Shown here in pieces: positions 1 to 37,828 of a stretch of 37,828 bases of DNA. Location: positions 1 through 37,828 of IMG/VR virus record IMGVR_UViG_3300044816_000046; one strand, written 5' to 3'. The stretch is from a virus. Within the stretch, counting starts at the first letter, position 1, and each line of letters opens with the position of its first letter. Under the pieces are notes generated by a model, which saw nothing but the letters and a program-made list of their open reading frames with translations, ran no database searches and was not told where the DNA came from. The translations under genes and the position numbers were made by a program.

Positions 1-1022
1 AGCTGATGACCGGCAAGAAGGTCGCCCTGCTCGTCCCGGTGTCCGACGAGGTGGTGATGTCCAACCCGGGTGGACTGTACGCGCAGCTGCAGCAGGACCT
101 ACCGACCGCAATTGCCCGTGCGTTCGATTACGCGGCGATTGCCGGTAAGTCGATCCGCACAGGCGCTGCGGGGCCGTTCGCCGACTATCTGGCGTTGACC
201 CCGAACACGGTCTCACTGGGTACCACGGCGCAGGGTTCCGGTGGCCTGTACGCCGACCTCGTCACCGGCGTTGGGAAGGTCGTGGACAACAACTACGACA
301 TGACCGGCTGGGCGGCCGATCCCCGTCTGCGGGTCGACGCGATGCTGGCCACCGACACGCAGGGCCGCCCGATCTTCGGCACCGAAAACGTCGACGTCAC
401 ATCGGGTATCGCTCAGACCAGCCTGCTCGGCTGGCCCGCGTTCTTCAACAAGGGGGTCTCGGGCCGGTATTGGCGCGCAGGCAACTCCGTGCAGACCATC
501 ACGCAGTCCGGCTCGGCCACGGGCGGTAGCTATGTGATCGGTGCGGGCGGTAACAGCCTGTCGGTCGCCTTCAACGCCGCAGCTGCCACCGTGCAGACCG
601 GCGTCCAGGCGTGGGGCGGCATCTTCTCCACCGTCACCGTCACCGGCTCCGCGGGCGGCCCGTACACGGTCACGTTCCCGGCGATCACCTCGAACGTGGC
701 ACCGGAAGCAGCACCGTTCTCGATCATCTCCACTGCGTTGACGGGTGGCACCAGCCCGAAGGTCACCGTTGCTGCGACTGCATCCGGGTCGGTCGACTCC
801 ACCATCCGCGCAGTGGCGGGTGACTGGTCTCAGGCCGCGTACGGCGTCGGCATGGACATCACCTTCAAGGTGTCCAGCGAGGCGTCCTACTTCGACGGCA
901 CCACCTGGCACAGCGCCTTTGCTGAGAATCTCACTCTGCTGCTGGTTGAGGCTTACTATGGCTTCGTAATGGGAAGTCAGAACGCCTTTTGCGTCATAAC
1001 CAAGGGAACGGCCGCCTACTAG
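1..1022 (+). CDS. Major capsid protein, HK97 fold, 5' end outside window
   Basis: The reading frame is open to the left edge, and the first ATG (6) is probably internal, so this is the C-terminal ~338 residues of the shell protein. Motifs typical of HK97-fold capsids are visible: LLVPVSDEVV near the start, then an alpha-rich segment with FDYAAIAG, and late VAGDWSQAAYGVGMDI. Between about residues 155 and 265 (numbering from the ATG at 6) lies an extra beta-rich segment containing VTVTGSAGGPYTVTF; it interrupts the usual capsid core and looks like an inserted surface (decoration) domain. A related segment ends the major tail protein (see findings). The gene is followed directly by a strong hairpin terminator, consistent with high-level expression. 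Scaffold/protease genes expected upstream are not in the window. Confidence 0.85.
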   Translation, partial: LMTGKKVALLVPVSDEVVMSNPGGLYAQLQQDLPTAIARAFDYAAIAGKSIRTGAAGPFADYLALTPNTVSLGTTAQGSGGLYADLVTGVGKVVDNNYDMTGWAADPRLRVDAMLATDTQGRPIFGTENVDVTSGIAQTSLLGWPAFFNKGVSGRYWRAGNSVQTITQSGSATGGSYVIGAGGNSLSVAFNAAAATVQTGVQAWGGIFSTVTVTGSAGGPYTVTFPAITSNVAPEAAPFSIISTALTGGTSPKVTVAATASGSVDSTIRAVAGDWSQAAYGVGMDITFKVSSEASYFDGTTWHSAFAENLTLLLVEAYYGFVMGSQNAFCVITKGTAAY

Positions 1023-1035
1023 CAGTTGTTTGCTA

Positions 1036-1083
1036 GCATGGGGATGCGGGCCGTCTGCGGCAGACAGGCCCGCATCCCCATGC
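1036..1083 (+). terminator. Strong hairpin after capsid gene
   Basis: A perfect 17-bp stem (1036-1052 with 1067-1083) is topped, after a bulged A, by a 5-bp stem with a CGG loop (1053-1065). No T-tract follows. It starts 14 nt after the capsid stop. It could terminate transcripts or stabilise the capsid mRNA, giving higher capsid output than downstream connector genes. Confidence 0.75.
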
Positions 1084-1126
1084 CAAGCCCAAGATCCGTC
1101 ATGGACCAGCTTGAAGGGAGTCAGTG

Positions 1127-1585
1127 ATGGCGTTGCTTGAGGCCGATGATCTGACTCCCTTCGCGACCATCGACGCGGACGAGGCCGAGGCGATGGTGGC
1201 TGATGCGATCGCGTTGGCGACGTTGGCTGCTCCCTGCTTGGGTGACGTGCTCACCGCCTTGCAGGAGTCGCAGGCCAAGGCGGTGTTGCGGTCGGCGGTG
1301 TTGCGGTGGCACGAATCTGGTTCGGGTGCCACGTCGCAGAACGTGGCGGGGCCGTTCCAGCAGACCGTTACTCCACTAGCCCGTAAGTCGTTGTTCTGGC
1401 CGTCGGAGATTGATGCGTTGCGGAATATCTGTAAATCGGCCACCTCTGGTGGGGCGTTCAGTGTGGATACTGCGGCGACTGCGATGCGAACCCACTCTGT
1501 GTTGTGGGGGTCCTACTACCCGTGGGACGTACCACCCGCTGACGGGTCTGACCCTTCCGGTGGCATCGACGGTGGGACCCCGTGA
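1127..1585 (+). CDS. Head-to-tail adaptor (connector) protein
   Basis: 152 residues. The ATG at 1127 is preferred over the GTG at 1124 because GAAGGGAG (1113-1120) then sits 6 nt upstream. The protein is alpha-helical with an N-terminal LLEADDLTPF and a central helix pair rich in Ala, matching the head-tail connector family that plugs the portal ring (HK97 gp6 / SPP1 gp15 type) in size and position directly after the capsid. It overlaps the next gene by 4 nt (GTGA). The family call rests on position, length and general pattern, without a diagnostic motif. Confidence 0.65.
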   Translation: MALLEADDLTPFATIDADEAEAMVADAIALATLAAPCLGDVLTALQESQAKAVLRSAVLRWHESGSGATSQNVAGPFQQTVTPLARKSLFWPSEIDALRNICKSATSGGAFSVDTAATAMRTHSVLWGSYYPWDVPPADGSDPSGGIDGGTP

Positions 1586-1941
1586 ATGCCATTCCCCTGC
1601 CGTTCACCTGCCTACACGGGGTTTACGTCGCTGGAGTCAAGGACGATCATGGGAACACCATCCCCGATTGGGCGGAACCCGTTGAAGTGCCGTGCTTCTG
1701 GTGGTCACCTACATCGACTGAGCCGGGGTATCAGTTCCGGTCTTCGGGGAGCGCCGGTAGCGATCAAGTCTCAGTCGATGTGACATTGGTGGTGGACTCC
1801 GCTCTCCCGGTGGATCATCGGGACAGGTTCACCGTCAACGGGCATGACTTCGAACTGGTCGGCCTGTCGAAGGACTACGACCACGGGCCGTTCTCCTTTT
1901 CACCCAACCGGAAAATCCTCGAACTGAAGTGGGTGGGCTGA
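1582..1941 (+). CDS. Head-to-tail stopper protein
   Basis: 119 residues starting at GTG 1582, which overlaps the stop of the adaptor gene (GTGA). The sequence is beta-rich, with the stretch VDHRDRFTVNGHDFELVG followed by PNRKILELKWVG, the pattern of small beta-barrel head-closure proteins (SPP1 gp16 type): a D-x-F-T-V-x-G turn is usual there. It would sit below the adaptor ring and close the head until the tail joins. The next gene overlaps its stop by 1 nt (TGATG), so the neck genes are translationally coupled. Assignment combines motif pattern and position. Confidence 0.7.
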   Translation: MNAIPLPFTCLHGVYVAGVKDDHGNTIPDWAEPVEVPCFWWSPTSTEPGYQFRSSGSAGSDQVSVDVTLVVDSALPVDHRDRFTVNGHDFELVGLSKDYDHGPFSFSPNRKILELKWVG

Positions 1942-2213
1942 TGGCACGAATCCAGTTCCATGAGGCAGGGTTTGAGGCTCTGTTGACGTCGGCTGCGACG
2001 AAGGCGGTGGTGAAGAAGCCCGCCGACGCCATGGCTGAAAAGGCGAACGCGGTGGCATCAACCACTGATCCGGCCGCAACGGAGCCCTACTACGAAGTAG
2101 AAGACGGCACCACTGATCGTGCCCGCTACCGGGTCGCCACAGCTCAAGGCGATCAGCTGAAACGCAACGTCCGCCACGAGGCGAAAACCCAAGCCCTGCA
2201 AAAGAGCATCTAA
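1941..2213 (+). CDS. Small neck protein, gp10-like candidate
   Basis: 90 residues from ATG 1941, whose A is the last base of the previous stop. It is helical and basic, beginning MARIQFHEAGFEALL, then a lysine-rich segment KKPADAMAEKANAVA and YRVATAQGDQL. Proteins of this size in this slot are usually the neck component annotated HK97 gp10-like, between stopper and tail terminator. No catalytic motif is visible. The next gene starts in its TAATG stop/start overlap. Confidence 0.55.
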   Translation: MARIQFHEAGFEALLTSAATKAVVKKPADAMAEKANAVASTTDPAATEPYYEVEDGTTDRARYRVATAQGDQLKRNVRHEAKTQALQKSI

Positions 2214-2635
2214 TGGTTGCTCTCGTCCTATTCCCGGACACCGACACTCTCGCCCGGAAAGTCGCGTTGCAGGGGCTCGCCGACCACGGGGTTACGGGGA
2301 TCGCGATCGGGACGAAACTCCCATCCCCGATGCAGAACCGCTTCATCCGCTTGTTTTCGATTCCTGGCCGCGAGATTTGTCGCCGAACGCAGACCGTTCA
2401 AGTGGTAGCCCAGGTATACGACCTGAAAGGCAACGAAGTCCGGTGTTCGCAGTTGGCGCAGATCCTCGCAGCGGTGTTGCGGTCAGCCCCCGACATGGTC
2501 GTCGACGGTGAACAGTTGGTCAGTGAGCCGTGCGAGAAGCAGGGGCCGTTCTTCTATGAAGACCCTGACCTGCCAGGCATCCCGCGATATCAGTCAACGG
2601 TTTGGTGGACGGTGCAGTCCACCGTGAGTCCCTAA
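2213..2635 (+). CDS. Tail terminator protein
   Basis: 140 residues from ATG 2213 (TAATG overlap with the previous stop). The protein has the alpha/beta look of tail terminators (lambda gpU / SPP1 gp17 type): an N-terminal helix LARKVALQGLADHG, strands around RFIRLFSIPG and QTVQVVAQVYDLKG, a helix SQLAQILAAVL, and a C-terminal strand YQSTVWWTVQST typical of the family. It would cap the tail tube and join it to the head stopper. It sits last in the coupled neck operon and ends 92 nt before the major tail gene. Confidence 0.75.
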   Translation: MVALVLFPDTDTLARKVALQGLADHGVTGIAIGTKLPSPMQNRFIRLFSIPGREICRRTQTVQVVAQVYDLKGNEVRCSQLAQILAAVLRSAPDMVVDGEQLVSEPCEKQGPFFYEDPDLPGIPRYQSTVWWTVQSTVSP

Positions 2636-2657
2636 CAAAACACACAAGCCAAGGTTC

Positions 2658-2681
2658 GGCCCTCGACATCCGTCTGGGGCC
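2658..2681 (+). terminator. Weak hairpin before major tail gene
   Basis: GGCCC at 2658-2662 can pair with GGGCC at 2677-2681 around a 14-nt loop, followed by TTCGTT. The stem is short; it may be a partial terminator or processing site separating the neck transcript from the highly expressed tail-tube gene, but the signal is modest. Confidence 0.3.
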
Positions 2682-2727
2682 TTCGTTGCGTTCCTGGTGG
2701 GGCGCAGTTCATTTGGAGGAAAGTTTC

Positions 2728-3582
2728 ATGGCTCATACCGATCCCACAAAAACCTATGTAGGTGTCCCGAAGATCACCGGCGGCATCTTCCGGTACAACC
2801 AGGCCGGTTTGGTGCTGCCCACCGATGCGTACAGCACACGACCCGCCGGGTCTGCCCGCCTCGGTGGGGTGTCCGATGACGGTGTGACGTGGATGTCTGA
2901 GCGTTCCACCGACAAGAAACGCGACTGGAACGGTGACAAGGTCCGGACGGTGCAGAAGTCGAAGGACGACAGCTTCAAAATCACCTACATCGAGTTCTTG
3001 AACGCTGAGGTGGCCGCTGAAATCTACGGCCCCGCCAACGTCACGGTGGTGCCGTCATCTGCGGCGCACGGCACCCAGATCGCCACGAAGAGCGTCGCGG
3101 ATGTTCTCGGGCACCACGCCTACATCGTTGACAGGTTCGACGGAACCGTGAAGCGGCGCACCTGCATTCCCGACGCGCAGGTCGACAAGATCGATGACGT
3201 TAAGGAAAGCCCGGGCGAGTGGTCGATCTACACCGTCACCTACGACCTGTTCCCCGATTCGCAGGGCGGCACGGTGTACAACTACACGGAGTTGGGTGAC
3301 GTGTGGGTTCCGTCGGTGTGGGATGCGACGATCACCGGTTCCGCGGGCACTGTGGTGTACACGGTTGTCAAGGACAGCGTTACGGCGTTCACGTCGGCTG
3401 TCGCGTACAACGCGTCCACAAGCGCCCTGGATACCGCTTTGGAGCTGCTGTCGACGGTCGGGGCGGGCAACGCCACCGTCACCGGTACGGCTGGCGCATA
3501 CCACATCACGCTAGCCAATGGTGGTGTGTTGTCGGCGGTCGGTTCCGGTGGCGCAACCGCTGCGGTGGTCGCGAGCTCGTAA
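2728..3582 (+). CDS. Major tail (tube) protein with C-terminal decoration domain
   Basis: 284 residues from ATG 2728, chosen because GGAGGA (2715-2720) lies 7 nt upstream; in-frame extension to 2602 would overlap the terminator gene and lacks a ribosome site. The N-terminal ~195 residues match siphovirus tube proteins: GGIFRYNQAG, then a TWMSERSTDKKRDWNGD segment and the strand run SFKITYIEFLNAEVAAEIYG. The last ~85 residues (from about 198) form a separate beta-rich module, TVTG(T/S)AG with VAYNASTSALDTALELL, which resembles the module inside the capsid protein. It is followed 5 nt later by an 18-bp terminator, as expected for the most abundant tail protein. Confidence 0.85.
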   Translation: MAHTDPTKTYVGVPKITGGIFRYNQAGLVLPTDAYSTRPAGSARLGGVSDDGVTWMSERSTDKKRDWNGDKVRTVQKSKDDSFKITYIEFLNAEVAAEIYGPANVTVVPSSAAHGTQIATKSVADVLGHHAYIVDRFDGTVKRRTCIPDAQVDKIDDVKESPGEWSIYTVTYDLFPDSQGGTVYNYTELGDVWVPSVWDATITGSAGTVVYTVVKDSVTAFTSAVAYNASTSALDTALELLSTVGAGNATVTGTAGAYHITLANGGVLSAVGSGGATAAVVASS

Positions 3583-3587
3583 CGCGC

Positions 3588-3628
3588 TAGCCCGTCCTGA
3601 GGGGCCGCGTGCCCCTCAGGACGGGCTA
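3588..3628. terminator. 18-bp bidirectional terminator
   Basis: A perfect 18-bp inverted repeat (3588-3605 with 3611-3628) with a 5-nt CGCGT loop lies between the convergent ends of the major tail gene (3582) and the leftward lipoprotein gene (3626). Its right arm includes the last codon and stop of the lipoprotein gene. It should terminate both transcripts and insulate the inserted leftward gene from structural transcription. Confidence 0.85.
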
Positions 3629-4060
3629 CTTGCCGACAGTCAACGGCTTCATGTTCGGATGGAGCAGGATGTCCATCGGTCCGCGGGCATTGATGATCAA
3701 CGCGGAGCGCAACTCGTCCTCGCGAACGATAACGGGATCGTACGGGTCGAGCAGGATCGAATACCCGGCGTCACCCGCTTTGATTCCGGGGACGTTGAAT
3801 CCGAATGAGCAGGCCGGCCCGGTGTCGATGCTGCTGGCGGTGAGTTCACCTTTGCCCAGGATTGTGCCGTCCGCGCCCTTGATGATGAGTGGGTCGCCGA
3901 CACTGACTGTGGAGTCGTAGAACTTGCAGGATTGGCCTTTGACGATGTCATTGGCGGGGGCGCCAACGTCTCCGACTATGTACCCGTTTACGTCGAATGT
4001 CGCAGGTTGGCTGGCGCATGACACGGCGCCCAGCATCGCCAGCCCAATGATCTTCTTCAT
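3626..4060 (-). CDS. Putative phage lipoprotein (lysogenic-conversion moron)
   Basis: 144 residues on the opposite strand to all flanking structural genes. The start at 4060 gives a short signal peptide, MKKIIGLAMLGAVSC, with Cys15 as probable lipidated residue (lipobox AVSC); a longer in-frame start at 4198 would bury this signal. The mature part is beta-rich, with GQSCKFYDSTVSVGDPL, a conserved-looking GTILGKGEL strand and ACSFGFNVPGI, reminiscent of small secreted actinobacterial proteins of unknown function with two Cys. No Shine-Dalgarno is present; TACTGT ends 6 nt before the ATG, which suggests a leaderless transcript made from the prophage. A surface lipoprotein expressed in lysogens could alter the envelope or block superinfection; that role is inference. 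Confidence 0.65.
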   Translation of the reverse strand: MKKIIGLAMLGAVSCASQPATFDVNGYIVGDVGAPANDIVKGQSCKFYDSTVSVGDPLIIKGADGTILGKGELTASSIDTGPACSFGFNVPGIKAGDAGYSILLDPYDPVIVREDELRSALIINARGPMDILLHPNMKPLTVGK

Positions 4061-4066
4061 TGCGTG

Positions 4067-4072
4067 ACAGTA
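4067..4072 (-). promoter_or_regulatory. -10 box of leaderless lipoprotein transcript
   Basis: On the minus strand TACTGT fits the actinobacterial TANNNT -10 consensus and ends 6 nt before the ATG at 4060, putting the transcript start at or next to the start codon. No convincing -35 is seen, which is common for such promoters. Confidence 0.5.
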
Positions 4073-4123
4073 CCGCCCAGCCTTGAGCTGCGGACCCCTG
4101 TTCGTCTCCCCGCGTCGTTCTTG

Positions 4124-4171
4124 CCTTGGCGCGGCGCGGGGAGGCTCCACCCCTTTGCCAAGGCGCCAAGG
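4124..4171 (+). repeat. Inverted repeat overlapping the chaperone ribosome site
   Basis: CCTTGGCGC (4124-4132) is the exact reverse complement of GCGCCAAGG (4163-4171); a second GCCAAGG (4157-4163) gives an alternative pairing with 4124-4130. The right arm contains the only AAGG upstream of the chaperone ATG (4185), so the fold could limit chaperone translation. Alternatively it terminates read-through coming from the left. Confidence 0.4.
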
Positions 4172-4184
4172 TGAAACAGAGACC

Positions 4185-4619
4185 ATGCCGAAGACCAAAG
4201 AACCCGATGAAGTGCTTGCCGTCGCCGACGTTAGTGTCGTCGAGGACGCCGTTGATGTAGTCGAACCTGAGAAGCCGAAGAATCCGAAGCCTGGTGACGC
4301 GGACTACGACTGGTCACCGCACTACGACACCACCAACCTCTACACCCATACCTTCCCGGACGGGCAGACGGTAGCCATCCGCAACTTCGGATCCATCTAT
4401 TCGAAGACGTGGTTGTACAAGCTGCGGAAAGCGGAGACCGACACGGACATTCAGTTCGCGGCGATCGACCGCGCCGCCTGCGACGTCGCACAGGCGGTCA
4501 TCGAATCAATCGAAGCCCCACTCGGCGGTAAAGACCCCATCGACGATCTCTGGGACGCCTGGTCCCAGGCCGGGACCAGTCACAGTGAAGACAGTGCGGG
4601 GTTGACCACGGGGGAATAG
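4185..4619 (+). CDS. Tail assembly chaperone, short form (gpG-like)
   Basis: 144 residues from ATG 4185. The N-terminus is acidic and low-complexity (VLAVADVSVVEDAVDVVEPE), followed by a KPGDADYDWSPHY region and an alpha-helical body ending in DDLWDAWSQAG, the usual shape of the short tail chaperone of actinophages. It lies just before the tape measure, where it would bind the tape measure during tail building. The last sense codons read ACG GGG GAA before the TAG stop and contain the slippery site that produces the long form. The lipoprotein insertion separates it from the major tail gene, normally its direct neighbour. Confidence 0.8.
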   Translation: MPKTKEPDEVLAVADVSVVEDAVDVVEPEKPKNPKPGDADYDWSPHYDTTNLYTHTFPDGQTVAIRNFGSIYSKTWLYKLRKAETDTDIQFAAIDRAACDVAQAVIESIEAPLGGKDPIDDLWDAWSQAGTSHSEDSAGLTTGE

Positions 4620-4999
4620 CGTGGCTGGTCGAAGTAGCGACCGGTGACCTGGCCGACGCCATCCACCGGGATCTACTCACCGACCAGCCGCTGACCTTCG
4701 ATGATCTCGGATGGCGCGGCCTGTGGGCGTACATCACCACAGCTCCACCCGGTACTGCTATCCACCAATCCCGCACCAAGGGCTTAAGCCCCAGTGACGA
4801 ACTCACACTCGAATCAATCAACGAGTTACGTGAGATCAACTGGCGCTACACCGTCGTCCACTTCAAGGGCGGGGCGGACATGCCTTTCCCGCAACGAATT
4901 ACGCGCGAAAGCGTCACCGATCGACCCGAACCCGTCGTAGCTGCGACCCTCGACGAACTCGTCTCGCCCCAAGTGCGGGCACTACTTCAAGGAGGATGA
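4185..4999 (+). CDS. Tail assembly chaperone, -1 frameshift long form (gpGT-like)
   Basis: After a -1 slip at G GGG GAA (4610-4616) translation continues as GIAWLVEVATGDLADAIH and stays open for 128 codons to TGA at 4997-4999, giving about 271 residues in total. The frame-shifted region has no start codon or ribosome site of its own, fills the otherwise empty 380 nt before the tape measure, and reads as a good alpha-helical protein (LTFDDLGWRGLWAYI; ELTLESINELREINWR). A 7-bp hairpin (4625-4631 with 4638-4644) begins 8 nt after the slippery heptamer, the spacing expected of a stimulatory structure. Such programmed shifts are established for tail chaperones of long-tailed phages. Confidence 0.85.
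4610..4644 (+). promoter_or_regulatory. Programmed -1 ribosomal frameshift signal
   Basis: Slippery heptamer GGGGGAA (4610-4616) directly abuts the zero-frame TAG (4617-4619). CTGGTCG (4625-4631) pairs with CGACCGG (4638-4644), one G-U, around the loop AAGTAG. The loop could further pair with CTACT at 4673-4677 to make a pseudoknot (inference). Confidence 0.7.
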
Positions 5000-5000
5000 C

Positions 5001-8000
5001 TTGCCCGAACTCGCCACGGCGTGGGTCACCCTTGCTGCGACCACGCGCGGTATGGAGAACGATATTCGGCGGGCGATCAACCGTGCGGAAGGCTCGGCGA
5101 AACTCAACCCGAAGGTGGATACGTCTGGGTTGAATGCTCAGGCTTCGAAGGCGGGGCGGGCGTTCGGGGAGCGGTTCTCTTCTGGAGCCAAGGACGCGAT
5201 GAAGGCGTTGTCGGTGGCCGTGGTCGGTGCTGGTTTGGTTGATCAGTTCCGCAAGGTCATGTCGGTGGGCATGGACTGGACCAACAACATGAACACGCTG
5301 CAGGCCGTGACGGGGGCGACTGCTGACCAGCTGAAGGCTGCCGGTGCTGCTGCCCGCGCGTTGGGCAATGACATCTCCCTGCCTGCGACGTCGGCCAATG
5401 ATGCCGCTGCGGCGATGACCGAACTGGCTAAGGGCGGCTTCACGGTTCAGCAGGCGATGGACGCAGCGAAGGGTTCGCTGCAACTGGCTGCTGCTGCGCA
5501 GATTTCGGCGACTGACGCGGCGACCATCCAGTCCAACGCGCTGTTGAGTTTTGGTTTGAACGCCAACCAGGCGGGCAAGATGGCCGATACGTTGGCCAAC
5601 GCGGCTAACGCGTCCTCTGCTGAAATCGGCGACGTGGCACAAGCTTTGGCGCAGGCCGGTACCGTGGCGCATTCGTTCGGGTTGAGCGCCGAAGACACTT
5701 CCGCAGCGATTGCCTTGCTTGCCAAGAACGGCATCAAGGGGTCCGACGCGGGCACGCTCCTGAAGACGTCACTGCAAGCGTTGACCGATCAGGGCAACCC
5801 GGCGCAGGGCGCGATCCAAGAACTCGGGCTAACTGTCTATGACGCGCAGGGCAAGTTCGTCGGCTTGCACACCCTGTTCCAGCAGTTGGGTGAAGCGCAA
5901 GGCCGCATGTCGGACCAGTCTTACCAGGCTGCGACGTCGGTGTTGTTCGGTTCGGATGCGATGCGCATCGCCGCTATCGCGGGCCAGGACGGTTCGCGCG
6001 GGTATGACCAGATGCGTACCGCGATTGACCGCCAAGGTGCTGCGGCTGATGTGGCTGCGGCGAAGACGAAGGGCCTGCCTGGGGCGTGGGAACGCGTCAA
6101 GAACGCCATCGAATCGTTGCAGTTGACTGCCTTCGACAAACTCGAAGGCCCGGTCACGAAACTGTTGGATGGTTTGTCGAGCGGGCTGGGTCAGGCCGTG
6201 CCGAAGATTCAGGAGGCATGGGGCAAGCTGTCAGCGAATCCGCAGATCCGGTCGACGTTCACCGATACCGTCAACGTGTTCAAGGGTTTGGCGGATGCCG
6301 CAAAGACGGTGTGGCCGAGCCTGGTACAGATCGGGAAATCCTTGGCGGCAGCCTCGGGGGCATTGGGTGTGGGCACCTGGAAACTGTTCGTCACCGCGTT
6401 GCAGGCTGCTGCGGGTGTGGTCAATACCCTCGCTGGGCCGTTGCAGGCACTTGCGGGGTTCATGAAGAATCAGCCCGGGTTGGTGACCGCCGCTGTTGGG
6501 GCGTGGCTACTGTTCCGCACCGTCCCAGCCTTGATGGGTCGTATCACTACTGCAATAGCCCCGGTGGGAACTGCAGTGCAGACGATGGGACAAAGGTTCG
6601 CCGCAGCCAGGGGTGGCATATCGAACTTTGGTAGCGCCTATCAGACGTACATGGGTTATGTGCGGCAGGCGAATCCGGGTATCAGTACCGCGGCGAATCA
6701 CCTGCGAACGCTGGGCGGCGTCGCAAGCTACGCGGCGTCGGGCGGTTTGAACGCTGTGAAGGGTGCTGCGTCGGGACTTCTGGGCGCGTTGGGCGGCCCG
6801 TTCTCGGCAGCGTTGATCGGCGCCACGATCGCGTTCGGGTTGATTTCGGCGAAGAACCAGCAGGCCGGACAGTCGTTGAAGGCGTATCAGGATGCTGTCC
6901 GTAACACTGAACAAGCCCAGGTGTCCCTCAATGAGGCACTGTTCAATTCACGGGGAGCGTTCGACGACACGGTCAAAGCGTCTGCCGCGGACCGCATCCG
7001 GGCCATCAGCGAAGAGCTGAAGACCGCATCGGAACGCACGGGTTCGTTCCTGGATCAGTTCCGCGCACCCGGCCAAAGCCTGTTCTCCTTCAAGTCGGCT
7101 GGCAGCGGACTTGTTACTGGTGCCGCTAAGTCGCAAGACCAGCAGATCGAGGACGAGGCCAACGCCGCCAAGTCTGCCCGCAAGGCGATCGATGACCTGA
7201 AGCTGAGTCAGCAGTCACTTTCTGACGTTGCTTATGGTTCGCAGGGCGCGTTCGATGCGATGGTCTCGAAGTTGGAGGCGGCGGGTGAGGGTGGGCACAA
7301 GGCTGCCGATCAGTTCCGTGCGGCCCGTGTCGAGTTCCTCAAGCAGCAGGACATCGCGAAAACCGTCACCCCGGGTATCGATCAGCTGGCGAAGGCGATG
7401 CGGACGCTGGCCGACAACACCGCTTCGGCGGCCGACAAGTCCACGGCGTTGAAATCGGCGCTCGATGCGCTCAACCCGTCACGCACCGCCGGAGACGCGG
7501 AAGCAGCGCACACGCAGGCCGCCGCAGCTGCCCAACAAATCGCCACCCCCGACAGCCCGTTGGACCCGACGAAGGGTCTCGGCGACCAGCTGTTCAAGAC
7601 GGACGGCACCGTTCAAACCCTCAACTCCAACGGCGTCACACTCAACAGCACCTTGAAGACGTTGGTGGACACCACCGCTGATGTGGCCACCAAGGGCGGC
7701 GACATGGCCGCCACCCTGAAGAGTAATCAGGATACGTTCGCGGCGCTGGCGAAGCAGTTCCAGACCGACGTCCCGCACATCCAAGCTGCATTCGATGCTC
7801 TGGGCGGCAAGGACATCCAGTTCATCATGTCCCTGGCGGGCGCTCCTGACGTGACGCAGTCGTTGGGGTTGGTGAAACGGGCGTTCGACGAGGTTCCAGG
7901 GTCGAAGGACGTCACCATCAAGACCTCCGAGATCGCGGGAGCGGAGAAGCAACTCGGCGACCTTGGCTTCCATTTGCAGAACTTGCCGAACGGAATCACT

Positions 8001-9494
8001 CGGGTCACCGCAGACACCGATGCTGCACTGATCAAGATTCAAAACCTGATCGCCGCTGCCGCGGCGAATCCGTTGGTGCTGACCGTCGATGCGAAACCGG
8101 TCGGCTTCGGTGCTGGCGTAGGCGTACCCAGGGCGTTGGGTGCCATCGTCGCGATGGCCGGCGGTGGTCTCCGCTCGATGGTGAAGCCGCAGACCGCCGA
8201 CATCTATGCGGGCCGCGGTGCGGGGACGATCTTCGCTGAGCAGGAAACCGGCGGCGAAGCCTACATTCCGTTGGCAGCGCAGAAACGGTCCCGGTCGCGG
8301 CGGATCCTCGCTGAGGTGGCACGCCTGTTCGGGATGAACGTCATGGAGGGTGGCGGCATTTCCGTCGACTCGTTGAAGGAGTTCGCGTCCCAAATTTCTG
8401 GGGGCGGCTACGTCCGCGGCGGTGGTGACGGCAGCGCCTTGGACGGCACGGATTGCAGTGGCGCACAGGCGGCGATCGCCAACTTCATCACCGGCGGCTC
8501 GGGACGCTTCTCTACGGGCGGCGAAGCAGCCGCCTTGCTGTCCCGCGGATTCCAGCAGGGCGACCCACCGCCTGGGGTGGCCGCGTACTGGGTCGGGTGG
8601 CGCCAGGGCGGCCCCGGTGGCGGGCACACCGCGGGGACGATCGTGGACCCGTTGGGCGGCAACGTCAACGTGGAGATGGGTGGATCATCCGGTGGGGGCG
8701 CGTTCGGTGCTGGTGCTGGCGGTGCGTCCGGGTTCCCGAACAGGGCGTGGATTCAGATCGCAGGAGGAGAAGACCCCAACGCGCCGAACAGTTTTGGTGG
8801 TGGTTCGGCGGCGGTGCAGTCAGCGCGGGCTTCGGTGACGAGTGCGAAGGGGCCGGTCACTTCCGCGCAGGCCAGCCTGGATCAGGCCAACGCCGCAGTA
8901 GCGGATGCGAAGACGAAAGGCCAGTCCGCCGACAAGGTCGCGATCGCCGAGAAGAAACGCGATGCGGCGCAGCAGAAGCTAGACGCCGCCAAGCAGCGGC
9001 AGACCGCTGCTGAAACGAAGCTCGCCGATGCCACCGACAAAGCGGCCAGCAACACGGGCAAGAACGGTGGGATGGATGGCCAGTCGCTGGGGCAGTCCAT
9101 CTTCTCCGGGATTCTGCAATCCATCGGCCTCGACGGGTCGGTGTTCTCCAACCCGTTCGACTGGCCGAACGTCAAATCGGCCATGGCCTTCGCCAACTTC
9201 GGTGGCGGCCTACTGAAGGGTGCCATGGGCGGCGACCCTAGTGGTGGGATGAACATCGGCGGACTCAACCTGCCGAACATCACCGACGGCTTCCAACCGA
9301 TGGGGCCACAAGCACTCACACCGAATGCCCCAGTCGGAGCCGATCAGGGCGGCGTCGGTGGGCATCCCTTGGTGGCCTACAACGGGCCCGTACACATGGG
9401 TGTCGACCCCAGGGCCATGACCCAACGGCAAGGCGCCGACATGAACCAAGCATGGCGCCGCAGCGGCCTCCCGGCGATCAGAGGGACCGGATGA
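5001..9494 (+). CDS. Tape measure protein with embedded NlpC/P60-like motif
   Basis: 1497 residues, starting at TTG 5001: GGAGG (4991-4995) lies 5 nt upstream and the long chaperone ends one base before. Residues ~130-265 look like the TP901-type tape measure core (AMTELAKGGFTVQQAMD, NANQAGKMADTLANAA). Hydrophobic stretches lie near 470-520 and 575-615, probably for membrane insertion. Around 1140-1220 is a peptidoglycan-hydrolase-like block, GTDCSGAQAAI with Cys1152 and PGGGHTAGTI with His1209, the NlpC/P60-like motif known from mycobacteriophage tape measures, presumably opening the wall locally during injection. An Ala/Lys coiled coil follows at ~1271-1350. At about 0.15 nm per residue the tail would be near 220 nm. 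The stop overlaps the next start (ATGA). Confidence 0.93.
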   Translation: MPELATAWVTLAATTRGMENDIRRAINRAEGSAKLNPKVDTSGLNAQASKAGRAFGERFSSGAKDAMKALSVAVVGAGLVDQFRKVMSVGMDWTNNMNTLQAVTGATADQLKAAGAAARALGNDISLPATSANDAAAAMTELAKGGFTVQQAMDAAKGSLQLAAAAQISATDAATIQSNALLSFGLNANQAGKMADTLANAANASSAEIGDVAQALAQAGTVAHSFGLSAEDTSAAIALLAKNGIKGSDAGTLLKTSLQALTDQGNPAQGAIQELGLTVYDAQGKFVGLHTLFQQLGEAQGRMSDQSYQAATSVLFGSDAMRIAAIAGQDGSRGYDQMRTAIDRQGAAADVAAAKTKGLPGAWERVKNAIESLQLTAFDKLEGPVTKLLDGLSSGLGQAVPKIQEAWGKLSANPQIRSTFTDTVNVFKGLADAAKTVWPSLVQIGKSLAAASGALGVGTWKLFVTALQAAAGVVNTLAGPLQALAGFMKNQPGLVTAAVGAWLLFRTVPALMGRITTAIAPVGTAVQTMGQRFAAARGGISNFGSAYQTYMGYVRQANPGISTAANHLRTLGGVASYAASGGLNAVKGAASGLLGALGGPFSAALIGATIAFGLISAKNQQAGQSLKAYQDAVRNTEQAQVSLNEALFNSRGAFDDTVKASAADRIRAISEELKTASERTGSFLDQFRAPGQSLFSFKSAGSGLVTGAAKSQDQQIEDEANAAKSARKAIDDLKLSQQSLSDVAYGSQGAFDAMVSKLEAAGEGGHKAADQFRAARVEFLKQQDIAKTVTPGIDQLAKAMRTLADNTASAADKSTALKSALDALNPSRTAGDAEAAHTQAAAAAQQIATPDSPLDPTKGLGDQLFKTDGTVQTLNSNGVTLNSTLKTLVDTTADVATKGGDMAATLKSNQDTFAALAKQFQTDVPHIQAAFDALGGKDIQFIMSLAGAPDVTQSLGLVKRAFDEVPGSKDVTIKTSEIAGAEKQLGDLGFHLQNLPNGITRVTADTDAALIKIQNLIAAAAANPLVLTVDAKPVGFGAGVGVPRALGAIVAMAGGGLRSMVKPQTADIYAGRGAGTIFAEQETGGEAYIPLAAQKRSRSRRILAEVARLFGMNVMEGGGISVDSLKEFASQISGGGYVRGGGDGSALDGTDCSGAQAAIANFITGGSGRFSTGGEAAALLSRGFQQGDPPPGVAAYWVGWRQGGPGGGHTAGTIVDPLGGNVNVEMGGSSGGGAFGAGAGGASGFPNRAWIQIAGGEDPNAPNSFGGGSAAVQSARASVTSAKGPVTSAQASLDQANAAVADAKTKGQSADKVAIAEKKRDAAQQKLDAAKQRQTAAETKLADATDKAASNTGKNGGMDGQSLGQSIFSGILQSIGLDGSVFSNPFDWPNVKSAMAFANFGGGLLKGAMGGDPSGGMNIGGLNLPNITDGFQPMGPQALTPNAPVGADQGGVGGHPLVAYNGPVHMGVDPRAMTQRQGADMNQAWRRSGLPAIRGTG

Positions 9495-10684
9495 GCCGCG
9501 CCGACCAGCTTCCGTGGGGCAAGTGGGCACGGTTCGACACCAAACAGGACGTCCCCCTCGGCATCAACACGTGGACAAGGGCCGACGGATCACCCATCTA
9601 CTCCCCCGTCGACTCCAGATATCCAGGCTGGCAACGCTTCACCGCGTGGACGGATCTGGGTCCGTGGGGTAAGCAGCTGCGCGGGCAACAGACCAAACAC
9701 GTGTACGTCAGCCCTGACGGGAACCGACTGTGGAATTTGGCCGGATCGTGGAAGGGCAAGGAAGGCATCGTCCTCGACCAGAAACTCGCCGGGTCGATGC
9801 ACATTCCGTTCGAGCACCGCTACTCAGCCGGCCCGTACATGATCGGCGAAGAACTCGAGCGGACCGACTACCGCAAACGTGTCATCAATTTGGGTGTGAT
9901 CATCGCCCCACACGTCAACCTGCTGGCCAGGAGACGATTCCCGGACAACGAGTTCTCCTACCGCATGTTGGAGGAGAAGTGGTGGTCGGACTGGCCGGAA
10001 AACTACCGCAGCCCGGCAGGGTTTTGGGGCACCTTCACCCGCACGCACGGATGGCGGTGGATCCGGGTCCGCCTGGGTGAGCACAACGACCAGGCCTTGG
10101 ACTTGGATCCGGTTGCGTACGGCAACAACGCGCAGGCGTGGTCGATGACCATTCACGGTCAGTTCCCGTTCTACTCCAAGCGGCCGTTCACGCGGGTGTG
10201 GCGCAACGACGCGGAGAACGCTCAAGTCAACGGCCGCAACCACGGCATCCTCCCGGTGGTGAACCGTGGGGATTGGCCGCAGTGGCCGAAGTTCATCGTC
10301 GAAGGCTCCACCACCCACGAGGGTGACATCACCATCCAAGACGGTGTCACCGAGAGGATGGTTCCCCTGCCGAGGATCTATCCGTCGGACGGAATGATCC
10401 TGGTGGACACCGATCCGTCGAAGAGAACGCTGATGGGTGAGCATGATCCGGTAGACAACGTGCTGTTCAAGATCATCCGAAACTCAGAAATCTTGGACTA
10501 CCTGTTGGGTGATTTGACGGCCGCGGATAGTGGTATCCCGGTGGGTCGGCGGATGCCCGGCGGGATCGGCTTCACCTCCCAGATACCACCGAAGTCGGTG
10601 GCGCACATCAAGGTGACGCATACGAATCCGGCGGCGAAGATCACCACCCTCGTCCCGCAGTGGTACAGGATGGGCTGGTCGTAG
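9491..10684 (+). CDS. Minor tail protein, distal tail (Dit)-like
   Basis: 397 residues from ATG 9491, which overlaps the tape measure stop by 4 nt. It is Trp- and Arg-rich (PWGKWARFDTKQDVPLG; FWGTFTRTHGWRWIRVRLG) and carries WSMTIHGQFPFYSK, where the N-terminal tube-like half ends, then a galectin-like beta region GDITIQDGVTERMVPLP and VAHIKVTHTNPAAKITT. Position directly after the tape measure and this two-part shape match the first baseplate protein of actinophages, which forms the hub ring. No enzyme motif is visible. The next gene starts immediately after its stop. Confidence 0.75.
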   Translation: MSRADQLPWGKWARFDTKQDVPLGINTWTRADGSPIYSPVDSRYPGWQRFTAWTDLGPWGKQLRGQQTKHVYVSPDGNRLWNLAGSWKGKEGIVLDQKLAGSMHIPFEHRYSAGPYMIGEELERTDYRKRVINLGVIIAPHVNLLARRRFPDNEFSYRMLEEKWWSDWPENYRSPAGFWGTFTRTHGWRWIRVRLGEHNDQALDLDPVAYGNNAQAWSMTIHGQFPFYSKRPFTRVWRNDAENAQVNGRNHGILPVVNRGDWPQWPKFIVEGSTTHEGDITIQDGVTERMVPLPRIYPSDGMILVDTDPSKRTLMGEHDPVDNVLFKIIRNSEILDYLLGDLTAADSGIPVGRRMPGGIGFTSQIPPKSVAHIKVTHTNPAAKITTLVPQWYRMGWS

Positions 10685-12427
10685 ATGGGGTTCGTCACCC
10701 GTTCCCCGGAGTTGCGGAAGATCACCGCCGCGACAGACCCGATCACCAAGTGGCGCCTCCTAGATGCCCGTCGCCAGTTGATCATCGACGCCGCCCGCCA
10801 ACGACCCCTGCTGCGGTTGATGGACAAGAAGATGCACTCCCTGGGGACTGTCGCGTTGGAGAAGTCCGCCGAATACGAACGCCTGATGGACGATTCAGGT
10901 GCCGGGACGGTAAGCCTGCGATGGTCGGACTGGCTGGCCAACCTCTGTGCTCATGACACGCGGGTGCAAGAGGATCTGCATCTGTTGATCGATCCGAATC
11001 CGAACCAGCGTTCCTGGCGAACACGGTTGGGCTATCGGGTCACCGCAGTGCGGGCGGTCAAGCACGACGACGGAACTCGCACGGTTGAGCTGGATTTGAT
11101 TTCGCTGCGGGAGCACGCCAAACACATTCTGCTGGGTGCAACCCCGTGGTCGGCCCCGGAATTTCAGCCACTCAAGAGCTGGGTTTGGTTTCAGAACCTC
11201 CGCTCGAATTTGGCGTTCACCACGTTCATCAACCTCGCCCGCTCCTACTGGCCACCCCTATCCATCGCCACTAGTTTGTTTGATCCGGTGCACTGGCTGA
11301 CCACCAGGGCGGGGAACCTGTCCCCGTTGCATTGGCCGGTACAGGTCCAGTTCGTGAACATGGCTTTGGATCAGTCGCGGATTCTTCCGTTGGCGGCGAA
11401 ATGGCAAGACCTGCACACCATCGCCGAACCGTTGATGGAGGACGCCGGGGTCTGCCTCGTCGACTACATCTGGCTCCCCGAAGACAAGGACTCACCACAC
11501 CCCGAGCTCGCAGCGTTGGTGGGGGAGGAACTCGCAAGACCGTCTAGGGCGTGCGTGATCCTGGCGTTCGAAGACAAGTCCGGTGTCACCGGCCCCACCG
11601 GGACGGCGTTCGATGGGGCACTGAATCTGATCGGCGCCACCGCCGACGATCTGATCACCGAAACGGTCCTCCCGCTCGACATGGACGGTGATGGGATCAC
11701 CGACCCGTTCTTCCGCCGACTACTCGGTGTTGCGCCGCACAAACCTTCTTTGGTGTGGAGGGACTGCGAATACTCCGGGATCGTCTCCTCGGAGCATAAG
11801 TTGCAGAGGGGCACCTCCCAAAAGGTTTACACGGGAGGGCATTCGCCGACCTGGCTGAACCAAGTTCAAACCTTTTTGATCAAGTACGCACTTTCTCAAC
11901 TTCAAACCGTCATCACCGCGGGCGTTTTCGGCCAAGAAGGGCCGGCCCCAGTAGGTTCCGGTTTGGAGGAGGTGTATCAGGGGCAGCTCGACGACATCCT
12001 GTTCGCCTACGAAGGCGCAACGAATCTCAATACAGCCCTGTGGTTCAACGACTACGCCCTCCTTGAAGGCTTCGAGCAAGGGAACGGTTACGCCTACGTG
12101 CTGTCTGCGGCGTTGACGATCCGGCAGGGCATCTTCAAGCGCTCACCCAAAGTGTCTTTCACGTTGAACGCGAAGGACGGCGAACCGAACTGCTACGGCT
12201 ACGACTACCTGATCGGGGATCGGGGTTTGTTCGAGATCGACTCCATCTATTACACGGAGCAGATCCGTGGCGCGAAGTGGCGCTATGACGAAGACAATCC
12301 CATCTTTTTGGGTTTGACGATCGGGAAGGACCGCGACCGGGATCCGTTCGCGGCCGGGTTGAAAGCCTTGGCTGACGGTTGGAGTGCCATCGGGTCACTC
12401 GTCGGCGGCGCGGCGATCGCCGTCTAA
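10685..12427 (+). CDS. Minor tail protein, tail-associated (gp37-like) baseplate hub
   Basis: 580 residues from ATG 10685, the base after the previous TAG. The protein resembles the second baseplate gene of actinophages, the large hub/Tal protein (ReqiPepy6 gp37-like family): it begins with a beta-rich gp27-like portion (ALEKSAEYERLMDDSGAGTVSLRWSDWL in two blocks, then RTVELDLISLREHAKHIL), a long central part with FDGALNLIGATADDLI, and a C-terminal YDYLIGDRGLFEIDSIYY. The end GSLVGGAAIAV is a hydrophobic helix. It would form the trimeric tip below Dit. Confidence 0.75.
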   Translation: MGFVTRSPELRKITAATDPITKWRLLDARRQLIIDAARQRPLLRLMDKKMHSLGTVALEKSAEYERLMDDSGAGTVSLRWSDWLANLCAHDTRVQEDLHLLIDPNPNQRSWRTRLGYRVTAVRAVKHDDGTRTVELDLISLREHAKHILLGATPWSAPEFQPLKSWVWFQNLRSNLAFTTFINLARSYWPPLSIATSLFDPVHWLTTRAGNLSPLHWPVQVQFVNMALDQSRILPLAAKWQDLHTIAEPLMEDAGVCLVDYIWLPEDKDSPHPELAALVGEELARPSRACVILAFEDKSGVTGPTGTAFDGALNLIGATADDLITETVLPLDMDGDGITDPFFRRLLGVAPHKPSLVWRDCEYSGIVSSEHKLQRGTSQKVYTGGHSPTWLNQVQTFLIKYALSQLQTVITAGVFGQEGPAPVGSGLEEVYQGQLDDILFAYEGATNLNTALWFNDYALLEGFEQGNGYAYVLSAALTIRQGIFKRSPKVSFTLNAKDGEPNCYGYDYLIGDRGLFEIDSIYYTEQIRGAKWRYDEDNPIFLGLTIGKDRDRDPFAAGLKALADGWSAIGSLVGGAAIAV

Positions 12428-12438
12428 GGAGAATTGAA

Positions 12439-12801
12439 TTGCCTTCGAGTAAAGCGGAACTGGTTGCTGCGTCGGAGTTGCTCGCCGACGCGTTGCAGTA
12501 CATGCGTGGCCCTACCGGCGAGGTGATCGCCCTTGGCGGGAAGCTGCCCCCCATCGCTTGGCATCTCGCCCGGGCGGGCTGCTACGTAGACCTCGAGAGA
12601 GCGATCATCAAACGGCGTGCGATCCCGAATCGTCTAGGCCAGCTGGCAGGACTCTGCGACTGGGTTCCTTGGGACGCACCGGATCCCGAAGGGCTGCCTG
12701 AACTGGTTTCTGCGGTCGGTAGTTCGGATGTCGACCCCGAAAGGTTCTTCGACGAACTGCCTTGGCACGTCAGAACCAAGATTGAAGGGAAGTTCACGTG
12801 A
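12439..12801 (+). CDS. Small tail-region protein, unknown function
   Basis: 120 residues. The TTG at 12439 is chosen because AAGGAG (12426-12431) is 7 nt upstream; the longer in-frame ORF back to 12379 lacks a ribosome site and overlaps the previous gene. It is alpha-helical with LPPIAWHLARAGCYVDLER, a Lys/Arg-rich IKRRAIPN, and a C-terminal FDELPWHVRTKIEGKF. Small proteins in this slot between baseplate genes are common in actinophages (for example the phage gene-29 type), but no firm family match can be claimed. Its stop overlaps the next gene by 4 nt (GTGA). Confidence 0.6.
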   Translation: MPSSKAELVAASELLADALQYMRGPTGEVIALGGKLPPIAWHLARAGCYVDLERAIIKRRAIPNRLGQLAGLCDWVPWDAPDPEGLPELVSAVGSSDVDPERFFDELPWHVRTKIEGKFT

Positions 12802-13928
12802 GCGCACCGATTCCGGGTGATCCGGTCTACCTCGGTAGCTTCCTCACCAACACCCACTGGTACGGAGTCGTCGGCGACGGAGACACCCCAGCCATGCAGG
12901 TCGCCACCATGGAAGCCGTCGGCCAGGACGCCGTCATCGCCCTCGACGCGCTCAAGGGCGAGACAGGGGAGCAGGGCGAGCCCGCTGATTTCGTGATCAT
13001 GCAGTGGGACTCCGACATCGACGATCCCGCAGACCTTCCCACTGTCGACGCCGCGCACGGATTCGGCCGCCCCCTCACCGCTGATGATGTGGGGTTCGCT
13101 TTCTGGATCGACTCTCTGGTCTACGTGTGGCAGGGCGATCACTACATTGCCAAGCAGATGGGTTCCCCCGGCCAGCCTGGGGAGACACCGCACATCACGA
13201 CAACCGTGGAACGCGTCGCGCCCGGCGGAGACACTGAGGTCGTTCAATCGGGGACGTCGTTGAACCCGGTGCTGCACTTCAAGATTGCCGCACCCGCCGG
13301 GCCTGAAGGCCCGGCCTCGGCTATCGTCCTTGCCTCTGATTATGACGACACTTTGCCGCCGGAGAGCGGCCAGGTGCTCACCTGGAACGCCGTCACGGAT
13401 CTGTGGGAACCGTCAGATTTCGCGGCGAAGCACCCCCGCATGTATTCGGTTCCCGAAGCTGCGTTCACCAACTTCACTGGATTGGCGCAGCGGCAAACGA
13501 TTCTGTCGTACCTGTTGGAGGCGCAGCAATACGACTACACCCCGTACGTGACCGGGCACATCAAAGCGTTCGGCATCGAACTGGACGCAGACCCGTTGAC
13601 CATCGGCGTCGAGGTGCGCCTGGGTGATCCCACGACAGGCCAGTTGATTGGTAGGGGGTTCGGCAACATCGCGTCGTGGTCGACGATCACCCCGCACTTC
13701 TCCACCACAGCCGATCCGAATACTGCTGTGGCACCGGACAACGGTGTCGCCTTGGTGACTGCCGGGAACACGTGCACCATCAACGTGAACCTGTACAACG
13801 ATGGTTTGTTGGGTGCGTACATCTTCAACAAGAACGGTGCGCAGCTCACCATCCTGACCATCCCGCAAGGCGACTCGGACGGCAGCGACGGTGGTATAGG
13901 CGGCGACATCGACGGTGGCGGCCCTTAA
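12798..13928 (+). CDS. Minor tail protein with short collagen-like segments
   Basis: 376 residues from GTG 12798. It begins SAPIPGDPVYLGSFLTNTHWYGVVGDG. Short collagen-like runs are seen at GETGEQGEP, GSPGQPGET and PAGPEGPAS, alternating with compact beta segments (FWIDSLVYVWQGDHYIAKQ). The C-terminal half is a beta-rich domain (YTPYVTGHIKAFGIELDA; NTCTINVNLYNDGLLGAYI) and the end is Gly/Asp-rich. Collagen-like G-x-y linkers are typical trimerising elements of tail fibres. It probably makes a side or tip fibre; receptor binding is inferred. Confidence 0.7.
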   Translation: MSAPIPGDPVYLGSFLTNTHWYGVVGDGDTPAMQVATMEAVGQDAVIALDALKGETGEQGEPADFVIMQWDSDIDDPADLPTVDAAHGFGRPLTADDVGFAFWIDSLVYVWQGDHYIAKQMGSPGQPGETPHITTTVERVAPGGDTEVVQSGTSLNPVLHFKIAAPAGPEGPASAIVLASDYDDTLPPESGQVLTWNAVTDLWEPSDFAAKHPRMYSVPEAAFTNFTGLAQRQTILSYLLEAQQYDYTPYVTGHIKAFGIELDADPLTIGVEVRLGDPTTGQLIGRGFGNIASWSTITPHFSTTADPNTAVAPDNGVALVTAGNTCTINVNLYNDGLLGAYIFNKNGAQLTILTIPQGDSDGSDGGIGGDIDGGGP

Positions 13929-14180
13929 GTGGCTTACCAGAAGCGGTACCGGACAGTAATCCCGGTACCGCCAGATCAGGCTGACCGAGACCTGCTGGTG
14001 TGGTTGACACGGGAATCGTTCGACCGCAAAGCAGAAGCTGACGCGTTGGTCATCGTGGAGTTCGCCGACCTCGGCCAGGTATCAGCGGAGGACATTCCGC
14101 CGAAGGTGGAGAAGCAACTAGGTAAGCCTGCAACAGAGTTCGTGTGGCGGGCATTCGAGGGTGTGGGGGCGCGTGCCTAA
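13929..14180 (+). CDS. Small tail-region protein, unknown function
   Basis: 83 residues from GTG 13929, placed immediately after the previous TAA. The sequence starts AYQKRYRTVIPVPPDQADRD and has a helix LLVWLTRESFDRKAEADAL and VIVEFADLGQV; there are no cysteines or membrane segments. It overlaps the next gene by 8 nt if that gene starts at GTG 14173. Its place between two minor tail genes suggests a structural or assembly role, but nothing recognisable supports a specific function. Confidence 0.6.
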   Translation: MAYQKRYRTVIPVPPDQADRDLLVWLTRESFDRKAEADALVIVEFADLGQVSAEDIPPKVEKQLGKPATEFVWRAFEGVGARA

Positions 14181-15966
14181 AGCCCTCGACCTCAAACAGT
14201 TGACGGTCACCCACTCCCCGACGCAGCGGATCGACTTCGCCACATCCAAGCTGGGCATCCCGCAGCTGGACATCAGCGGGATGATCGACAACCTCCTCGG
14301 GCTCATCGAGGGTGCGACCGGGGTCGACTTGTCGTCCCTGCAACCCCTGTTGGATGTGTTGTCTGAAATCCCGGCGGCATTGGGGGCGCTGGCTAGGGGT
14401 GACTGGGAATCGCTGGTCTCCCTGATTCCTGGGTTCAACCCGACGACGGCGGCGCAACAGTTCATCACCGCCATCGTGCAGCCGTTCGTGCAGCTGCTGT
14501 TCAAGCTCATCCGCCCCGAGTGGCTCCCCGAACTATCCCTCGGAAGCATCGGCAGCAGCACACCAAACCTGTTGCTGGCGGGGATGTTCGACTCTGCAGA
14601 CACGATCTCCGGCGGTGGAATCTGGTCGTGGGTGTCGTCGGGGGTGTCGGTACCGGGGTCGGTCCAAGTCATCGCGGACGGTGCGCCTAAACAGCTGTTC
14701 TCCAACGAGATCCCCGTGTCCAGTGGTCAGAAGCTGAGCCCGAGTGTGCAGGCGAAATGGTCGGGGTTGGTCGCGACGGGAACGCCGATCGTGTTGTCTC
14801 TAGTGACGTATGCGGGCCATGCGGCGGATTCGACCGCGACCGATTTGGACACCGTGGTGCTGGATACGACCGGCACGGGGTCCGATGGCGGATGGGAGGA
14901 ACTGTCGGCGGCGTACACCATCCCCGACGGCGTGGATGAGGTTCGACTCCGCTTGGCGGTGGCAGCGACGGCGACGGCCGGAACGGTGCAGTTCGACGAC
15001 GCCGCCGTGAAGAAGACTGGCCTGCTGAACATCGGCTTCGTCGGCGGACTCCAGCCGATCCTCGACGGCCTCCAGACTGCGGTGTCTTTAGTACAGGCCG
15101 GGGTCGATGAGGCCAAGCAGCTCACGGGGCAGGTCATCGACGCGATCATCTCCGTCATCCGCGGTATCCCGTTCATCGGTGGGACACTCGCGGACCTACT
15201 CGACCACTTGACGAGTTGGCGCAACGACACCAACGCCACCGCAGTCGTCGCCACCGCCGCGACGGGCATCGGGGTGAATGCGCAGGGTTCCGCTGACACG
15301 GCGAACTCGGATTTGGTCGTGGTGAAGAGCATCCTGGCCGGTGGCGCCGCGTCTGGGGTGTCGGGTAGCGACACGTTCGACGGCGCGTCGTCGTCGGACT
15401 TGCTGCCCCGTGTGACGCAGGTGTTCTTCGCGTCGGGGGCGGGTGCCTACGGGCGCAACGGGTCCGGTCAGGCCGTGTGGATCCCGTCCGGCGGATCGCC
15501 GCGGGGCGTGTTCAACCTGTACAACGATGTCGGGGACCGGTATGTCTCCGACAATCAGGTGTCGTCGGTGCGGTTGGTGTCCAAAGTGGTTGCGGGTGGC
15601 GGGTTCTTCCTCACCGGCCGCATGAACGCCGCAGGCACCACCGGCATCTACGTGAGTGTCGATGCGGGCAGTGTGCAGCCGTACTACTACCTGTCCGGGG
15701 TGCAGACGGCGATCGGCAGCCCCACCGCGTACACGTCTGCCGACGGTGAGGTGTGGGAGTTGACCGTCGGCACTACCGCGGATGCGACGTTGTGCGTGAT
15801 GCGCCGCAACTCGACGATCGTGAAGAGTTTCAACGTCCCCGGCGGGCATCCCTCAGGCGCAAGTTATCGGGTTCCCGCTTTCGCCGCCGCGGCCGGCGGG
15901 TCGTTCTTCGGGCAGCTCGTTCCCCCGGCGATAGACGTGTTCGCGTTCGCGGATCATTCAGGCTGA
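14173..15966 (+). CDS. Large minor tail protein, probable receptor-binding fibre
   Basis: 597 residues from GTG 14173 (an in-frame GTG at 14161 would add WGR and extend the overlap). The N-terminal 150 residues are amphipathic helices (DISGMIDNLLGLIEGATG; QQFITAIVQPFVQLLFKLI). Then come a beta-sandwich resembling carbohydrate-binding folds (SWVSSGVSVPGSVQVIA; VLSLVTYAGH; EVRLRLAVAA), a second helical spacer around ISVIRGIPFIGGTLADLL, and a C-terminal jelly-roll-like domain (GRNGSGQAVWI; YYYLSGVQTAIGSP; GEVWELTVGTTA). This arrangement is common in actinophage minor tail proteins thought to bind cell-surface glycans; the receptor role here is inference. Confidence 0.75.
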   Translation: MPKALDLKQLTVTHSPTQRIDFATSKLGIPQLDISGMIDNLLGLIEGATGVDLSSLQPLLDVLSEIPAALGALARGDWESLVSLIPGFNPTTAAQQFITAIVQPFVQLLFKLIRPEWLPELSLGSIGSSTPNLLLAGMFDSADTISGGGIWSWVSSGVSVPGSVQVIADGAPKQLFSNEIPVSSGQKLSPSVQAKWSGLVATGTPIVLSLVTYAGHAADSTATDLDTVVLDTTGTGSDGGWEELSAAYTIPDGVDEVRLRLAVAATATAGTVQFDDAAVKKTGLLNIGFVGGLQPILDGLQTAVSLVQAGVDEAKQLTGQVIDAIISVIRGIPFIGGTLADLLDHLTSWRNDTNATAVVATAATGIGVNAQGSADTANSDLVVVKSILAGGAASGVSGSDTFDGASSSDLLPRVTQVFFASGAGAYGRNGSGQAVWIPSGGSPRGVFNLYNDVGDRYVSDNQVSSVRLVSKVVAGGGFFLTGRMNAAGTTGIYVSVDAGSVQPYYYLSGVQTAIGSPTAYTSADGEVWELTVGTTADATLCVMRRNSTIVKSFNVPGGHPSGASYRVPAFAAAAGGSFFGQLVPPAIDVFAFADHSG

Positions 15967-15979
15967 CAGGGGATTATCA

Positions 15980-16225
15980 ATGGCCGTCATCGACATCACG
16001 CCGTGGGACGTAACCGATGAGGCGCGGATGTGCGCCATCTATCTGGAGTTCCGGGCGAATGGTTGGCGCGGGTCGGTTCAGGCGTTCGAGGTTCCCGGGA
16101 GCGACGAGTTTCTTCCGAAACTTCAACTCGACAAGGGTGATCGGCATATCGAGGCCGGTGTGGGTGATGTGATCGTGCCGATTGGCAGCACGTTCGTGAC
16201 GATGCCGAAGGCTGATTTCGGCTAG
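15980..16225 (+). CDS. Small tail-region protein, unknown function
   Basis: 81 residues from ATG 15980, preceded by AGGGGAT (15967-15973). It has Trp, Phe and acidic residues (IDITPWDVTDEARM; FRANGWRGSVQAFEVPG) and a C-terminal beta stretch VGDVIVPIGSTFVTMP. Its stop shares one base with the next start (TAGTG). It lies between two fibre-like genes and could be a fibre-attachment or assembly factor, but no family is recognised. Confidence 0.6.
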   Translation: MAVIDITPWDVTDEARMCAIYLEFRANGWRGSVQAFEVPGSDEFLPKLQLDKGDRHIEAGVGDVIVPIGSTFVTMPKADFG

Positions 16226-17565
16226 TGGCGATTCTGGGCTGGTTCTTCCAAGTCCCCTCCGGGCGAAAGGTTGCGGCCGCGGTCGCGACGGCCGTCGCGA
16301 CCGCGCACGCGCCCGCCGTCATCGCGATTGCAGGCGCGACGGTCAACGCTGTCTGCGCGACAGCGACGGCCAAGGCCAACCCGCCGGCGATCACGCAGTC
16401 CGGTGACGTCCTCGTCGTGTCGAAGGTTGCCACGGCGACGGCGCAAGCGAATGCGCCGACTCCGCGGCTCTTCCAGTACCCGTACACGCTGCCCATCCAG
16501 TACGGCGGCCCGGGCGATGCACTGATCCTGTCCGTGTGCGCGACGGCCACGGCCCGGGCCAACTCGGGTATCAGCTTCGGTGTCCCGGTCGACGTCGTGT
16601 CTGCCGTCGCGACGGCGACGGCGCAGGCCGGTGTGCCATCGGTGATCACGACGTCGAATGTCACCATCAACGCGGTGTGCGCGACGGCGACGGCGCAGGC
16701 CGGTGTGCCGTTCATCAATACCAGCGGCGGTGCCGTCATCTCCTCCGTGTGCGCGACGGCCACGGCGCAGGCTGGTGTGCCGACCGTCAGCACGAGTTCG
16801 GCGGTCGCGTCGGTACCGGCGACGGCCACGGCGCAGGCCAATCCGCCAGGACTGTCGATTACCGTGCCATCGGTTGCGGGCACAGCATCCGGGCAAGCCA
16901 ACCCGCCGGTCGTCACGACGGGTTGCACGGTGTTCGCCGTCGCCGCTACCGCGACCGCGCAGGCGACCGCACCCGCAGTCACCACCACCGCCCCCATCAC
17001 GTTCTCGACTCACGTCGAGGAGGCGACGAACACGGCGACGACACCGACGCACACCGTCTCCGATCTCATCATCGGCGCGGCCTGGGCTGGATCGGCAACC
17101 ACCCCCGGTCTGCCTTCCGGCTACACCAGCAAGGGCACCACGGCAGCCAATCCCGGCAGCCGGATCTGGTCGAAGGTCGCTGCGGGCACCAACAACACCG
17201 GCGATCCGTTCGGGACGTCCACAAACGCCGCTGGCGTCCTGCAGTCCATCTACCGAGCCTCTGCGGTCGGCAACGTGGCATCCAACCAGGGTGCGACGGG
17301 CACCGTCGTCGCCGTCCCCGCGCTCACGCTGTCGCAGCCTTCGACGTCGTGGGTGCTCATCGTGATCGGCCACTTGGGTGCGACGAACGGTAGCTCGTTC
17401 ACGCCACCGGCCGGGTTCACCAAACGCAGCACCAACGCATCGGCGAACGCGCTTTACATCATGGACAGCAACGCCCCCTACGGCGGGAACCTGTCCGCGT
17501 TCAACTTCACCGTCGCTGGCGGCACGCAAGCCTGGACGGTGTGGGCCATCGAGATCCTCGCGTAG
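16225..17565 (+). CDS. Repeat-containing minor tail / fibre protein
   Basis: 446 residues from GTG 16225. Residues ~14-255 consist of about ten imperfect repeats of 19-37 residues, each with the core (V/A)(C/A)ATATAQA followed by a Pro- or Val-containing turn and a beta strand, e.g. VCATATAQAGVP. The middle copies are almost identical in DNA. From ~255 on is a separate beta-sandwich domain, SDLIIGAAWAGSATTPG through SSFTPPAGFTKRS to GTQAWTVWAIEIL, a module seen at the ends of other phage fibre proteins. The repeats probably build an extended shaft carrying the terminal domain. A long minus-strand ORF across this gene is a shadow of its GC-rich repeats. Confidence 0.75.
   Translation: MAILGWFFQVPSGRKVAAAVATAVATAHAPAVIAIAGATVNAVCATATAKANPPAITQSGDVLVVSKVATATAQANAPTPRLFQYPYTLPIQYGGPGDALILSVCATATARANSGISFGVPVDVVSAVATATAQAGVPSVITTSNVTINAVCATATAQAGVPFINTSGGAVISSVCATATAQAGVPTVSTSSAVASVPATATAQANPPGLSITVPSVAGTASGQANPPVVTTGCTVFAVAATATAQATAPAVTTTAPITFSTHVEEATNTATTPTHTVSDLIIGAAWAGSATTPGLPSGYTSKGTTAANPGSRIWSKVAAGTNNTGDPFGTSTNAAGVLQSIYRASAVGNVASNQGATGTVVAVPALTLSQPSTSWVLIVIGHLGATNGSSFTPPAGFTKRSTNASANALYIMDSNAPYGGNLSAFNFTVAGGTQAWTVWAIEILA
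16258..16983 (+). repeat. Tandem protein-coding repeats (ATATAQA cores)
   Basis: About ten copies of a degenerate unit whose core codes for (A/C)ATATAQA, e.g. GCGACGGCGACGGCGCAGGC near 16609 and 16681. The copies around 16609-16800 are the most alike and spaced by ~69-72 bp, so copy number could change by recombination or slippage. Confidence 0.7.
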
Positions 17566-17579
17566 GCAACCACTTTCAC

Positions 17580-17607
17580 AACCCCCGCGCCAACAGGTTG
17601 GCGGGGT
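17580..17607 (+). terminator. Intergenic hairpin after repeat protein gene
   Basis: A stem of GCCAAC with GTTGGC flanked by CCCC and GGGG (with a 2-nt bulge on the left) lies in the 69-nt gap between 17565 and 17635. There is no T-tract; it may be a weak terminator or mRNA-stabilising element. Confidence 0.4.
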
Positions 17608-17634
17608 CATTCCGCACGGAAAGGAACCCCCGGC

Positions 17635-17904
17635 ATGGCCAAGGACACCACCGAGACGTACGAAATCTGGTACGACACCGTCGCCACCGACACGAAGGGC
17701 GCGGCGCAGGGCAAGTCCCAGCGCCGCCACCGCCTCGCCGACAGCGAGGAACAGGCCCGCGCCATCTACGCCGAACTGGTCAACGACACAGAGACCGGTG
17801 TACAGCGCGACGAGTCCGACGAACCGAACCCCGGCCCACTGATCGCCCACTCGAACATCGTCGTCACGAAGTCGTCCACGACGTCGACCGCGGTCAAGTT
17901 CTAA
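17635..17904 (+). CDS. Small tail-region protein, unknown function
   Basis: 89 residues from ATG 17635, with GGAAAGGAA (17618-17626) upstream. The sequence has ETYEIWYDTVATDTKG, a charged middle (SQRRHRLADSEEQARAIYAE) and a C-terminus rich in Ser and Thr (VVTKSSTTSTAVKF). The middle helix resembles small proteins that parse signals of residue-modified inputs, but no family can be named. It opens a subcluster with its own ribosome site after the hairpin. Function unknown. Confidence 0.6.
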   Translation: MAKDTTETYEIWYDTVATDTKGAAQGKSQRRHRLADSEEQARAIYAELVNDTETGVQRDESDEPNPGPLIAHSNIVVTKSSTTSTAVKF

Positions 17905-17925
17905 CGGAAATAAGGGAGCACAGCA

Positions 17926-18363
17926 ATGGCCGTTACGGCGAAACTCTACGGTGCGTTCATCGACCACCTGGCGCAAAAACGCATCGACATCGACAGCGAC
18001 GCACTGAAGTTCGCGCTGGCAACTTCCTCGTATACCCCGAATCAGGACACTCACGACTTCTTCGACGACATCACCAACGAGGTCGCGGGTACCGGGTACA
18101 CGGCGGGTGGTCAGGCGCTCACGTCCGTCACGTGGGCGTACAACTCCACCACCAACCTGTGGACACTGGACTCCGCGGACCCGGCGTGGGGCTCGTCGAC
18201 GATCACGTCGCGGTACGGCATCATCTACGACTCAACCCCCGCGTCGAATGCGACCCGGCCGCTGATCGGCTACGTCGACTTCGGCGTCGACATGTCCTCT
18301 TCAGCAGGCACGTTTACCGTCGTGGTGGACTCTGCAGGGCACGGCTCCATCACGGTGACGTAA
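17926..18363 (+). CDS. Virion structural (tail) protein
   Basis: 145 residues from ATG 17926, with AAGGGAG (17911-17917) upstream. The sequence follows a pattern found in many phage particles: LKFALATSSYTPNQDTHDFF, then NEVAGTGYTAGGQALT, STITSRYGIIYDST, LIGYVDFGVDMSSSAGTFT. This small beta protein family usually lies among tail fibre genes of actinophages and is annotated as a structural protein of unknown detail. Its stop is directly followed by the next start, so the two are coupled. Confidence 0.75.
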   Translation: MAVTAKLYGAFIDHLAQKRIDIDSDALKFALATSSYTPNQDTHDFFDDITNEVAGTGYTAGGQALTSVTWAYNSTTNLWTLDSADPAWGSSTITSRYGIIYDSTPASNATRPLIGYVDFGVDMSSSAGTFTVVVDSAGHGSITVT

Positions 18364-19707
18364 ATGGTTCTGCGTACCAACCACGCCACCGGCCTGGCGC
18401 CCCAGGACGCCGCGCACTGGGTCGGTGAGGACTCCAACGCGCACGCGACCGCAATCAACACCAACACCACGAACATCGCGGCGCTGGGCGGCGGTTCGTC
18501 GAGTGGCAGTGGCCCGGACTTCTACGCGTCGGAGTACCAGATCAACCCCGCCGCGTTCGTCACCGCCTACTCGAATACGTCAGCGACGACTAGCATTTCG
18601 GGTGGCGTGACGGCGGCGGACATGGCTGCTGCATCACCGAACGCGCTGATGGCTCAGAAAGTCAGCATCCTCGGCGCCACCCGCGCCCAGCTCGAGCTCG
18701 CGGGTCTCGCGGGCTATTACGGCCCGACGTGGCTGCAATCCAGCAATGGTCAGTACAACTACGAGAACGCCGGCCCCACCACCCCATGGGGCATCGCCTA
18801 CTACGTGGCGAACACCCGCTATGTCGAACTGCTCGGCGGGCTGGCGCAATCCGGCGCGGTCGTCACCTACGTCGACGGCCGCAAGCTCACCGTCAACGCC
18901 GAAGCGATGACCGGAGCGGGGTCGGGAAACAACAAATACAAAATCGACTTGGGCGCTTCCAATGCTGGTGTCCCGCACAGGGTTGTCCACTACTTCCACT
19001 ACACGTTTTCCCTGGCAAAGATTTTCACCGAAGCGAACGGGACGATTTGGCCGTACACGATGCTCGGCCCGACCATTGGATTCCTGACCGATAGCTTGGG
19101 CAACGTCGACACCATTTCCCCGGGTGACCATCTCGACTTTTGGCCGCCACGGTTCTGCTCCCTGGCCGGGTTCGTCAACTACTTCTCAGACGTGATCCCC
19201 GGAACCGGTGTGGGTGTCATCCCCGGCGGTACGTCGTTCTCCAACTTCAATGGTCGCGCGAACAACGCGAATCCGTTGGCCAACTTCGGTTTGGACGAAC
19301 TGATCTGCGGGACGTGGGGCAACGACAAGATTCAGTCCCGCACAACCTCGCAGGTCGCAGCGGACATGGCGGCGCTGTTCGCGACGATCAACGGGTGGAC
19401 GAAGAAACCGAAGACCATTTTCTACGGGCTGTATGACCCGGCGGGGACGAACGGGCCTGCGTACACCGACTACGACGTTGTTGCGGTCACGGCGTGCGCT
19501 GCCGCTGGGGTGGCGTATGTGGCGACGACGACGGGGAAGGTGTACGGCTACAGCGGCACGCTGTTGGCGACGATGGGGCCGTTCATCACCACGTCGAACC
19601 GGACCGGTCTGATCTTCTCCGACAACCTGCATCCCACGCTGTTGGGTCAGCAGTATTTGTCCCGTTACATGTACGAGGCGTACCGAATCATCAAGGCCGC
19701 AGCGTGA
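18364..19707 (+). CDS. Tail protein with SGNH-hydrolase (esterase) domain
   Basis: 447 residues from ATG 18364, immediately after the previous TAA. The N-terminal ~50 residues look like a fibre-attachment segment (HAVTAINTNTTNIAAL-type, then a Gly/Ser linker). The C-terminal half has the landmarks of SGNH/GDSL hydrolases in order: block I as LTDSLG with Ser244, block III as GTWGND with Asn320, and block V as DNLHP with Asp420 and His423. The usual G of GDS is Thr here. Such domains in tail proteins deacylate surface glycans or lipids; acting on host envelope polymers during adsorption is the likely role. Substrate cannot be read from sequence. Confidence 0.75.
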   Translation: MVLRTNHATGLAPQDAAHWVGEDSNAHATAINTNTTNIAALGGGSSSGSGPDFYASEYQINPAAFVTAYSNTSATTSISGGVTAADMAAASPNALMAQKVSILGATRAQLELAGLAGYYGPTWLQSSNGQYNYENAGPTTPWGIAYYVANTRYVELLGGLAQSGAVVTYVDGRKLTVNAEAMTGAGSGNNKYKIDLGASNAGVPHRVVHYFHYTFSLAKIFTEANGTIWPYTMLGPTIGFLTDSLGNVDTISPGDHLDFWPPRFCSLAGFVNYFSDVIPGTGVGVIPGGTSFSNFNGRANNANPLANFGLDELICGTWGNDKIQSRTTSQVAADMAALFATINGWTKKPKTIFYGLYDPAGTNGPAYTDYDVVAVTACAAAGVAYVATTTGKVYGYSGTLLATMGPFITTSNRTGLIFSDNLHPTLLGQQYLSRYMYEAYRIIKAAA

Positions 19708-19762
19708 TGTCAGGGAACGTCCGTCTCAGCTCCCATCCAGCCAGTATAAGCCCGGAGGCCTC

Positions 19763-19924
19763 ATGATCACGTGCCCGAGTTGCAACGGCACCGGCCAACC
19801 CCCGAAGCCTGACATCCCCACCAGTGGCCCTCCGGGGCATGTGACCGTCACCAAGCAGATGGCGATGCCCGACCACTGCCAACGCTGCGGCGGTACTGGG
19901 CAAATCCTCGAAGGGCAACTCTGA
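19763..19924 (+). CDS. DnaJ-type zinc-finger microprotein
   Basis: 53 residues from ATG 19763, with GGAGG (19754-19758) 4 nt upstream. It contains two CxxCxGxG motifs, CPSCNGTG (Cys4, Cys7) and CQRCGGTG (Cys39, Cys42), which together make one complete DnaJ-like zinc-binding unit with a 31-residue insert. DnaJ's own Cys-rich domain uses the same motif to hold unfolded proteins, so this may be a folding aid for the adjacent long fibre proteins; that is inference. It sits alone between the SGNH tail protein and the beta-helix fibre gene. Confidence 0.7.
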   Translation: MITCPSCNGTGQPPKPDIPTSGPPGHVTVTKQMAMPDHCQRCGGTGQILEGQL

Positions 19925-19988
19925 TGCTCACACGCGCGGTTCCTCAACGAGACCAGGTTCAGGCAGTGAATCGAACGGAGTTCCCCAC

Positions 19989-22343
19989 ATGAGGACCATC
20001 CGACTTCGCCGAGGTACCGCAGCGGCCTGGACGTCGGCAAACCCGATCCTTGCTTCTGGGGAACTAGGGGTGGAGACAGACACCCTGAAGCTGAAGGTCG
20101 GCACCGGGACCGCGGTATGGAACTCGCTGTCCTACATCCCCGGCGCAGCTGATGAGTATCACGAATACGCCAACCTCGCCGCCTTCCCGGGTACTGGTGT
20201 CGCCGATCGGATTTATGAGGCCCAAGACACCGGGAAGCTGTACCACTGGAACGGATCTGCTTATGTGCAGATCGCGGACAAGGCTGCAGTCGGGCTCGCC
20301 CTCGTTGACAACACCTCAGATGCGACGAAGAACTCCGCGGCAGTTGCACTGACGAACAAGAACCTCACCAGCGGGACGAACACATTCCCCACGTTCAATC
20401 AGAACACCACCGGGTCTGCCGCGACCCTGACGACTCCTCGCAACATCAATGGGGTTCCGTTCGACGGATCGGCTGACATCTCGACTAGCACCCCAACTGC
20501 GGTGAAAACGGCGGCGTACACGGCGGCGGTGTCGGATCTGATCCCCGCCGATGCGACGTCGGCGGCGTTCACGGTGACGCTTCCTTCTGCCCCTGCGGAT
20601 AAATCCCGTGTGGTGGTGAAGAAGATCGACGCCACCACCAACATCGTCACGATTGCCGCGGCCGGGTCGGATGTATTCAACCTGACAGCAGGCGCAACCG
20701 CCCTCACTCTGCTGTTGCAGTATCAGGCTGTCGTGTTGCAGTACAAGGCTTCTGGCGGGATCTGGTATGTGGTGTCCACCGACGTCCCGCTGGGGGGGTT
20801 GGACACCCGGTACCTGGGGCCGCTGGCGACCGGAACCGCCGACACGGCCACCATCCAAGCGTTGATCGACGCGGCGAATACTGCTGGCGGCGGGACGATC
20901 CTGCTGCGTTCCGGTCAAACGTATGTGACGACCGGTCTAGTGATGAAGTCGAATGTCATCCTCGACTTGAACGGGTCGACGATCAAACTCGCCAACTCCA
21001 CCAGTGCGAGTGTGATTGCGACACTGAACTATGCGACGTTGATTGGTGGGGATACCACGGGTGGGGCGACGAACTTCGTCATCCGCAACGGCACCCTCGA
21101 CGGCAACAAAACCAACCAAGCCGGTACCGCTTCGACGTTCGCACCCGTCCTCGGCATCTACGGGTATTACTACACCCTCGAGAACTTGACGATCTGCAAC
21201 GGCTACGGAACCGGCCTCGATACGCAGTGGTCGACGAACTCGGCGTTCATCAACCCGCACGGATTCATGTCGTTCATCCACCACCTGATCATCCAGAACT
21301 GCGCCTACCACGGGTTGAACTTCCGCGGCCCGCACGACTCGTTCATCAGTGACATCTTGGTTGAGAAGTGCTCCGAATCGTCTGCGGCGGTGCCGTTCTG
21401 GTTCCCCGATGCGTCGGGACGCGCCAACGGGACGAACGTCGAAACCGTTCACGTGTACGGCGGCGGCGGATACAACCACGGCGTGGTCCTCTACACCGCG
21501 GGCATCCAGGCGCGCGACATCATCAGCGAGGGCGGTCAGGTCGGCCAATTCCTCATCCAAGCCGGGCAGATCCAGTTGCTCGACTTCCACGCCTACACCG
21601 GAGGCATTCAAACCGCGGCGGCCGTGGGCGTCCTGATGGGCGACTCCAGCCACACCGGGGTCAACGGATGCATCATCCGAGGCCGGGTGGAGAACTGCGG
21701 CGGCGGCGCCATCGACTGCACCTACATGGGGTGGAACAACGACGTCGACATTCAACACTTCTACATCTCCTCGACCACACCATCTGTCACGAATCTTGGG
21801 ATCGTCGGGACGTTGCCGCCGCGCAACAACTTCCGACTCCACACCACCGACTCGGGAACCGGCTCGGGGAACACGTTCTACCCGACCAGCGGAACACTAA
21901 CCCACGCCGTCGGTCCACATCGGTTCTACAAGGCGAACCCATCCGATACCCGTAACCTGCTGGAGTTGCGCGACGAGGCGGGTTCGACGATCACCGTGTT
22001 CGACTACCGCGGTCGCCGAAGAGTCAACACCAGTCTCGTCCCGACGATCGCCGCCGGGGCGGGCGCAGGGACCAGCCCAACCGTCACGATATCCGGTGAC
22101 GACACCGCAGGCACCATCACCATCACAGTCGGAACCAGTCCCGCGGCAGGCATTCTCGCCACCGTCACCTTCTCGGGAGTGTTCGGCAACAACCCGCACG
22201 TCATCCTCACCCCCGGCGATGCGACATCCGCGGTGAAGCAGTTGTATGCGACGCGTTCCACGTCGGCGTTCTCCGTGCGCTGCGTCGGAACACCCACCGC
22301 CGCTGACGCATACATCATCTACTACCAGGTGGTCGGGGCATGA
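19989..22343 (+). CDS. Tail fibre/spike with beta-helix (pectate-lyase-like) fold
   Basis: 784 residues from ATG 19989; GAACGGAG precedes it. The N-terminus carries the common fibre-attachment motif: IRLRRGTAAAWTSANPIL then GELGVETDTLKLKVGTG. Residues ~75-270 are linker and trimer-forming beta segments (VGLALVDNTSDATKNSAAV). From ~295 to ~610 the sequence is a right-handed parallel beta-helix: DTATIQALIDAANTAGGG start, RNGTLDGNKTNQAG, then repeated asparagine- and hydrophobic-rich coils (LENLTICNGYGTGL; IHHLIIQNCAYHGLNF). A C-terminal beta domain ends GVFGNNPHVILTPGD. This is probably the main glycan-binding or degrading spike. Catalytic residues are not identifiable by eye. Confidence 0.8.
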   Translation: MRTIRLRRGTAAAWTSANPILASGELGVETDTLKLKVGTGTAVWNSLSYIPGAADEYHEYANLAAFPGTGVADRIYEAQDTGKLYHWNGSAYVQIADKAAVGLALVDNTSDATKNSAAVALTNKNLTSGTNTFPTFNQNTTGSAATLTTPRNINGVPFDGSADISTSTPTAVKTAAYTAAVSDLIPADATSAAFTVTLPSAPADKSRVVVKKIDATTNIVTIAAAGSDVFNLTAGATALTLLLQYQAVVLQYKASGGIWYVVSTDVPLGGLDTRYLGPLATGTADTATIQALIDAANTAGGGTILLRSGQTYVTTGLVMKSNVILDLNGSTIKLANSTSASVIATLNYATLIGGDTTGGATNFVIRNGTLDGNKTNQAGTASTFAPVLGIYGYYYTLENLTICNGYGTGLDTQWSTNSAFINPHGFMSFIHHLIIQNCAYHGLNFRGPHDSFISDILVEKCSESSAAVPFWFPDASGRANGTNVETVHVYGGGGYNHGVVLYTAGIQARDIISEGGQVGQFLIQAGQIQLLDFHAYTGGIQTAAAVGVLMGDSSHTGVNGCIIRGRVENCGGGAIDCTYMGWNNDVDIQHFYISSTTPSVTNLGIVGTLPPRNNFRLHTTDSGTGSGNTFYPTSGTLTHAVGPHRFYKANPSDTRNLLELRDEAGSTITVFDYRGRRRVNTSLVPTIAAGAGAGTSPTVTISGDDTAGTITITVGTSPAAGILATVTFSGVFGNNPHVILTPGDATSAVKQLYATRSTSAFSVRCVGTPTAADAYIIYYQVVGA

Positions 22344-22375
22344 ACCCTCGTTTGCATTGGTACGGCGAGGCCTGA
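22340..22375 (+). CDS. 11-residue ORF bridging fibre and lysis genes
   Basis: ATG 22340 overlaps the fibre stop (ATGA) and its own TGA (22373-22375) overlaps the next ATG (TGATG). The peptide would be MNPRLHWYGEA. Both ends are coupled, and GGCGAGG inside it (22363-22369) can serve as ribosome site for the next gene. It may be a translational relay rather than a functional peptide. Confidence 0.35.
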   Translation: MNPRLHWYGEA

Positions 22376-22533
22376 TGCGCCGCAGCAGATTCGACTACAC
22401 CGCATGGATTGAGCCGCCTTTCCCCTGGTTGGGCCTCAGCATCGGCTTCGGAACCGGCCTGATCCTGCTACCGGCGTTGGCGTGGCTGGGATTCGAGCTG
22501 CTCGACCAATCACTCGAAAGCTACACACCGTGA
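22375..22533 (+). CDS. Small single-span membrane protein
   Basis: 52 residues from ATG 22375. A basic N-terminus (MRRSRFDY) is followed by one long hydrophobic stretch, roughly residues 17-42 (WLGLSIGFGTGLILLPALAW), and a short acidic tail. An upstream in-frame extension to 22246 would lie inside the fibre gene and is rejected. It is the first gene of the lysis cassette and could be a holin partner or inner-membrane anchor; the next gene overlaps its stop (GTGA). Function is inferred from place and topology only. Confidence 0.55.
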   Translation: MRRSRFDYTAWIEPPFPWLGLSIGFGTGLILLPALAWLGFELLDQSLESYTP

Positions 22534-23174
22534 AACATGCTCTCGGCCGAATCGTTGAGCACGACCCCCGCTCCCGCGGATACCCAGCCAGGACGACAGC
22601 AGTGCAGCGCACCGTCCTCTGGACGCACTCAGCGCCCGTCCTCAACCAAGGCGATCTAGGCGCTTGCACGGGTAACGCCCTCGCGCAATGCTTGAACACC
22701 GGCCACTTCAAAACCTCCCGCAAGCGGTACCTCGACGAAGCCGCAGCGAAAACCCTGTATTCCAAAGCCACCAGCTTGGATGACCAGCCCGGACAGTGGC
22801 CCCCAACCGATACCGGATCATCCGGGCTGGCGGTGTCTAAAGCCGGTGTCCAGTTGGGATACCTGACGGGGTATCAGCATGCGTTCGGATTCGACCAGTT
22901 CATCGGAGCCATCCAACTGTCCCCGGTGATCGTCGGCACCACCTGGTATGAGGACATGTTCAACCCCTCAAAGGGCTACCTCAACGTCAGCGGAGCCGTA
23001 GCAGGCGGCCATGAATACCTCGTCCTCGGAGCGAATCTCAGAGGCCGATACGTCACCATGCTCAACTCCTGGTCCAAAGCCTGGGGTGTGAACGGTAGGG
23101 CACGTATCCGGTTCGCAGACTTCCAGCGTCTCCTCAACGAAGACGGCGACGTCACCATTCCACTCGGCAAGTAA
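22530..23174 (+). CDS. Papain-like (C1) cysteine peptidase
   Basis: 214 residues from GTG 22530, overlapping the previous stop. All papain landmarks are present in order: oxyanion Gln40 six residues before nucleophile Cys46 (LNQGDLGACTGNAL), His161 in AGGHEYLVLG, and Asn179 in MLNSWSKAWGVNGRARI, the last being the standard N-S-W motif. The N-terminus is short with no pro-region or signal peptide. Papain-like genes occur near the lysis genes of some actinophages; the enzyme may cut peptide cross-links, process virion proteins or act as a tail-tip peptidase. It is followed by an unknown gene and lysin A, so a part in lysis is the leading guess. Confidence 0.8.
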   Translation: MKHALGRIVEHDPRSRGYPARTTAVQRTVLWTHSAPVLNQGDLGACTGNALAQCLNTGHFKTSRKRYLDEAAAKTLYSKATSLDDQPGQWPPTDTGSSGLAVSKAGVQLGYLTGYQHAFGFDQFIGAIQLSPVIVGTTWYEDMFNPSKGYLNVSGAVAGGHEYLVLGANLRGRYVTMLNSWSKAWGVNGRARIRFADFQRLLNEDGDVTIPLGK

Positions 23175-23182
23175 GGCAACCC

Positions 23183-23512
23183 ATGAACGGCTTCCTGCTC
23201 AAACTCCTCGCCAACGCAGTGAAGGACCCCGACATCCGCGCGTTCCTGTTCGATCTCGCTGAACGGGTGGGGAAGACCCTGCTCCCCGGCCTGGCATCGG
23301 TAATCCCCGCAGCCGTAGCGGCAGGCATCAAGGGACTCGGAGATTTGATCCCCGACATCCACATGCCAACCATCCACGAAGTGGAAGCTGACATCCGCAC
23401 CGGAGTCAACGCACTCTTGCCGAACGACGTCGACATCCCATTCATATCCGATGCCTTCGAGAAGGTGACCGGGTTTGATCTGACCGACATCATCACGGGA
23501 CGCCATCACTGA
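23183..23512 (+). CDS. Amphipathic helical protein in lysis cassette, unknown
   Basis: 109 residues from ATG 23183. A helix LLKLLANAVKDPDIRAFLFD is followed by a moderately hydrophobic stretch, LPGLASVIPAAVAAGIKGL (residues ~34-52), and an acidic, helical C-terminal half (IHEVEADIRTGVNALLP). The hydrophobic part is too amphipathic to call a membrane span with confidence. Its last base is the first base of the lysin A start (TGATG), so the two are made together. It may help export or regulate lysin A. No family recognised. Confidence 0.6.
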   Translation: MNGFLLKLLANAVKDPDIRAFLFDLAERVGKTLLPGLASVIPAAVAAGIKGLGDLIPDIHMPTIHEVEADIRTGVNALLPNDVDIPFISDAFEKVTGFDLTDIITGRHH

Positions 23513-25266
23513 TGAGCTCCGAGAATGGGTGGGAGCCGTCCCACGCTGGCCCCGACATCCTCGAATGGATAGTCGTCCCGGGCACGAACGTTCACCTGCA
23601 GGTGATGAAGGGCTGGCCGTCTGCGGTGATGAAGGCGTACGCCGCGGACTACAACGCGTTCGTCGAACCCCTCCGGGACGCTGACTCGGCATCGTTCACA
23701 CCCACCAACTCCGTTGCGACGTCGAATCATTTAAACGGCACCGCAATGGATTTGAACTGGAACTCGCACCCGTTCCGGGTGGCGAATGCTGGCTATAACC
23801 CGCAGATGATCGCCACGATGCGGGAGATCCTCGACTTCTACGAAGACACGATGTTCTGGGCGCAGGACTGGAACACACCCAAGGATGCGATGCATCACCA
23901 GATGGGTTACGACACGTGGAACAACCCGCGTGTCCGGGATTTCATCGCCCGCAAGATCCGGGCTGATGGGTTCTCTACGTTCCGCCGTGGGACAGTCCCG
24001 CCACCCCCGCCGCCACCCGTGCCTGCGAACAACGCAGCCGATGTACTCGCCCGCGCCACCGGTCTCGATCTGAGCCGCGCCACCACGATCCTCCCGACCG
24101 TCGTCTCGGGTTTGCAGGCTTCGCAGTGCAACAACGTGAAGCGTGTCGCGATGTGGCTGGCGCAATGTGGGGAAGAGTCCGCAGGATTCTCCACCACCGA
24201 GGAATTCGCCTCCGGCGCCGAGTACGAAGGCCGCTGCTCGGATCTCGGTAACTGCTCACCCGGTGACGGTGTGAAGTACAAGGGCCGCACCTGGATTCAG
24301 ATAACAGGCAAGGCCCACTATGCCGAGTTCTCCAAGTGGGCGTACGGGAAGAACCTGATCACATCGGCGACGCAGTTCGTGGACAACCCGGCCAGCTTGG
24401 GGGATCTGAAGTGGGCTGGCATCGGCGCGGCATGGTATTGGACTGTGTCCCGCCCGGATATCAATGCGCTGTCCGACAACGGGGACGTCGTCACCGTCAC
24501 TCACCGAATCAACGGCGGGGAGCACGGGCTCGCTGACCGGCAGAACCGTTATAGCCGCGCACACGCGCTCGGTGACCAACTACTCACCCTGACCTCCCCG
24601 ACGACACAACCTTCAGGAGATGACATGGCCAACGTTCCTCAGGACCAGTGGGACCGCGTGTACCGCGAGCTCACCCAGAAGCTCCCCTCCCGAAGCCCTC
24701 TGCGGCACTTGGGTGAAGGTCCGGTCGACACGATGGCGGGGTTCGTGCTGAATACGGACGGCAGTGAGCATGTGGAGATTTGCAAGGTGCTCGCTGAGGT
24801 GGGTCATCAGCCGACCCTCGACCTACTCAATGAGGTTGGTGCTGCGGATCCATCGCAGTACCCGGACCGCCAGGCCGATGCAGCGTTGGCACGCAACATC
24901 TTGAAGGCTGCCAAGAAGTCCTGGGCCGCACCAACTGTCGCCAAGGCTGCGGCAGAGGCGTCGGGGCCATCGGCCAATGAGATCGAAGCGGGCTATCGGA
25001 TACAGGCGCTACAAGCCGAGAACGAGTCCCTGCGCGCCAGGCTCGCTGTAGCGGAAAGCGCTGCGTCACAGGCGCAAACAGTCACGCCAGCCAGTACCGC
25101 AGTGGCCGTCCCCGAAGCCAAGACCACGGGCGCCCACGTCGCATCCGTCGTCGACTCCGTCGAGAACTGGACGGACGCCGCGCTGGCCATGGACGTCAAG
25201 CAGCGCGCATCTTTGACGACCTCAATCAAGGTACTCGAATCGATGAAGAACGGATCCCAACCATGA
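23512..25266 (+). CDS. lysA: Lysin A: M15 peptidase + GH19 lysozyme + wall-binding domain
   Basis: 584 residues from ATG 23512. Three parts are visible. Residues ~1-155: a metallopeptidase of the M15/VanY type with SNHLNGTAMD (His73, Asp80) and DAMHHQ (Asp125, His128), which would cut wall peptides. After a poly-proline linker (163-170), residues ~175-360 are a GH19-type glycosidase with probable catalytic Glu222 (QCGEESAGF), YKGRTWIQITGKAHY and THRINGG. From ~372 on is the C-terminal binding domain shared by mycobacteriophage lysins (WDRVYRELTQKLPSRSPLRH; DTMAGFVLNTDGSEHV), ending in helices. The binding domain has its own in-frame start at 24625. The gene overlaps the holin by 4 nt. Confidence 0.9.
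   Translation: MSSENGWEPSHAGPDILEWIVVPGTNVHLQVMKGWPSAVMKAYAADYNAFVEPLRDADSASFTPTNSVATSNHLNGTAMDLNWNSHPFRVANAGYNPQMIATMREILDFYEDTMFWAQDWNTPKDAMHHQMGYDTWNNPRVRDFIARKIRADGFSTFRRGTVPPPPPPPVPANNAADVLARATGLDLSRATTILPTVVSGLQASQCNNVKRVAMWLAQCGEESAGFSTTEEFASGAEYEGRCSDLGNCSPGDGVKYKGRTWIQITGKAHYAEFSKWAYGKNLITSATQFVDNPASLGDLKWAGIGAAWYWTVSRPDINALSDNGDVVTVTHRINGGEHGLADRQNRYSRAHALGDQLLTLTSPTTQPSGDDMANVPQDQWDRVYRELTQKLPSRSPLRHLGEGPVDTMAGFVLNTDGSEHVEICKVLAEVGHQPTLDLLNEVGAADPSQYPDRQADAALARNILKAAKKSWAAPTVAKAAAEASGPSANEIEAGYRIQALQAENESLRARLAVAESAASQAQTVTPASTAVAVPEAKTTGAHVASVVDSVENWTDAALAMDVKQRASLTTSIKVLESMKNGSQP
24615..25266 (+). promoter_or_regulatory. Internal ribosome site and in-frame start in lysin A
   Basis: AGGAG (24615-24619) lies 5 nt before an in-frame ATG (24625, residue 372) exactly at the start of the wall-binding domain. 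It would yield a 213-residue free binding domain along with full-length lysin A. Mycobacteriophage Ms6 is known to make two lysin A forms this way. Confidence 0.55.
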
Positions 25267-25544
25267 ACCAAATCAAAATCTATGCAAAAGCCTTGGCAGC
25301 GGCCCTTGTCGGTGCTCTCGTCAGCGTGGTCGTGAACCTCGTCAACGGGTCCACTCCGTGGCCGTCCAATGGTGCTGAGTGGATTCAGTTCGCGCTCACC
25401 ACCTTCGGGCCAGCCATTGCTGCGGTGTTCGTCCCGAACAAGATCACCCAGAAGCAGCTTGATAACGACAAGAACGTCATCGGCGGCACCGTCGTACCGG
25501 ATGCGCAGGTTCCGCCTGCTGGTCCAACCCCGTGGGTGCCGTGA
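25263..25544 (+). CDS. Holin with two membrane spans
   Basis: 93 residues from ATG 25263, overlapping the lysin A stop (ATGA). Two hydrophobic segments, ~8-27 (KALAAALVGALVSVVVNLV) and ~42-57 (FALTTFGPAIAAVFVP), are joined by a short loop with GSTPWPSNGAEW. A charged, then proline-rich tail follows (NKITQKQLDNDKNV; PPAGPTPWVP). This size and topology match class II holins that lie after lysin A in mycobacteriophages. It would time the release of lysin A through the membrane. Confidence 0.8.
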   Translation: MNQIKIYAKALAAALVGALVSVVVNLVNGSTPWPSNGAEWIQFALTTFGPAIAAVFVPNKITQKQLDNDKNVIGGTVVPDAQVPPAGPTPWVP

Positions 25545-25633
25545 GTGTCCACGTGATCGCAGCGGTGGTCATCTCCTGCACTGCGTTCGGGATGGCGTTG
25601 GCAGCACTGAGCCTGGTGCTGGTGACGCGATGA
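25541..25633 (+). CDS. 30-residue single-span membrane peptide
   Basis: GTG 25541 overlaps the holin stop (GTGA), and its TGA (25631-25633) overlaps the lysin B start (ATGA). The peptide, beginning MSVHVIAAVVISC, is almost wholly one hydrophobic helix and ends with LVLVTR, a positive C-terminus. Coupling at both ends and its place between holin and lysin B suggest a real second holin or antiholin-type peptide. It is too short for standard gene callers. Confidence 0.55.
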   Translation: MSVHVIAAVVISCTAFGMALAALSLVLVTR

Positions 25634-26616
25634 GCCTGCAGCTCGGCTCCCACGGCCCCCTGGTGAGCCGCTGGACCCAGGTGATGCTCAAGCGGTTCCG
25701 CTCCTACGCCCTCGGGGTGGACGGCCTGCCACTGCGGGATGATGCCTATTTCGGCCGAGACGAGGCCAAGGTTCAGAAGGAGTACGAACGACGCACCAAC
25801 CAGCAACAGGACGGCGTTGTCTCCGCCCATGATCTCGGAGCACTCGGACTCGCGCAGCCGGTTATTTTCACCGTCGAGGGCCACATGTCGAACCTTTGGT
25901 TCGGGCCCTGCGCCGATACGGGACGCCTCCTGCAACAGCAAGGGGTGGCGTACTGGCAACCAGTGGGCTACGAGTCGAACAAACTGCCATTCGACAACCC
26001 ATCTGGTGTCCAAGCGCTCACCGACCTGTACGGCGCCGATGTTCTCCCGGATGGGACACCGTTCCCGGCAGGGACGAACTCCGCGATCGAGGGGTTCAGT
26101 CAGGGCGCGATGGTGGTGTCCGACTTCCTCGAGCAGAAAGTCCTACCCCCAGCCGCCCCGCTGCACTGGCGGCTGAAGGACATCAAACGCACACTCTGCC
26201 TAGGGAATCCGCGAAGAGAGTTCGGGAAATGCGTTCCCTGGTCACCGAAACCCCCACCTGCCAACACCGGGGGAATCATGGTGCATAACGAGTTCGTCAC
26301 CACCGGAACCGCCCTCGAAGGAATCCACCGGGAAAACTGCAACAAAGGCGACATGTTCAGCGTCAACACCAACGACAAAGCGGGTTGGGACAAAGAGGCA
26401 ATCGCCCGCATCATCACCCAGAACTCATGGGTGGGTGGACAGGCCGCGATTCTCACCCGCGTCCTGTCGCTGCTGGGCAACCCCACTGGCGAGGCCATTC
26501 CCGCCATCATGGCGACCATCAATGCAATCATGTTCCTCGCCGCCAACCCGAACCCCCACTACGCCACCATCTCCGAACCTGGCGACGTGGAGTGGATCCG
26601 CGGGGTAGCTGCTTAA
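25630..26616 (+). CDS. lysB: Lysin B, mycolyl-arabinogalactan esterase
   Basis: 328 residues from ATG 25630 (an in-frame extension to 25369 would lie within the holin gene). The N-terminal ~75 residues form a peptidoglycan-binding-type domain (MSLQLGSHGPLVSRWTQVML; LRDDAYFGRDEAKVQKEYE). The esterase follows: nucleophile Ser157 in IEGFSQGAMVV (G-x-S-x-G), probable acid Asp241 in CNKGDMF and His310 in NPHYATI. Lysin B cuts the ester joining mycolic acids to arabinogalactan, detaching the outer membrane at lysis. Its presence fixes the host as a mycolic-acid-bearing actinobacterium. A hairpin follows 9 nt after the stop. Confidence 0.9.
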   Translation: MSLQLGSHGPLVSRWTQVMLKRFRSYALGVDGLPLRDDAYFGRDEAKVQKEYERRTNQQQDGVVSAHDLGALGLAQPVIFTVEGHMSNLWFGPCADTGRLLQQQGVAYWQPVGYESNKLPFDNPSGVQALTDLYGADVLPDGTPFPAGTNSAIEGFSQGAMVVSDFLEQKVLPPAAPLHWRLKDIKRTLCLGNPRREFGKCVPWSPKPPPANTGGIMVHNEFVTTGTALEGIHRENCNKGDMFSVNTNDKAGWDKEAIARIITQNSWVGGQAAILTRVLSLLGNPTGEAIPAIMATINAIMFLAANPNPHYATISEPGDVEWIRGVAA

Positions 26617-26625
26617 AAGAGAGCT

Positions 26626-26645
26626 GCCCCCGATTTCTCGGGGGC
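26626..26645 (+). terminator. Hairpin after lysin B
   Basis: An 8-bp stem, GCCCCCGA (26626-26633) with TCGGGGGC (26638-26645), has a TTTC loop; a T-tract is absent. It separates lysin A/lysin B from the membrane-protein genes beginning at 26831. The 185-nt gap also holds the inverted repeat TTCACT/AGTGAA (26804-26821) beside the next ribosome site. Confidence 0.65.
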
Positions 26646-26830
26646 GTTGGCCGGGTCGATCCTCGTATCTCTGTGGGCTCCGCTGTGTCCTTCTGGGCCA
26701 GGTCCTCTTGAGGCTGACGCTGTGTCGTTTCCGTAGCTCCGGCTTGCTCTCTATTCTCTTGTAACTACTACCCTACATCCAATCCGTCTGCAGCACAACA
26801 GGTTTCACTCAATGAAGTGAAGGGACCATC

Positions 26831-27343
26831 GTGCCTTACCGGTTCGAGTCCCGGCTCCGGGAGATACCCGGCCAGCTGAAGAAGGTTCCGGGCCTCATCA
26901 AGTTCGCAGTCGACTACACCACCGATCCGAAACAAATGTCGGTGGTCCCGTCGCTGATCGTGTTCTACGTCATGTGCGTGTGGGACGGCTGGTACAACGC
27001 GTTCGTCGCCGTCGTCCCCACCCAGGTACTCGAGGAATCCCTCACCCCCCTGCAGTACGGGGTGTTCGTGTACATCACCCTGATATCGCCGTGCCTGACG
27101 TTGACGGGGATGTGTCTACGCGGGAGGCTGGCGTGGACCGGTGCGCTGATGATGTTGTGGGGCAACGTCGGGGTTGCCGGGGTGTTGTGGACGTTCATCA
27201 CCGCCGTCTTCTACACCCAGTGGTGGGGGCAGGGGAACTTCGCCACCACGTGGGTCATCGCGTCCGCGCTGGGCTCCATCGTGTTCGTCATCCGAGACAT
27301 CCGACGCCTGCTCGACAACGACAGGTGGGAAGACCATGGATAG
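26831..27343 (+). CDS. Four-span membrane protein in lysis region
   Basis: 170 residues from GTG 26831, with GAAGGGA (26819-26825) 5 nt upstream. A basic N-terminal helix (RFESRLREIPGQLKKVPG) precedes about four membrane segments near residues 38-62, 75-96, 102-128 and 138-155 (e.g. GVFVYITLISPCLTLTG; TTWVIASALGSIVFVI). The C-terminus is charged (IRDIRRLLDNDRW). Membrane proteins after lysin B are widespread in actinophages and are suspected of roles in lysis timing. The next gene overlaps its end by 8 nt. Confidence 0.7.
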   Translation: MPYRFESRLREIPGQLKKVPGLIKFAVDYTTDPKQMSVVPSLIVFYVMCVWDGWYNAFVAVVPTQVLEESLTPLQYGVFVYITLISPCLTLTGMCLRGRLAWTGALMMLWGNVGVAGVLWTFITAVFYTQWWGQGNFATTWVIASALGSIVFVIRDIRRLLDNDRWEDHG

Positions 27344-27713
27344 GTTGAATCCCGTTGTCCTGGTCTTCGGGTTCTTCGTCACCCTGTTCTCCGGTGTGGG
27401 GGTGTGGTCGTTCCTGTCGGCGCTGTTGACTCGCCGTTCCGACACCCACGCCAAGGACACGTCGGCGTTGACGGCCCTGGAGAAGGAGTCCCGCGAGTTC
27501 CGCGACGAGGTGCGCCGCGACAAGCAGGTATTGCAGGAAGAATCGCGCCGCGACAAGCAGGAACTCCGGCAGGAGATCAACGCGATGAAGGAGGTGTTCA
27601 TCCCGTTGATCGACACCCTCGATGAGTTACTACCGAAGATGGTGGATTCCCTGAGCCTCGAGGAGCGAATGTTGTTGAGGACCATGGTCAACGCCGCGAA
27701 GATGAAAACCTGA
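27336..27713 (+). CDS. N-anchored membrane protein with coiled coil
   Basis: 125 residues from ATG 27336. One membrane span (~6-28: PVVLVFGFFVTLFSGVGVW) is followed by a long, charged heptad-like helix with the repeated block RRDKQ(V/E)L (EVRRDKQVLQEESRRDKQEL), then a helix LIDTLDELLPKMVDSLSLEE. The upstream in-frame extension to 27174 overlaps the previous gene too far. Its stop overlaps the next start (TGATG). With the next gene, which has the reverse layout, it could form a two-component envelope-spanning or holin-modifying complex (inference). Confidence 0.65.
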   Translation: MDRLNPVVLVFGFFVTLFSGVGVWSFLSALLTRRSDTHAKDTSALTALEKESREFRDEVRRDKQVLQEESRRDKQELRQEINAMKEVFIPLIDTLDELLPKMVDSLSLEERMLLRTMVNAAKMKT

Positions 27714-28066
27714 TGGAGTCCGACCCGGTAACACAGCGGGAGCTGCAGGAGCTGCGGGATCACCTCCGGGATTTGCGTGAAGCGGATCAGCGGGCGTTGT
27801 CGATCAAGGAGACCGCCGACCTCGCCGCCCTATCGTTGGCTCGGGAGCATCAGCAGTGGAGGGATGCCCAAGCCAACGAACTTAGGGCGCAGATCAACCA
27901 GGAACGCGGCACCTACGTAAGCCAGGCGGAGTTCAAACCGGTCCTCGCTTACATCTCCGCGCAGCAGGGCCGCTCGGCTGGTGTGTCCGCGTTGCAGGCC
28001 ACGCTGATTGGGTTGGCTGGGCTGGCGATCGCAGTGCTGTCCGTTGCGCTCGCGATGGGGCGCTAA
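27713..28066 (+). CDS. C-anchored membrane protein with coiled coil
   Basis: 117 residues from ATG 27713. A charged coiled coil (TQRELQELRDHLRDLREADQ; REHQQWRDAQANELRAQ) fills most of the protein and a single membrane span lies at the C-terminus (~95-115: ALQATLIGLAGLAIAVL). The shape recalls XhlA-like/hemolysin-type phage proteins that work with holins. It is the last gene of the late operon and a hairpin with a T-run follows. Confidence 0.65.
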   Translation: MESDPVTQRELQELRDHLRDLREADQRALSIKETADLAALSLAREHQQWRDAQANELRAQINQERGTYVSQAEFKPVLAYISAQQGRSAGVSALQATLIGLAGLAIAVLSVALAMGR

Positions 28067-28098
28067 CACCTCTACGCAGCTTCTGCTATATTTCGCTA

Positions 28099-28140
28099 CG
28101 GCTCGCAGGAATTTCCCCCCGTGGGGGGATGAGCCGTTTT
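28099..28140 (+). terminator. Terminator of the late operon
   Basis: CGGCTC (28099-28104) pairs with GAGCCG (28131-28136), enclosing CCCCCC/GGGGGG (28115-28120 with 28123-28128), and TTTT follows (28137-28140). It ends rightward late transcription before the convergent leftward genes. Confidence 0.8.
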
Positions 28141-28145
28141 CCAGT

Positions 28146-28198
28146 TGCGGGGTTACTTCCGCCCGTCACGTCTTCCCCGCGGATGCGGGGTTACTTCC
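28146..28198. repeat. Direct repeat and hairpin at the end of the leftward operon
   Basis: TGCGGGGTTACTTCC occurs twice (28146-28160 and 28184-28198), 38 bp apart. The second is the 3' part of a 29-nt element (28170-28198) with a CCCCGC/GCGGGG hairpin, closely like a type I-E CRISPR repeat. On the minus strand it also contains the last codons and stop of the leftward gene and its probable terminator hairpin (28175-28190). Confidence 0.5.
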
Positions 28199-28721
28199 CG
28201 TCCCGGATCTGGTAGATACGGGGCCGGGACAGTCCCGTCTCGGCCTGCAAAGTCGCTACGGACGTCCCCCCATCGAGTGCTTCGCGAATAGCGGTGTCGC
28301 GGCGCGGCGAGTTGAAATCACGCCGCCGTAGCTCCTCGACGTCGAGGCGCACCGGCATGTACCCCGCGGGCATCTTCGACGCCTCGTAGGACACCCACTG
28401 GTCATAAGTCATGGTGCCGAAGAATGTCGACGCAGGCTCCGGGCGGTGCACGGTCCAGCCCATCTCGTACGGCTCATCCAGCGGGGTGCCGTACGCCCGG
28501 CATTCTTCCAGTTTTCGATCACGTCGGGCACGGTCGTCCATGGCGGCGATCATCTCGCCGACCGTGGTCGTGGACCGCAGGACCAGCCCGATCGGCGGTT
28601 GGTGCCGGTACAGGCTGGAGGGGAATTCGGTGGTGTCCCACGGTATCTGGCCGTCAAGGTCCAGCACACCGGCCAGTGCTGCGGGGATCTTCGGGTCAAT
28701 CTTGGGTGCGCGAGTGCTCAT
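28191..28721 (-). CDS. Leftward DNA-binding protein with C-terminal HTH
   Basis: 176 residues; the start at 28721 shares a base with the stop of the gene upstream (TGATG). Much longer in-frame starts (to 29105) give Arg/Pro-rich shadow sequence and are rejected. The N-terminal part begins MSTRAPKIDPKIPAAL and has PWDTTEFPSSLY and MTYDQWVSYEASKMPAGY; the C-terminal ~35 residues form a helix-turn-helix (IREALDGGTSVATLQAETGL then SRPRIYQIRDGK). It is the second gene of a leftward pair beside integrase, so it is probably expressed in the prophage as a regulator or immunity factor. The family is not recognised. Confidence 0.65.
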   Translation of the reverse strand: MSTRAPKIDPKIPAALAGVLDLDGQIPWDTTEFPSSLYRHQPPIGLVLRSTTTVGEMIAAMDDRARRDRKLEECRAYGTPLDEPYEMGWTVHRPEPASTFFGTMTYDQWVSYEASKMPAGYMPVRLDVEELRRRDFNSPRRDTAIREALDGGTSVATLQAETGLSRPRIYQIRDGK

Positions 28722-29098
28722 CAGTACTGCTCTTTCAGGGTGTCGATCAGGTCGGAAATCGTGCTGCGGGTCATGGCGGCTAGTGCGGTCTTGGTGTAGT
28801 CGGGCAGTCCGGCTGTGCGGTCGGATAAGACTGCGCCGCTCCGGAAAGCGCTCACGTACAGCTTCCAGGCGTAGTCGACCTGCTGGTCGGTGGCCAGCTG
28901 CGGCGCCGCCGGGTGGCGGCTGTTGAGGATGGCCTGGGCGGCGTCGATGTAAGCGAGGCACAGCCCGGCCTTTTCGCTTCCGATGCTGGCCAGCCGGCCC
29001 CGGGCGGCCCGGTTTTGGGAGATTACCGTGCGTAGCTGCGCGTCGGTGGCGGCTGCGAGGCGGCTCAGGTGCTCGGCGGGGATCTTGTTTTCGCTCAT
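28721..29098 (-). CDS. Leftward small helical protein, lysogeny operon
   Basis: 125 residues starting at ATG 29098. It is all-alpha: HLSRLAAATDAQLRTVISQN, a SIGSEKAGLCLAYIDAAQAI segment, then a middle RHPAAPQLATDQQVDYAWKL and a C-terminal MTRSTISDLIDTLKEQY. No motif is recognised. The longer ORF start at 29218 lies upstream of the predicted promoter. TACACT ends 6 nt before the ATG and there is no ribosome site, so translation is probably leaderless. A 19-bp palindrome lies just upstream. It is coupled to the HTH gene that follows, suggesting they act together. Confidence 0.6.
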   Translation of the reverse strand: MSENKIPAEHLSRLAAATDAQLRTVISQNRAARGRLASIGSEKAGLCLAYIDAAQAILNSRHPAAPQLATDQQVDYAWKLYVSAFRSGAVLSDRTAGLPDYTKTALAAMTRSTISDLIDTLKEQY

Positions 29099-29104
29099 AG
29101 GCCA

Positions 29105-29134
29105 AGTGTATAGCACTAGACGCGTGATGTCTAG
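29105..29134 (-). promoter_or_regulatory. Leaderless leftward promoter with 19-bp palindrome
   Basis: On the minus strand TACACT (29110-29105) lies 6 nt before the ATG at 29098. Upstream, CTAGACGCGTGATGTCTAG (29116-29134) has 6-bp inverted arms separated by 7 nt and covers the -35 region, so it is a likely operator. Confidence 0.55.
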
Positions 29135-29189
29135 GCTTACCGGCCCGAAAGTTTCAGCTTCGCCGCCATAGGCCGCTAAACCCCTATAG

Positions 29190-29215
29190 ACGCTCGAACC
29201 TGAGCGTTCTACACT
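29190..29215 (+). promoter_or_regulatory. Rightward leaderless promoter with GAGCG palindrome
   Basis: ACGCTCGAACCTGAGCGT (29190-29207) is an inverted repeat with 6-bp arms; TACACT (29210-29215) follows as -10, 7 nt before an ATG (29223). The CGCTC/GAGCG arms recur at the integrase promoter. Confidence 0.55.
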
Positions 29216-29222
29216 CAACCTT

Positions 29223-29258
29223 ATGGCTCCCGTCTCGGCAACGGGTGACTGGCACTGA
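29223..29258 (+). CDS. 11-residue leaderless ORF before a terminator
   Basis: ATG 29223 begins at the predicted transcript start; the ORF (MAPVSATGDWH, TGA 29256-29258) ends at the foot of a strong terminator. It may be a leader peptide of an attenuator or simply the 5' part of a short non-coding RNA of about 75-80 nt. Confidence 0.35.
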   Translation: MAPVSATGDWH

Positions 29259-29296
29259 AGCGCCCCTCTTCACTCTTCGGAGTGCAGAGGGGCGCT
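29259..29296 (+). terminator. Strong UUCG-loop terminator
   Basis: AGCGCCCCTCT (29259-29269) pairs with AGAGGGGCGCT (29286-29296); after one mismatch CACTC/GAGTG continue the stem to a TTCG tetraloop (29276-29279), followed by TTCGTCGTT. It is among the most stable hairpins in the window and lies only 40 nt from the predicted promoter. Confidence 0.8.
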
Positions 29297-29303
29297 TTCG
29301 TCG

Positions 29304-29411
29304 TTAGCCCGCTTGGGTGAGGTTGTCGATGATGAACACCGAGAACGACGGGACGGTCAGCTTCCCGTTGTTCGTCGTCTCATACGTGTAAGCCCCCGTG
29401 ACCTCGACCTG
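29304..29411 (-). pseudogene. Decayed 3' gene fragment
   Basis: On the minus strand 35 codons read as credible protein, VEVTGAYTYETTNNGKL then TVPSFSVFIIDNLTQAG, ending in TAA (29304-29306). There is no start codon, and an in-frame TAG (29412-29414) closes it upstream. It looks like the C-terminus of a beta-rich protein whose front has been lost, probably when the integrase module was acquired or rearranged. Confidence 0.5.
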
Positions 29412-29428
29412 CTAGTCCCAAGCGCTTT

Positions 29429-29446
29429 CTCCCCATACCTGGGGAG
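29429..29446. repeat. Inverted repeat upstream of integrase
   Basis: CTCCCC (29429-29434) and GGGGAG (29441-29446) form a 6-bp stem with an ATACCT loop. It may be a weak terminator that shields integrase from upstream transcripts, or a protein-binding site. Confidence 0.45.
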
Positions 29447-29458
29447 TGTAGCGACGCT

Positions 29459-29484
29459 GAATAAACGATGAGCGGTTTACGCTC
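29459..29484 (+). promoter_or_regulatory. Integrase promoter/operator
   Basis: GAGCGGTTTACGCTC (29470-29484) is an inverted repeat overlapping the predicted -10 TACGCT (29478-29483), which ends 6 nt before the integrase ATG. GAATAAACGATG (29459-29470) also recurs beyond attP at 30861-30872 and may be an integrase or excisionase site. Confidence 0.55.
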
Positions 29485-29489
29485 AATGC

Positions 29490-30653
29490 ATGGCAGGCCG
29501 CCCACCGCTCCGGATCGGACAACACGGCAACGTCAAACGTGTCGAGGTTGAGCCTGGTGTCTGGGTGGCGCGGTGCCGTTACCGCGACACCGACGGGGTA
29601 ACCCGGCTGGTGGAGCGCCGCAGCCCCGGGGCGGATCAGCACGGCAAGAGTGCCGAGGATGCCCTCATGGAGGCGTTGTCGTCGCGGCGTGCGCCGGGGA
29701 TGGGTGATATCAGCCTCGACTCAAAGGTGACCGAGTTGGTGGTGGTGCACATCGACCGCCTGGAGGAGGACGACCGGTCCGGTGCGACGATCGAGACGTA
29801 CCGTTCGGCCGCTGGGAAGCTCGCCAAGCTCATCGGAGGCTTGAGGGTGGGGGAAGCCACCCCACCAAGGATTGATGCGGCCCTGCGGTCGATGAAGACT
29901 GCGCACGGCGCCGGGATGGCCAAGCACGCCCGAGTCATCCTCAGGGGCGGTCTCCAGCTCGCGGTGATGGCCGGAACGTTGGGGGTCAATCCAGCACGTG
30001 ACGTTTCTCCCATCTCCCAAGGCCGGCCGAAAGGTGCCCCGCCCCTGTCAGTGGAGCAGTTCTCTGGGCTGTTGGAGAAGTTGGCGGGTTCGAAGTACTG
30101 CCTGGACTACGACTTGGTGGGTCCGATCACGATGCTCATGGCCACCGGCCTCCGCAGATCAGAACTCTTGGGCCTGCGGTGGTCGGACTACTCACCGACC
30201 TTGAGCGAGATCGCGATCACGGGGAAGGTCATCCGCGTCAAGGGCAAGGGGTTGCAGCGGTACACGCAGACGAAGACCGCCGCGGGTGAGCGGACCCTGC
30301 CCCTGCCGCGGTTCGCGACCGCCATGTTGGCCGCCCGCCGACGAACTCCGTACGTGGGGGAGCAGACGATGATCTTCCCCAGCACGGCGGGGACGTGGCG
30401 GGATCCGTCGAACTTCGGCCGGGATTGGCGCCGTGTCCGCGACGAACTCGCACTGGCAGACGTCACCAGCCACAGCTTCCGCAAGAGCTTGGCGACGATG
30501 ATCGACGACGAAGGATTATCAGCTCGGATAGGCGCTGACCACCTCGGACACGCGAAGGTCAGCATGACTCAGGACCGGTACATGGCGCGCGGCCGGAAGC
30601 ACGCTGAGGTGGCCGACCTGCTAGATCGCGCCGCATTCATTAGCGGTGGATAA
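29490..30653 (+). CDS. int: Tyrosine integrase
   Basis: 387 residues from ATG 29490. The N-terminal ~85 residues form an arm-binding-like domain (VWVARCRYRDTDGVTRLVER), followed by the SAM-like core-binding domain (~95-170, TIETYRSAAGKLAKLIGGL) and the catalytic domain (~185-387). Catalytic residues: Arg222 in TGLRRSELLGLRW, Lys262 in TKTAAGERTLPL, His328 and Arg331 in SHSFRKSLAT, His354 in LGHAKVSMT and Tyr364 in QDRYMARG. It joins the adjacent attP to a host tRNA gene. There is no ribosome site, and the -10 places the transcript start at the ATG, so expression is probably leaderless and repressible through the overlapping palindrome. Confidence 0.95.
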   Translation: MAGRPPLRIGQHGNVKRVEVEPGVWVARCRYRDTDGVTRLVERRSPGADQHGKSAEDALMEALSSRRAPGMGDISLDSKVTELVVVHIDRLEEDDRSGATIETYRSAAGKLAKLIGGLRVGEATPPRIDAALRSMKTAHGAGMAKHARVILRGGLQLAVMAGTLGVNPARDVSPISQGRPKGAPPLSVEQFSGLLEKLAGSKYCLDYDLVGPITMLMATGLRRSELLGLRWSDYSPTLSEIAITGKVIRVKGKGLQRYTQTKTAAGERTLPLPRFATAMLAARRRTPYVGEQTMIFPSTAGTWRDPSNFGRDWRRVRDELALADVTSHSFRKSLATMIDDEGLSARIGADHLGHAKVSMTQDRYMARGRKHAEVADLLDRAAFISGG

Positions 30654-30701
30654 GTGATGGATTCAGGCTGTGTAGTTTGGCTACTTACCACTTCTGACCA
30701 G

Positions 30702-30740
30702 TGCGCCGTCAGGGTTTCGAACCCCGGACCCGCTGATTAA
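30702..30740 (-). other. attP: attP core: 3' half of a tRNA-Lys gene
   Basis: Read on the minus strand, the segment starts TTAATCAGCGGGTCCGGGGT, continues through the T-arm TTCGAAACCC and ends GACGGCGCA. This matches the anticodon-to-acceptor 3' half of an actinobacterial tRNA-Lys (CTT). The 5' half of a tRNA is absent, so it is not a phage tRNA gene; such fragments restore the host gene after integration. It lies 48 nt after the integrase stop. Confidence 0.85.
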
Positions 30741-30742
30741 GG

Positions 30743-30842
30743 AACCGTGATTGCCAACGGTTTTAACAGGTTCGATCAAAACCGTGTTGGCCTGGTGTTA
30801 TAACCCCATCGGCTCCCGACGACTGCCACAAAACACGGTTGC
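30743..30842. repeat. Arm-type integrase sites (AACCGTG repeats)
   Basis: Four related motifs follow attP: AACCGTGATT (30743-30752), CCAACGGTTTT inverted (30754-30764), AAACCGTGTTGG (30778-30790) and AACACGGTTGC inverted (30832-30842). Such clustered repeats next to an attP core are typical P-arm sites of tyrosine integrases. Confidence 0.6.
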
Positions 30843-30873
30843 TAACCAATCATTAACGATGAATAAACGATGG

Positions 30874-31521
30874 CTAGACCGGCTTGCGGGGCGGAACCTT
30901 CAGCTCATTCCGGCAGTTGGGACATCCCACGAACTTGGCACCCGAAGGGATGAGCATCCGTGTCTCGCAGTGCAGGCACGTGAGCCTGCGCCGCTCCTCG
31001 GGGGGAACGTCGGGGAAGTGGTGGCCGCAGTGCTTGCACACCTGGGCGTCGGCGAGGACGGTCTCCGCGCATTCGGGGCACTTCTTCTTCTCGCCACCGG
31101 ACTGCCGTAGCGTCAGCGACCCGACGAACCCGAGTAGCACACCCAACCCGGCCACGTAGATGGAGATACCCCAGTCTGCGACTTGGCCGGGCTTGCTGGA
31201 ATCCGCAGTGCCGTCCAAGCCCACGGGGTACAGGGTGCGCATGTCGGTGTTGGTCGCCCAGATGATGATGCCGATGGCCGTGAAGATGCTCACGACGAGG
31301 GGGATGAGCCAGTCGTCCCGGGTGATGTAGGCGCGGAACCCGCTGGCGGCCAGCGCGAGCGCGCCGATGATGACGAGCCACCCGTCGTGCTGAATCAACG
31401 TGTTCTGTTGGACGAACCTGAACAGTCCGGTTGCCTCGTCCAGTGGTAGGAACGTCGACACCGCCAACAGGGCTGCTCCGACGAGCACCAGCCCGAATCC
31501 CAGCGGATTCCCCCGATTCAT
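30874..31521 (-). CDS. Membrane protein with C-terminal zinc ribbons (moron)
   Basis: 215 residues from ATG 31521 on the minus strand. Four hydrophobic segments occur near residues 8-25, 45-62, 72-90 and 118-138 (FGLVLVGAALLAVSTFL; WLIPLVVSIFTAIGIII). The cytoplasmic C-terminal third has two zinc ribbons: CPECAETVLADAQVCKHCG and CLHC...CPNC. The protein lies between integrase/attP and the repressor, oriented with the repressor, and has a TACGCT -10 ending 7 nt before its ATG with no ribosome site, all pointing to prophage expression. Membrane proteins at this place often exclude other phages; that role is inference. Confidence 0.65.
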   Translation of the reverse strand: MNRGNPLGFGLVLVGAALLAVSTFLPLDEATGLFRFVQQNTLIQHDGWLVIIGALALAASGFRAYITRDDWLIPLVVSIFTAIGIIIWATNTDMRTLYPVGLDGTADSSKPGQVADWGISIYVAGLGVLLGFVGSLTLRQSGGEKKKCPECAETVLADAQVCKHCGHHFPDVPPEERRRLTCLHCETRMLIPSGAKFVGCPNCRNELKVPPRKPV

Positions 31522-31528
31522 AGTCGGC

Positions 31529-31534
31529 AGCGTA
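31529..31534 (-). promoter_or_regulatory. -10 box of leaderless membrane-protein transcript
   Basis: Minus-strand TACGCT, identical to the integrase -10, ends 7 nt before the ATG at 31521. No Shine-Dalgarno lies between. Confidence 0.5.
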
Positions 31535-31627
31535 CGGCCGTTAGGTCTTGATCGCAGTCAATCGAGCGCGAAGGGCGGTCCTCGATTAACGCAACACTGA
31601 GAAATTCTGCGTATCCGTCAGTATCCC

Positions 31628-31656
31628 TTCACGTTCTGGTTACTTGTGGGTAGTCT
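31628..31656 (+). promoter_or_regulatory. Rightward promoter with -35 and -10
   Basis: TTCACG (31628-31633), 17 nt, TAGTCT (31651-31656) fits a sigma-A-type promoter. It would drive the small gene at 31790, with a leader of about 125 nt. Confidence 0.45.
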
Positions 31657-31789
31657 TTGCGACATACGAGGTTTACCCCGGTTACCAGCGCGCTCCAGCC
31701 CCGGGCGCCAACCGTCGAAAGCGCGTATGCCGCAACGCAATTCACTAGCAGCCTTTCGGGGGATAGGCCATGCGCCAAGGGGGTTCGCC

Positions 31790-32059
31790 GTGCCCGAATC
31801 GGCAACGGAATTAGGCGCACGCATCGCTAAGAGTATCGACATCATCCCAACACCAGCAGCAGAAGAACTGTTCTTGCCGCACATGATGTGGCAGCTCCGC
31901 GCCGTCATGGACGACGTCAAACCGAAGGACCTGTTGCCCTCAGAGCTGATTGCGCTGCTCGCCGTCCTCGTCCCCGCGCACTCCCGCATCCTCGTCGCCG
32001 CCAGGCCCCCACCCTCCGGACCATTCCTCACCATTCTGCAGGGTGGCTGGACGACCTGA
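31790..32059 (+). CDS. Small helical protein convergent with the repressor
   Basis: 89 residues from GTG 31790, with AAGGGGG (31777-31783) 6 nt upstream; in-frame ATGs further up (31646, 31727) have weaker support. The sequence has ESATELGARIAKSIDIIP, a helix FLPHMMWQLRAVMDDVKPKD and DLLPSELIALLAVLVPAH. The last 40 codons overlap, on the opposite strand, the low-complexity end of the repressor gene by 120 bp. It might be an antagonist or partner of the repressor or a small immunity factor. No family recognised. Confidence 0.55.
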   Translation: MPESATELGARIAKSIDIIPTPAAEELFLPHMMWQLRAVMDDVKPKDLLPSELIALLAVLVPAHSRILVAARPPPSGPFLTILQGGWTT

Positions 32060-32455
32060 CACCTCCTCGGTTTGTCCCGCTTCAACCGGTGTTCCCGCCG
32101 CCGCGGTCTGATTAGTAGCTTCGGCATGAGATACCTCTTTTGCTCGCAGGATGGTGTTGACCACGTCGAGCACGACTTGACGTTCAGTAGCGTCGAGCCG
32201 CCGCGCCTTCAGTGGCATCGCGAACAGTCCGGTGACGTCATCGCCACGTAGTGCCAGCGCGTCGACGACCGGTATGGCCAGGGTCTTCGCGATGCGCTCG
32301 GCGGTGTCGTCTTCGGCTTCACCTTCGCCGGTAAGGAATCGGATCACGGTGTTGATGCCGAGTCCGGTTTTCTCCTGTAGCCCGTTGAAGCTGAACCGCA
32401 CCTGAGCATCGTCGAAGACCTTCTGCCACTGAGGTGGGACGGTCCGTTTGTTCAC
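31940..32455 (-). CDS. Immunity repressor candidate, HTH domain
   Basis: 171 residues. GTG 32455 is preferred because AGGAAGG lies 8 nt upstream on the minus strand; in-frame ATGs at 32506 and 32524 lack ribosome sites. Residues ~20-62 form a lambda-type HTH (FSFNGLQEKTGLGINTVIRF; then a dimer helix ERIAKTLAIPVVDALAL). A middle helical part (RRLDATERQVVLDVVNTILR) may oligomerise; the C-terminal ~55 residues are Gly/Glu-rich and low in complexity. Divergent orientation to a Cro-like gene, with repeated operator half-sites between, makes it the probable lysogeny repressor. Confidence 0.75.
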   Translation of the reverse strand: MNKRTVPPQWQKVFDDAQVRFSFNGLQEKTGLGINTVIRFLTGEGEAEDDTAERIAKTLAIPVVDALALRGDDVTGLFAMPLKARRLDATERQVVLDVVNTILRAKEVSHAEATNQTAAAGTPVEAGQTEEVSGRPATLQNGEEWSGGWGPGGDEDAGVRGDEDGEQRNQL

Positions 32456-32507
32456 GCCCTCAACCTTCCTGCCGACACGCGGCAACGCAACCGCTGGTCT
32501 GACCATG

Positions 32508-32610
32508 CTGGAAAGGAAAAACACTGGTGTTATTCCAGTTCAAGCAGCATAGCGGCACAGAACTAGTTTCCAGAGGGTTGCCAGGGCTGGAAAGTGTGCT
32601 AGTGTTCCAG
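32508..32610. promoter_or_regulatory. Repressor/Cro switch: five CTGGAA half-sites and divergent promoters
   Basis: Half-sites CTGGAA/TTCCAG lie at 32508-32513, 32533-32538, 32568-32573, 32587-32592 and 32605-32610; the last two make an inverted pair with a 12-nt spacer. A rightward promoter TTGCCA (32578-32583), 16 nt, TAGTGT (32600-32605) is covered by them. Leftward, TATGCT (32551-32546, minus) is the likely -10 of the repressor. Confidence 0.65.
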
Positions 32611-32642
32611 GAACAACGGAATGACAGAGATTAGGGAGCGCT

Positions 32643-32945
32643 GTGAGCCGGGAATCCTGGTGCGAGATGCGTATCAGCGCAGAGCAGTTCAAAGGCCTCG
32701 TCGAGTTCGGTGGGCACAGCTACCGCGCCTTAGCAGAGGACGTGACGAAGGCCCTCAAGAAGGACGGCAAGCGTCCGCCGATCACTTGCTCCCACACGGT
32801 CATCTCCAACCTGGCGAACGGCAAGGCGAAGACGATCAACCCCCGGCGCGCCCGCGAAATTGAGCGCGCGCTGAAGGTTCCCGCTGGCCACATTTTTTTG
32901 ATGCGCTTGTTCCCCATTCCTGAAAACACAGGAACGGCAGCATGA
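32643..32945 (+). CDS. Cro-like HTH regulator
   Basis: 100 residues from GTG 32643 with AGGGAG upstream; ATG 32667 is an alternative. A long HTH region (~24-83) is visible: SYRALAEDVTKALKK, SHTVISNLANGKAKTI, RAREIERALKVPAGHIF, which resembles XRE-type binding domains with an expanded turn (KKDGKRPPITC). It is the first gene of the rightward early operon, divergent from the repressor, so it is placed to shut off lysogeny or repress itself. The next gene overlaps its stop (ATGA). Confidence 0.7.
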   Translation: MSRESWCEMRISAEQFKGLVEFGGHSYRALAEDVTKALKKDGKRPPITCSHTVISNLANGKAKTINPRRAREIERALKVPAGHIFLMRLFPIPENTGTAA

Positions 32946-33832
32946 CCCCGGCGACCGAAGTCCTCGAAGGCGAAGTCGTAATTGAAACGACTCGTCAGCG
33001 TGATCGCAATGCCGTCCGCACGCCCGCCCTACTGCCTCCGAGTAAAGAGGCCAAGCTTCAGGCGCTGGAACGGCTGTCACCTGAACGCCAAATAGAGCAT
33101 GTGACAGAGATGCTTGTGCATTCCAACGCTGGTTTGTTGGTAGCGATTGCTGCACAGGACCTCCCGGCGATAGCCAACTTTAAGGCGCAGGCGGCCACGA
33201 TCGCTGAAATTGCGAAACAGCTGCGGCTAGGCAAGGAGATGCAGACGCATGCTGCGGAGTTCTGTAGGCGCGCGGAGCGCGGTCTCGGTGTAGGCATCCG
33301 AGATGGGCAGCAGTGCGGGGAGATTGAAACGCCACTCGAAGCCAAGTCGCGCGCAGGCCGCGCGAGGCATTCAGCAAGCGGTAACTTACCCGCTGCTGAA
33401 AAGCCGCGGCCGACGGACTTTGCGAACGCTGACGAATTGTCCAACAGCCAGGGCGGGATCTACGACCTGACTGACGGCGTTTCGGATGAGCAGTTCGAGG
33501 AAGCTATCGCTGATGCAAAATCTGAGGGGAACCTGTCGCGGGCGAACGTGGCGCGTAAGTCAAAGGCTAAGTCGCGCAAAGAGTCCATAGACGCGAACGA
33601 CCCCCTGATTGATGCCGAGGTAGAGCCCGCACCGAAGAAGGTTCGCAAGACTGCTGGCGCACGCAAAGTCATCGAGGACCTGGTGGTCAGCATCAACGGC
33701 CTGGTGTTCATCGTGAATGACACGAATCCTGCCGAAGTCAACTACAGCCAACACGTTTCAGATATCGAAGGCGTCCGGCAAGGGATGAATACCATCCGCC
33801 GGTTCCTCAATCAAGTTGAGCAGGAGAACTGA
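32942..33832 (+). CDS. Early-operon protein, unknown function
   Basis: 296 residues from ATG 32942 (ATGA overlap). The sequence is mainly alpha: ERLSPERQIEHVTEMLVHSN, then IANFKAQAATIAEIAKQLRL and GKEMQTHAAEFCRRAERGLG with a following GIRDGQQCGEI. A charged, low-complexity middle (~140-230) is rich in Lys/Ala (RKSKAKSRKES). A C-terminal domain AGARKVIEDLVVSINGLVFI ends the protein. The LGKEM..AEF.RRAERGLG block is one I associate with actinophage proteins encoded next to ParB-like genes, possibly DNA-binding. The ParB-like gene begins 1 nt after its stop, so the two probably work together. Confidence 0.55.
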   Translation: MTPATEVLEGEVVIETTRQRDRNAVRTPALLPPSKEAKLQALERLSPERQIEHVTEMLVHSNAGLLVAIAAQDLPAIANFKAQAATIAEIAKQLRLGKEMQTHAAEFCRRAERGLGVGIRDGQQCGEIETPLEAKSRAGRARHSASGNLPAAEKPRPTDFANADELSNSQGGIYDLTDGVSDEQFEEAIADAKSEGNLSRANVARKSKAKSRKESIDANDPLIDAEVEPAPKKVRKTAGARKVIEDLVVSINGLVFIVNDTNPAEVNYSQHVSDIEGVRQGMNTIRRFLNQVEQEN

Positions 33833-33833
33833 C

Positions 33834-34751
33834 ATGGGACGTGGATACAAGAGTCGTAGCACGGTGGACATGAGCGCGCCATTGCCGTCGGAACTCTCGC
33901 CGACGACGCCACCGCGGCCCCGCGCTCCAGCTGCGGAGCAGCGGATCGCCAGCGGCGACAAGCGCCTTGAATGGGTGCCTGTATCGAAGATGCGCGTATC
34001 GCCTCGCGCTCAACGAGATCACAGCACTCGCAGTAGCCGAGCCAAGATCGAAGACATCTCGGCGAACTTCGATCCCGACATCTTCGGTACCCAGACGGTA
34101 AATCTCCGCGATGACATCTATTGGGTCATTGATGGTGGCCACCGATACCACGCCCTGCTGATGATGGGTTGGGAAGACCAGAGCATCCAGTGCTGGACTT
34201 ACCACGGTCTCACCGAGGCGGAAGAAGCCGATAAGTTTCTGTCGCTCAACGACGTCAAGACCGTGTCCAGCATGGACAAGTTCCATAAGGCGCTCGTCGC
34301 CAAGCGGCCAACAGAGACCGATATCGACCGCATCGTCCGTGCCGCTGACCTGAGCATCGGGAAGGGGCGCGACGCCATCGGCTGCGTCGGGGCCGTCAGC
34401 AAGATCTACGAAAGCGGCGGTGGGCGCGTTCTATCGACCACGATGCGCGTCATCCGAGATGCCTACGGCGTTCCCGGCTTCTCCGCGAAAGTCACTGAGG
34501 GAACAGGACTGTTCGTCGCCAACTACGAGAACACGTTCGATGAAGTGCTGCTAGTCGAACGTCTGGGAGCGAAGAAGGGCGGTGTGAACGGGCTCATCGG
34601 CGAGGCCGAGCGGATCAAGAAGAAGTACGGCGTCGCGCTCGCAGTCGGCGTAGCCGCCGCTGTTGTCGAGACGTACAACCAGGGCCGTGGCGGCAACAAG
34701 CTCAACGGATGGTGGTCAACGTTCAACGGTGACACCGAGGCCGAGTCATGA
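33834..34751 (+). CDS. ParB-like (nuclease/sulfiredoxin fold) protein
   Basis: 305 residues from ATG 33834, with AGGAG (33822-33826) 7 nt upstream. The ParB N-terminal domain is seen at ~45-115: VSKMRVSPRAQRDHS, EDISANFDPDIFGT and the hallmark VIDGGHRYHAL (Asp100, His103, Arg104). The rest is helical (SLNDVKTVSSMDKFHKAL; GKGRDAIGCVGAVSKIY), ending KKKYGVALAVGVAAAVVETY. There is no ParA ATPase nearby, so chromosomal-style partition is unlikely; roles in DNA binding, nicking or methylase/regulatory complexes are open. It overlaps the antirepressor gene (ATGA). Confidence 0.8.
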   Translation: MGRGYKSRSTVDMSAPLPSELSPTTPPRPRAPAAEQRIASGDKRLEWVPVSKMRVSPRAQRDHSTRSSRAKIEDISANFDPDIFGTQTVNLRDDIYWVIDGGHRYHALLMMGWEDQSIQCWTYHGLTEAEEADKFLSLNDVKTVSSMDKFHKALVAKRPTETDIDRIVRAADLSIGKGRDAIGCVGAVSKIYESGGGRVLSTTMRVIRDAYGVPGFSAKVTEGTGLFVANYENTFDEVLLVERLGAKKGGVNGLIGEAERIKKKYGVALAVGVAAAVVETYNQGRGGNKLNGWWSTFNGDTEAES

Positions 34752-35671
34752 CTACTACCGCCGTGGTCGGATGCCCTACGCCGGGTAAGCAGCAGTACCG
34801 GTCGCAGGCCGAAGCCAACCGGGGACAACGGCACCGTGGCGGACATGATCGCCTCTACCCGTACGAATGCCCCAGCGGTCAGCACTGGCACGTCACGCAC
34901 CACACGCCTGAGGCGCAGCAGCGGACGTTCGACCGGGACACCCACTCTGCTGGTCTGAGTCCGACGTCGAATGTCTTCGAGGGTTCCAGTGTCCGCCACG
35001 TCTTCACCGACGAGCCGGTGTGGATCGGTCGGGATGTCTGCGACGCCGTCGGAATCTCGAAGTACCGGGACGCGCTGTCGCAGCTCGACGGTGACGAAAG
35101 GGTGTCCGTGGTCGTGGACACCCCTGGAGGCCCGCAGCGGATGGCCGCGGTTACCGAGGCGGGTATCTGGTCGCTGCTCCTGATCAGTCGCTCGCCGAAG
35201 GTGCAGCCATTCAAGCGGTGGCTCACGCATGAGGTGTTGCCGTCGATCCGCAAGACCGGACGCTACGACCAGAGCTTGGCCTTGCCTGATCGCAAGACGA
35301 TGGCGCAATGGGTGATCGATGCCGAGCAGCGCGCGGAGGTGGCTGAGTGCCAGGTCCGCGAGTTGGAACCGAAGGCCGACTTCTACGACGATCTGATGGA
35401 CGCCGATGGCACGTACACGATGAACGCCTCCGCGAAGATGATCGGCTGGGGCCGCAACGTGATGATGCGGGAGCTGCGTAAATCCGGTGTCCTGCAAGGC
35501 AACAACCTTCCGTACCAGCGGTACGCGCACCACTTCAAGGTCGTTCCCGGCACGTACGTCAACCCGAGCGGGGAGACGGTGCCGACCGCGACCACTCGGG
35601 TGATGCCGTCGGGCATCGCGTTTCTGCGCACGAAGCTCGCGGGCGCGTTGGAGTTGGCGGTGACCGCATGA
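34748..35671 (+). CDS. Antirepressor: zinc finger + Bro-N + KilAC
   Basis: 307 residues from ATG 34748. Residues ~8-52 form a C2H2-like zinc motif: CPTPGKQQYRSQAEAN with Cys9, then YECPSGQHWHVTHH with Cys41, His46 and His48. Residues ~75-170 are a Bro-N domain (VRHVFTDEPVWIGRDVCDAV; AAVTEAGIWSLLLISRS; FKRWLTHEVLPSIRKTGRY). Residues ~205-305 are a KilAC-type domain (TYTMNASAKMIGWGRNVMMR; ELRKSGVLQGNNLPYQRY). Bro-N/KilAC proteins in temperate phages counter repressors or switch early programmes. The zinc-finger fusion is unusual; similar fingers usually occur as free small phage proteins. Confidence 0.85.
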   Translation: MTTTAVVGCPTPGKQQYRSQAEANRGQRHRGGHDRLYPYECPSGQHWHVTHHTPEAQQRTFDRDTHSAGLSPTSNVFEGSSVRHVFTDEPVWIGRDVCDAVGISKYRDALSQLDGDERVSVVVDTPGGPQRMAAVTEAGIWSLLLISRSPKVQPFKRWLTHEVLPSIRKTGRYDQSLALPDRKTMAQWVIDAEQRAEVAECQVRELEPKADFYDDLMDADGTYTMNASAKMIGWGRNVMMRELRKSGVLQGNNLPYQRYAHHFKVVPGTYVNPSGETVPTATTRVMPSGIAFLRTKLAGALELAVTA

Positions 35672-35859
35672 CTGCGCCGTCGCCTTGGTTGACGAGGACC
35701 GAGCTGTCCGAGCGTCTCCGTATTCCACAGTCCACGTTGGAGTCTTGGGCGACGAAGGGGTTGGGGCCGCGGTACGCACGCTTCGGCCGACACGTGAGGT
35801 ACAGGTTGGATGACGTCACCTCTTGGGAAGAGCTTCAGCTCGGCGGGAGGTCTGCGTGA
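35668..35859 (+). CDS. MerR-type HTH protein, excisionase candidate
   Basis: 63 residues from ATG 35668 (ATGA overlap). It is a compact winged-helix/MerR-like domain: WLTRTELSERLRIPQSTLES, then WATKGLGPRYARFGRHVRYR and LDDVTSWEELQ. The family includes phage excisionases (RDFs) and small regulators. Its place in the early operon, away from integrase, fits an excisionase expressed on induction, but plain regulator is equally possible. Confidence 0.75.
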   Translation: MTAPSPWLTRTELSERLRIPQSTLESWATKGLGPRYARFGRHVRYRLDDVTSWEELQLGGRSA

Positions 35860-36008
35860 TGGGGGTGTCAGGTGAGGAACTGGTTGCAGCGTTCCGTGAA
35901 GCGGAGGCATACGCAGCCAGCCAGGAGGGCGGCCACGATACTGCCGCGTACTTCTATCTCGCAGCGAAGCTTGGTGTCGACATCAACCAGATCCGGGAAG
36001 ACGGATGA
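35859..36008 (+). CDS. Small acidic helical protein
   Basis: 49 residues from ATG 35859, with CGGGAGG (35844-35850) 8 nt upstream; the A of the start is the last base of the previous stop. It is a simple helical peptide (GEELVAAFREAEAYAASQ; TAAYFYLAAKLGVDINQ). No family recognised; coupled to genes on both sides. Confidence 0.55.
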   Translation: MGVSGEELVAAFREAEAYAASQEGGHDTAAYFYLAAKLGVDINQIREDG

Positions 36009-36247
36009 ACGGGCGACGACACGGGACGGACGACATGAGTGCGCGTGCACCGAAAATCCGCAAGGTCGACCAACACACCGGACGTGTCGCGAAGACATGG
36101 GCCCAAGCCATCCTCGATGTGTGCAAGTGCGGGCATCCCGCCATAGCGCACACCGATGGCGGGGAGGGGCGGTGCGCATCGTGTGTGTGCGGCCCGTTCC
36201 GCCTGGACAACCACCTGTACCCGCTCGGACTGGTGGTCACCTCATGA
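36005..36247 (+). CDS. Small Cys/His zinc-binding protein
   Basis: 80 residues from ATG 36005 (ATGA overlap). A basic N-terminal half (SARAPKIRKVDQHTGRVAK) is followed by a metal-site pattern: CKCGHPAIAH (Cys40, Cys42, His44, His49) and GRCASCVCGPF (Cys57, Cys60, Cys62). The same arrangement returns in the gene at 36953. The basic part suggests nucleic acid or protein binding. Function unknown. Confidence 0.6.
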   Translation: MNGRRHGTDDMSARAPKIRKVDQHTGRVAKTWAQAILDVCKCGHPAIAHTDGGEGRCASCVCGPFRLDNHLYPLGLVVTS

Positions 36248-36393
36248 GCGAATTCACTTCCATCGCTGAAGCCGTAGCGCTGTTCGACGCATCGCAGTAC
36301 CGCACGGAGGAACTGGAGGTTGAGAACAGTGAGCTGCGCAACCAGTTGACTGTCCTCAAGTCGGTGCTCGACGTGCTGAAGGCCAGCCAGTGA
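36244..36393 (+). CDS. Small coiled-coil protein
   Basis: 49 residues from ATG 36244 (ATGA overlap). The C-terminal two-thirds form a leucine-rich heptad helix (TEELEVENSELRNQLTVLKS) able to dimerise. An in-frame extension to 35872 would overlap three genes and is rejected. Function unknown. Confidence 0.55.
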   Translation: MSEFTSIAEAVALFDASQYRTEELEVENSELRNQLTVLKSVLDVLKASQ

Positions 36394-36557
36394 CCGGGCG
36401 GCATCGGGACGACCGGGCGCCGTCGCAGGCGTGGCCGATGGTGTACTTCTTCGGGGTTTGGTTGCGGTCGGGATACCCGTCCCGCTATGACAGCTGGCCG
36501 GTCACGAACAAGCATCAACCGCGGTGGCAGCAGCTGCTTTCGGGGGTCTCCCGGTGA
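36390..36557 (+). CDS. Small Trp-rich protein, unknown
   Basis: 55 residues from GTG 36390; it overlaps its neighbours by 4 nt on both sides (GTGA). The sequence is rich in Trp and Arg (AWPMVYFFGVWLRSGYPS; KHQPRWQQLLSG), with no Cys and no full membrane span. Support is the coupling on both sides and unbroken coding. Confidence 0.5.
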   Translation: MTGRHRDDRAPSQAWPMVYFFGVWLRSGYPSRYDSWPVTNKHQPRWQQLLSGVSR

Positions 36558-36709
36558 GCGCGAATGAGTGGTTGGGTTTGGTGTCCTTCTTCATCCTTGT
36601 GTGGTTCGGCCTGCGTGCCTACGACCGGGTGCGGAAAGCGAACGCACACATCACTGCTGTCCTGGCCGAGTTTGAGGCTGCACACCCCCGACCCGAGGGG
36701 GAGAAGTGA
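36554..36709 (+). CDS. Small N-anchored membrane protein
   Basis: 51 residues from GTG 36554 (GTGA overlap on both sides). One membrane span (~6-20: WLGLVSFFILVWFGL) is followed by a charged helix (RAYDRVRKANAHITAVL) and an acidic end. It could be an early-expressed membrane effector; no family recognised. Confidence 0.55.
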   Translation: MSANEWLGLVSFFILVWFGLRAYDRVRKANAHITAVLAEFEAAHPRPEGEK

Positions 36710-36960
36710 GCGCCGTGACGGTGTACACGTCAGGACCGTCGTGCATGGCCTGCACCCTGACGAAACGGCACCTAGACCGCCGCGGAATCGACTACACCGA
36801 AGTCAGCATCAGCAGCGACGACAACATCCTCGAAGCCATCCAGTACCTCGGATTCAATACTGCACCAGTGGTTTGCGCGTCGACCCCCGATGGGGAGCTG
36901 GCCTGGGACGGCTACCGGCCAGACCGGATCGACGCCCTAGCGGAGGCCCCCCGTGCCTGA
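36706..36960 (+). CDS. NrdH/glutaredoxin-like redoxin
   Basis: 84 residues from GTG 36706 (GTGA overlap). It has the thioredoxin-fold pattern: VTVYTSGPSCMACTLTKRHL with redox pair Cys13-Met-Ala-Cys16, then GIDYTEVSIS and NTAPVV with the cis-proline. NrdH proteins feed electrons to class Ib ribonucleotide reductase, and phages carry them to raise dNTP supply; no reductase gene is seen in the window, so it would use the host enzyme. Confidence 0.8.
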   Translation: MSAVTVYTSGPSCMACTLTKRHLDRRGIDYTEVSISSDDNILEAIQYLGFNTAPVVCASTPDGELAWDGYRPDRIDALAEAPRA

Positions 36961-37495
36961 CTTCGTCCCCGTGTTCGAGAAGGCCGCTAAAGGTGTGTAC
37001 CGGTTCATCACTACAGCGTCAGACAACGTGGCGTTTCTTGTCCAAGGCGCTTGTCGTGCACCGGAATCCGGGTGGCCTGAGCGGCTGGCAGACACCGAAG
37101 CAGAGACCGAGGTGTGGCCGCCCCGTTCGTCTGCGTTCACGGACTGGGACTGCCCAGAAGATGCGGTGTACGACCCCGAGTGCGTGTGCGGTCATGCGGC
37201 TTCCGAACACGGACAGACCTTCGGCGGGCGCTGCTACCGCGTGGCCGGGCCGATTGGCTGCGGCTGCAACGAACTGCGCTTCCCAGACTCCGTAGTCGCC
37301 CCCGATACCGCCACCGCCACAAGCCTGCCGGGTCACCCCGACGTTGAAACGTCCGCTGCAACGCGGTCAACGGTCGTCTTCTGCGGTCAGTGCGACGTCA
37401 CACCGTGGCTGTATCGGCTGACGGACGGGACAAGCCGTGTCGTGTGCTCAAGCCACGGAGTGCTCGCCATTCTCAACTCGCAAGTCCAGAAGTAA
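36953..37495 (+). CDS. Cys/His-rich protein with two metal-binding regions
   Basis: 180 residues from GTG 36953, overlapping the redoxin by 8 nt. The N-terminal part begins MPDFVPVFEKAAKGVYRF. At ~77-105 is the CxCGH motif: CVCGHAASEH (Cys77, Cys79, His81, His86), GRC (Cys94) and CGC (Cys103, Cys105), the same order as in the 36005 gene. A second region near the end has FCGQCDVTPW and RVVCSSHG, another probable C2CH site. Function unknown; the repeated use of the motif suggests a family with a common partner. Confidence 0.65.
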   Translation: MPDFVPVFEKAAKGVYRFITTASDNVAFLVQGACRAPESGWPERLADTEAETEVWPPRSSAFTDWDCPEDAVYDPECVCGHAASEHGQTFGGRCYRVAGPIGCGCNELRFPDSVVAPDTATATSLPGHPDVETSAATRSTVVFCGQCDVTPWLYRLTDGTSRVVCSSHGVLAILNSQVQK

Positions 37496-37499
37496 GAAC

Positions 37500-37528
37500 G
37501 GTGCCGCCCCATGTGACGGGACGGCACC
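37500..37528 (+). terminator. Intergenic hairpin
   Basis: GGTGCCG (37500-37506) pairs with CGGCACC (37522-37528), extended inside by CCC/GGG after a bulged A. It sits 5 nt after a stop and before the next ribosome site (GAAAGGAA), and may end or attenuate the early operon. Confidence 0.5.
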
Positions 37529-37561
37529 AACCAGACAACGGAATCAACTGAAAGGAACCCG

Positions 37562-37828
37562 ATGTCCAGCAAGTCCAGTGTAAAGCGCACCGTCGTTAGT
37601 CAGGCGGAGCTTGATTCGGCGTTGGCCGACAAGGTGCGCGAGATCGTCATCGACAGTCCTGCGGGGGTGTGGTTGGAGATTTCTTCGTACGGCTCGGCCA
37701 CGGTGCGCGCGACCGGCTCGGCCACGGTGAGCGCGACCGACTCGGCCACGGTGAGCGCGACCGGCTCGGCCACGGTGAGCGCGTACGACTCGGCCACGGT
37801 GAGCGCGTACGACTCGGCCACGGTGAGC
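37562..37828 (+). CDS. Repeat protein (SATV repeats), 3' end outside window
   Basis: 89 codons are visible from ATG 37562, with GAAAGGAA upstream. The first ~42 residues are a normal helix-strand region (VSQAELDSALADKVREIVI; SPAGVWLEISS). From 37688 the protein is built from 8-residue units (Y/T)(G/D)SATV(S/R)A, six copies so far and still running at the edge. A strand-turn repeat of this length is expected to coil into a beta-solenoid. Function unknown; repeats of this SATV type are found in actinobacterial and phage proteins as fast-varying segments. Confidence 0.65.
   Translation, partial: MSSKSSVKRTVVSQAELDSALADKVREIVIDSPAGVWLEISSYGSATVRATGSATVSATDSATVSATGSATVSAYDSATVSAYDSATVS
37688..37828 (+). 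repeat. 24-bp tandem repeats
   Basis: Six head-to-tail copies (37688, 37712, 37736, 37760, 37784, 37808, the last cut by the window) share CTCGGCCACGGTG(A/C)GCGCG. Copies differ at the first codon (TAC or ACC) and second (GGC or GAC). Near-identity means recent expansion. Confidence 0.9.

What the first reader, a model, noticed from the sequence alone, without database searches (positions are those of the whole stretch)
3588..4184. Leftward lipoprotein gene inserted between tail tube and tail chaperone genes
The tube-chaperone pair is normally adjacent in siphoviruses. Here a signal-peptide lipoprotein gene on the other strand splits them, insulated by an 18-bp bidirectional terminator. This is the hallmark of a moron. 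Prophage-encoded lipoproteins can block superinfection or change host surface traits.
Basis: partly seen in the sequence, partly recalled or inferred. Interest (0 to 1): 0.65.

Follow-up and report, generated by a model that had tools for sequence, protein, structure and literature searches.

The report
Swappable lipoprotein cassette in tail operon
A temperate actinobacterial phage carries, backwards inside its tail-gene operon, a self-contained cassette for a cell-surface lipoprotein; relatives carry different lipoproteins, or none, at this place, which suggests interchangeable genes expressed in lysogens, most likely to keep out rival phages.

Summary
Window 3626-4060(-) encodes a 144-aa lipoprotein between the major tail protein (MTP, 2728-3582) and the tail assembly chaperone (TAC, from 4185). 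TACTGT-N6-ATG, a leaderless-type promoter, precedes it; a perfect 18-bp hairpin follows. Gordonia phage Posh gp17 is a 43% homologue, also leftward, but between TAC and tape measure (TMP).

Of 30 informative IMG/VR relatives, 24 have an empty 88-184-bp MTP-TAC gap; all six with a 527-745-bp gap carry a leftward lipoprotein. Among Posh's close relatives, six unrelated leftward cargo types (five lipoproteins, one membrane protein) fill the TAC|TMP slot while TAC and TMP DNA stay 88-99% identical. Three cargo families occur at both slots. All 13 distinct cargo genes carry TANNNT-N6-start; other lipobox-like ORFs in the control scan did not.

The window phage, Posh and TPA4 are temperate. Prophage expression is likely but unproven. 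Superinfection exclusion is the best-supported function, but inferred; lysogenic conversion is a serious rival. Cargo varies independently of the phage's own TMP, so self-TMP-matched exclusion is less likely. The kind (moron, exclusion lipoprotein) is known; the interchangeable leaderless cassette at two tail-operon slots is a new variant.

The parts
2728..3582 (+). Major tail protein gene, left neighbour
   Evidence: phrog_117 E 1e-39; 47% identical to M. abscessus prophage MTPs
3583..4103 (.). Inserted cassette (boundaries approximate): hairpin, lipoprotein gene, promoter
   Evidence: Absent from 24 of 30 informative relatives; right edge is where similarity to empty sites resumes
3588..3628 (.). 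Perfect 18-bp hairpin between convergent MTP and lipoprotein genes, probable bidirectional terminator
   Evidence: no U-tract
3626..4060 (-). Lipoprotein gene, 144 aa, predicted lipidated Cys15
4067..4072 (-). -10 element TACTGT, 6 nt before the ATG: leaderless-type promoter
   Evidence: TANNNT-N6-start in all 13 distinct cargo genes; 4 of 2428 ATG/GTG in the window; control scan
4104..4184 (+). Ancestral MTP-TAC intergenic hairpin and tandem SD copies, left intact by the insertion (neighbour, not cargo)
4185..4619 (+). Tail assembly chaperone gene, right neighbour; probable -1 frameshift near 4610-4616 into an ORF ending at 4999
   Evidence: phrog_17360 E 3e-40; reading frames
29490..30653 (+). 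Tyrosine integrase; its start has the same TANNNT-N6-ATG pattern
   Evidence: PF00589 E 2e-16, phrog_1

Best explanation
The feature is a moron: an autonomous, exchangeable cassette of temperate phages of Mycobacteriales, inserted backwards in the tail operon. A SigA-type -10 element 6 nt before the start codon drives a leaderless mRNA from the prophage while the late operon is silent (inferred from sequence). The mRNA ends at the hairpin facing MTP (inferred). The product is exported, lipidated at Cys15 and held on the outer face of the cytoplasmic membrane (inferred from signal and lipobox). There it most likely interferes with entry of superinfecting phages, heterotypic ones included, as known superinfection-exclusion lipoproteins do (inferred). 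Shown here: gene, homology, insertion, cargo replacement, conserved promoter motif, temperate lifestyle.
For: Insert absent from 24 of 30 informative relatives and filled by leftward lipoproteins in 6. Six unrelated cargo types among Posh relatives (cargo DNA 43-53% identical between types) with TAC 92-99.7% and TMP start 88-99.6% identical. Three cargo families shared between the two slots. TANNNT-N6-start in all 13 cargo genes, not in other lipobox-like ORFs; TANNNT is the mycobacterial -10 motif (PMC3898074). Window, Posh and TPA4 phages temperate. Precedents: Ltp (PMC3952083) and the mEpimmI lipoproteins, located in the structural cluster, of several types, shown to exclude phages (PMC11893012).
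Against: No expression or phenotype data. Cargo does not track the phage's own TMP (94-99.8% identical across five cargo types) or fibre, as an exclusion matched to self would predict. Some cargo resembles host exported domains. No PADLOC match. No usable structure model. Hairpin lacks a U-tract.
Confidence: 0.5

Rival explanations
1. Lysogenic conversion without phage exclusion: captured host-type surface lipoproteins, expressed from the prophage, change envelope or fitness traits of the lysogen.
For: The window protein is distantly related to a domain in exported proteins of 16 of 298 Mycobacteriales genomes, including a lipoprotein and a kinase-like protein; DUF732 cargo in L025 and Wrigley.
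Against: Rapid replacement of unrelated cargo at a fixed slot among nearly identical phages is more typical of conflict genes; this is an argument from pattern only.
Confidence: 0.3
2. Lytic-phase self-protection, like T5 Llp: the lipoprotein is made during infection and masks a receptor so that progeny are not lost on debris or superinfected cells.
For: Location among virion genes; surface lipoprotein.
Against: The gene faces against late transcription and has its own promoter of the type found at the integrase. Cargo does not track fibre: Wrigley and BeeGee fibres are 89% identical but cargo is unrelated.
Confidence: 0.1
3. Hitchhiking cargo of no present benefit, decaying or exchanged by recombination only.
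For: Most relatives lack an insert; L020 has only a 76-aa ORF with coding-like sequence in another frame, so it may be disrupted.
Against: Signal peptide, lipobox and start context are retained across unrelated cargo; all 18 Posh-type records keep a gene in the slot; window and Posh proteins stay 41-43% identical over nearly full length.
Confidence: 0.1

Closest known systems
Gordonia phage Posh gp17 (group of BritBrat, cluster CY2 in PMC6426606; annotated hypothetical protein)
   Same: Homologous lipoprotein (41-43%), leftward in the tail operon, TANNNT-N6-ATG, temperate phage
   Different: Lies between TAC and TMP rather than MTP and TAC; its stop meets the TAC stop with no hairpin between
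Tsukamurella phage TPA4 gp14 (hypothetical protein)
   Same: Same slot (MTP|TAC), leftward lipoprotein, hairpin, TANNNT-N6-ATG, temperate phage
   Different: Unrelated mature protein
mEpimmI coliphage Lpp lipoproteins (PMC11893012)
   Same: Several lipoprotein types within the structural gene cluster of related temperate phages
   Different: Gram-negative, outer-membrane receptors; exclusion shown by experiment there, not here; no sequence comparison made here
Ltp of Streptococcus phage TP-J34 (PMC3952083)
   Same: Gram-positive prophage lipoprotein outside the cytoplasmic membrane
   Different: ltp lies in the lysogeny module; Ltp expression and block of DNA injection are shown; no detectable similarity to P0001 in the PDB sequence search, which holds solved structures
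Actinobacterial exported domain with GYxDI-type motif (no model found)
   Same: Weak profile similarity over the mature domain
   Different: Window copy lacks several residues common in the cellular copies, such as GYxDI and VEVSHRG

Membership tests
Phage moron | Extra gene between genes that are adjacent in relatives | tested here: met
   24 of 30 informative relatives have an empty 88-184-bp junction
Phage moron | Own promoter and terminator | tested here: inconclusive
   Promoter motif conserved and specific; hairpin present but without U-tract; neither measured
Phage moron | Expressed from the repressed prophage | not testable with these tools
   Phage is temperate; no RNA data
Bacterial lipoprotein | Signal peptide with lipobox and Cys | tested here: met
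   MKKIIGLAMLGAVSC in window, LAGC in Posh; by pattern only
Superinfection-exclusion lipoprotein | Blocks infection by other phages when expressed | not testable with these tools
   Needs plating assay
Superinfection-exclusion lipoprotein of Ltp type (TP-J34) | Sequence similarity to Ltp | tested here: not met
   No relevant PDB or Pfam match; Ltp structure is published, but its own sequence was not compared directly
Superinfection-exclusion lipoprotein of Ltp type (TP-J34) | Target is the tape measure protein | tested here: inconclusive
   Indirect only: cargo varies while TMP is 94-99.8% identical, against matching to own TMP; other phages' TMPs remain possible targets
Actinobacterial GYxDI-type exported domain | Profile match to cellular exported proteins | tested here: met
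   Profile A3 hits 16 of 298 genomes, E 9e-4 to 3e-8 per genome; distant, and the Dietzia row helps

The most novel reading that the evidence does not exclude
The junctions MTP|TAC and TAC|TMP of temperate phages of Mycobacteriales are standing exchange slots for a shared pool of leaderless, leftward, membrane-anchored exclusion genes, whose specificity is uncoupled from the carrier's own tape measure and fibre proteins and aimed at other phages.
Probability: 0.35. Interest if true: 0.7.

Novelty: new variant of a known kind. Interest (0 to 1): 0.5.

Why it matters
It gives a simple sequence rule (leftward gene beside the tail assembly chaperone, TANNNT-N6-start, lipobox) for finding candidate surface exclusion genes in prophages of Mycobacterium, Gordonia and Tsukamurella, where prophage-borne defence bears on which phages can infect a strain. 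The Posh-type Gordonia phages, nearly identical in chaperone and tape measure but with different cargo, are a ready-made set for testing what each cargo does.

Tried and rejected
Pfam, PHROG, NCBIfam, PADLOC and PDB sequence searches gave no useful family for the window protein. Pattern scans for its relatives in viral and genome contigs found none. Structure prediction from the single sequence failed (pLDDT 33); the Posh and genome sequences were not added because the tool restricts its input, so no fold search was made. The sigma-70 consensus scan saw no promoter; TANNNT without a -35 is the mycobacterial pattern. The idea that each cargo matches its own phage's TMP was tested and not supported. 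The extended start at TTG 4198 was rejected. L036 (1807-bp gap with an IS-like insertion) and truncated L019 were left out of the counts. Scans with Posh-type MTP and TMP added only the BritBrat genome as a further filled slot. Open-licence paper searches found no description of this slot.

Full report
WHAT IS THERE. The window is a 37.8-kb virus record. Its left part is a siphovirus head-tail operon: capsid-like protein, adaptors, tail terminator, MTP 2728-3582, TAC 4185-4619 with a probable -1 frameshift, TMP 5001-9494. Between MTP and TAC, on the minus strand, lies an ORF of 144 aa (3626-4060) that begins MKKIIGLAMLGAVSC. Its base composition is like that of its neighbours (GC 59%, GC3 78%). 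A perfect 18-bp inverted repeat, 3588-3605/3611-3628, separates it from MTP and folds at about -41 kcal/mol on either strand. There is no U-tract, so termination is an inference.

IT IS A REAL GENE. tblastn against 50,697 phage records finds one good relative, gp17 of Gordonia phage Posh: 43% identity over 85% of the protein, E 2e-24. Posh gp17 is also a lipoprotein (LAGC) and also leftward, but sits between TAC and TMP. A weaker relative is a lipoprotein of a Dietzia plasmid. A profile of these three matches proteins in 16 of 298 Mycobacteriales genomes, several with a motif of the form C-x-G-x-x-GYxDI...C-x-F-x-F. The mature domain therefore looks like a distant version of an exported actinobacterial domain. 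The profile is small and one row helps it, so this is a lead of moderate strength.

IT IS AN INSERT. An MTP alignment retrieved 32 IMG/VR loci. L019 is truncated and L036 carries a 1.8-kb IS-like insertion. Of the other 30, 24 have MTP and TAC 88-184 bp apart, and 6 have a gap of 527-745 bp. All six (L020, L025, L033 = TPA4, L048, L049, L050) hold a leftward lipoprotein gene; in L020 the ORF is short and may be disrupted. Empty sites share with the window the hairpin and SD region just before TAC, so the cassette lies between the MTP stop and that hairpin, roughly 3583-4103.

CARGO IS REPLACED. BritBrat, a close relative of Posh, is cluster CY2 in PMC6426606. Eighteen Gordonia records, Posh included, keep a gene 17 at the TAC|TMP junction. 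Nine phages were read in detail. They carry six cargo types: Posh; Wrigley; Confidence/Cashline/EMsquaredA; Jablanski; BeeGee; Angelique/Lilas. Five are lipoproteins; Angelique/Lilas encode a protein with a zinc-ribbon-like start and hydrophobic segments. Between types the cargo DNA is 43-53% identical, that is unrelated, while the first 600 nt of TAC are 92-99.7% and the first 500 nt of TMP 88-99.6% identical. Gordonia phage Dmitri, with an 84% identical stretch of TMP, has no insert. Three cargo families occur at both slots: window and Posh; L049 and the Confidence group (26%, E 8e-9); DUF732 proteins in L025 and Wrigley.

COMMON PROMOTER. All 13 distinct cargo genes have TANNNT exactly 6 nt before a start codon: window TACTGT-cacgca-ATG, TPA4 TACGAT-cgcgcg-ATG, Angelique TATGAT-cggccg-ATG and so on; L048 by a GTG one codon up, Posh by the ATG at L003 9920. 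Some upstream regions at the MTP|TAC slot are related to one another, so these 13 are not all independent; the TAC|TMP slot is a separate context. In the window the pattern precedes only 4 of 2428 ATG/GTG triplets: the lipoprotein, the integrase (29490), a leftward gene near it (29098), and an 8-codon ORF. A scan of the related loci for any minus-strand lipobox-like ORF found the pattern only at slot genes (L020, L025, L033, L048, L049, L050, and BritBrat as L072/L073) and at none of the many other candidate starts. TANNNT is the -10 motif at 73% of primary transcription starts in M. tuberculosis, with no -35 consensus, and leaderless mRNAs are common there (PMC3898074). A -10 placed 6 nt before the start codon thus predicts a leaderless mRNA. 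No start site has been measured.

LIFESTYLE. The window phage has a tyrosine integrase, an antirepressor and a weak HTH repressor candidate at 31940-32524(-). Posh and TPA4 are annotated with integrase and repressor. Prophage expression is therefore plausible.

FUNCTION. Prophage lipoproteins that block phage entry are known: Ltp of TP-J34 (PMC3952083), and Lpp021/Lpp010 of mEpimmI coliphages, whose several types lie in the structural gene cluster and were shown to exclude phages (PMC11893012). The pattern here, unrelated membrane-anchored cargo exchanged at a fixed place among nearly identical phages, fits exclusion. One prediction was checked: if each cargo acted on its own phage's TMP, cargo and TMP should change together. 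They do not: TMP is 94-99.8% identical across five cargo types, and Wrigley and BeeGee also share an 89% identical fibre. This favours action against other phages or a host-directed role. Lysogenic conversion remains a serious rival, because some cargo resembles host exported domains.

VERDICT. Observation confirmed; moron reading supported; exclusion plausible but untested. The kind is known. The interchangeable leaderless cassette at two tail-operon slots was not found described in the papers searched, a search limited to open-licence papers.

Noticed in passing
window 4104-4184 (+), and MTP-TAC junctions of L005, L007, L008, L018 and most of L020-L050: Conserved RNA element before the TAC gene: a hairpin (window stem 4104-4118/4132-4146 approximately) whose loop is complementary, 8-10 Watson-Crick pairs, to two tandem SD-like copies just upstream of the TAC start. 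Loop and SD change together (CTTGG/CCAAG, CTCGG/CCGAG in TPA4, L050 and L026, CTCGAC/GTCGAG in L048) and stems vary too (own pairing at least 8 in all 11 types, cross-type mean 4.3, shuffled mean 4.2). Suggests a pseudoknot that hides the chaperone's ribosome-binding site. No Rfam match.
   Followed up: partly
window 28721-29098 (-) and 28191-28721 (-): Leftward gene pair next to the integrase; the first has TACACT-N6-ATG, the same leaderless-type context as the lipoprotein. No Pfam match.
   Followed up: partly
window 30874-31521 (-): Leftward membrane protein with a C-terminal zinc ribbon (UPF0547/DZR) beside the integrase; the zinc-ribbon plus membrane-segment make-up recalls the Angelique/Lilas slot cargo.
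   Followed up: no
window 30695-30760: Sequence resembling the 3' half of a tRNA gene (reverse complement contains GGGTTCGAAACCC) just after the integrase: possible attP core. Read by eye only; ARAGORN finds no complete tRNA.
   Followed up: no
window 6-1022 (+): Capsid-like ORF whose C-terminal half matches tail protein profiles (phrog_10909, phrog_2839), suggesting an appended Ig-like domain.
   Followed up: no
L036 6861-8668: A 1.8-kb insertion with a 410-aa leftward ORF that looks like an IS110-type transposase (by eye) sits in the same MTP-TAC junction: the junction tolerates other insertions too.
   Followed up: no
L020 6907-7414 (-): The lipoprotein ORF is only 76 aa, with more coding-like sequence in another frame, so this copy may be frame-disrupted.
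   Followed up: no
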